Assembly: GCF_029245835.1 (NCBI RefSeq)
Contig: NZ_JAQWOO010000066.1
Coordinates: 1 to 35,170, forward strand
Reading direction: 5' to 3'
Origin: Algibacter sp.
GTDB taxonomy: Bacteria > Bacteroidota > Bacteroidia > Flavobacteriales > Flavobacteriaceae
DNA: 35,170 bases
In this document: positions 1 to 35,170 of the stretch, piece by piece
Position numbering within the stretch: the stretch's first letter is position 1
Layout of the letters: every line of letters begins with the position of its first letter
Notes under the pieces: model-generated
What the model was told of the DNA's origin: nothing
What the model saw: only the letters and a program-made list of their open reading frames with translations
Database searches by the model: none
Position numbers and translations under genes: made by a program

Positions 1-33
1 AAATAAATCTGTAATTTTAGAGTAACAAAACAT
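1..33 (-). CDS. Transposase N-terminus (partial, runs off window)
   Basis: An ATG at 33 (minus strand) opens a frame reading MFCYSKITDLF up to the window edge. This resembles the N-terminus of Bacteroidetes IS982-type transposases as I remember them, but eleven residues are too few for a firm call. Its position about 100 nt inside the element's end repeat, and the same orientation as the transposase C-terminus at 35053-35170, support it as the start of the same kind of gene. A homology search with the sequence beyond position 1 would settle it. Confidence 0.45.
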   Translation of the reverse strand, partial: MFCYSKITDLF

Positions 34-34
34 A

Positions 35-92
35 GATAGGTTTTTAGATTAATAAATTGAATTTCAGTACTTTAATTTACTAAAAATCTATC
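35..92. repeat. Inverted repeat in IS leader
   Basis: GATAGGTTTTTAG at 35-47 pairs with CTAAAAATCTATC at 80-92, with one G:T pair and a 32-nt loop. On the plus strand the right arm is followed by TTTTTT, so it could end transcripts entering the element from outside. This would be a common IS strategy, but it is inferred here only from the shape. Confidence 0.5.
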
Positions 93-121
93 TTTTTTAC
101 TATTAAAACTTATCTAAATAT

Positions 122-137
122 TAATCGAACTCAGGTT
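122..137 (-). repeat. IS terminal inverted repeat, left copy
   Basis: AACCTGAGTTCGATTA on the minus strand, identical over 16 nt to 35037-35052 on the plus strand. It marks the boundary between the insertion sequence and the truncated peptidase gene. Confidence 0.85.
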
Positions 138-2001
138 TTTAAATATTTAAACATGTCTTTATTATCTTCCGCAGTTCCATAATCATAGGCCCATCCTGCT
201 CCAGCTGTAAACGTGTGGTAACGTAACATATCTAAAACACCAACAGCAGGCAATGCTACTTTTGCTAAATCTGGACGTTGGGTCATTGTTGCACCAATCA
301 ATAATCCGCCGTTAGAGCCACCTCTAATGGCCAAATAGTTTGACGATGTATAATTTTGAGCTATTAAGTATTCCGCGGCAGCGATAAAATCATCAAACAC
401 ATTTTGCTTTTGCATTTTAGTTCCGGCATCATGCCATTTTTTACCATACTCGCCACCACCACGTAAATTAGGAACTGCTAGGATACCGCCTTGCTCCATC
501 CAAATGGCGTTTGTAATACTGAAATTTGGTGTTAAGCTAACATTGAACCCGCCGTAAGCATAAAGAATTGTTGGGTTTTTTCCGTTAAGTTTTACCCCTT
601 TTTTGTGCGTAATAATCATAGGGATTTTTGTCCCATCTTTTGAATTATAAAACACTTGATTACTTTCATAATCTTCAGGATTAAAATCGATGGCAGGTTT
701 TCGGTATAACTCTGACGTACCATTTTTAATATCGTATTTATAAATATTTCCAGGCGTTTTATAGTTTGAAAATGTGTAGTATAGCTCAGTTTCTTCTTTT
801 TTAGTACTAAATCCACCTGCGCTACCAACTCCTGGTAATTTTACTTCTCTTATTAATTTACCATTATAATCGTATTGCAAAACTTTTGAAACGGCATCTA
901 CCATATACTCAGTAAAGAAAGAACCGCCACCTTTTGAAGGGATTAATACGTTTTCTGTTTCTGGAATAACATCAACCCAAAGTTCTGGTGAAGGGTTTGA
1001 AGCATCAACGGTAACAATCTTTTTATTTGGCGCATTTAAGTTAGTTACTAGATATAATTTGCTGTCTTCATTTTCAATGACATAAGTGTCACTTTCAATG
1101 TGGTTTAAAATGGTGATTAATTTGCTGTTAGGTTTTGTAAGGTCTTTTATCAGTAATTTATTTCCTGAAGTTGAAAATTTAGGCCTAATTAATAGGTATC
1201 GATTGTCTTCTGTGACATCGCCGTATACATAGCGGTGTTTTTCATTAGGAGTTCCTCCATATATTAATTTATCTTCTTTTTGAGAGGTTCCCAATTTGTG
1301 ATAATACAACTTATGTTGATCTGTTTTTGCTGATAATTCACTCCCTTTAGGCTTGTCATAACTTGAATAATAAAAGCCTTCATTTTTATACCAAGATATA
1401 CCGCCAAATTTCATATCGGTAATGGTATCTTCAATAATAGCTTTGGTTTCAGTGCGTATGACCAAAATTTTTCTCCAATCGCTTCCACCTTCAGAAATAG
1501 AGTAGGCTAATATTTGGCCGTCTTTTGTAAAACTAGTGCTTCCAAGTGACACTGTACCATCTTCAGAAAATGTATTCGGATCCAAGAAAACAGTTGCTGT
1601 ATCTGGACTTTCTCCTGTCTTATAACGATAGATAACATACTGATTTTGAAGCCCATCATTTTTATAAAAATAAGTGTAATCGCCTTCTTTGAAAGGCGCC
1701 CCTACTTTTTCGTAATTCCATAATTTCGATAGACGTTCCTTAAGTTCTTTAAGATATGAGACGTTATTTAAATACCCGAAAGTAGCTTTGTTTTGTGCTT
1801 TAACCCAAGCCTCAGTATCTGAACTTCTGTCGTCTTCTAGCCAACGATACGGGTCTTTAACTTCGGTGTTAAAGTAAGTATCTATAGTGTCTACAGTTTT
1901 AGTTTCAGGATAATTCACAGAAATGATATTTATTTTTGATAACTCTCTTTACAGCTAATTAGAAATACAAGCGTTGTACATATAAAAAGTGATTTTTTCA
2001 T
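131..2001 (-). pseudogene. S9 prolyl oligopeptidase lipoprotein, frameshifted and IS-truncated
   Basis: A long frame (131-1918) encodes most of a prolyl oligopeptidase of peptidase family S9A: an N-terminal region with VKDPYRWLEDD, a beta-propeller, and the hydrolase core with the nucleophile motif GGSNGG (Ser about residue 535). The last ~110 residues, which carry the catalytic Asp and His in this family, are missing because an insertion sequence starts at about 136 and supplies a TGA stop. Upstream, a separate frame starting at ATG 2001 encodes MKKSLFICTTLVFLISC, a lipoprotein signal peptide with lipobox LISC, then KESYQK and a TAA stop. Adding one base to the T5 run at 1933-1937 joins it perfectly to INIISVNYPET of the enzyme. 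The GTG at 1918 is therefore probably not a natural start. With two lesions and an incomplete triad the gene is almost certainly inactive; the frameshift alone could be a sequencing error or a slippery run. Confidence 0.88.
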
Positions 2002-2035
2002 GATTGATAATTATTAAATTAATCAAAAATAAAAA

Positions 2036-2067
2036 AAAACTCCTGCATAGTTTTACACAGGAGTTTT
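2036..2067 (-). terminator. Rho-independent terminator after asd
   Basis: AAACTCCTG and CAGGAGTTT form a 9-bp stem with a 12-nt loop. On the minus strand it is followed by a run of T, and it lies about 30 nt beyond the asd stop codon. It separates asd from the peptidase pseudogene. Confidence 0.85.
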
Positions 2068-2093
2068 ATAACAAAATCTTAAGAGTAAACGAG

Positions 2094-3083
2094 TTACACT
2101 AAATTATTTTCAACTAAATATTCAGCAATTTGAATGGTATTTGTTGCAGCGCCTTTACGTAAATTATCAGCAACAATCCACATGTTTAAAGTATTTGGTT
2201 GTGTTTCGTCACGACGAATACGACCTACAAAAACATCATCTTTTTCGTGTGCAAAAATAGGCATTGGATAGGTGTTTGTGTCTGTATTATCTTGAACTAC
2301 AACACCGGGAGTTTCATGTAATAATTTACGAACATCAGCTAAATCAAAGTCATTTTCAAACTCCACATTCACAGATTCAGAATGTCCTCCAGAAGTAGGG
2401 ATTCTAGCCGCAGTTGCTGATATAGAGAATGTTTTGTCGTTCATTATTTTTTGAGGTTCTCTGGCTAATTTCATTTCCTCTTTAGTATATCCGTTTTCTT
2501 CAAAAACATCACAATGAGGTAATGCATTTCTTCCTATAGGATAAGGGTAAGCCATTTCGCCTTTAATACCAGCAATTTCATTTTCTAATTGTTTAACAGC
2601 TTTAACCCCTGTTCCAGAAACCGATTGGTAAGTTGAAACCACAACACGTTTCATTTTATATTTTTTATGAAGCGGATTTAAAGCCATAACTAATTGAATC
2701 GTTGAACAATTAGGATTAGCTATAATTTTATCGTCTTTAGTGAGTTCACTAGCGTTAATTTCTGGGACGACTAATTTTTTGGAAGGATCCATTCTCCAAG
2801 CAGAAGAATTATCAACTACAGTTGTACCAGCTGCAGCAAATTTTGGTGCCCATTTTAAAGAGGTATCTCCACCTGCAGAAAATAGTGCGATATCTGGTTG
2901 CATTGAAACAGCTGTTTCTAAACCAACTACTTTATATTCATTCCCTTTGTAGGTTAATATTTTTCCAACGGAACGCTCCGAAGCAACAGGAATTAACTCT
3001 GTTACAGGAAAATTACGTTCTGCTAGAACTTTTAACATGACCTCGCCAACCATTCCTGTGGCACCAACTACGGCTACTTTCAT
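2094..3083 (-). CDS. asd: Aspartate-semialdehyde dehydrogenase
   Basis: The enzyme makes L-aspartate 4-semialdehyde from aspartyl phosphate with NADPH, the branch point to lysine/diaminopimelate, threonine and methionine. The 329-residue length is normal for the family. The N-terminal NADP-binding motif GATGMVG (residues 7-13), the catalytic cysteine in NPNCST (Cys126), and the substrate-binding RIPTSGGHSE (Arg227, His234) are all present. The ATG at 3083 places the Rossmann motif directly at the N-terminus, as usual. A -7-like box (TAGTTTTG, 3112-3119) lies about 30 nt upstream and a terminator follows the stop, so it is probably transcribed alone. No damage is seen. Confidence 0.97.
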   Translation of the reverse strand: MKVAVVGATGMVGEVMLKVLAERNFPVTELIPVASERSVGKILTYKGNEYKVVGLETAVSMQPDIALFSAGGDTSLKWAPKFAAAGTTVVDNSSAWRMDPSKKLVVPEINASELTKDDKIIANPNCSTIQLVMALNPLHKKYKMKRVVVSTYQSVSGTGVKAVKQLENEIAGIKGEMAYPYPIGRNALPHCDVFEENGYTKEEMKLAREPQKIMNDKTFSISATAARIPTSGGHSESVNVEFENDFDLADVRKLLHETPGVVVQDNTDTNTYPMPIFAHEKDDVFVGRIRRDETQPNTLNMWIVADNLRKGAATNTIQIAEYLVENNLV

Positions 3084-3111
3084 TTTTAAGTATTTTAATA
3101 AATTGCGTGAG

Positions 3112-3119
3112 CAAAACTA
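3112..3119 (-). promoter_or_regulatory. Possible -7 promoter box for asd
   Basis: TAGTTTTG on the minus strand fits the Bacteroidetes -7 consensus TAnnTTTG and lies about 29 nt before the asd ATG. No convincing -33 TTTG is seen at the usual spacing, so this is tentative. Confidence 0.4.
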
Positions 3120-3145
3120 AGTATTAATTTCAATTTTAAAACGAA

Positions 3146-3205
3146 AAAAAGCCCTCATTTATAGAAAAAAAGGGCTTTTTAACAACAAATAACAGTTTGT
3201 TATTT
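3146..3205 (-). terminator. Terminator region after mscL
   Basis: AAAAAGCCCT (3146-3155) and AGGGCTTTTT (3171-3180) form a 10-bp stem ending in a T run on the minus strand. A second, weaker hairpin, AAATAAC/GTTATTT (3187-3205), sits between it and the mscL stop. Together they probably end the mscL transcript. Confidence 0.8.
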
Positions 3206-3218
3206 AATTAACAAGTTG

Positions 3219-3629
3219 TTATTTTTTAAGTAAATCTCTAATTTCAGCTAGTAAATCTTCTTGAGAAGGTCCCGCTGGTGCTGCTGGAGCTTCTTCAACA
3301 GGTTTTTTAGTTTTGTTGTAGGCTTTTACTAACAAAAACATAACCAAACCAACAATTAATAAATTAATAATAGTGTTAATCCAGAGTCCATATGCAATAA
3401 CTGCTCCACCTGCTTCTTTAGCGGCTGCCAGTGTAGTGTACTCCATTCCGTCTAGGGCTACATGCAGATCTTCAAAACTTACTCCTCCTGTAAAATAACC
3501 CACAAAAGGCATAGCTATATTATCTACAAATCCTTTAATAACAGCTCCTAGAGCTCCTGCCATAATTACAGCAACGGCAAAGTCAATGACATTGCCCGTC
3601 ATAATAAAATCCTTAAATTCTTTTAACAT
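3219..3629 (-). CDS. mscL: Large-conductance mechanosensitive channel MscL
   Basis: This pore in the inner membrane opens under membrane tension and releases solutes during osmotic downshock. The 136-residue length is typical. The N-terminal amphipathic helix MLKEFKDFIMTGNVIDFAV leads into TM1 (about residues 15-45, with the conserved pore-lining stretch AGALGAVIKGFVDNI). A short loop of about 30 residues follows, then TM2 (about 82-103), then a Lys-rich cytoplasmic tail and a C-terminal helix rich in Ala, Pro and Glu. It is flanked by its own terminator and by a 79-nt gap to alr, so it may be an independent unit. Confidence 0.97.
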   Translation of the reverse strand: MLKEFKDFIMTGNVIDFAVAVIMAGALGAVIKGFVDNIAMPFVGYFTGGVSFEDLHVALDGMEYTTLAAAKEAGGAVIAYGLWINTIINLLIVGLVMFLLVKAYNKTKKPVEEAPAAPAGPSQEDLLAEIRDLLKK

Positions 3630-3708
3630 TTTTATAAATTTTTAGTTAGTATTAAATAAGACACAATTTACACAAAATAGTCACAAGTCTATAAAAAAAG
3701 TTATTTGA

Positions 3709-4815
3709 TTAATTTAAAATCAGTCTTTTAACTCTTTGTGAAATAGCGGTTATAATTTCGTAAGATATTGTATTCGCAGTAGCAGAAAAAGTATTGGCTG
3801 TATGGTTTTTTCCAAAAACAATCACTTCGTCGCCTTCATTACAATCAATGTTTGTAACATTTACCATAATCATATCCATGCAAACATTGCCAATAATTGG
3901 TGCTTTTTGTCCATTTATGCTAACAAAACCTTTGCTATTACCGTATTGCCTTCCAATACCATCAGCATGACCAATAGGTAGCGTAGCTGTTTTTAATAGC
4001 GTTTCACTTTTAAAGGCGCGATTGTAGCCAACAGATGCTCCTTTTTGAACATTATGAATTTGAGAAATAACTGTTTTTAATGTTGCAATAGGTGTTAAAT
4101 ATTGGTTTTCTTTTTCAGAATTACCAAAACCGTATAAACCAATACCGCATCGAACCATATCAAAATGCGCTTCAGGATAATTTAAAACCCCAGAGGTGTT
4201 ACACATATGAAGCATCGGTTTGAAACCCATTTGTTTTGTGAAATTTTCAGCAATAGTTTTAAACGTTTCAATCTGGTTTAAAGTAAATGCTTTTTCATCT
4301 AAATCTTCACTTGCTGCTAAATGCGAAAAAACGGATTTTACTTTTACAGTTTTACTTGCTTTCAATTTAGAGATAATAGAATCGACTTCATTTTTTGAAA
4401 ACCCTAATCGGTTCAAGCCTGTATTGAATTTAATATGAATGGGATAGTCAGTTTGATTTTCCGCGGAAGCGATAGCAATAAACGCATTTAAAATTTTAGT
4501 ATTGTAAATACTAGGCTCTAAACAATGTGCAATAAGTGCTTTAAAATTTATAGGCTGTGGGTGTAGTACTAAAATAGGGCGAGTAATACCAGCGTCTCGC
4601 AAGGCAATACCTTCATTAATGTATGCCACCGCAAAATAATCAACATTTAAATCTTGTAGATATTTAGCAATTTCGTTAGCATCACTGCCATAGGCAAAAG
4701 CCTTTACTACGGCTAAAAACTTAGTTTGGGGTTGTAGCTTGGATTTAAGATAGTCAAAATTATGTTTCAGTGCTTTTAAATCAATTTCAAGCACTGTTTC
4801 TTGTGCTTTAGGCAT
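3709..4815 (-). CDS. alr: Alanine racemase
   Basis: A PLP enzyme that interconverts L- and D-alanine to supply D-Ala for peptidoglycan. The PLP lysine is Lys38 in [11 protein letters not shown]; the usual motif is KANAYGHG, so the Asn and the Gly-His after Tyr-Gly are replaced. The second catalytic base is Tyr264 in SVGYNRAF, and [17 protein letters not shown] and CMDMIMV are further family blocks. At 368 residues it has both the TIM-barrel and the C-terminal beta domain. Its ATG overlaps the end of tdk by 8 nt, so the two are co-transcribed and probably translationally coupled. Confidence 0.96.
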
Positions 4816-5455
4816 TGGAGTCTTTGGGTTTAGTCTTCACTTCTTCTGCTTCGTTAACTTTCATGTGTCGCACCTTATCTCGAAGCATGGCTTTGTAATA
4901 TGCCGCTCTACTTAAGGGTTCATATTCATTAACTTCTCCAAGCAAAACAATATTGTCGTTATTGTTTTTTCTGTAGCTATATTGAGCTAGGTTACCTGTT
5001 CTTGTACAAACAGCATGCACTTTAGTTACATATTCTGCGGTTGCCATCAAGTTAGGCATAGGCCCAAAGGGGTTGCCTTTAAAATCCATATCTAAGCCAG
5101 CCACAATAACCCGAACACCTTTATTTGCTAAATCGTTACAAACCCGTACAATTTCATCATCAAAAAACTGAGCCTCATCAATACCAACCACATCACATCC
5201 GTCTGCTAAAATAGGAATGTTAGCAGCGGCAGGAACAGGTGTAGAGCGAATCTGGTTTTCATCGTGAGATACTACCATATCCTCATCATAACGCACATCA
5301 ATGGCAGGTTTAAAAATCTCAACTTTTTGTCTAGCAAATTGCGCACGCTTAAGCCTACGGATGAGTTCTTCTGTTTTTCCAGAAAACATGGAGCCGCAGA
5401 TAACTTCAATCCATCCAAATTGTTCTTTATGATTTACTGTATTTTCAAGAAACAT
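4808..5455 (-). CDS. tdk: Thymidine kinase (type II, TK1-like)
   Basis: It phosphorylates thymidine with ATP in pyrimidine salvage. The P-loop GSMFSGKT (residues 21-28) and the catalytic DEAQFFDD (Glu94) are clear, as is the thymidine-binding lasso region near residues 140-185. The four zinc cysteines seen in many TK1 enzymes are mostly absent: VCTRTG keeps only the first of the CxxC pair, and the C-terminal pair is replaced in the [10 protein letters not shown] segment. I believe this is common in Bacteroidetes. It is the first gene of a tdk-alr operon and diverges from the unknown gene at 5563. Confidence 0.95.
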
Positions 5456-5562
5456 TTCGTAATTTTAACACTAAAAGAAAGTTATTATTTGTTTGTATAA
5501 AGGTGGCGTAAATTTATTAAAAATCAAAAGCCTAAACTGCAATAATTTAAAATTTATAAACA

Positions 5563-6306
5563 ATGAAGAAGAAGATAGAGTCTGAACTCATTAGTATAGC
5601 CCACAGAATTCTTAAATTAAAGGGGAAGGAAGATGTTATTAAAATGCATACCGAAGTTGCTGCCCTTTACGAAAAGTTATCTGTATTAAAATTTGCACAT
5701 GAAAACTTTGAAGGCGATCTTCCTACAATTGGTAACGATTCTTCATTTTTTGATATGTTAGATAGTGCTTTTAATAATAAAGTAAGCGATAATATTGAGG
5801 TTGAAGACAAAATATATATTAATCTTGATGAAGTTGAAGATGATGATATTATAGAGCCCGTAATGAATAAGATTAAAGATATGGTAGCCTTTATGCCAGA
5901 AGAAGCAGATGATATTGAAACCGTTTTTGAAGAAGCGATACCTAAAGACCCTATTAAGAAACATAATTTAGAAGATATTACTGCGGGCTTTGAAGATATG
6001 CCCATTTTTGAGCCTGTTTCTAAATCTCAAAAAGGCGTTTCAAATGGCAAAAAATCTTTAAATGATCAACTTAAAGTTGGCGGATTCAATATCGGACTCA
6101 ATGATAAAATTGCCTTTATAAAGCATTTATTTGATGGTAAAAGCGAGGATTATAGTCGTGTATTATCGCAATTAAACACCTTTGCATCTTATAACAATGC
6201 TAAAAATTTTATTGAAGATATGGTAAAACCAGACTATAATAATTGGGAAGGTAAAGACGAGTTTGAAGAACGCTTTATGCAAATTATAGAAACAAAATTT
6301 AATTGA
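5563..6306 (+). CDS. Conserved hypothetical acidic protein
   Basis: A 247-residue soluble protein with no signal peptide or membrane segment. The N-terminal ~55 residues are predicted helical (SELISIAHRILKLKGKEDV, then a second helix ending in KFAHENFEG). Residues 60-155 are strongly acidic and probably disordered. The C-terminal ~75 residues, from SLNDQLKVGGFNIGLNDKIAFI onward, form a helical, aromatic-rich domain that looks like the conserved core. I recall similar proteins as unnamed conserved genes in Flavobacteria but know no function. It is divergent from tdk and about 155 nt upstream of rsmI, with a repeat in between, so co-transcription with rsmI is uncertain. The ATG at 5563 is the only good start. 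Confidence 0.8.
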   Translation: MKKKIESELISIAHRILKLKGKEDVIKMHTEVAALYEKLSVLKFAHENFEGDLPTIGNDSSFFDMLDSAFNNKVSDNIEVEDKIYINLDEVEDDDIIEPVMNKIKDMVAFMPEEADDIETVFEEAIPKDPIKKHNLEDITAGFEDMPIFEPVSKSQKGVSNGKKSLNDQLKVGGFNIGLNDKIAFIKHLFDGKSEDYSRVLSQLNTFASYNNAKNFIEDMVKPDYNNWEGKDEFEERFMQIIETKFN

Positions 6307-6311
6307 AATTT

Positions 6312-6403
6312 GGGTGTTACCGCTCAGAAAATAAGTGGTCCTGCTTTTCGATTATAGTTTTGACTCAATGCTCGCCTCGCCAAAAGCTAACCACTGCAAA
6401 TAC
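6312..6403 (+). repeat. REP-like intergenic repeat (divergent copy 1)
   Basis: It begins GGGTGTTACC, passes through CTGCTTTTCGATTATAG and GCTCGCCTCGCC, and ends in CCACTGCAAATAC. The order and sequence of these blocks match the better preserved copy at 15749-15833 on the opposite strand (GGGCGTTACC ... GGGCTTT ... CCACTGCAATCC). It fills most of the gap between the acidic protein gene and rsmI. Confidence 0.6.
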
Positions 6404-6461
6404 GAAGTATTCACGATTTCAAAAATTTGATTTAAAAATCCATGAGTAATTACTAACACAA

Positions 6462-7136
6462 ATGAGTAAACTTTACATCGTTCCAACACCAATTGGAAAT
6501 TTAAAAGATATAACATTCAGAGCTATAGATGTTCTAAAAGACGTCGATTTAATTTTAGCAGAAGACACCAGAACTTCAGGAAAACTCCTAAAATATTATG
6601 AGATTTCAACACACATGCAATCGCATCACATGCACAACGAGCATAAAACGGTTGAAAACATCATTCAAAAATTAAAAAGTGGAACATCGGTAGCGCTAAT
6701 AAGCGATGCAGGAACACCTGCCATATCAGATCCTGGATTTTTATTATCGCGTGCTTGTATTGAAAATAATATAGAAGTCGATTGTTTACCTGGTGCCACA
6801 GCTTTTGTACCCGCATTAGTTAATTCAGGATTGCCAAACGATAAGTTTGTGTTTGAAGGGTTCTTGCCCGTAAAAAAAGGACGCCAAACCCGATTATTAT
6901 TGCTTGCAGAAGAAACCAGAACCATGATTTTTTACGAAAGCCCGCATAAACTAATAAAAACCCTAGGGCAATTTTCTGAGTATTTTGGAGAAGACAGGCA
7001 AGTATCTGTGTCCAGAGAACTCACTAAATTATTTGAAGAAACCATTCGCGGAACAGCCAAAGAAGTTTTAGAATATTATACCAATAAGCCACCAAAAGGA
7101 GAGATTGTTGTTGTGGTTGGAGGGAAAAGCAAATAG
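6462..7136 (+). CDS. rsmI: 16S rRNA (cytidine1402-2'-O)-methyltransferase
   Basis: It methylates the ribose 2'-O of C1402 in 16S rRNA using SAM. The N-terminus LYIVPTPIGNLKDIT, then AEDTRTSGKLL, HMHNEH, LISDAGTPAISDPG and LPGATAFVPALVNSGL, are the signature blocks of the RsmI family (tetrapyrrole methylase fold). The 224-residue length matches the short form found in Bacteroidetes; E. coli RsmI is longer by a C-terminal extension. The start is fixed by the MSKLYIVPTPIGNL block at the very N-terminus. No damage is seen. Confidence 0.97.
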   Translation: MSKLYIVPTPIGNLKDITFRAIDVLKDVDLILAEDTRTSGKLLKYYEISTHMQSHHMHNEHKTVENIIQKLKSGTSVALISDAGTPAISDPGFLLSRACIENNIEVDCLPGATAFVPALVNSGLPNDKFVFEGFLPVKKGRQTRLLLLAEETRTMIFYESPHKLIKTLGQFSEYFGEDRQVSVSRELTKLFEETIRGTAKEVLEYYTNKPPKGEIVVVVGGKSK

Positions 7137-7230
7137 TAATATTGGTTTGATTGTCCCCTTGAAGATAACTAAAGCAGCTATAATAGGTGTTTTTTTTAGA
7201 TTGTAAAAGTAATTAAAAATTAAAGTAGAG

Positions 7231-7575
7231 ATGAAATTAAAAGTATTTATTGATAAACTAAACGAAACGCCAAAAGCCATAGAATTTTCTGAAACTATGG
7301 CTGTTATAGACGAAACTTACAATTTTACACCAGGAGCATTTAAAAATGGAACTTTAGAAAATGCAGAAGGTCAAAACTCAGGATCTTGCAAGTTGTTTGC
7401 CTTTGCTAAAATTCAAGAATTTTCTAAAGAAGAAACTTTAGCCTGTTTTGGTCAGTTTTATTTTGATGAGGTATTAAAAGACCCAAATGGCACAGGACAT
7501 CAAAACATTAGAAACTTCATGAATACGGGTTTTGAAGGGTTAAATTTTGAAGGAAATCCGTTAAAGGAAAAATAA
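7231..7575 (+). CDS. HopJ-family protein
   Basis: A 114-residue protein matching, from memory, the HopJ family, named for a Pseudomonas syringae type III effector. The blocks LNETPKAIEFSETMAVID, YNFTPGAFKNG, ENAEGQNSGSCKLFAFAK, ACFGQFY and DPNGTGHQNIRNFM are characteristic. Most members are in bacteria with no type III secretion, and no secretion genes are nearby, so the effector name should not be taken as function. It has no signal peptide. It lies 94 nt after rsmI and 75 nt before the glycosylase, probably in the same plus-strand group. Biochemical role unknown. Confidence 0.85.
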   Translation: MKLKVFIDKLNETPKAIEFSETMAVIDETYNFTPGAFKNGTLENAEGQNSGSCKLFAFAKIQEFSKEETLACFGQFYFDEVLKDPNGTGHQNIRNFMNTGFEGLNFEGNPLKEK

Positions 7576-7605
7576 AATTTATGTTTGTCTTTCTAAAGAT
7601 GTCTC

Positions 7606-7624
7606 CATGAGCGCAGTCGAAGGG
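7606..7624 (+). repeat. Short dispersed repeat TGAGCGCAGTCGAAGG
   Basis: The stretch TGAGCGCAGTCGAAGG recurs with one substitution and one insertion at 30537-30553 (TGAGCGCTGTCGAAAGG). It looks like a fragment of a dispersed intergenic repeat and sits just before the glycosylase gene. Confidence 0.5.
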
Positions 7625-7650
7625 TTTTTTTAGAATCTCATAAAAATACC

Positions 7651-8220
7651 ATGAAAAACCTTTTAAGTGATATAAAACAATGCACCATTTGCGAAAAACA
7701 TTTGCCTTTGGGTCCACGACCCGTGGTTTCTGCACATCCAAATTCTAAAATAGTTATTATTGGTCAAGCACCGGGGACAAAAGTACATGCTTCGGGCATT
7801 CCTTGGGATGATGCCAGTGGCAGTCAATTACGAAAGTGGTTAGGCGTTTCAAATGAAGACTTTTATGATAAAACTAAATTTGCCATAATCCCTATGGGCT
7901 TTTGCTATCCAGGAAAAGGAAAAACTGGCGACTTACCACCACGAGCAGAATGTGCACCACAATGGCATAAACCATTATTTGATGAACTTAAAAATGTGGA
8001 GCTTGTTATTTTAATTGGGATGTATGCCCAAAAGTATTATTTGGGAAAAGCAGCTAAGAGAACATTAACTGAAACGGTGGGTAATTTTCAAGAGTATTTG
8101 CCTAAATATTTACCGTTACCACATCCATCACCTAGAAATCGGTTTTGGTTGACTAAGAATTCTTGGTTTGAAGTTGAAGTGCTTCCAGTGCTGAAGGATA
8201 GAATCAAAGAAATGATGTAA
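7651..8220 (+). CDS. Uracil-DNA glycosylase family protein, Fe-S type
   Basis: A 189-residue member of the uracil-DNA glycosylase superfamily, COG1573/family 4-like. Four cysteines are placed as for a 4Fe-4S cluster: Cys11 and Cys14 (CTIC), Cys85 (MGFCYPG) and Cys101 (RAECAP). Motif A is IIGQAPG (residues 37-42) with the following SGIPWDDASGSQL; motif B is LPHPSPRN (His158). These differ somewhat from classical family 4 enzymes (GEAPG, RPFVG), so the substrate may not be uracil alone. It would act in base-excision repair. The gene converges on the CysQ-like gene; no clear terminator is seen in the 88-nt gap. Confidence 0.9.
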   Translation: MKNLLSDIKQCTICEKHLPLGPRPVVSAHPNSKIVIIGQAPGTKVHASGIPWDDASGSQLRKWLGVSNEDFYDKTKFAIIPMGFCYPGKGKTGDLPPRAECAPQWHKPLFDELKNVELVILIGMYAQKYYLGKAAKRTLTETVGNFQEYLPKYLPLPHPSPRNRFWLTKNSWFEVEVLPVLKDRIKEMM

Positions 8221-8308
8221 CTCTCATTATTTCTTTTCAATAAACTAAAGCGATAGATCAGATTAGGATTAAAGGTAAATTATATTTGGTGTTGCTGAAT
8301 GTCAATAG

Positions 8309-9139
8309 TCAATTGAGCTTTTTGAAAGAGGAATAATAAACGCCTTGATGATTCATAAAAGTACCATTCTTTTTATTTAAATCTAATGCTTCACCTTTAA
8401 AGTTTGTTGCAGGTAAACCGAGTTCTTGGTAAATACAAGCTGTAGCAGCAAAGTCCCAAATACTTCCACCTCCAGCTTCTTTTTTGGGGAGTTTAAAAAA
8501 GCATGCGGGTCCGTTTTCTAAAACTAAAATAGCATTTAGTACGGCGCCTGATCCTGAAATTTCTTTAATTGCTTTTAATCCTAAATCAGCTTTATACTTT
8601 TTAAGTATACTTTGTATCTCGCTAGACTTAGGCGTATCGCTTAATTTTTTATCGGTTAGGTAAGTTAAATAGGTATTGGTGTTTTTAATGTTCCAAGGGG
8701 TTTTATTTTTATAAGCGCCGTTTCCTTTTATAGCGTGATATAATGAGTTAGTACTCGGATCAAATACAACGCCAATTACAGGTGTTCCATCTTTTGCAAT
8801 TAAAGCAATAGCAACAGAAAACCCAGGATGTTTATTAATAAAAGCTAGCGTTCCATCCATAGGATCTACACACCAAAAGGCATCTTTTTCAAATCTACTT
8901 CCATTATCTACCGTTTCTTCAGATAGTATCCCAATATCAAACGCTTTACAAGTTGGCATTAAATGCGATAAAATAACACCTTCACATTCACGATCTACTT
9001 TTGTTACTACTTGAGATCCATAGTTAGATCCTGCTTCTTTATGCTCTACAATAATGGTGTCATTCATGTACTTCTGAATGATTGTTCCAGCAGAAAGTGC
9101 TGCTTCAATGGCTATATTCGTTAAATGTTGTAAATCCAT
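8309..9139 (-). CDS. Inositol monophosphatase-family phosphatase (CysQ-like)
   Basis: A metal-dependent phosphatase of the IMPase fold. Metal ligands are visible: ILSEET (Glu74/Glu75), DPMDGT (Asp92, Asp95) and SIWDFAA (Asp229). Length is 276 residues. The family includes 3'(2'),5'-bisphosphate nucleotidase CysQ, inositol monophosphatase and fructose-1,6-bisphosphatase; the substrate cannot be chosen from sequence alone, although CysQ-like pAp hydrolysis is a usual annotation. The gene starts 2 nt after the stop of the kinase-like gene at 9142, so the two are in one operon and may act on related phosphorylated small molecules. Confidence 0.88.
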   Translation of the reverse strand: MDLQHLTNIAIEAALSAGTIIQKYMNDTIIVEHKEAGSNYGSQVVTKVDRECEGVILSHLMPTCKAFDIGILSEETVDNGSRFEKDAFWCVDPMDGTLAFINKHPGFSVAIALIAKDGTPVIGVVFDPSTNSLYHAIKGNGAYKNKTPWNIKNTNTYLTYLTDKKLSDTPKSSEIQSILKKYKADLGLKAIKEISGSGAVLNAILVLENGPACFFKLPKKEAGGGSIWDFAATACIYQELGLPATNFKGEALDLNKKNGTFMNHQGVYYSSFKKLN

Positions 9140-9141
9140 TA

Positions 9142-10089
9142 CTATAGATTTTTGATGACTTCAGCAGTTATACGTTCACTATAACTATTAATTTTCCAGT
9201 GACCAGGACTCCAACCTTTTAAAAACCGATGAAAATCTGCCCAAGCTACACGATATAAAGGGCGCCATTCTTTTTCAAGTGCTTCATTTTTTTTACCAAG
9301 AGCTTTATGCAAATAAGTAAAATAAGTGTCTAATAGTTTTGATTCTAAACGTTCGCAGTCGTTCTCATTCAGGCAACTTCCAATAAAATAGGCAATATCT
9401 TTCATACCACAGCCACCGCCAACATATTGAAAATCTACGCCTGCAACTTGTCCGTTTTTCGAAAAACAAAAATTTGCTAATTTAGCATCTCCATGAACAA
9501 ATGTTTTATAGTTACAGCTATTTAGTTTTTTGTTAATGGCTGTAGCCCCGTTTTTCAAGGCTTTATCTTGTAAAACTTCTAGTTCTTGAGGTCTGGTTTC
9601 TAAATACCAATAGGTGCCTACGTCCCAAAGTCCGTTAGGAACTTTTCCTAAATAACTCGCATGAAATTGTGCCAACCATTCTAAACAGGTTTCTATATCT
9701 TTCCAGTTTACCTCTTGTTTTCGTAAAGAAAAACCTGCTTCATCCAAATCTTCAAGGACTATAAGTGTTTCATCAAGGTTCGTTTCAATAGTAAAACACT
9801 TTGGTAAACGGGCCATACTATCTTTACTATAGGTGTTATACCAGGAAGTTTCTACTTCATAAGATTTTAGTTTTCTTTGATGGCCAATATCAGTATGCCA
9901 TCCTCTAGGGTGATTATGGCGCCTAGGTAATTGCACATGTTTAACAACAACGCTTTCTAAAGCAGCGTTTTCTAATGCAATACGTATAATTTTACCATAA
10001 CCACTCCATAATTCTTGAATGATTTCTTTTTCAAATAAAGATGATGCGCCAGTTTTCTGTAGAATAACAGATTTAAAATAATCGTTCAT
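9142..10089 (-). CDS. Small-molecule kinase, ecdysteroid-kinase/APH-like
   Basis: A 315-residue protein with the aminoglycoside phosphotransferase-type kinase fold. The catalytic loop is [10 protein letters not shown] (residues 198-207), the metal site is VDFQYVGGG (Asp219), and [10 protein letters not shown] (111-120) matches the hinge region. The DFQ in place of the usual DxD/DFG and the [12 protein letters not shown] segment resemble the ecdysteroid 22-kinase-like (CHK) branch more than antibiotic kinases. The physiological substrate is unknown; it is not evidence of drug resistance. It is followed at 2 nt by the CysQ-like phosphatase, and its start overlaps a short upstream frame by 17 nt. 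Confidence 0.82.
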
Positions 10090-10219
10090 AGGGAGTCAAA
10101 GGTAGGAAATTGTAATTTTTTGGAGCTTTAATAAATCCTGTTTTGTTACTATCAGATTCATCAGATAGAAATTGATTTTCTTCAATACGATTAGTAACCG
10201 AGGATATAATTTTTTTCAT
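10073..10219 (-). CDS. Possible 48-residue protein upstream of kinase
   Basis: A short frame with ATG at 10219 and TAA at 10073-10075. It overlaps the first 17 nt of the kinase gene in another frame. The product starts [20 protein letters not shown] and ends [14 protein letters not shown]; it is hydrophilic with no signal peptide. The absence of stops in an AT-rich region and the overlap with a downstream start suggest translational coupling, but I recognise no family. It could be chance. A dispersed repeat fragment lies directly upstream. Confidence 0.4.
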
Positions 10220-10230
10220 GATTAATTCAC

Positions 10231-10257
10231 GAGATTCCTTCGTTCCTTGCAATGACG
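10231..10257 (+). repeat. Half of a dispersed GCAATGACG repeat
   Basis: GAGATTCCTTCGTTCCTTGC followed by AATGACG. This is similar to one arm of the inverted repeat at 30583-30655 (ending CCTCGCAATGACG), a widespread repeat type in Bacteroidetes. Only one arm is present here. Confidence 0.55.
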
Positions 10258-10320
10258 TTTGTTTTTAGCTTATGGAGTTTTAATTTATCTAAAAGCGAAG
10301 TTTACTAAAAGTCCAACAAT

Positions 10321-10911
10321 CTAAATATGCTTCCCCTTCTCCCAACCATGTTTTCCTAAATAATGGTTCCCACTTTCAACAGCGCCATCTTCAATAGATG
10401 TTCCCATGCTATCATTCCATCTATTCAAGTATCCAAATAGAGAAATCACCCCAAGCATTTCAACAATTTCACCTTCGTCCCAATGTTCGTATAAACGTTT
10501 TTTAATGGCTTCATCAACGCCGTTTGGCACTTGACTTGCTTGTAGTGAAAAATCAAGTGCTACACGTTCCGCTTCACTAAAAGCAGGATGTGTTCTATAT
10601 TCCCAAATATTATCAAGTTGTTCTTGTTCCGCGCCATAACGTTCCGCAGCGCGAATAGCATGTGCCTGACAATATCTACAACCTGTAGAATTACTAGACA
10701 CCCATGCAATCATGCGTTTTAAAGCTGAGGTTACTTTGCCTTCATTAGCCATAACAGCTTTATTCAAATTAATAAACGCTTTGCTAATGGCTGGGCGACG
10801 TTGCATGGTTAAAACCGAATTTGGGCAAAACCCTAAGGTTTCATTAAAAAACTCGGCAAGGTCTTTGGTTTCTAAATCATGATTGGCAGATAATGGTGTT
10901 ACTAAAGGCAT
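10321..10911 (-). CDS. Carboxymuconolactone decarboxylase/AhpD-family protein
   Basis: A 196-residue helical protein of the carboxymuconolactone decarboxylase superfamily. The redox motif CRYCQAHA (Cys78, Cys81, His84) is the CxxC-xxH centre of AhpD-like alkylhydroperoxidases. Conserved LPNGVDEAI-like and EIVEMLGVISLFGYLNRWND segments form the second half. It probably reduces peroxides with a thiol partner. It is divergent from the OsmC-like gene, with only 58 nt between the two starts, which suggests shared regulation of two thiol-peroxidase-type genes. Confidence 0.88.
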   Translation of the reverse strand: MPLVTPLSANHDLETKDLAEFFNETLGFCPNSVLTMQRRPAISKAFINLNKAVMANEGKVTSALKRMIAWVSSNSTGCRYCQAHAIRAAERYGAEQEQLDNIWEYRTHPAFSEAERVALDFSLQASQVPNGVDEAIKKRLYEHWDEGEIVEMLGVISLFGYLNRWNDSMGTSIEDGAVESGNHYLGKHGWEKGKHI

Positions 10912-10928
10912 AGTTTTAATTTTTGTAG

Positions 10929-10936
10929 TATTTTTG
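10929..10936 (+). promoter_or_regulatory. Possible -7 promoter box for the OsmC-like gene
   Basis: TATTTTTG fits TAnnTTTG and lies 33 nt before the ATG at 10970, inside the short divergent spacer. A matching -33 element would fall in the start of the opposite gene and is not convincing. Confidence 0.35.
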
Positions 10937-10969
10937 ACACTTACAAGTTAACAAAAAATAATAAAGAAA

Positions 10970-11392
10970 ATGGCAGTTCAAGTTACCACTAAATGGTTAG
11001 GCAATATGAGGTTTGAAAGTACAAACCCGTCTGGGCATAACTTATTTATAGATGCAGGAGAAGAAAGTGGAGGTAAAGGTGAAGGCTATCGCCCCAAAGC
11101 TTTAATGCTTTCTGGTTTAGCGGGATGCTCTGGTTTAGACGTAGCAGCATTAATAAGAAAAATGAAGTTAAATGTAGATGCCTTTGAAATTGAAACGGAA
11201 GCAAATTTAACGGATGAACACCCAAAGTATTATGATAAAGTAGCGATGCATTTTCATTTTTATGGGAATCATTTAAATGAAAAAAAACTTCAAAGAGCTG
11301 TTGATTTGTCTATTGAAAAATATTGTGGTGTTATGGAAATGTTCCGTCAATTTTCAGAATTAAAAATAGAAACTCATTTTCATAAAAAATAA
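10970..11392 (+). CDS. OsmC-family peroxiredoxin-like protein
   Basis: A 140-residue OsmC/Ohr superfamily protein, which reduces organic hydroperoxides through two cysteines. Cys53 in GLAGCSGLDV and Cys119 in KYCGV are in the expected places; Ohr/OsmC partners include the conserved Arg and Glu of the N-terminal half. The composition, with a long helix from LMLSGLAGC and the FHFYGNHLNEKKLQRAV block, matches the YhfA/OsmC-like subgroup more than Ohr itself. It sits head to head with the AhpD-like gene and 52 nt upstream of recJ. Confidence 0.93.
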   Translation: MAVQVTTKWLGNMRFESTNPSGHNLFIDAGEESGGKGEGYRPKALMLSGLAGCSGLDVAALIRKMKLNVDAFEIETEANLTDEHPKYYDKVAMHFHFYGNHLNEKKLQRAVDLSIEKYCGVMEMFRQFSELKIETHFHKK

Positions 11393-11444
11393 AAGGACAA
11401 TAAAATTCGTTGAACTTTTATTAAAAACTCTCAGACCTCTTTCA

Positions 11445-13142
11445 ATGCGTTGGACTTTAAAACCTAAACCTGAAACCGCAAAAGTTGAAACTTTGCAAAA
11501 AGCACTTCAAGTAGGCTCTACAATAGCGACTTTGTTAGTGCAAAGAGGTATTGAATCCTATGCTGATGCTAAAAATTTTTTCAGACCAAGTTTAAAAGAT
11601 TTACATGATCCGTACCTCATGAAAGATATGGATAAGGCTGTAGCACGTATTGAAAAAGCCATTGCAAACAAAGAAAATATTTTGGTTTATGGAGATTATG
11701 ATGTGGATGGCACCACATCTGTAGCATTAATGTCTTCGTATTTAAAAACAAAATATAATCTTGTTTATACGTATATTCCAAATAGATATGATGAGGGTTA
11801 TGGCATTTCCTATAAAGGCATAAACTTTGCTTTAGAGCATGAGTTTTCACTAATTATAGCCTTAGACTGTGGTATAAAATCTGTTGAAAAGGTTGCTCAC
11901 GCAAAAACATTAGGGATCGATTTTATTATTTGCGACCACCATAGACCTGGGGATGAAATTCCAGATGCAGCAGCTGTTTTAGACCCAAAACAAGAAGATT
12001 GCGAGTATCCTTTTAAAGAACTTTGCGGTTGTGGTGTTGGTTTTAAATTGGTCCAAGCTTTAGCTTTAAAAGATGGAAAAACGGCTAAAGATTTAACCGA
12101 ATATTTAGACTTAGTAGCTACGGCTATTGGAGCTGATATTGTCCCTATAGATGGAGAAAATAGAGTACTTGCTCATTTTGGACTAAAGGTAATAAATACC
12201 AACCCAAGGTCGGGAATAAAAGCTATTTTAGATCAGGTAGAAAAAACCGAATTAACCATTACTGATGTCGTTTTTATTGTAGCGCCAAGAATAAATGCTG
12301 CAGGCCGAATGAAACACGGTAATTATGCGGTAACGTTATTAACTGAGGAAGAGCCAGATATGGCTAAAAAATATGCTTCAGAAATTAATGATTATAATTT
12401 AGACCGTCGTGAAACAGATAAACAAATTACTCAAGAAGCGCTTAAGCAAATTGAAGAACAAAAAGAACAGAACCGCCTTACTACTGTTGTTTACCATAAA
12501 GATTGGCATAAAGGCGTTATTGGTATTGTGGCTTCTAGATTAACTGAAACGTATTACAGACCTACTTTAGTTTTTACAAAAAGTGGAAATAAATTAGCGG
12601 CTTCGGCACGTTCGGTTAGAGATTTTGATATTTATAATGCTTTGGAAAATTGTAAAGAACTTATCGAGCAATTTGGCGGACATAAGTATGCTGCGGGTTT
12701 AACTTTAGAGGAAGAAAATTATGAAGCCTTTAAACAAGCTTTTGAAGATGAAGTTTCTAAAACTATAGATAGAAATCTATTGACGCCAGAAATAAAGATT
12801 GATGCTAAAATAGATTTAAACGATATTACACCTAAGTTCTATAGGATTTTAAAACAGTTTGCACCTTACGGACCAAGTAATATGACTCCCGTTTTTCTGA
12901 CTGAAAATTTAATAGATACGGGCTACGGAAAATGTGTAGGGGGCGATAAAACGCATTTACGATTAACTGCTACACAACCGGAATCTTCTAGTAGAATGGT
13001 TGGCATTGGTTTTAGTATGGGCGATAAGTTCGAAATGATTTCTGAAGGGAAACCATTTAGAGCGGTCTATTCTATCGACGAAAATGAATGGCGAGGTCAT
13101 GTGAGTTTACAATTAAAATTGAGAGATTTAAAAAAACAGTAG
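11445..13142 (+). CDS. recJ: Single-stranded-DNA-specific exonuclease RecJ
   Basis: A 5'-3' exonuclease on single-stranded DNA in recombination and repair. The DHH domain shows VYGDYDVDGTTSV (residues 81-93), IICDHHRPGDEIPDAAAVLDPK (DHH at 164-166) and CGCGVGFKLVQAL. The DHHA1 domain carries AASARS and EQFGGHKYAAG (about residue 410). An OB-fold-like C-terminus ends near residue 565, the usual length. The ATG at 11445 gives the typical MRWTLKPKP start of Bacteroidetes RecJ. It is followed after 18 nt by the MFS gene, probably co-transcribed. Confidence 0.97.
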   Translation: MRWTLKPKPETAKVETLQKALQVGSTIATLLVQRGIESYADAKNFFRPSLKDLHDPYLMKDMDKAVARIEKAIANKENILVYGDYDVDGTTSVALMSSYLKTKYNLVYTYIPNRYDEGYGISYKGINFALEHEFSLIIALDCGIKSVEKVAHAKTLGIDFIICDHHRPGDEIPDAAAVLDPKQEDCEYPFKELCGCGVGFKLVQALALKDGKTAKDLTEYLDLVATAIGADIVPIDGENRVLAHFGLKVINTNPRSGIKAILDQVEKTELTITDVVFIVAPRINAAGRMKHGNYAVTLLTEEEPDMAKKYASEINDYNLDRRETDKQITQEALKQIEEQKEQNRLTTVVYHKDWHKGVIGIVASRLTETYYRPTLVFTKSGNKLAASARSVRDFDIYNALENCKELIEQFGGHKYAAGLTLEEENYEAFKQAFEDEVSKTIDRNLLTPEIKIDAKIDLNDITPKFYRILKQFAPYGPSNMTPVFLTENLIDTGYGKCVGGDKTHLRLTATQPESSSRMVGIGFSMGDKFEMISEGKPFRAVYSIDENEWRGHVSLQLKLRDLKKQ

Positions 13143-13160
13143 TAGAATTGACTGTAAATC

Positions 13161-14429
13161 ATGGCAAAAACGGACCCTTACGCAGCCTTACGAATTAAAG
13201 AATTCAATATTTTTTTATTATTACGGTTGTTTTTAGTTTTTGGGTGGTCTATGCAATTTATTGTTATTGAATGGCAAGTGTATAGTATTACAAAAGATCC
13301 GCTTTCTTTAGGGATTATAGGTCTTATGGAAATTATTCCAGCCTTTACCATGGCGCTTTTTGCAGGTCATATTGTAGACCAAAGAGAAAAACGAAACCTG
13401 CTAGCCATTTGTATTGCTGCATTTTCGCTAATAAGTTTAGGGCTATTTTTATTAACCACTGATGATGTGGTTGCGAGTTGGTCAACACAGTCTGTTTTAT
13501 ATTCTATTTATGCCCTTGTTTTTTTTGGTGGATTTTTACGTTCCTTTTTTGGACCCATCATTTTTTCATTAGTGGCGTTAATAGTACCCAAGAAAATATA
13601 CCCAAATGCTGCTACGTGGAGCACAAGTACTTGGAAAACAGCTGCTGTTTTAGGTGCTTTATTTGGTGGGTTTTTTATTAGTTGGATAGGTGTTGATTAT
13701 ACGTTATGCGTGGTTTTTGTTTTAGTTATAATTGCATTCGCTTTAGTTTTTCTAATAAAAAAGAAACCTATTTTAAACAAAAAAGTAGGTGAGCCTATAA
13801 AAGAGAGTTTAAAAGGTGGTGTGCGTTTTGTGTTTCAAAACAAAGCTATTTTAGGGGCTTTAACTTTAGATATGATAGCGGTTTTATTTGGGGGGACTGT
13901 GGCTATTCTTTCCGTTTTTGCACAAGATGTTTTAAAGGTAGGAAGTGAGGGTTTCGGTATTTTAAATGCATCCATATCCATGGGAAGTATTGTAACCATG
14001 TTTGCCACAACATATATTCCAATAAGCAGAAATACGGGTAAAAAACTACTTATTTCCATATTCATTTTTGGCGTAAGTATTATTGGTTTTGGACTGTCTT
14101 CCATATTTTGGGTGAGTGTTTTAATGTTGTTTATTAGTGGTGCGGCTGATGGCATTTCGATGATTATTCGTCAAACTATATTACAATTAAAAACCCCTGA
14201 TGATATGCGTGGTCGTGTATCGTCTGTTAACTCTATGTTTGTGGGATCGTCTAATGAATTAGGTGCTTTTGAAAGTGGTTTAGCCGCTAAAATCATGGGT
14301 CCTGTGGCAGCAGTAGTTTTTGGAGGCACCATGACTTTAATTACTGTTTTTGCTATTGGTATTAAAAACCCTGTGCTTAGAGATTTGGATTTAAGAGCAG
14401 ATATGGAAGCTCATGAGGGTGAAGATTAG
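13161..14429 (+). CDS. MFS transporter (EntS/MFS_3-like exporter)
   Basis: A 422-residue inner-membrane protein with about 12 predicted membrane helices. The early block EWQVYSITKDPLSLGIIGLMEIIP, the loop GHIVDQREKRNLL (MFS motif A-like GxxxDrxxrR) and the central GGVRFVFQNKAILGA linker are characteristic of the MFS_3/enterobactin-exporter-like group. TPDDMRGRVSSVNSMFVGSSNELGAFESG near the C-terminal half is another hallmark. Substrate unknown. It follows recJ closely and is followed by a repeat; no clear own promoter is seen. Confidence 0.92.
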   Translation: MAKTDPYAALRIKEFNIFLLLRLFLVFGWSMQFIVIEWQVYSITKDPLSLGIIGLMEIIPAFTMALFAGHIVDQREKRNLLAICIAAFSLISLGLFLLTTDDVVASWSTQSVLYSIYALVFFGGFLRSFFGPIIFSLVALIVPKKIYPNAATWSTSTWKTAAVLGALFGGFFISWIGVDYTLCVVFVLVIIAFALVFLIKKKPILNKKVGEPIKESLKGGVRFVFQNKAILGALTLDMIAVLFGGTVAILSVFAQDVLKVGSEGFGILNASISMGSIVTMFATTYIPISRNTGKKLLISIFIFGVSIIGFGLSSIFWVSVLMLFISGAADGISMIIRQTILQLKTPDDMRGRVSSVNSMFVGSSNELGAFESGLAAKIMGPVAAVVFGGTMTLITVFAIGIKNPVLRDLDLRADMEAHEGED

Positions 14430-14439
14430 TGTATTCTTT

Positions 14440-14578
14440 TGGGCGATCCCCGATAAAAAATCGGGTCAGGCTTTATTCGTTGATTTCTATTTTAAATTAT
14501 TGAACTCATGAATATAAATATTTCAGCAGTCGCTCTCTGCGAGGAGCTTCAACAAATGCTTCAATCCTTATCGCGGGC
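14440..14578 (+). repeat. REP-like intergenic repeat (copy 2)
   Basis: It starts GGGCGATCCC, has a hairpin CCCGAT/ATCGGG (14449-14465), then CAGGCTTTATTCGTTG, and ends CTTCAATCCTTATCGCGGGC. The layout (GGGCG start, GGCTTT block, CAATCC plus TTATCGC end) matches the repeat type at 15749-15833. It separates the convergent MFS and lpxH genes and may act as a terminator for either. Confidence 0.6.
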
Positions 14579-14604
14579 GTACTTGCTAATGTCTTTTTGT
14601 GGGT

Positions 14605-15357
14605 TTAATAGTCTTTCAACTCCAAAGTTTCTCCATCAAAAACCCCATAGGTATAATATTGAATCCAATCCCCAAGGTTGATGTATTTTGAGTTTTCGTT
14701 GAGGTCTATATCAAGTGGTAAGTGCCTGTGACCAAACACAAAAAAATCGCGGTGTTTATCTTCTAGTTTTCGTTTACAATATTGCACAAGCCATTCGTTG
14801 TCTTCTCCAAGGAATGTGGCGTCGTCATCACCAGAAATTAATTTATTTTTTACTGAAAAGTATTGGGCAATTTTCATCCCGATATCTGGATGTCCCCATT
14901 GAAAAACCCATTTAAAAAACGGATTTGTAAATACTTTTTTTAAGCGTTTATAGCCTTTATCTCCGGGCCCTAAACCATCGCCATGGCCTATGAAAAAGGT
15001 TTTATTGTTAAATGTGAATTCTTTTGGTTTATGGTATACGGGAATGTTGAGTTCTTCTTCAAAATAGCCATTCATCCAAAGGTCGTGATTACCTACGAAG
15101 TAATGAATGGGAATGCCTGAATCTGATATTTCGGCGAGTTTACCAAGTGTTCTGGTAAAACCTCTTGGGACTACAGTTTTGTATTCAAACCAAAAATCGA
15201 ATAAATCACCTAAAAGGAAAATAGCTGCGGCATCTTGTTTTACTTCATCTAACCATGCTACAAATTTCTTTTCGCGAGGAAAAGAGGCTTCTTTTGTTGG
15301 TGCGCCTAAGTGATTATCTGAGGCGAAATATATTTTTTTTCCTTTTGGAATATTCAT
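14605..15357 (-). CDS. lpxH: UDP-2,3-diacylglucosamine diphosphatase (LpxH-like)
   Basis: A metallophosphoesterase that cleaves UDP-2,3-diacylglucosamine to lipid X in lipid A synthesis, at the inner membrane. Metal ligands are in FASDNHLG (Asp14, His16), GDLFDFW (Asp51), VGNHDLW (Asn90, His91), GHGDGLG (His125) and FGHRHLP (His210, His212). The hydrophobic helical insert (FFKWVFQWGHPDIGMKIAQY) is typical of LpxH. The 250-residue length is slightly above the E. coli enzyme. The Bacteroidetes form may be called by LpxH-like names; the assignment is otherwise firm. Confidence 0.9.
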   Translation of the reverse strand: MNIPKGKKIYFASDNHLGAPTKEASFPREKKFVAWLDEVKQDAAAIFLLGDLFDFWFEYKTVVPRGFTRTLGKLAEISDSGIPIHYFVGNHDLWMNGYFEEELNIPVYHKPKEFTFNNKTFFIGHGDGLGPGDKGYKRLKKVFTNPFFKWVFQWGHPDIGMKIAQYFSVKNKLISGDDDATFLGEDNEWLVQYCKRKLEDKHRDFFVFGHRHLPLDIDLNENSKYINLGDWIQYYTYGVFDGETLELKDY

Positions 15358-15832
15358 GAAGTAAATATACTAATTCCTGCGAATGCAAGAATCTCATGGT
15401 TTTAGTTTTTTATTTATTTCTTTGTTCATTTTGCTTTGATGCACTATTTATCTTTAAATGTCTACTAGACATTTAAAGATAAATACTAAAACCAAAAAAT
15501 TACGAACAAGCGGAGGAATTTTTAAGTTTGAAAAGCTTAAAATTGATCTGACAATTCCACTTTGAACTTTGTTCTTCTGTTCTCGGAATTTTTCTTAATC
15601 TATTCTGCGTCTTGGTGCTCAATGCTCTGATTTGATATGGGTTTTGACTTTCTATAAATATCTTCTTCTTTTCAAATTAATTTCAACTTTCTAAACTCTT
15701 AAAGTAAGAGTGAGTTCCCCTCCTTGGAGGGGTTAGGGGTGGGTTTTTGCGTTAGGGATTGCAGTGGAAAGCCCACAGCGGAGGTACGGAGCGAGGACTT
15801 GTAACGTAAAGCCCGACCCTTGTGGTAACGCC
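15358..15832. other. 475-nt intergenic region rich in repeats
   Basis: No convincing gene is seen. From left to right it holds a degenerate TTCCTGCGAATGCAAGAA hairpin repeat (about 15374-15391), a large palindrome (15445-15485) nested in 10-bp outer arms, a stretch of AT-rich sequence without open frames, a CTCCTTGGAGG hairpin followed by GGGGTTAGGGGTGGG (about 15718-15742), and a REP-like repeat that abuts the queD stop codon. Confidence 0.7.
15397..15494. repeat. Perfect 41-nt palindrome with outer inverted arms
   Basis: TATTTATCTTTAAATGTCTA (15445-15464), a single C, then its exact 20-nt reverse complement (15466-15485). Outside it, TGGTTTTAGT (15397-15406) pairs with ACTAAAACCA (15485-15494). 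A hairpin with 20 perfect base pairs and almost no loop would extrude as a cruciform in DNA and is not an ordinary terminator, since no T run follows. Function unknown; see findings. Confidence 0.85.
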
Positions 15833-15833
15833 C
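15749..15833 (-). repeat. REP-like intergenic repeat (copy 3, best preserved)
   Basis: Read on the minus strand it starts GGGCGTTACC, then ACAAGGGTCGGGCTTTACG, a variable middle, GGGCTTTCCACTGCAATCC and CTAACGC. This agrees with an interspersed repeat type that I recall from many Flavobacteria. The G of the queD TAG stop is the first G of the repeat, so it begins exactly at the gene's end. Confidence 0.75.
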
Positions 15834-16288
15834 TAATTATTATCATTTTCGAACCACTCTGCAAATGAGGTATCGGTTTCTTGAAGTTTTAAGGAGTGTA
15901 ACTTTATATGCTTTGGTAAACGGCGACATATTTTTTTTGAGAAGTCTATAACCATCATTTCGCTAGTGGGTTGATAATCTACTAGTAAAACGTTATGCCC
16001 GCGATCTTGCAATTCTTTTGCTAACTCGACGTGGGGTGTGTTTTTATTGAAAACGGTGGCGTGATCGAAGACGTCTACAATTTCTTCTTTCACAATTTTT
16101 TTGAGATCGCCAAAGTCTATAACCATTCCAAACTTAACGTTTGTATTGTCTGAAATGGGTTTGCCGATAACAGTAACGGAGAGTTTGTAACTGTGCCCGT
16201 GGACGTTTTTACATTTTCCGTCGTAGCCGTAAAGGGCATGTCCGGTTTCAAAAGAGAATTGTTTGGTGATGCGAATATTGTTTCCCAT
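15833..16288 (-). CDS. queD: 6-carboxy-5,6,7,8-tetrahydropterin synthase QueD
   Basis: It converts 7,8-dihydroneopterin triphosphate to 6-carboxytetrahydropterin in queuosine/7-deazaguanine synthesis. Zinc ligands are His17 (FETGHAL), His30 and His32 (VHGHSY); the catalytic cysteine is Cys26 in GKCKNVHGH. FGMVIDFGDLK, FDHATVFNK, PTSEMM and LQETDTSFAEW complete the family pattern. At 151 residues it is slightly longer than E. coli QueD. Its ATG overlaps the stop of the 32-residue micro-protein (TAATG), so translation is coupled. A REP-like repeat starts at its stop codon. Confidence 0.95.
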   Translation of the reverse strand: MGNNIRITKQFSFETGHALYGYDGKCKNVHGHSYKLSVTVIGKPISDNTNVKFGMVIDFGDLKKIVKEEIVDVFDHATVFNKNTPHVELAKELQDRGHNVLLVDYQPTSEMMVIDFSKKICRRLPKHIKLHSLKLQETDTSFAEWFENDNN

Positions 16289-16386
16289 TATCTTCTTTTT
16301 CTTTTATTTACAAAGTATATGATGATTAAAACTAAACCGAGGATTAAAAATAATCCGTTTCCGCTAAGGAATGACATGATGTCCAT
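16288..16386 (-). CDS. 32-residue single-pass membrane micro-protein
   Basis: ATG at 16386, stop overlapping the queD start (TAATG). The product begins MDIMSFLSGNGLFLILGLVL, giving one hydrophobic helix (about residues 9-26), and ends in a basic tail NKRKRR. N-out/C-in topology is expected from the positive-inside rule. It is too short for most gene finders. The exact TAATG coupling to queD and the second membrane micro-protein just upstream support it as a real gene. No family is recognised. Confidence 0.65.
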   Translation of the reverse strand: MDIMSFLSGNGLFLILGLVLIIIYFVNKRKRR

Positions 16387-16395
16387 AGTGTTTGT

Positions 16396-16566
16396 TTATT
16401 GGTTTCTTTTTTTACTATATCTGTACATTAAATAAGCTAGCGCAACAAGGAAAACAAAGGGTAGCATGGAGCCAATAAAAACACCAATTTCGTAACCTTT
16501 ATCGGGTGCGTTTTGGATTTTCTCTTCTATATCTACTTGTTGAAACAAAGTAATTAACAGATTCAT
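16396..16566 (-). CDS. 56-residue single-pass membrane protein
   Basis: ATG at 16566, stop at 16396-16398. The N-terminal ~27 residues are hydrophilic after MNLLITLFQQ (VDIEEKIQNAPDKGYEIG), followed by a transmembrane helix (GVFIGSMLPFVFLVALAYLM, about residues 28-47) and a basic tail RYSKKRNQ. It starts 29 nt after the MATE gene and ends 9 nt before the 32-residue gene, in the same direction, so the run MATE, 56-mer, 32-mer, queD looks like one transcript. I have an impression that similar small proteins occur in Flavobacteria but cannot name a family. Confidence 0.68.
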   Translation of the reverse strand: MNLLITLFQQVDIEEKIQNAPDKGYEIGVFIGSMLPFVFLVALAYLMYRYSKKRNQ

Positions 16567-16595
16567 AATTTTTTAATGTGCATTATGCGCCAAAG

Positions 16596-17930
16596 TTAAG
16601 TTTTTTGTGCTAGTGGCAAAAATAGTTGCCTGAATTTTATAATAAGTGGTATGCCTCGTGCAATTATCCAGAATGTTATGGCGATAAATATGGCATGGAG
16701 TTTATAATCTAAACTATCTAACCAAAAGAGTATGGGAATGAAAACGAGGAAGGTCGAGAATAAAAGGACGTTTCTGAGATATTTCATTTTACCAAGACCT
16801 TTAAAAATACCATCGAAAATAAAGGCTAAGGTACAGAGTGGTTGCATGACTAAAACAATCCAGAACACATTGTAAAAGGCTTCTAGAACTTCAGGTTCTT
16901 TAGTGAAAATCAGCCCGATTGGGTGGTAGAATATAGCGCCTAATACACCCAGAATAATACCGATTACAACACCATATTTTATTAGTTTGTTGCTTAGTTT
17001 AATGAGTGTTGAAAAGGCTTTTGCTCCAAATAACTTACCAGATAAAATGTTTCCTGCGCTGGCATAACCATCAACAATAAAGGCTCCAAGAAACCAGAGG
17101 TTTATAGCTATAGTATAGGCTGCAATATACTCGGGGCCGTAACTTGTTGCAAAGGCACTAGCGTAATACAGCGTAACATTTAAGGCTATGGTTCTTATAA
17201 ATAGATTAAGAATCATTAAAACAAATCGCTTGATTTCTGGATTGAAAGGAAAACTTGGTTTTAATGGGATACTTGTTTTTTTTAAAAGGAAATAAGCTGA
17301 GAATAATGCCATTAGTATTTGTGCAATAACACTGGCGTAAGCTGCTCCTTCAATATTCATAGGCGCTATTAAACCATCTATTCCGTAAACTAGAATAATA
17401 TCTAATAGGATATTTGATGTTGCTCCTATAATAGCAATTATCATAGGGTAATAGGTGTTTTGTAAACCTCGAAATGCTCCAAAAACAGCAATAGTAAATA
17501 AGGTAAATGGAAACCCTAAAACGCGAATTTTATAATAGATAACAGAGTAATCTAAAATTAAATCAGAAGCATTATACAGTTTAAAAATTTGTTTTGCAAA
17601 AGGGTATGTGCCAAATATTATAAGAATACTTAGTGAGGTTATTATAAAAATAGCTTGCGCCGGCAGGTTTTTTATACGATGTAATTTATTTGCACCAACG
17701 TATTGAGATACAATAGATGAAATAGCACTTCTGGTTTGCCCTAACACCCAAATAAGCATAGACATAAAAGTGGTTACAATCCCAACAGCAGCTAAAGACT
17801 CTGTAGCATTATATTGAATGTTTCCAACTATAGCCGCATCAGTTAATGACAAAATAGGCTCCGATACTCCAGAAATTAATGCTGGAATAGCGAGTTTGTT
17901 TATATGTTTTAAGCTGATATTTATATTCAC
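16596..17930 (-). CDS. MATE family efflux transporter
   Basis: A 444-residue inner-membrane antiporter of the MATE/DinF family with about 12 membrane helices. INKLAIPALISGVSEPILSLTDAAIVG at the N-terminus, QTRSAISSIVSQYVGANK (the SQxxGA block), GFPFTLFTIAVFGAFRGLQNTYYPM and its second-half counterpart YASAGNILSGKLFGAK are typical. The DinF-like branch is most likely; substrate unknown (cationic drugs or toxins in studied members). Its start overlaps the stop of the GNAT gene by 4 nt, so they are translationally coupled. Confidence 0.94.
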   Translation of the reverse strand: MNINISLKHINKLAIPALISGVSEPILSLTDAAIVGNIQYNATESLAAVGIVTTFMSMLIWVLGQTRSAISSIVSQYVGANKLHRIKNLPAQAIFIITSLSILIIFGTYPFAKQIFKLYNASDLILDYSVIYYKIRVLGFPFTLFTIAVFGAFRGLQNTYYPMIIAIIGATSNILLDIILVYGIDGLIAPMNIEGAAYASVIAQILMALFSAYFLLKKTSIPLKPSFPFNPEIKRFVLMILNLFIRTIALNVTLYYASAFATSYGPEYIAAYTIAINLWFLGAFIVDGYASAGNILSGKLFGAKAFSTLIKLSNKLIKYGVVIGIILGVLGAIFYHPIGLIFTKEPEVLEAFYNVFWIVLVMQPLCTLAFIFDGIFKGLGKMKYLRNVLLFSTFLVFIPILFWLDSLDYKLHAIFIAITFWIIARGIPLIIKFRQLFLPLAQKT

Positions 17931-18427
17931 AAGACGAGTTCATAACAATGAAAAGGATATTCACTTTGTTTAGGAAAAAATATATCTCCAAGTTTTTGGT
18001 ACCCTCTAAGTTCGTAAAATTTTTGATTTCTAATGTTTTTTGAAAATGTATCTAACCGAATGGATTTGTAATTGTGTTTTTTAGAATAGTGTTCTGCAAA
18101 ACCCATTAATTTTTGAGCAAATCCTTGTCCTTGATGCACTGGATGAATGGCTAACCTATGCACGTATATGTTGTTTTTATTAGGTGTTAACCAGGATATT
18201 GGAGTATATTCTTTATCCATTAAAGTCGACATTGTAATACACCCAATAATGCTGCTATTAGTTTCTAAAATGTACCATTCTCCTCGATTAATATCATTTT
18301 CAAAAGCTGTTTTATTAGGGTAAAAGGCATTCCATTGAAAAATGTTTTTTGCAATCATATGAGCTGCACAAGCTTTTGTAATTTTTAAAATTTTGTCGAT
18401 ATCATCGCATGTTCCTTTTCGAATCAT
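17927..18427 (-). CDS. GNAT family N-acetyltransferase
   Basis: A 166-residue acetyltransferase. The acetyl-CoA motif A is IYVHRLAIHPVHQGQGFAQKLM (residues about 106-127, with the Q/R-x-x-G-x-G/A signature QGQGFA), followed by SIRLDTFSKNIRNQKFYELRGY, the usual motif B. The acceptor substrate cannot be read from sequence. It is the first gene of the minus-strand run to the MATE transporter, micro-proteins and queD. Its start is 58 nt from the divergent universal stress protein start. Confidence 0.93.
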   Translation of the reverse strand: MIRKGTCDDIDKILKITKACAAHMIAKNIFQWNAFYPNKTAFENDINRGEWYILETNSSIIGCITMSTLMDKEYTPISWLTPNKNNIYVHRLAIHPVHQGQGFAQKLMGFAEHYSKKHNYKSIRLDTFSKNIRNQKFYELRGYQKLGDIFFPKQSEYPFHCYELVL

Positions 18428-18437
18428 TTAAATGTTT

Positions 18438-18445
18438 TACTTTTG
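18438..18445 (+). promoter_or_regulatory. Likely -7 promoter box for the stress protein gene
   Basis: TACTTTTG fits TAnnTTTG and lies 40 nt before the ATG at 18486. It falls inside the longest possible open frame, which starts at 18432, so it argues that the shorter frame is the real gene. The -33 region (CTTT/TTTT) is weak. Confidence 0.5.
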
Positions 18446-18485
18446 CTTCAAATTTATTGTAAATTTAGTTTTAAAACTTACAAGC

Positions 18486-19280
18486 ATGAAGAATATTTTA
18501 GTTCCAGTTGGATCGTCAAAAAATGCAATAAGCCATTTACAGTATGCTGTAGATTTCGCCGAAGCATTTGGGGCAAAGCTTTTTGTTGTGCAAGTGTACA
18601 ATGTTTACACTAAAGCTGGTACTATGATTAAAGTAGATCAAATTATTGAAAGAGAAAGTAAAGCTTTTTTGGTAGATTTGGTTTCGAAAATTGATACTAA
18701 AGGTGTTGAGGTTATTGTAAAAACCTTAAAAGGTAAGTTAATTGATACTTTGGATTTAGCCTGTAAAGCTGCTGATGTAGATTTGGTTTTAGTTGAGCCT
18801 AGAACAAATTCTATTAAAGATGGAGTATATTTAGGAAAAACTTCTGGTAAGATTATTAAGCAAATGAATGTTCCTGCACTTATTGTACCAGAGGGTTATA
18901 AGTTTACACCACCATCTAATATTTTAATGGCTATTAAATCGGCAATAATAAAGAAGAAGGGGTCTTTAAAACCTCTTAAAGAGGTAAAAGATAAATTTAA
19001 AGCCACAGTAAACTTATTATTAGTAAAAACAACATACCATAATAAAGGGGACTTTGATGTTAACAAAGAATTAAAGACTGTGGTAAGTAAGGTTACAAAA
19101 ACAGAAAATGCAACTACGTTTCAAGGGGTGTTATTACATTTTGAATCTCATAAACCAGATATGCTTTGTGTGGTAAGACGTAAACGCGGTTTTTTTGCTA
19201 AAAAATGGGAAAATAATACGATTCTAAAAAAGGATTTTCATAGTCATATTCCTGTTTTAGTTTTAAGTGGTTTAAAATAA
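18486..19280 (+). CDS. Universal stress protein family protein
   Basis: A 264-residue protein with an N-terminal UspA fold: MKNILVPVGSSKNAISHLQYAVDFAE-like start, then HDLVL-type strand DVDLVLVEPRTN and GKTSGKIIKQMNVPALIVPEGY, where the GxSG-type nucleotide loop is modified to GKTSGK. The second half (residues about 145-264) looks like a degenerate second Usp domain ending in HSHIPVLVLSGLK. I chose ATG 18486 rather than 18432 because the family begins MKNILVP and because a -7 box lies between the two. It is divergent from the GNAT gene and ends 5 nt before a tRNA gene. Confidence 0.88.
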   Translation: MKNILVPVGSSKNAISHLQYAVDFAEAFGAKLFVVQVYNVYTKAGTMIKVDQIIERESKAFLVDLVSKIDTKGVEVIVKTLKGKLIDTLDLACKAADVDLVLVEPRTNSIKDGVYLGKTSGKIIKQMNVPALIVPEGYKFTPPSNILMAIKSAIIKKKGSLKPLKEVKDKFKATVNLLLVKTTYHNKGDFDVNKELKTVVSKVTKTENATTFQGVLLHFESHKPDMLCVVRRKRGFFAKKWENNTILKKDFHSHIPVLVLSGLK

Positions 19281-19285
19281 TAAAA

Positions 19286-19359
19286 GGGGATGTAGCTCAG
19301 TTGGCTAGAGCGCTTGACTGGCAGTCAAGAGGTCGTCGGTTCGAATCCGATCTTCTCCA
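19286..19359 (+). tRNA. tRNA-Ala (anticodon GGC)
   Basis: The 74-nt cloverleaf folds with acceptor GGGGATG/CTTCTCC, D-arm GCTC/GAGC, anticodon stem CTTGA/TCAAG around the loop CTGGCAG (anticodon GGC), variable loop AGGTC, and T-arm GTCGG TTCGAAT CCGAT. The G3:U70 pair is the alanine identity element and A73 is the discriminator. Pair 6:67 is a T-T mismatch. CCA is not encoded (CGA follows). It is the only RNA gene of a standard type in the window and is followed by a strong terminator. Confidence 0.96.
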
Positions 19360-19361
19360 CG

Positions 19362-19391
19362 AAAAAGCAGCGTTTTTAAACGTTGCTTTTT
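19362..19391. terminator. Terminator between tRNA-Ala and glpD (bidirectional)
   Basis: GCAGCGTTT and AAACGTTGC form a 9-bp stem (one G:T) flanked by A5 and T7, so it can work on both strands. It ends the tRNA transcript on the plus strand and abuts the glpD stop at 19392 on the minus strand. Confidence 0.85.
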
Positions 19392-21059
19392 TTATTTAAA
19401 GTCTTCGTTATAATACGTTGTGGCATCCTGTAATAGTAGTTCCATGTTTTCTTTTTCAGAAGCCATACGTTTTGTATCCCAATTGAAATAATTTACGAAA
19501 TCATCTGAAATGATTTTCATATACTGTCTTACGCTTGGAATGTTAAAATAGAGTCTACCTGTACGACGTACAAAGAAATCGGCTAAACTATTTGCTATTT
19601 CATAATGGATACAGTACCAAAGTTCGGCTCTAATTAGGCGTTCTAAAGCATTTTTGTTTTCAAATTCTTTTGATTTTTGGATGATTATATCTGATTGTTT
19701 ACCAAAAGTAGAACATAAATACCAAGCATGAAAAGAATCTGATATGCCTATATCTGAAAGTTTTAACTCCAGTTCCTTTTGATAAATATTTACACTAGAA
19801 TAGTTTTCAAAGGATGGATAAACTAGAGGGGTTTTGTCGGTTTTAGATTTATTTAGGTCTTTTTTGTGTTTAGACTTCATTGTTTTTAAAACGGCATCAA
19901 TAGCTCGATGTGCCATTTTTCTGTAACCTGTGAGTTTTCCGCCTGCGATAGAAATTAATCCGCTATCAGAAATAAATAACTCATCTTTTCTGGATAATTC
20001 TGAAGGCGCTTTATTTTCTTCGTGAATAAGGGGTCTTAAGCCTGCCCAGTTAGATTCAATGTCATCTATAAGGAGATTAATACTTGGGAACGTGTTATTT
20101 ATTGCATTTAAAAGATAGGTAGCATCATCTTTAGTAACCACGACACGATCTAAATTTCCAGAATAATTAGTGTCTGTGGTACCAACATATGTAATACGCC
20201 CTCTCGGAATTGCAAAAATCATTCTTCCATCGGGGACATCAAAATAAATGGGTTGTTTTACAGGCAATTTTTCATGCGGAAACACAATATGTACGCCTTT
20301 GGTTAGGTGTAAATATTTATCGCTTATGGAGTGGTCTTTAGCTCGTAATTTATCTACCCAAGGACCAGTTGCCGAAACATAATTTCTGGCTTTAATTTGG
20401 AAGGTGTTTCCAGTAGTGTTATCAATACAATTTATACTTTTAATTTTGGAATCGATAGTATAATTGAAGGATTCCATTTCACAATAATTTATAATTGTTG
20501 CCCCAAAAGTAGCCGCTTTTTTTAATATTTCAATAGTTAAACGCGCATCGTCAGTTCTGTATTCTGCATAGAGTCCACCACCTAAAACCTCATTATTGTT
20601 TAATAAGGGTTCTTTATTTAGTGTCTCCTCTCTATTGAGCATAAGTCGTTTATCATCACCATTTACATCGGCTAAAAAGTCATATACTTTTAAGCCTATT
20701 GAGGTCATTATTTTTCCGTAAGTACCACCTTCAATTAAAGGTAAAAGCATTTTTTCTGGCACCACGAGATGCGGTGCTAATTTGTGTACAATAGCGCGTT
20801 CTGTTCCGGATTCTCTAACTAAACCAATTTCAAATTGTTTTAAGTAGCGTAACCCTCCGTGTATAAGTTTGGTTGATTTATTGCTGGTGCCAGAGGCAAA
20901 ATCATGCTTTTCTATAAGGCAAGCGTTTAAACCTCGAGATGCAGCATCTAGAGCTATCCCTGCACCTGTTACACCACCACCAATAATGGCCAAGTCAAAT
21001 TTTGTAGTTTGTAACTTTTTGATTTGGGAAGCTCTATTAAAGACTGAAAAATGTATCAC
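19392..21059 (-). CDS. glpD: Aerobic glycerol-3-phosphate dehydrogenase
   Basis: An FAD enzyme that oxidises sn-glycerol 3-phosphate to dihydroxyacetone phosphate and feeds electrons to the respiratory chain at the inner membrane. The FAD Rossmann motif is IIGGGVTGAG (residues 25-34), followed by DAASRGL, LIEKHDFASGTSNKSTKLIHGG and LRYLKQFEIGLV. FAIPRGRITYVGTTDTNY and LISIAGGKLTGYRKMA are further family blocks. At 555 residues it has the C-terminal DAO_C domain. It starts 24 nt after the alpha/beta hydrolase gene in the addB operon. GlpO oxidases are close relatives, so the electron acceptor is inferred. Confidence 0.95.
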   Translation of the reverse strand: MIHFSVFNRASQIKKLQTTKFDLAIIGGGVTGAGIALDAASRGLNACLIEKHDFASGTSNKSTKLIHGGLRYLKQFEIGLVRESGTERAIVHKLAPHLVVPEKMLLPLIEGGTYGKIMTSIGLKVYDFLADVNGDDKRLMLNREETLNKEPLLNNNEVLGGGLYAEYRTDDARLTIEILKKAATFGATIINYCEMESFNYTIDSKIKSINCIDNTTGNTFQIKARNYVSATGPWVDKLRAKDHSISDKYLHLTKGVHIVFPHEKLPVKQPIYFDVPDGRMIFAIPRGRITYVGTTDTNYSGNLDRVVVTKDDATYLLNAINNTFPSINLLIDDIESNWAGLRPLIHEENKAPSELSRKDELFISDSGLISIAGGKLTGYRKMAHRAIDAVLKTMKSKHKKDLNKSKTDKTPLVYPSFENYSSVNIYQKELELKLSDIGISDSFHAWYLCSTFGKQSDIIIQKSKEFENKNALERLIRAELWYCIHYEIANSLADFFVRRTGRLYFNIPSVRQYMKIISDDFVNYFNWDTKRMASEKENMELLLQDATTYYNEDFK

Positions 21060-21083
21060 GCTTAACTCTTATAAAAATAAATT

Positions 21084-21926
21084 TTAACTATTTAGAAATA
21101 TAATACTTTTATCTACAGTCTCATTTAGATGTTGTGATAAATATTCTTTTCCCCATGGGTGTGAAGCCCCAAAAACGTGGTTAGCATTTTTTATAATTTC
21201 AAGTTTACTTTTAGAATTCCATTCATGAAGTTTTTCAGCTTCTTCAATAAAAACACTAGTGTCTTTATTTCCATGTATAATCAAATAAGGTATTTTTAAA
21301 TTTGAAACTGCTCGTTTTATAGTAAGTCTGTCTTCGTTTGCAATAAAATCTTCATAGAACTGGTAATAATGTGGCATTTGTTGTTTTGTACGCCCGTTTA
21401 AAACATATTTAACACCCTCTTTTTTCCATTGTTTTAAATCGCCTTTTGTTGAGGTTCTTTTTGCAAAATCGCATACACCAGCAAGACTTATTACCTTTTT
21501 AACACGATGGTCTTCTTCCGCTTTTATAGTAACAATACCGCCCGCTCTACTATGGCCAATCAAGTTAATATTATTTAAATCAATATCGTTTTTAAATGTA
21601 GAGTTCGAACATATCCAATCTATTACGGTTTCTAAATCATCTAATTCTTTCGTGTAATTATTATTTCCAAAAGCTTCTAAATCTGGAAAGTCTATAGGCT
21701 GTTCTAGAGTACCTCCGTTATATGAAAAATTAAATTTTATAAAGAAGAAACCCGCTTCAGCAAAAGCTTTAGCCATGAGATTCCAAGCGCCCCAATCTTT
21801 AAAACCTTTGTAACCATGACAAAATATTACAATGGGTTTAGCGGTTTTGTTGTCTTGATAAAAAACATCAGTAAGGATAGGTTTTTGGTGTTTACCAAGA
21901 AGGATTATATTTTTAGAATTCGTCAT
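21084..21926 (-). CDS. Alpha/beta hydrolase family protein
   Basis: A 280-residue serine hydrolase. Oxyanion-hole HGYKGFKDWG (residues 37-46), nucleophile elbow GHSRAGG (Ser126), acid IHGNKDTSV (Asp222) and base NANHVFG (His250) give a complete triad. No signal peptide, so it is cytoplasmic. The family covers dienelactone hydrolases, esterases and acyl-CoA-type enzymes; the substrate is unknown. It is separated from addB by 1 nt and from glpD by 24 nt, so all three are in one operon. Confidence 0.9.
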   Translation of the reverse strand: MTNSKNIILLGKHQKPILTDVFYQDNKTAKPIVIFCHGYKGFKDWGAWNLMAKAFAEAGFFFIKFNFSYNGGTLEQPIDFPDLEAFGNNNYTKELDDLETVIDWICSNSTFKNDIDLNNINLIGHSRAGGIVTIKAEEDHRVKKVISLAGVCDFAKRTSTKGDLKQWKKEGVKYVLNGRTKQQMPHYYQFYEDFIANEDRLTIKRAVSNLKIPYLIIHGNKDTSVFIEEAEKLHEWNSKSKLEIIKNANHVFGASHPWGKEYLSQHLNETVDKSIIFLNS

Positions 21927-21927
21927 A

Positions 21928-24681
21928 TTAAACTTCTTTTTCGGTGAAATCTATTTTAGGGTTGCAAATTTCAATAATGAGTTTTTTTAGCTCATTTTCA
22001 AAAGCAATTAAAGTATCATCGGTTATTAAAGTGTTTTTACTTCTGCTGAAAGCACTTTCTTTTTTTGCAAATTTTAAAAATCCATCATTCAGCTTTTTAA
22101 AAGAAATAATGCCAGCTTCAATAGGCAATTGAATTTCTTTTGATGTATGCATCATATAAGCATAAGTTAATATTTGAAAACTTTTGCTATACTTTTTGTA
22201 ATCTGTAGTAATGTCTTCCCAATTAACTACTTCTACTTGATTTTGTTGAACACTACCCGTTTTATAATCGATAATTCGGGTTGTACCGTTACATGCATCA
22301 ACCCTATCAACTTTTCCTTTAATTCTTATCGGAAAATCGAGCTCAGAGATATTAATTGTAATATTATTATTTGCTTCAATAGCAATAATTTTAATTTTAT
22401 CGCCAGCTTTTAAAGCTTTTATTTCTAAGTCTAAAAAGTTAGAAACATAGCGTTTTGCGACTTCAAAAACAATGAGATTCTTGCCTTTTGTAATATCACC
22501 TTCTTTGTATTCTTTTTTAAAATGATAACTTACCGTTTGTTCAATTTTAGGTTTTAAATTTTCAATACCTTCAACAGTTAAAAAATGCCCAATAAAAGGC
22601 TCGTAAAAATCTTCTAATGTGTTATGTACAACTGTTCCTAGGGTATTTGCAGCCACAGTTTCTTCAACATCATCATGATCTTTTATTTTTAAAATTTTCT
22701 GATAATAAAAATCAATAGGATTTCTCATATAGTTTGTTAATGATGAAGGAGAAAAGCCTTGATTTGCTGTTTCAATTATTTGTTTTTGTAAGGCTTCTGT
22801 TTTTTTTACAACGTTTAAATGCCTCTCAATAGTTGGTACTTCGGGAGCAATAATTTGATGATTTATTGTATGAATGTCCTCAAGTTCTAATTGCGTAATA
22901 AACCTGCTTTTTTCTCCGCCAGTTAAAACATCAGCTTCTGTATTATATACTATATAAACGTTTTTTGCCCGCTGTAAAAGTTTGTAAAAATGATACGTAT
23001 AAACAGCATCTTTCTCTTTATAAGTGGGTAAGTTGTTTTCTAGTTTAACATCAAAAGGAATAAAAGAATTATTGCTTTTACCAGCTGGCAATATCCCTTC
23101 GTTTACAGATGAAATAATGACTGTTTCAAAGTCTAAAACACGAGATTCTAACATGCCCATAAGTTGTAAACCTTGTAAGGGCTCGCCTTGAAAATCTAAA
23201 GTTTCACTGCTTAAAAGCTCTTTGTAAATACTGTATAATGAGGAAATATCTTTTATGTGCTCATGCTCATTGTTTAATCTAGTAAGTTCATTAAATAGTT
23301 CATTAAAACGAAACACGTATTCTAATGATAATAAGTTTGAACTTTTGTTTTTATCTAATGCATATTTAACTTCTAATATGAGTTTAGAGCAACTCTCTAA
23401 GGCTAAAGGTATTGAATTCTGCCAATTAGAGAACAATAAATCTATGACACTGTTTTGCTTAGTTATTTTACTTAACCTGTCTTTATTTAAATAAACGAGA
23501 TTATTATTATCTATAGTTTCAACGATTTTAGATGAATAATCGATTCCTTTAATATATAATAAAGGCTTTATAAATTGATGTGAAATGATATTAATAACAT
23601 CCTTATAATAAAATGAATTTGAATTGATTTTGTGTAATTTAAAAAGCGCATCAAATAATGACGCTAATGGAATTGACTTTAAAGGGAATCCCATAGTAAC
23701 GTTTAAAGCTTTAATGCTGGAAGGTAGCGAGTTCAGCACAGGGATTAATAAGTTTTCATCGCCTAAAACAACTGCAGTATTATTTAACGAATCATTATTT
23801 TTTTGTAAATCACTTAAAAGCGACCCAATATATTTTGCTTGACCTATATTTTTAGGTATTCCAATTGCTGAGATATTTTTGTCTCTTGAATAATTTTCAG
23901 TTATCCAATTAAAGGTGTTGTTTTTAAAGTATTTCCAGTTACTTAGATGTTGTCGCGTGAATAAAGCAGCATCATGTTTTTGGTTGTTCATAAAAACCTT
24001 ATCAATATCCCAATAAATTTTTGCTAAATTATTTTGAAGTAATTCTTGAATGATGGTTTCTTCAGAAGTATTAAGGGCATTAAACCCCACAAATATGTGT
24101 GTTTTTTCTAAGTTGTTTTGAATATAAGCTTCTAAATTTTCTACAGCCTCTCTGTAAACTAAGCCTTGGTATCCAACTTTCTTATTTAAAAGATAGTCTG
24201 TAAAATGCGTGTAATAGTTGTATAGTTTATTCCAAAAAGATAAATAGTTTTTTACAAAATCGGTTTTATTCTCTTGTAAAGACCAATGATTTAAATCTTG
24301 AATAGCACTTAAATAATTAAATATTTTTTCTTGAGGAATTAAATAGCGATCAATTTCATTAAAATCTTGAAGTAATATTTGTGCCCATTTTGAAAACGAC
24401 TCAAAAGCATCTGTCTGTTCTTTTTTTGTATGTTTTTTGTAAATGGAATAAAATTCAAAAAGAAGCTCTGTATTAGAAATAGATTTAAGTTGAGATAGCT
24501 CTTCCACAAATTCTTCAATACTTAAAATTTGGGGTGCAAATACGGTTTGATTAATAACTTTAGTGAGTTCATTTTTTAAAAACAGTCCAGCTCTTTTACT
24601 GGGCAAAACAAATGTTAAATCAGAAAGGTTTTGATTTTTGTTTTGTAGATCTTTAAGAACATCGTGAATGAAAGTTGTCAT
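21928..24681 (-). CDS. AddB-like PD-(D/E)XK nuclease subunit
   Basis: A 917-residue protein of the AddB/RexB-like group, which pairs with AddA to process double-strand DNA ends for recombination. The N-terminus (DLTFVLPSKRAGLFLKNEL) has a Walker-A-like position without a canonical GKT, as in an inactivated helicase. The C-terminal nuclease domain shows ANTLGTVVHNTLEDFYEPF, then RIKGKVDRVDACNGTTRIIDYKTGSVQ, matching the RecB-type His, Asp, and D-x-K residues. No clear Fe-S cysteine cluster is seen. Its partner at 26574 lies beyond ompA. A strong terminator ends about 12 nt before its ATG (see findings). Confidence 0.88.
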   Translation of the reverse strand: MTTFIHDVLKDLQNKNQNLSDLTFVLPSKRAGLFLKNELTKVINQTVFAPQILSIEEFVEELSQLKSISNTELLFEFYSIYKKHTKKEQTDAFESFSKWAQILLQDFNEIDRYLIPQEKIFNYLSAIQDLNHWSLQENKTDFVKNYLSFWNKLYNYYTHFTDYLLNKKVGYQGLVYREAVENLEAYIQNNLEKTHIFVGFNALNTSEETIIQELLQNNLAKIYWDIDKVFMNNQKHDAALFTRQHLSNWKYFKNNTFNWITENYSRDKNISAIGIPKNIGQAKYIGSLLSDLQKNNDSLNNTAVVLGDENLLIPVLNSLPSSIKALNVTMGFPLKSIPLASLFDALFKLHKINSNSFYYKDVINIISHQFIKPLLYIKGIDYSSKIVETIDNNNLVYLNKDRLSKITKQNSVIDLLFSNWQNSIPLALESCSKLILEVKYALDKNKSSNLLSLEYVFRFNELFNELTRLNNEHEHIKDISSLYSIYKELLSSETLDFQGEPLQGLQLMGMLESRVLDFETVIISSVNEGILPAGKSNNSFIPFDVKLENNLPTYKEKDAVYTYHFYKLLQRAKNVYIVYNTEADVLTGGEKSRFITQLELEDIHTINHQIIAPEVPTIERHLNVVKKTEALQKQIIETANQGFSPSSLTNYMRNPIDFYYQKILKIKDHDDVEETVAANTLGTVVHNTLEDFYEPFIGHFLTVEGIENLKPKIEQTVSYHFKKEYKEGDITKGKNLIVFEVAKRYVSNFLDLEIKALKAGDKIKIIAIEANNNITINISELDFPIRIKGKVDRVDACNGTTRIIDYKTGSVQQNQVEVVNWEDITTDYKKYSKSFQILTYAYMMHTSKEIQLPIEAGIISFKKLNDGFLKFAKKESAFSRSKNTLITDDTLIAFENELKKLIIEICNPKIDFTEKEV

Positions 24682-24692
24682 TGTATAAAAAT

Positions 24693-24724
24693 AAAAAACG
24701 CTTCGGATATCCGAAGCGTTTTTT
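24693..24724 (-). terminator. Perfect-palindrome terminator between ompA and addB
   Basis: AAAAAACGCTTCGGAT and ATCCGAAGCGTTTTTT form a 16-bp perfect stem with a GC-rich core (CGCTTCGG/CCGAAGCG) and T run on both strands. It ends the ompA transcript and lies only 11 nt upstream of the addB ATG. Confidence 0.93.
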
Positions 24725-24754
24725 GTAAACTTATTTATTTTAAATTACGTTAGC

Positions 24755-26155
24755 TTATTTTGCTAAGTTAATTTCTACACGTCTGTTGTTTGCTCTACCA
24801 GCTCTATTTTTGTTAGAATCAATTGGTTTAGATTCTCCATATCCAAGAGTAGAAAGTCTGAATGCATCAATACCATTTTCAACTAAGTATTCTTTCACAG
24901 AATTTGCTCTAGAATCAGATAATCTTTGGTTTAATTTCTCGCTACCTACGCTATCAGTATGACCTTCAACTGTAAATTTAGCTGTTGGATATTCTTTAAG
25001 TATACTTATAATATCAGCTAATACAGCTTGAGATTGAGCTTTGATACTTGATTTACCAGTATCAAACAAGATTGTTTTAGCATACTCATTAAGCGTTTTT
25101 TGAACTTCAGCACTTACTTCAGGACATCCGTTGTTTGCAACAGTACCTTTAACGTCTGGACATTTGTCATCTTTATCTAATACGCTATCACCATCAGTAT
25201 CTGGCCAAGGGCATCCTTTGTTTGCAGAAGGACCAGCAGCATTAGGACACTTATCGTCAGCATCAGTAACCCCGTCACCATCAGCATCAGGACAACCGCT
25301 TAAAGCTTTTAAACCAGCAACTGTAGGACAGTTATCTTTGTTATCAGCAATACCATCACCATCAGTATCAGGACATCCATTAAGTTCAGCTAAACCAGCT
25401 TCGTTAGGACAATCATCTTTACTATCTTCAATACCATCGCCGTCAGAATCAGGACATCCGTTGAATGCTTCTAAACCAGCAACATCTGGACAAGCATCAT
25501 CTTTATCGTATATACCATCACCATCAGTATCAGTTCCACCAAATTTGATAGAAAGACCTGCTGTATGTTGGAAATGCGTATCTAAGTACTCTTCAAATGC
25601 ATGTTTGTACGACGTTTGGATTGTTAAACCGATATTGTCACTAAACCATAAGTTGAAACCTAAAGTCCCATTTAATGTACCAGCACCAATTTCATCAATC
25701 CAAGTGTAACCACCACCAATTCCTGCAAAAGGATCAAAGGTTTTTCCTTCTCGGAAGTTGTATTTAATAGTACCATCTAAAGCATAGTATGATAAGTCAT
25801 CAACGCTGTTAGCTGTGTCAGGATTTACACTAATGTCTCCCCAATTTTCTATTTTATTCAAAGATCCAGCAAGTCCAAAAGAAAAACCATCGCTTAAATA
25901 TTTAGATACAGAAATCGTAGATAAAGAAGGTAAAATGTTCCAGTGATCAGTTACGTTTGCGAACTCACCTCCAAAGGATTCACTAGTAAAACCACCACCT
26001 GTATACAGAGCGCCTTCTCCAGAAGGATAAGCATCTACTGCGTTTACACCAATAGTAATTTGCCACGGGTTGTTGTTGTCTTGCGCATTAACGTTACTAT
26101 AACCAAGTACAAGCAACATAGCGAACAATAATCTGCTAAGATTTTTCATATTCAA
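24755..26155 (-). CDS. OmpA-family outer membrane protein with TSP3 repeats
   Basis: A 466-residue exported protein. A signal peptide ([23 protein letters not shown], cleaved after Ala) is followed by a predicted beta-barrel to about residue 205. Then come five thrombospondin type 3 calcium-binding repeats of the form DTDGDGI-x-D-x-D-x-CP (about 205-345), whose DNA shows a ~75-nt periodicity. The C-terminal OmpA/MotB peptidoglycan-binding domain follows, with [30 protein letters not shown] and NRRVEI. A second ATG at 26149 would give a start at MKNLSRLL, the more usual N-terminus. It is highly expressed in related bacteria and here has an excellent promoter and a strong terminator. Confidence 0.95.
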
Positions 26156-26573
26156 AAGTTTAATTTTAAGTGTTAATTATCTGCAAAAGTAAGTTGTTAA
26201 ATGTTATTAACAAAGACAAATATAAAAAAATATTATACATATCGTTTAGTCTTTTTGAGGATTACTTGCACTCATTTACTAGTTAAGAATGAGTTTAGAT
26301 AATTTTTTAGTGGTATTCAACATTAGTAAACGTAGTAATAATCTTGATTAATAGCGTTTTTATTGTGCTAAAAACAGGTGTATAGGTATTCTAGATTTTT
26401 ATTTATAATGTATTACTTACAAGTGTAATACATTATTTTTAAAACAAATTAGTGTTTTTTAAGGTGTTTTATCTCATAATTATAAATGAAGAAGAGCATT
26501 GTAATCTCCATTTGTAGCATCAAAATCAGGGACTTTTGTATCTTATTTTGATACTTTAAACATCTATTGGTTT
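26156..26573. other. 418-nt AT-rich intergenic region between addA and ompA
   Basis: It holds the ompA promoter at the left. There is an 11-bp inverted repeat, TAATGTATTAC / GTAATACATTA (26406-26435, loop 8), followed by TTTTT on the plus strand; it may weakly terminate the addA transcript. No credible reading frame is seen in the rest. Confidence 0.65.
26184..26214 (-). promoter_or_regulatory. ompA promoter (-33 TTTG, -7 TACTTTTG)
   Basis: On the minus strand TTTG (26214-26211), exactly 19 nt, then TACTTTTG (26191-26184) match the Bacteroidetes consensus TTTG-N19-TAnnTTTG. The expected transcription start is near 26178, a leader of about 20-30 nt. Another -7 match, TATATTTG, lies at 26224-26217 and could be a second start. 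Confidence 0.8.
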
Positions 26574-29500
26574 CTAAATAACTTTTACTGAAATAGTATC
26601 ATTTAAATAAATAAGAATTTTTTTACTGACAGTTATTTCCATATCTTCTAAAACATCTTGATAAGATTGAAGTTGTTGCCAGTGTTTTTTATCTTCTAAA
26701 CCTGTTTTGTAATCTATGATTATGGCATCATTATTAGCGTTTACTACAATTCTATCTGGTCTTAAAATAATACCGTCTTTAGCTATAATATCGCGCTCGT
26801 TATATATGGTATAACCGGAAGTATAATAATTTTGAAGTTCTGGATGATTAATAATACTTATAACTGTTTCTTTTAAAGCTGACGCTTGTTCTTTATTTAT
26901 AGCAGAAGACTTTAAGAAATTGGTAATTACAAAATTAACGTCAGCTATTGTTTTTATTTGAGCCATAATATTATGAATCAGATTACCTTTCTCTATAGCT
27001 TCTTGTTGACTAGTATCCCATAATAAAGCTGATTTTGTTACGATTCTTAGATTATGATCTTCTTTTGCCGTTGAAATAAATTCCTGTTGAAAATTAGTTT
27101 CCTCTTTATTGGAGGGACTTTTTGATGTTTTTTTAGGATTTCCGAAACTATACCTAAGTTCTGAATCATTCCAAATGCCTTGATGTTGCAGAAAATGTAT
27201 TAATAGCCCTGAATATTTTTTGGTGTTTGCTTCTCCTTTTGATGATATATCTTTAGTTGAAATAACATGAATTTGCTCAATGGCTCTTGTTAAGGTAACA
27301 TAAAGTAAATTAATATTGTCTAATTCTTGCTCAGATTGATGTTTGTTATAAATACGCTTGCCTTCATCTCCGTAATTCTCAAAATCTTTATTATAATTTA
27401 AAAGTGTATGCGAAAACCCATTATATTTTTTTGCATCTATGCCAAACCATTCTTTAGGTTCTAATTCTCTATAAATGTCTAAATCGGCATAAGGAAAAAT
27501 TACTACAGGAAATTCTAAACCTTTGGATTTATGAATGGTCATGATTTGAATGGCATTTTGCCCTTGAGGCGAAATAATACTTAAACGTTCTTTTTTCTTT
27601 TCAAAGTAGTCTAAAAACCCTGAAAGATCTGAACCTTTTTTTTGTGAAAATTCTAAAACTATATCTAAATAGAACTGAATGTAGGCATTTGATTTATTAA
27701 CTAATTTGAAACTTCTAACAATGGTTTCAACTAAGTCATAAAGCGGCAATTGTAATAATGAGTTACTATCAACAAAAACCTCATAATACTCTAGGTTTTT
27801 TAATAACTTATCATTAGAAAGGTGGATGTGATTTGTAAAAAAAGCATGCTTATCTTCAATATTAAAAAGTGTCGTTAAATAACTTAAAACTTTAATTTTT
27901 GTTTCATTGTTTTCTGGTTGAATAAAAAGTGCTAATAAATCATTAATAAAAACCACATCGGGCGAATTATTAATCAGTAATGTTTCAGATGAAATAATAG
28001 GAATTTTATGCTGACTTAAATAATCAGCAATGGCAACCCCTTCTTTTTTCTTTCTTACTAAAACACAAATATCTTCAAGGTTAAAACCATTTTCTATACA
28101 GGTATTAATGGTGTTTAAAACGGCTTCAGGAAAAATGTCGTTTCTATCATCTTCTTTGTCAATATCTAAAAAAGATAGTGCTACAAAACCGTCTTGTTCT
28201 TCAGTTATGTTTTGATGCGCGTTTTCATAAAGCGTTTTATAATCGTCATTATTAAAAACCAGATGTGCTAAAAACTTAAAAAAGCTGTTATTAAAACCAA
28301 CTATTTCTTTAAAGCTTCGGTAGTTTTCTTCAAGGTTTTTAACATCTTGCTCTAAGTGAAAAGGGATGTTTTTTTTGTTAAACAAATCTATGAATTGTTC
28401 TGCCTTCCCACCACGCCAACGGTAAATAGCTTGTTTTGCATCGCCAACTATCATGGTGCCCCCATTAGTGGTAGATAAAGAGTTATCTAATAAAGGAATT
28501 AAATTCCCCCATTGCATAATTGATGTATCTTGAAACTCATCAATAAAATAATGTCTAAATTTTTCGCCTAAACGTTCATATATAAAAGGAGTTGGCTGTT
28601 CTGCAATTTCATTGCTGATAATACTATTGAATTCTGAAATCAGCATTTTGTTCTGATCTTCTTTTAAGGTTTGTAATTCACTATTTATAACTTTTAAAAC
28701 GGATAGGGGTGTTATGTTTTTATAAAATCCTTTTAAAAATTTTAGATGAAATACTTGAACTTTAATTGTTTTGTATAAAACTTCAATTTCTGGTAACAAA
28801 CGATCAATAGTGCTGGCTAATTCCGGACTTAATTTTTTTGTATAAATACTTTTCCTTTCAGAAATATTGTCGCCTAATTTATTTGCGTAAACCCCGTTCA
28901 GTTCTAATTTAGAAACTTTTATAAAATGATTTGGCAATGTGCCTCTAGAAAAATCGGTATGTTCTAACCCTGCTTCTTTAATTAAAGTAAGAACAGTTTC
29001 AGCGTTTTTAATAATGTGTTCTTCTAAACTTGTGATTTCTTTTTTCAGCTGAGACTTAAGTACTTTAAAATCTTTTAAAGATTTATCCTTTAAACTATTT
29101 ATAAATGGGATATCATTTTCATTTACCAAGAGTTTAGCAATCTTGTTAAAATCAAAAGACACATCCCAACTTTTATCATCGTCTGCTTTTTCAATAGCAA
29201 AATCAATTAAAACTTTTGTAAGGGCATCATCATTTCCAGCTTTTGAGATTAAACTATCTACAGCTTCGTTAAGTAATGCATCTTGATCTAGCTCTACTTC
29301 AAAATTCAAAGGCAACCTTAAATCATAAGCAAAAGTCCGTATCAATTTATGAGTAAAACCATCAATAGTAGAAATATCAAAAGCTGCATAATTGTGCAGT
29401 ATAGTATTTAATAATTTTTTAGATTTTTCATGTAGTTTATTTGGTTTCATATCTAATTCGTAACAAATACGCTCAAACATGGAGTCCCCACTTTTTAAAA

Positions 29501-29711
29501 CAGCAGCATCAGAAAATGTTTTAAGTGTTTCAATAATTCGAGCTTTCATTTCTGCAACAGCCTTATTGGTAAAGGTTATAGCCAAAATGCGTTTAAAAGG
29601 CTTTGGGTGATTTGATTGAAATAAAATTTTTAAATATTCTTTTACAAGCGTATAGGTTTTTCCGCTTCCAGCCGAGGCATTATAAATTGTGAAAGGATAC
29701 GTTTTTTGCAT
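26574..29711 (-). CDS. AddA-like UvrD/RecB-type helicase-nuclease
   Basis: A 1045-residue superfamily 1 helicase with a C-terminal RecB-type nuclease, the AddA-like subunit of an AddAB double-strand-break resection enzyme. Walker A is YNASAGSGKTYTL (residues 10-22), ILAITFTNKAVAEMKARI is motif Ia, YFIDEFQDTS is motif II (near residue 390), and VGDAKQAIYRWRGG is motif III. Motif V-VI include IQIMTIHKSKGLEFPVVIFPY and NLLYVTLTRAIEQIHV. The nuclease motif is IIDYKTG near residue 1010. It lies upstream of ompA, itself upstream of addB. The sequence appears intact. Confidence 0.92.
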   Translation of the reverse strand: MQKTYPFTIYNASAGSGKTYTLVKEYLKILFQSNHPKPFKRILAITFTNKAVAEMKARIIETLKTFSDAAVLKSGDSMFERICYELDMKPNKLHEKSKKLLNTILHNYAAFDISTIDGFTHKLIRTFAYDLRLPLNFEVELDQDALLNEAVDSLISKAGNDDALTKVLIDFAIEKADDDKSWDVSFDFNKIAKLLVNENDIPFINSLKDKSLKDFKVLKSQLKKEITSLEEHIIKNAETVLTLIKEAGLEHTDFSRGTLPNHFIKVSKLELNGVYANKLGDNISERKSIYTKKLSPELASTIDRLLPEIEVLYKTIKVQVFHLKFLKGFYKNITPLSVLKVINSELQTLKEDQNKMLISEFNSIISNEIAEQPTPFIYERLGEKFRHYFIDEFQDTSIMQWGNLIPLLDNSLSTTNGGTMIVGDAKQAIYRWRGGKAEQFIDLFNKKNIPFHLEQDVKNLEENYRSFKEIVGFNNSFFKFLAHLVFNNDDYKTLYENAHQNITEEQDGFVALSFLDIDKEDDRNDIFPEAVLNTINTCIENGFNLEDICVLVRKKKEGVAIADYLSQHKIPIISSETLLINNSPDVVFINDLLALFIQPENNETKIKVLSYLTTLFNIEDKHAFFTNHIHLSNDKLLKNLEYYEVFVDSNSLLQLPLYDLVETIVRSFKLVNKSNAYIQFYLDIVLEFSQKKGSDLSGFLDYFEKKKERLSIISPQGQNAIQIMTIHKSKGLEFPVVIFPYADLDIYRELEPKEWFGIDAKKYNGFSHTLLNYNKDFENYGDEGKRIYNKHQSEQELDNINLLYVTLTRAIEQIHVISTKDISSKGEANTKKYSGLLIHFLQHQGIWNDSELRYSFGNPKKTSKSPSNKEETNFQQEFISTAKEDHNLRIVTKSALLWDTSQQEAIEKGNLIHNIMAQIKTIADVNFVITNFLKSSAINKEQASALKETVISIINHPELQNYYTSGYTIYNERDIIAKDGIILRPDRIVVNANNDAIIIDYKTGLEDKKHWQQLQSYQDVLEDMEITVSKKILIYLNDTISVKVI

Positions 29712-29791
29712 GAAGAATGATTTGCGTACAAGATAAAAACTATCGATGGTTTGATAACAATTTATTATTTTTAAATGACCTGTATTATGCG

Positions 29792-29799
29792 TAAATTTG
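29792..29799 (+). promoter_or_regulatory. Likely -7 promoter box for sodA
   Basis: TAAATTTG matches TAnnTTTG and lies 37 nt before the sodA ATG. TTTT at about 29768-29771 lies at the -33 distance but lacks the G. The divergent addA gene starts 125 nt away. Confidence 0.5.
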
Positions 29800-29836
29800 A
29801 ATGCAATTAAATAATAATAATTAAAACAAAATAATT

Positions 29837-30445
29837 ATGGCTTTCGAATTACCGAAATTAGGATATGCTTATGACGCCTTAGAACCTCATATAGACGCAA
29901 GAACCATGGAGATACACCATTCAAAACATCACCAAGGGTATACCAACAATTTAAATAATGCTATTGCAGGAACAGAATTAGAAGGAAAATCTATTAACGA
30001 TATTCTTGGAAATTTAGATATGAATAATGGTGCTGTTAGAAATAACGGTGGCGGATTTTATAACCATTCATTATTTTGGGAAGTAATGAATCCGGAAGAT
30101 AGAGGCTATTTATCAGGCGATTTAAAAGATGCTATTGAAGCTGCCTACGGATCTAAAGATGAATTTATAGCTGCGTTTTCAAAAGCGGCAGCAACTCAAT
30201 TTGGTTCCGGTTGGGCATGGTTATGCGTGCACAAAGGAGGTAAAGTAGAAGTTTGCTCTACACCAAATCAAGACAATCCATTAATGCCAGGTGTTACCTG
30301 TGGTGGTACGCCTATTTTAGGGCTCGATGTTTGGGAGCATGCATACTATTTAAATTACCAAAACCGTCGTCCAGATTACATCAAAGCATTCTTTAATGTT
30401 GTTAACTGGAATGAAGTTGAAAAACGTTACGCAGAAGCAAAATAA
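29837..30445 (+). CDS. sodA: Superoxide dismutase, Fe/Mn type
   Basis: It dismutates superoxide to oxygen and peroxide. Metal ligands are His27 (MEIHHSKHH), His77 (FYNHSLFW), Asp164 and His168 ([12 protein letters not shown]). The second-sphere Gln lies at residue 145 in [10 protein letters not shown] and Gly71-73 fills the position of the SodB Gln, a pattern of Mn-type or cambialistic enzymes rather than Fe-type SodB. The 202-residue length is normal and no signal peptide is present, so it is cytoplasmic. It has a good -7 box and its own terminator. Confidence 0.95.
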
Positions 30446-30469
30446 AATATTTTTTATTTTAAATATAAG

Positions 30470-30500
30470 GGCAAATTCAGAAATGGATTTGCCTTTTTTT
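30470..30500 (+). terminator. sodA terminator
   Basis: GGCAAATTC (30470-30478) and GGATTTGCC (30485-30493) form a 9-bp stem with a G:T pair and 6-nt loop, followed by T7. It lies 24 nt after the sodA stop. Confidence 0.88.
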
Positions 30501-30502
30501 AT

Positions 30503-30703
30503 GGCGCTACCCAAGGGTTGGGCTTTTAGTTTATCCTGAGCGCTGTCGAAAGGCTGTATCTTTTTAAAATGTCAAAACCAAACGTCGTTGCGAAAAACGT
30601 GAAGCAATCTCTTTAATTACACAAGATTACTTCGTCGTGCCTCCTCGCAATGACGGTATATTTATAAAAGTTTTAAAAAGGATTTCCGTTGCAATTCCTA
30701 ACC
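30503..30703 (+). repeat. REP-like repeat (copy 4) with nested repeats
   Basis: The outer element starts GGCGCTACCCAAGGGTTGGG plus CTTTTAG and ends AAAAAGGATTTCCGTTGCAA then TTCCTAACC, the same ends as copy 3. Inside it are TGAGCGCTGTCGAAAGG (30537-30553) and a 73-nt inverted repeat at 30583-30655. One repeat seems to have received others. Confidence 0.65.
30583..30655. repeat. Inverted repeat of the GCAATGACG type
   Basis: CGTCGTTGCGAAAAACGTG continuing into AAGCAATCT (30583-30610) pairs imperfectly with AGATTACTTCGTCGTGCC through CTCGCAATGACG (30624-30655), with a 13-nt loop. A single arm of the same repeat is at 10231-10257. Confidence 0.7.
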
Positions 30704-30828
30704 TATTTAAGTAAAGCAGTCATTAATTTAACCCCATTTTACATATGCAAAATTTAGAGTTTAGAATTTGAAGATTTGAATGGAGATTGGTTTAAATGTA
30801 TTTGTTTTATAAGCATGTTATGTTTAGG

Positions 30829-31331
30829 TTATTTTTCAAAGTTTAAATTTTGCGGTTCAGGATTTAAATTAAACGAACTTTTGTCATTTGAAGACTCATT
30901 AAATTTCTCTGCGGAATTCCCAATAATTTCAAAAATTAAATGATCAATCCAAACCTTTCCAGATCCAACTAGTAAAATTCCAAAATTCATAGTGGAGCTA
31001 TTTTCAGGGACATCCAAAATAATCTCATAATTAGTCCAGTCTGTTCTGCCTTTACAAACCCACTCAGTTTAATTCTTTTTCCGCTATACTGTTTGGCTTC
31101 ACAGGACTGCATTAAAGTTCCAAAACCATTAGATATTGAATCTATCGATTCAAGAAATGCACTTTGATTCCCATTTTGGAAGATCGATTTGTCCAATCCA
31201 ATTTTATAACTTTCGGGAATGCTTCCAGTTTTGAACCAGCCTTTCAAAGTTGTCCCTCTACATGAATGTAGTGCTATAATTAGTATTACTAAGAAGAAGG
31301 CAATTGAACCAATTTTTTTTAGAGTTTTCAT
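30829..31331 (-). pseudogene. Decayed lipoprotein gene with internal deletion and frameshift
   Basis: A first frame from ATG 31331 encodes a lipoprotein signal (MKTLKKIGSIAFFLV..., lipobox LHSC) and a GWFKTGSIPESYKIGLD ... YSGKRIKLSGFVKA domain, then shifts out of frame. A second frame, open from about 31056 down to 30829, continues with GRTDWTNYEIILDVPENS, FGILLVGSGKVWIDHLIFEI. As I recall the family, these two parts belong together, separated by about 30-35 residues (a WAGLWMRVD-like segment) that are missing here, so a deletion near 31050-31056 removed them out of frame. Proteins of this type are exported carbohydrate-binding-like domains of unknown role. The C-terminal half could be translated only from an internal ATG. 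Confidence 0.75.
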
Positions 31332-31537
31332 AGTCGTTTAGATCGTAATGTTGTCTAATATCCAGCTTACACAAAACTTGTTATATAGTCACTTTTATGT
31401 TTCATATCCCGTAAATAAGTCAGGATATGGTAAGTATTTTGTTGTTGTTATCCGGTAAATATAAAATATTTTAGAAGAGAAAGATTACAAAAAATTATAA
31501 AAAAGAGACTCCCATTTTCACGGGAATTGTATAAAAT

Positions 31538-31606
31538 GAAAAAGGTGAACGAGTGTTCACCTTTTTGCCCCAAATCTACCATAAACTTAACCTACTTATG
31601 TTATGG
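31538..31606 (-). ncRNA. Putative small RNA, copy 1 (conserved block plus terminator)
   Basis: Read on the minus strand: a -7-like box TATATTTG (31619-31612) with TTTA 19 nt upstream of it, then 5 nt, then the conserved block starting CCATAACATAAGTAGGTTAA and continuing GTTTATGGTAGATTTGGGGC. A terminator follows: GGTGAAC-ACTC-GTTCACC plus T5. The predicted RNA is about 69 nt. The block is repeated with one substitution 215 nt away. It lies downstream of purF in the same direction. No open frame and no known RNA family is recognised. Confidence 0.55.
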
Positions 31607-31611
31607 TTCTT

Positions 31612-31642
31612 CAAATATATGGCAGCTGTATTGTTTGTTAAA
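31612..31642 (-). promoter_or_regulatory. Predicted promoter of small RNA copy 1
   Basis: On the minus strand TTTA (31642-31639), 19 nt, then TATATTTG (31619-31612). The -7 box is a perfect TAnnTTTG; the -33 element has 3 of 4 bases. The predicted start coincides with the first bases of the conserved block. Confidence 0.45.
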
Positions 31643-31749
31643 ATATTTTAGTTAAACGACGCAAATATTGGCTTAAAAGAGGTTATGCCCGTTAATTAGG
31701 GTAAAGTGCAAACATTCAAAATAAAATTAAAAAAGAAAATAAATGGCAT

Positions 31750-31821
31750 AAAAAAAGGCGAACAGATGTTCACCTTTTTTTGCCCCAAATCTACCATGAA
31801 CTTAACCTACTTATGTTATGG
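31750..31821 (-). ncRNA. Putative small RNA, copy 2
   Basis: Nearly identical to copy 1: CCATAACATAAGTAGGTTAA then GTTCATGGTAGATTTGGGGC (one change, T to C) and a terminator GGTGAAC-ATCT-GTTCGCC plus T7. The changed base in the terminator stem makes a U:G pair if transcribed from the minus strand but a C:A mismatch on the plus strand, supporting minus-strand transcription. The -7 box at the same distance (31834-31827, TAAATTGG) is weaker. The predicted length is about 72 nt. Confidence 0.55.
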
Positions 31822-31937
31822 TGAGACCAATTTATGTGTAATTTAAATATTCTGATTATTTTTTAGATAAAACGCATTTTTTCTGGTTAAAATACATTTT
31901 ACTTGGTTTTGTATTGTGAATATTATCAATTTAGTAA

Positions 31938-33836
31938 TTAATATGCGCGTTCATTATTGCCTTCGTAAAAGTTGATAAATGCTCTATTTACTACTCTATT
32001 GCCTCCCACTGTAGGATAGTTTCCTGTAAAATACCAGTCTCCTAAATGATCTGGACAAGCCTTATGTAAATTTTCTACAGGTTGAAAAATAATTTTCACT
32101 TCAGCTTTTAAAGATTCATGACTTAACAACTCTGAAATTTTATCTGAAATCTGTTCGTCTGTAAACGGATCATAAATCTCTTTTACAAAATTCTGAACGT
32201 GTTTATCATCTAAATCAGTTTGCTTAATACATTTAGTATAGACCTCTTTTACAATATCGTATTTCCCAGCTTCTTTTAACAACTCTAAAGCAGCTCTAAA
32301 AGCCACCAAACTTTCAAGGTTTGCCATATCAATACCATAACAATCTGGATAACGAATTTGAGGGGCAGAAGATACTACAACAATCTTTTTAGGATTTAAG
32401 CGGTCTAGCATTTTTAAGATACTCATTTTTAAAGTGGTCCCTCGTACAATACTATCATCAATAATAACAAGATTATCTGTTGGTTTAATGACGCCATAAG
32501 TAACATCATAAACGTGCGCAACTAAATCATCACGACTACTATCTTCAGTAATAAACGTTCTAAGCTTAACATCTTTAATAGCTATTTTTTCTATACGTGG
32601 TCTTTCTTCTAAAATTTCGGTAACTTTTTTAGCAGACATTTTTCCGCCACCGCTTAAAATAGCCTGCGTTTTTTTTACATTTAAATAATCTTCAACGGTT
32701 TCAATCATTCCAAAAAATGAAGTTTCAGCGGTATTAGGAATGTATGAAAAAACGGTGTTTTTGGTATCGTTATCAATGGCTTCTATGACTTTAGGCATTA
32801 ATAGTTCACCTAACATCTTACGCTCTTTATATATTTCGGCATCACTACCTCTTGAGAAATAAATACGCTCAAAAGAACATGATTTTCTTTCCAGAGGTTC
32901 TAATATCTTTTTGATTTCAACCTGACCCGATTTTTTGGTTATAATGGCACATCCAGGATCTAATTCCTTTACATCTTCAAAATCTACATTAAAAACGGTT
33001 TGAATTACTGGACGTTCAGATGCTACCACAACAATTTCATCATCTTGATAATAATAGGCAGGTCGAATTCCTGCAGGATCTCTTAATACAAATGAATCTC
33101 CATGTCCAATAAGGCCAGCCATAGCATAACCACCATCCCAATTTTTGGCCGCACGTCTTAATATCTTACCAACTTTAAGTCGTTCTGCTATTTTAGGAGA
33201 AGCATCTCTTTTATTATAACCTTCTTTTTTTAAGTCTTTGTAAATTTTGCTAACGGCATCATCTAAAAAATGACCAATTTTTTCCATAATGGTTATGGTG
33301 TCGGTATATTCTTTTGGGTGTTGTCCTAATTCAATAAGGTTGCTAAAAAGTTCTTTAACATTGGTCATGTTAAAGTTTCCAGCCATAATTAGGTTTCGGT
33401 GCATCCAGTTGTTTTGTCTTAAAAACGGGTGAACACTTTCTACACTGTTTTTTCCAAAAGTTCCGTAACGAACATGACCCAATAAAACCTCTCCTATATA
33501 AGGAATGTTTCTTTTTTGTGCCGCAACATCTTCTTTATATTCTGGATGAGATTCAAACTCTTGATTAATCCGGTCGTTAATTTGAGCAAAAATATCCTGA
33601 ATAGGTTGTTGTGCTACAGAACGTACCCTACTAATATAACGCTCTCCGGGTTTCGTATCTAATTTTATACTTGCAAAACCAGCACCGTCTTGACCACGAT
33701 TATGCTGTTTTTCCATCATTAAATACATTTTATTTACACCATAAAATGCACTTCCATACTTTTCTTTATAAAACTCTAATGGTTTTAAAAGCCTAATCAT
33801 TGCTATTCCACATTCGTGTTTTAAGGCATCACTCAT
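31938..33836 (-). CDS. purF: Amidophosphoribosyltransferase (long Bacteroidetes form)
   Basis: First step of purine synthesis: glutamine plus PRPP to 5-phosphoribosylamine. The N-terminal Ntn glutaminase has its nucleophile in KHECGIAMIRL (Cys9 from this start), with QHNRGQDGAGFAS and LGHVRYGTFGKNSVESVHPF. The phosphoribosyltransferase domain carries YFSRGSDAEIYKERKMLG and the PRPP loop LVIIDDSIVRGTTLK. At about 632 residues it exceeds E. coli PurF (505), with inserts in the glutaminase domain and an extended C-terminus (HLGDWYFTGNYPTVGG). I choose ATG 33836 (MSDALKHECG) over 33863 because the nucleophile Cys is normally within ~10-15 residues of the N-terminus; the longer start is possible. 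This form may coexist with a classical PurF elsewhere. Confidence 0.9.
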   Translation of the reverse strand: MSDALKHECGIAMIRLLKPLEFYKEKYGSAFYGVNKMYLMMEKQHNRGQDGAGFASIKLDTKPGERYISRVRSVAQQPIQDIFAQINDRINQEFESHPEYKEDVAAQKRNIPYIGEVLLGHVRYGTFGKNSVESVHPFLRQNNWMHRNLIMAGNFNMTNVKELFSNLIELGQHPKEYTDTITIMEKIGHFLDDAVSKIYKDLKKEGYNKRDASPKIAERLKVGKILRRAAKNWDGGYAMAGLIGHGDSFVLRDPAGIRPAYYYQDDEIVVVASERPVIQTVFNVDFEDVKELDPGCAIITKKSGQVEIKKILEPLERKSCSFERIYFSRGSDAEIYKERKMLGELLMPKVIEAIDNDTKNTVFSYIPNTAETSFFGMIETVEDYLNVKKTQAILSGGGKMSAKKVTEILEERPRIEKIAIKDVKLRTFITEDSSRDDLVAHVYDVTYGVIKPTDNLVIIDDSIVRGTTLKMSILKMLDRLNPKKIVVVSSAPQIRYPDCYGIDMANLESLVAFRAALELLKEAGKYDIVKEVYTKCIKQTDLDDKHVQNFVKEIYDPFTDEQISDKISELLSHESLKAEVKIIFQPVENLHKACPDHLGDWYFTGNYPTVGGNRVVNRAFINFYEGNNERAY

Positions 33837-33959
33837 AGTTATAAATGTTTTCGCTTTACTCATTAATTCACATTAAATAATAATGTATTCGTGAATCTTT
33901 GATTTCGCGGATAAAAATATTTTAATCAAAAAACGCACTCAATTTAAGAGCACGTTATT

Positions 33960-34886
33960 TTATGTTAGTTCTATTTCAAATTGTGTTAGTTGCTTAAATT
34001 GTAATAGTCGTTTATGTACTTCGCTATTAGATAAGTTTTGCATGCGCTCAGTACCAAATTTCTCGACACAAAATGAGGCTAATGTGGAGCCATATATTAC
34101 GGCATTCTTCATGTTTTCAAAAGAAACATCACCAGTTTTAGCAAGGTAACCTGCAAAACCTCCTGCAAATGTATCGCCAGCACCAGTAGGGTCAAAAACT
34201 TCTTCTAACGGCAAAGCGGGCGCATAAAACACATGGTGGTTATGAAACAATAAAGCGCCATGCTCTCCTTTTTTAATCACTACATATTTTGGTCCCATCT
34301 CATGTATTTTTCTTGCTGCAACCACTAAAGAGTATTCTCCAGTTAGTTGTCTAGCTTCTTCGTCGTTTATGGTAATAACGTCTATACGCTTAATAACTTT
34401 TAGCAAATCATCTAAAGCACAATCCATCCAAAAATTCATGGTGTCTAAAATCACTAATTTTGATTTTTCTGTCATTTGATCTAAAACACTAGATTGGACG
34501 CTAGGATGTAAATTTCCTAACATAACCACTTCAGCATCTTTATAATCTTCGGGAACAACAGGATTAAAATCAGCAAGTGTATTTAGCTCTGTTGCTAAAG
34601 TATCACGAGAATTCATATCGTTGTGATATTTTCCACTCCAAAAGAACGTTTTACCTTCTTTTACAATTTCAATACCTGAAACATCAATATTTTTAGTTTC
34701 TAATAAATCTAAATAGGCTTCTGGAAAATCGCCGCCAACAACAGATACCGCAGCAGCATCTACATTAAAATGGGAAGCAGCAAGACCTATGTAAGTTGCA
34801 GCACCACCAAGAATTTTATCGGTTTTACCGAAAGGCGTTTCAATAGCATCAAAAGCTACAGTTCCTACAATTATTAATTTACTCAT
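33960..34886 (-). CDS. PfkB-family carbohydrate/nucleoside kinase
   Basis: A 308-residue ribokinase-fold kinase. LGGAATYIGLAASHF (the first PfkB signature) is near the N-terminus and EEVFDPTGAGDTFAGGFAGYL (second signature, catalytic Asp in GAGD) is at about residues 245-265. ITINDEEARQLTG and VIKKGEHGALL are typical of ribokinase/adenosine kinase relatives. The substrate is not determined. The family begins MSKLIIVGTVAFDAIETP, so ATG 34886 is preferred to 34913. It lies 124 nt upstream of purF in the same direction, which suggests, but does not prove, a purine or ribose-related substrate. Confidence 0.88.
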   Translation of the reverse strand: MSKLIIVGTVAFDAIETPFGKTDKILGGAATYIGLAASHFNVDAAAVSVVGGDFPEAYLDLLETKNIDVSGIEIVKEGKTFFWSGKYHNDMNSRDTLATELNTLADFNPVVPEDYKDAEVVMLGNLHPSVQSSVLDQMTEKSKLVILDTMNFWMDCALDDLLKVIKRIDVITINDEEARQLTGEYSLVVAARKIHEMGPKYVVIKKGEHGALLFHNHHVFYAPALPLEEVFDPTGAGDTFAGGFAGYLAKTGDVSFENMKNAVIYGSTLASFCVEKFGTERMQNLSNSEVHKRLLQFKQLTQFEIELT

Positions 34887-35036
34887 AAAATGAGGTGTGA
34901 AATTAAGCTGCAAATATAAGTTTTTTTATAGATTAGAACGACTATATTTTTTTCAATACATACTGCAGTTTATAATAATTTTTAATCTAAATGTGACTTT
35001 TTAGAAGAGGAGGTGTCTTAATATTTGTAAGCTATT

Positions 35037-35052
35037 AACCTGAGTTCGATTA
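35037..35052 (+). repeat. IS terminal inverted repeat, right copy
   Basis: AACCTGAGTTCGATTA on the plus strand, identical over 16 nt to the minus-strand sequence at 137-122. It marks the outer end of the right insertion sequence, next to its transposase stop codon. Confidence 0.85.
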
Positions 35053-35170
35053 TTAAAACAGGCAAACTTGATTGGAATTTATAGTTTGAAATTTAATAGA
35101 CGGTTTTTTAGGCAAGAAGCTATATGCGATAAGCCCTGAAATCAGGTTGCTAAGAAAGTTCCCAAAGCTT
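35053..35170 (-). CDS. Transposase C-terminus (partial, IS982-like)
   Basis: A minus-strand frame entering from the right edge and ending in TAA at 35053-35055. It reads ...SFGNFLSNLISGLIAYSFLP and then KKPSIKF ... QVCLF. The segment NLISGLIAYSFLPKKPS resembles the end of Bacteroidetes IS982-family DDE transposases as I remember them. The stop is directly next to the end repeat, as is usual in compact IS elements. Only 38 codons are visible. Confidence 0.65.
   Translation of the reverse strand, partial: SFGNFLSNLISGLIAYSFLPKKPSIKFQTINSNQVCLF

Follow-up and report, generated by a model that had tools for sequence, protein, structure and literature searches.

In the window, the whole 35,170-nt stretch of Algibacter sp. 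DNA analysed here, we identify two tandem units that are quite probably genes of a ~70-nt, trans-acting antisense sRNA family that would block translation of a conserved small protein. Comparison across genomes defines the family and its strand, the conservation of its promoters and terminators, its complementarity to the leader of a small open reading frame (ORF), the co-occurrence of the two genes, and selection on the ORF's coding sequence. The original prediction had proposed a multicopy family of short RNAs with a conserved block as pairing region, which the comparative data support; the small-ORF mRNA, the likely target of this sRNA, is a new result beyond it. Flavobacteriaceae form a major group of marine, freshwater and soil bacteria whose sRNAs are little studied; a widespread syntenic sRNA family is gained here, together with a testable target and a conserved small protein.

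Two predicted tandem sRNA units downstream of purF

Direct reading and a repeat search bear out the prediction of two near-identical tandem elements on the minus strand. The two ~70-nt units (31539-31606 and 31752-31821) share one layout, in which a TAnnTTnG box is followed after a 5-nt gap by a 40-nt block and then by an intrinsic terminator, and the blocks (31606..31567 and 31821..31782) lie 215 nt apart and differ by one substitution, all as predicted. The substituted base is block position 24, T in copy 1 and C in copy 2. In copy 1, the purF-distal unit, the block with the U variant (31567..31606, minus strand) is preceded by the -7 box TATATTTG (31612..31619) and followed by a terminator hairpin and T-run, recognised as an inverted repeat and by its fold, at the predicted 3' end (31539..31566); the likely transcription start is base -1 of the block, at 31607. 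Further upstream, near -54 to -40, a GTTnnnCTAAAA-like element found from column counts over 101 family copies (31646..31660) is a possible activator site. Copy 2, the purF-proximal unit, has its C-variant block, which sequence, repeat and genome searches all recover, at 31782..31821, its terminator hairpin and T-run (again an inverted repeat that folds) at 31750..31781, its -7 box TAAATTGG, supported by the family alignment of 101 copies, at 31827..31834, and its equivalent of the upstream element, from the same column counts, at 31861..31875, all on the minus strand. We take both boxes to be of the Bacteroidota -7 type. The syntenic marker is an amidophosphoribosyltransferase-like ORF on the same strand (31938..33863), for which we keep the name purF given in the original prediction, consistent with the glutamine amidotransferase domains found in it.

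The claim that box and block are what is kept between the copies stands, with the amendment that the terminator hairpins are alike too (28 nt, 86%). The argument for the minus strand, drawn from a terminator substitution that keeps pairing on that strand only, also holds, as copy 2 has a folding energy of -18.2 kcal/mol when read on the minus strand versus -14.0 on the plus strand. Doubt had been expressed about a CCATAA/TTATGG stem within the block, and rightly: positions 5 and 24 would form an A-T pair in 33 of 101 copies, against A-C in 67 and A-A in one, and a conserved 5' hairpin is unsupported. Compared with shuffles, folding is stronger for the entire unit (z -3.3 and -3.2) but not for its 5' 45 nt alone (z about 0); the structure therefore sits in the terminator. 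Searching the whole 3.36-Mb genome recovers the second copy at E=8.6e-21, which excludes chance. Only two full copies are found, and the next match, of 24 nt on contig C6, is the leader of the small ORF that we propose as target.

Two further features lie close by. A palindrome-containing 13-mer, TAAAATATTTTAG, occurs at 31462-31474 and again at 31639-31651, the second of these sites lying within the sequence upstream of copy 1. A 114-aa ORF on the minus strand (30987-31331), located downstream of the two sRNA units, has a start that looks by eye like a lipoprotein signal; it is without a match in Pfam and NCBIfam searches.

A conserved family in Flavobacteriaceae

A DNA search of 99 genomes, our own included, detects the unit (E<1e-8) in 47 of 60 Flavobacteriaceae, the family of our genome, and at that threshold in none of the 39 from other families of the order, where the best E is 0.0015. 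A pattern scan of named genomes yields at least 118 stretches. Among the matches listed are 80 loci, from Zobellia, Maribacter, Winogradskyella, Tamlana, Algibacter, Aquimarina, Salegentibacter, Flavobacterium and other genera that we take, from general knowledge or their record titles, to be Flavobacteriaceae; a few listed records are titled merely Bacteroidetes or Bacteroidota bacterium. The nearest to the window among the named loci listed is Algibacter luteus (83.8% over 2353 nt).

Our family set of 101 copies draws on the window plus 40 fetched loci, at one to six copies per locus; it covers part of the genome-search matches and is without those of G021, G022, G024, G029, G052, G054 and G056. 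The block is near-invariant, with the consensus CCATA[AG]CATAAGTAGGTTAAGTT[CT]ATGGTA(A)GATTTGGGGC, and it is the sequence, not a structure, that is kept: 95 copies fall into six closely related forms, and the remaining six are irregular. The TAnnTTnG box begins at -13 to -15 in 95 of the 101, and 100 have A or G at base -1, so that transcription probably begins there. Terminators are variable, the sequence that follows the block taking 79 different forms. A fold with a T-run is predicted for 98 of 101, as 78 distinct hairpins, and the other three appear to have been shortened by the rule used to find their ends. Upstream, T is found at -50 in 91 copies and at -49 in 78, and the consensus at -45 to -40 is CTAAAA; this conserved element near -50 may be an activator site. 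By sequence, nearly every unit has its own predicted promoter and terminator on one strand, and tandem extra copies retain the entire unit.

The family is also syntenic. Of 120 loci (40 fetched from the genome set and 80 from named genomes, some genomes being counted twice), 108 have a purF match upstream in the same orientation, and the stretch examined shows no purF match in the other 12. Measured from where the purF match ends, the nearest block core is 75-152 nt away in 98 of the 108 loci and 241-1468 nt away in ten.

One group of arrays shows a pattern of its own. In seven arrays of the A-insertion clade (L082, L088, L090, L093, L099, L102 and L109) the last copy carries GATTTGGGACG, and these last copies share a distinct, strongly conserved promoter stretch, TTTATTT[CA][CA]C[AG]CAATACCAGTA.TTTAG, which suggests separate regulation of the last copy there.

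A small ORF downstream of scoB

The block's short matches elsewhere are the reverse strand of a leader, with CCCCAAATCTACCATAAACTT directly before the ATG of a small ORF. In our own genome this ORF (G000:C6) encodes 42 aa, starting MNIATNLPELP and ending LTKKLFML, and its mRNA is antisense to the block over 21 nt at -29 and over 10 nt in codons 5-8. The sRNA locus and the small ORF are unlinked, on contigs C97 and C6 in our own genome and in purF and scoB neighbourhoods, respectively, elsewhere. Across the family the ORF is ~40 aa long, and the region around its start codon carries sequence antisense to the block, in unbroken runs of up to 24 nt. The fetched stretch includes scoB (3-oxoacid CoA-transferase subunit B, named from the own-genome copy) in 39 of 40 small-ORF loci; 30 of the 40 contain a peptide-type ABC ATPase. 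Where measured (26 loci), the ORF is co-oriented with scoB and begins 163-320 nt beyond it in 24; the search pattern missed the other two.

Codons past the antisense site give a median dN/dS of 0.27 (26 orthologues, 256 unsaturated pairs) and, for nine same-genus ORFs, a mean pS of 0.405 vs a mean pN of 0.066; these substitution patterns indicate that the small ORF is coding and under purifying selection. The protein has no match in Pfam (own-genome copy, E up to 1) or in NCBIfam (three copies). AlphaFold2 predicts one helix, at residues 12-41, with a mean pLDDT of 76 and a pTM of 0.37, and no membrane-spanning stretch is seen in the five of 26 small proteins tested, whose best 19-residue hydropathy means are 0.35-1.18. 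In several genera, sRNA promoters and small-ORF leaders both have a GCATTTCATC[TG]A-like element upstream, and a shared regulator might act on sRNA and small ORF through it.

Complementarity between sRNA and leader

In our own genome, the small-ORF leader is the sole other exact 12-mer antisense match, and a reversed control pattern gives none. Across 60 genomes, the exact 12-mer recovers, in the ten genomes of our own genus, the sRNA copies and the small-ORF leader, plus G002:C11 and G007:C1. In 26 small-ORF mRNAs, taken from -100 to +45, we count a mean of 2.5 antisense stretches of at least 9 nt vs 0.10 in shuffles, the longest being 24 nt, and duplex energies lie 5 to 12 standard deviations below those of shuffles. 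A stretch of at least 9 nt begins at -34 to -22 in 24 of these mRNAs; in G026 and G045 the sole remaining stretch lies within the first codons, and in some genomes the longest is found in the first codons or farther upstream.

Since 16 of the 26 mRNAs come from genomes found via the antisense match itself, the set is partly chosen by the property measured, and the fair test is therefore that of 24 leaders alone (-80 to +3) from mRNAs found by protein similarity, each compared with 200 shuffles; this set includes G030, whose protein similarity is weak but which lies beside scoB. Fifteen of these leaders pair better than all 200 shuffles, the median z is -4.8, and 20 reach a z of about -1.6 or lower. 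The G024 leader is marginal (12 of 200 shuffles), and four (G026, G039, G058 and G030) show no pairing. As a control, none of 26 scoB leaders falls below z=-1.6, and their median z is +0.5. By sequence criteria, then, the predicted sRNA has a conserved, unstructured region able to pair with an mRNA encoded elsewhere in the genome.

That all 40 bases scarcely vary across many genera is uncommon among base-pairing sRNAs, and the long antisense match offers a simple reason for it. In diverged lineages the leader matches the sRNA's 5' half, for example AACTTAACCTATTATG or AACCTACTTATG, start codon included, which may explain why the whole block is kept and not just its GATTTGGGGC end. The T/C variant at position 24 shows no significant relation to leader sequence (p=0.15, for a motif picked after inspection).

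For the A-insertion clade we rejected the idea of one strong target, since an exact search with CCAAATCTTACCAT in 25 genomes finds, apart from sRNA copies, only scattered matches in G035 (two), G030 (one) and G010 (one). With one mismatch, its match at G036:C2:227196 is the small-ORF leader of that genome. Matches to the antisense pattern in G016 (L240, L241) and G035 (L233, L234) are dispersed, partly palindromic elements of ~100 nt that start CCAAATCT(T)ACCAT-like; these resemble REP-type repeats and may match the pattern by chance.

Co-occurrence of sRNA and small ORF

Among the 60 Flavobacteriaceae genomes, we count the small ORF in 40 of 48 sRNA-bearing and in none of 12 sRNA-lacking genomes (Fisher p about 1e-7, in a test that ignores shared ancestry). 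G024 is taken here as sRNA-bearing by inspection; otherwise the counts become 39/47 vs 1/13 (p about 1e-6). Presence was scored by hand, with weak cases judged by eye (G027, G035, G046, G058, G051, G036, G041 and G010), all of which adjoin scoB except the G058 locus (L381). G014 is counted as present despite a shifted frame, and G030 and G056 as absent; counting the very diverged small ORF of G030 and the truncated one, with leader, of G056 would give 42/48. In the 12 genomes lacking the sRNA, we treat A2 matches no better than E 0.018 as chance, and the stretch behind scoB was inspected in six.

Some genomes have only part of the pair. No small ORF lies behind scoB in sRNA-bearing G016, G029, G040, G052 and G054. 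In G002 (L400, downstream of scoB) the ORF has decayed and its antisense leader site is still recognisable, and in G014 (L238, L385) and G056 (L382) the antisense sites are kept with a broken frame, through sequencing error or decay. Since five or six genomes keep the sRNA without the small ORF, further targets are likely.

A model for sRNA action and its alternatives

We propose that each sRNA copy is transcribed from its own putative sigma-A-type promoter, and that its 40-nt, mostly unstructured 5' pairing region, followed by an intrinsic terminator, would bind the ribosome-binding region, often with the start codon and first codons, of the small-ORF mRNA, which carries one to several such sites. 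Pairing would block translation initiation and probably also destabilise the mRNA. We infer from sequence comparison both the transcription of the units and repression as its outcome, along with any physiological role. Neither Hfq (PF17209) nor an RRM_1 protein (PF00076) is found in our own genome, which is 97% complete; in a 14-genome control, PF00076 gives matches in Bacteroides ihuae and Synechococcus elongatus. This raises the question of how pairing works when neither protein is found, and long pairing may replace a chaperone. A more far-reaching version, which we consider speculative and rather improbable, is a family-wide Flavobacteriaceae antisense circuit, possibly without a known chaperone, in which the block of a tandem sRNA behind purF is kept almost unchanged because all of it has to fit a single dedicated mRNA with several sites, from the leader through the start codon into the first codons. 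That mRNA, encoding a new small protein beside scoB, would be both target and sponge, and purine and ketoacid metabolism would thereby be coupled.

The proposed translational block has to be weighed against a reading in which the small-ORF mRNA acts mainly as a sponge, titrating or destroying the sRNA, whose main targets would be other mRNAs bound through short seeds. This is unlikely in our judgement, though the presence, in some genera, of multiple sites on one mRNA (six stretches in L161) and the G002 leader site that outlives its decayed ORF make a sponge role possible, and it would also fit the persistence of the sRNA in genomes without the small ORF and a complementarity that exceeds typical sRNA seeds, which are shorter. 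A sponge, however, needs neither a stretch of at least 9 nt that starts at -34 to -22 in 24 of 26 mRNAs, where translation starts, nor purifying selection on the protein, and these two observations favour a translation block over a pure sponge. Searches with 12- to 14-mers gave no second conserved target, although short seeds would escape them. We give still less credence to a type I-like toxin-antitoxin pair, made up of a trans-encoded RNA antitoxin and a small amphipathic toxin. Such a pair would account for a predicted antisense RNA that spans the start of a ~40-aa mRNA, for the 40/48 vs 0/12 co-occurrence and for the helix predicted with modest confidence at residues 12-41, but the genes are unlinked (C97 vs C6) rather than adjacent, the five of 26 proteins tested lack the hydropathy of a hydrophobic toxin (0.35-1.18), and some genomes keep the sRNA without the ORF.

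That the block conserves sequence rather than structure would equally suit titration of an RNA-binding protein, with the leader similarity secondary; yet the leader bears the block's complement and not the block itself, as expected of base pairing and not of a shared protein site, and this explanation is very improbable. Least credible is the view that the units merely belong to the purF 3' UTR or are mobile repeats, with no function of their own; the original prediction had named either as an outcome that would tell against it. The position downstream of purF in 108/120 loci is what such a reading has to offer, and the distance to purF is not random; the copies have their own box (95/101) and terminator (98/101), and tandem extras keep the whole unit. 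Nor is the block mobile-like, with just two full copies in our own genome and no copy in viral contigs by exact pattern or in plasmid and phage collections by blastn at the settings used. We favour translational repression of the small-ORF mRNA by the purF-linked sRNA.

Relation to known sRNA systems

At gathering scores, Rfam finds only a tRNA in the window and no sRNA family; membership in STnc40, sraA, FopS or other families was rejected, as their scores lie far below gathering and several are on the opposite strand. LhrC1-5, AbcR1/2 and PrrF1/2 are near-identical sibling sRNAs with their own promoters and terminators and overlapping targets. The purF-linked sRNAs resemble them in having near-identical copies so equipped, whereas those families belong to other phyla, have other seeds, and mostly act through short seeds on many mRNAs instead of a single long antisense match. 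Type I antitoxins encoded in trans, such as IstR-1 and OhsC, are likewise RNAs complementary to an mRNA for a very small protein; unlike in these systems, the target here is unlinked, the proteins tested are not of transmembrane type, and the sRNA exists without the target in some genomes.

The Rfp sRNAs of Flavobacterium psychrophilum are described as conserved in Flavobacteriaceae and thought to be base-pairing, and Rfp18 as strongly structured, its third stem-loop pairing with metalloprotease mRNAs (PMC9723704). Compared by description, Rfp18 differs from the purF-linked sRNA in structure and targets, and purF is absent from the main text of that paper. Candidate sRNAs without Rfam matches are reported for Flavobacterium columnare in another study (PMC5395568). 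The open-access literature, in the parts available, names no such RNA behind purF.

The nearest system in design is FopS/GibS of Bacteroides thetaiotaomicron (RF04319), which is described as a multicopy sRNA with a single-stranded conserved 5' seed and a Rho-independent terminator that binds beside start codons, has 12-15 paralogues and is bound by the RRM-1 protein RbpB (PMC11697453). The RF04319 model (71 positions) and our block have UUCAUGGUA...AGAUUU in common, but the block scores 21.0 bits against a gathering score of 56, and none of the six copies that make up L082, an array of Zobellia uliginosa type (cf. L263), matches RF04319 at E<=1; membership in RF04319 is not supported. The two also differ in arrangement, with one to six mostly tandem copies behind purF here versus 12-15 paralogues for FopS, and our own genome is without an RRM_1 match (PF00076) that would correspond to RbpB. 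FopS is reported to repress susC-like mRNAs at the start codon; our search covered a general start-site pattern, and we rejected a seed complementary to many start codons, as ATCTACCATGAAC with two mismatches gave 80 matches vs 102 in the reversed control. The purF-linked family would nevertheless work like FopS, sharing with it multiple copies, an unstructured 5' seed, a terminator and predicted pairing at start codons.
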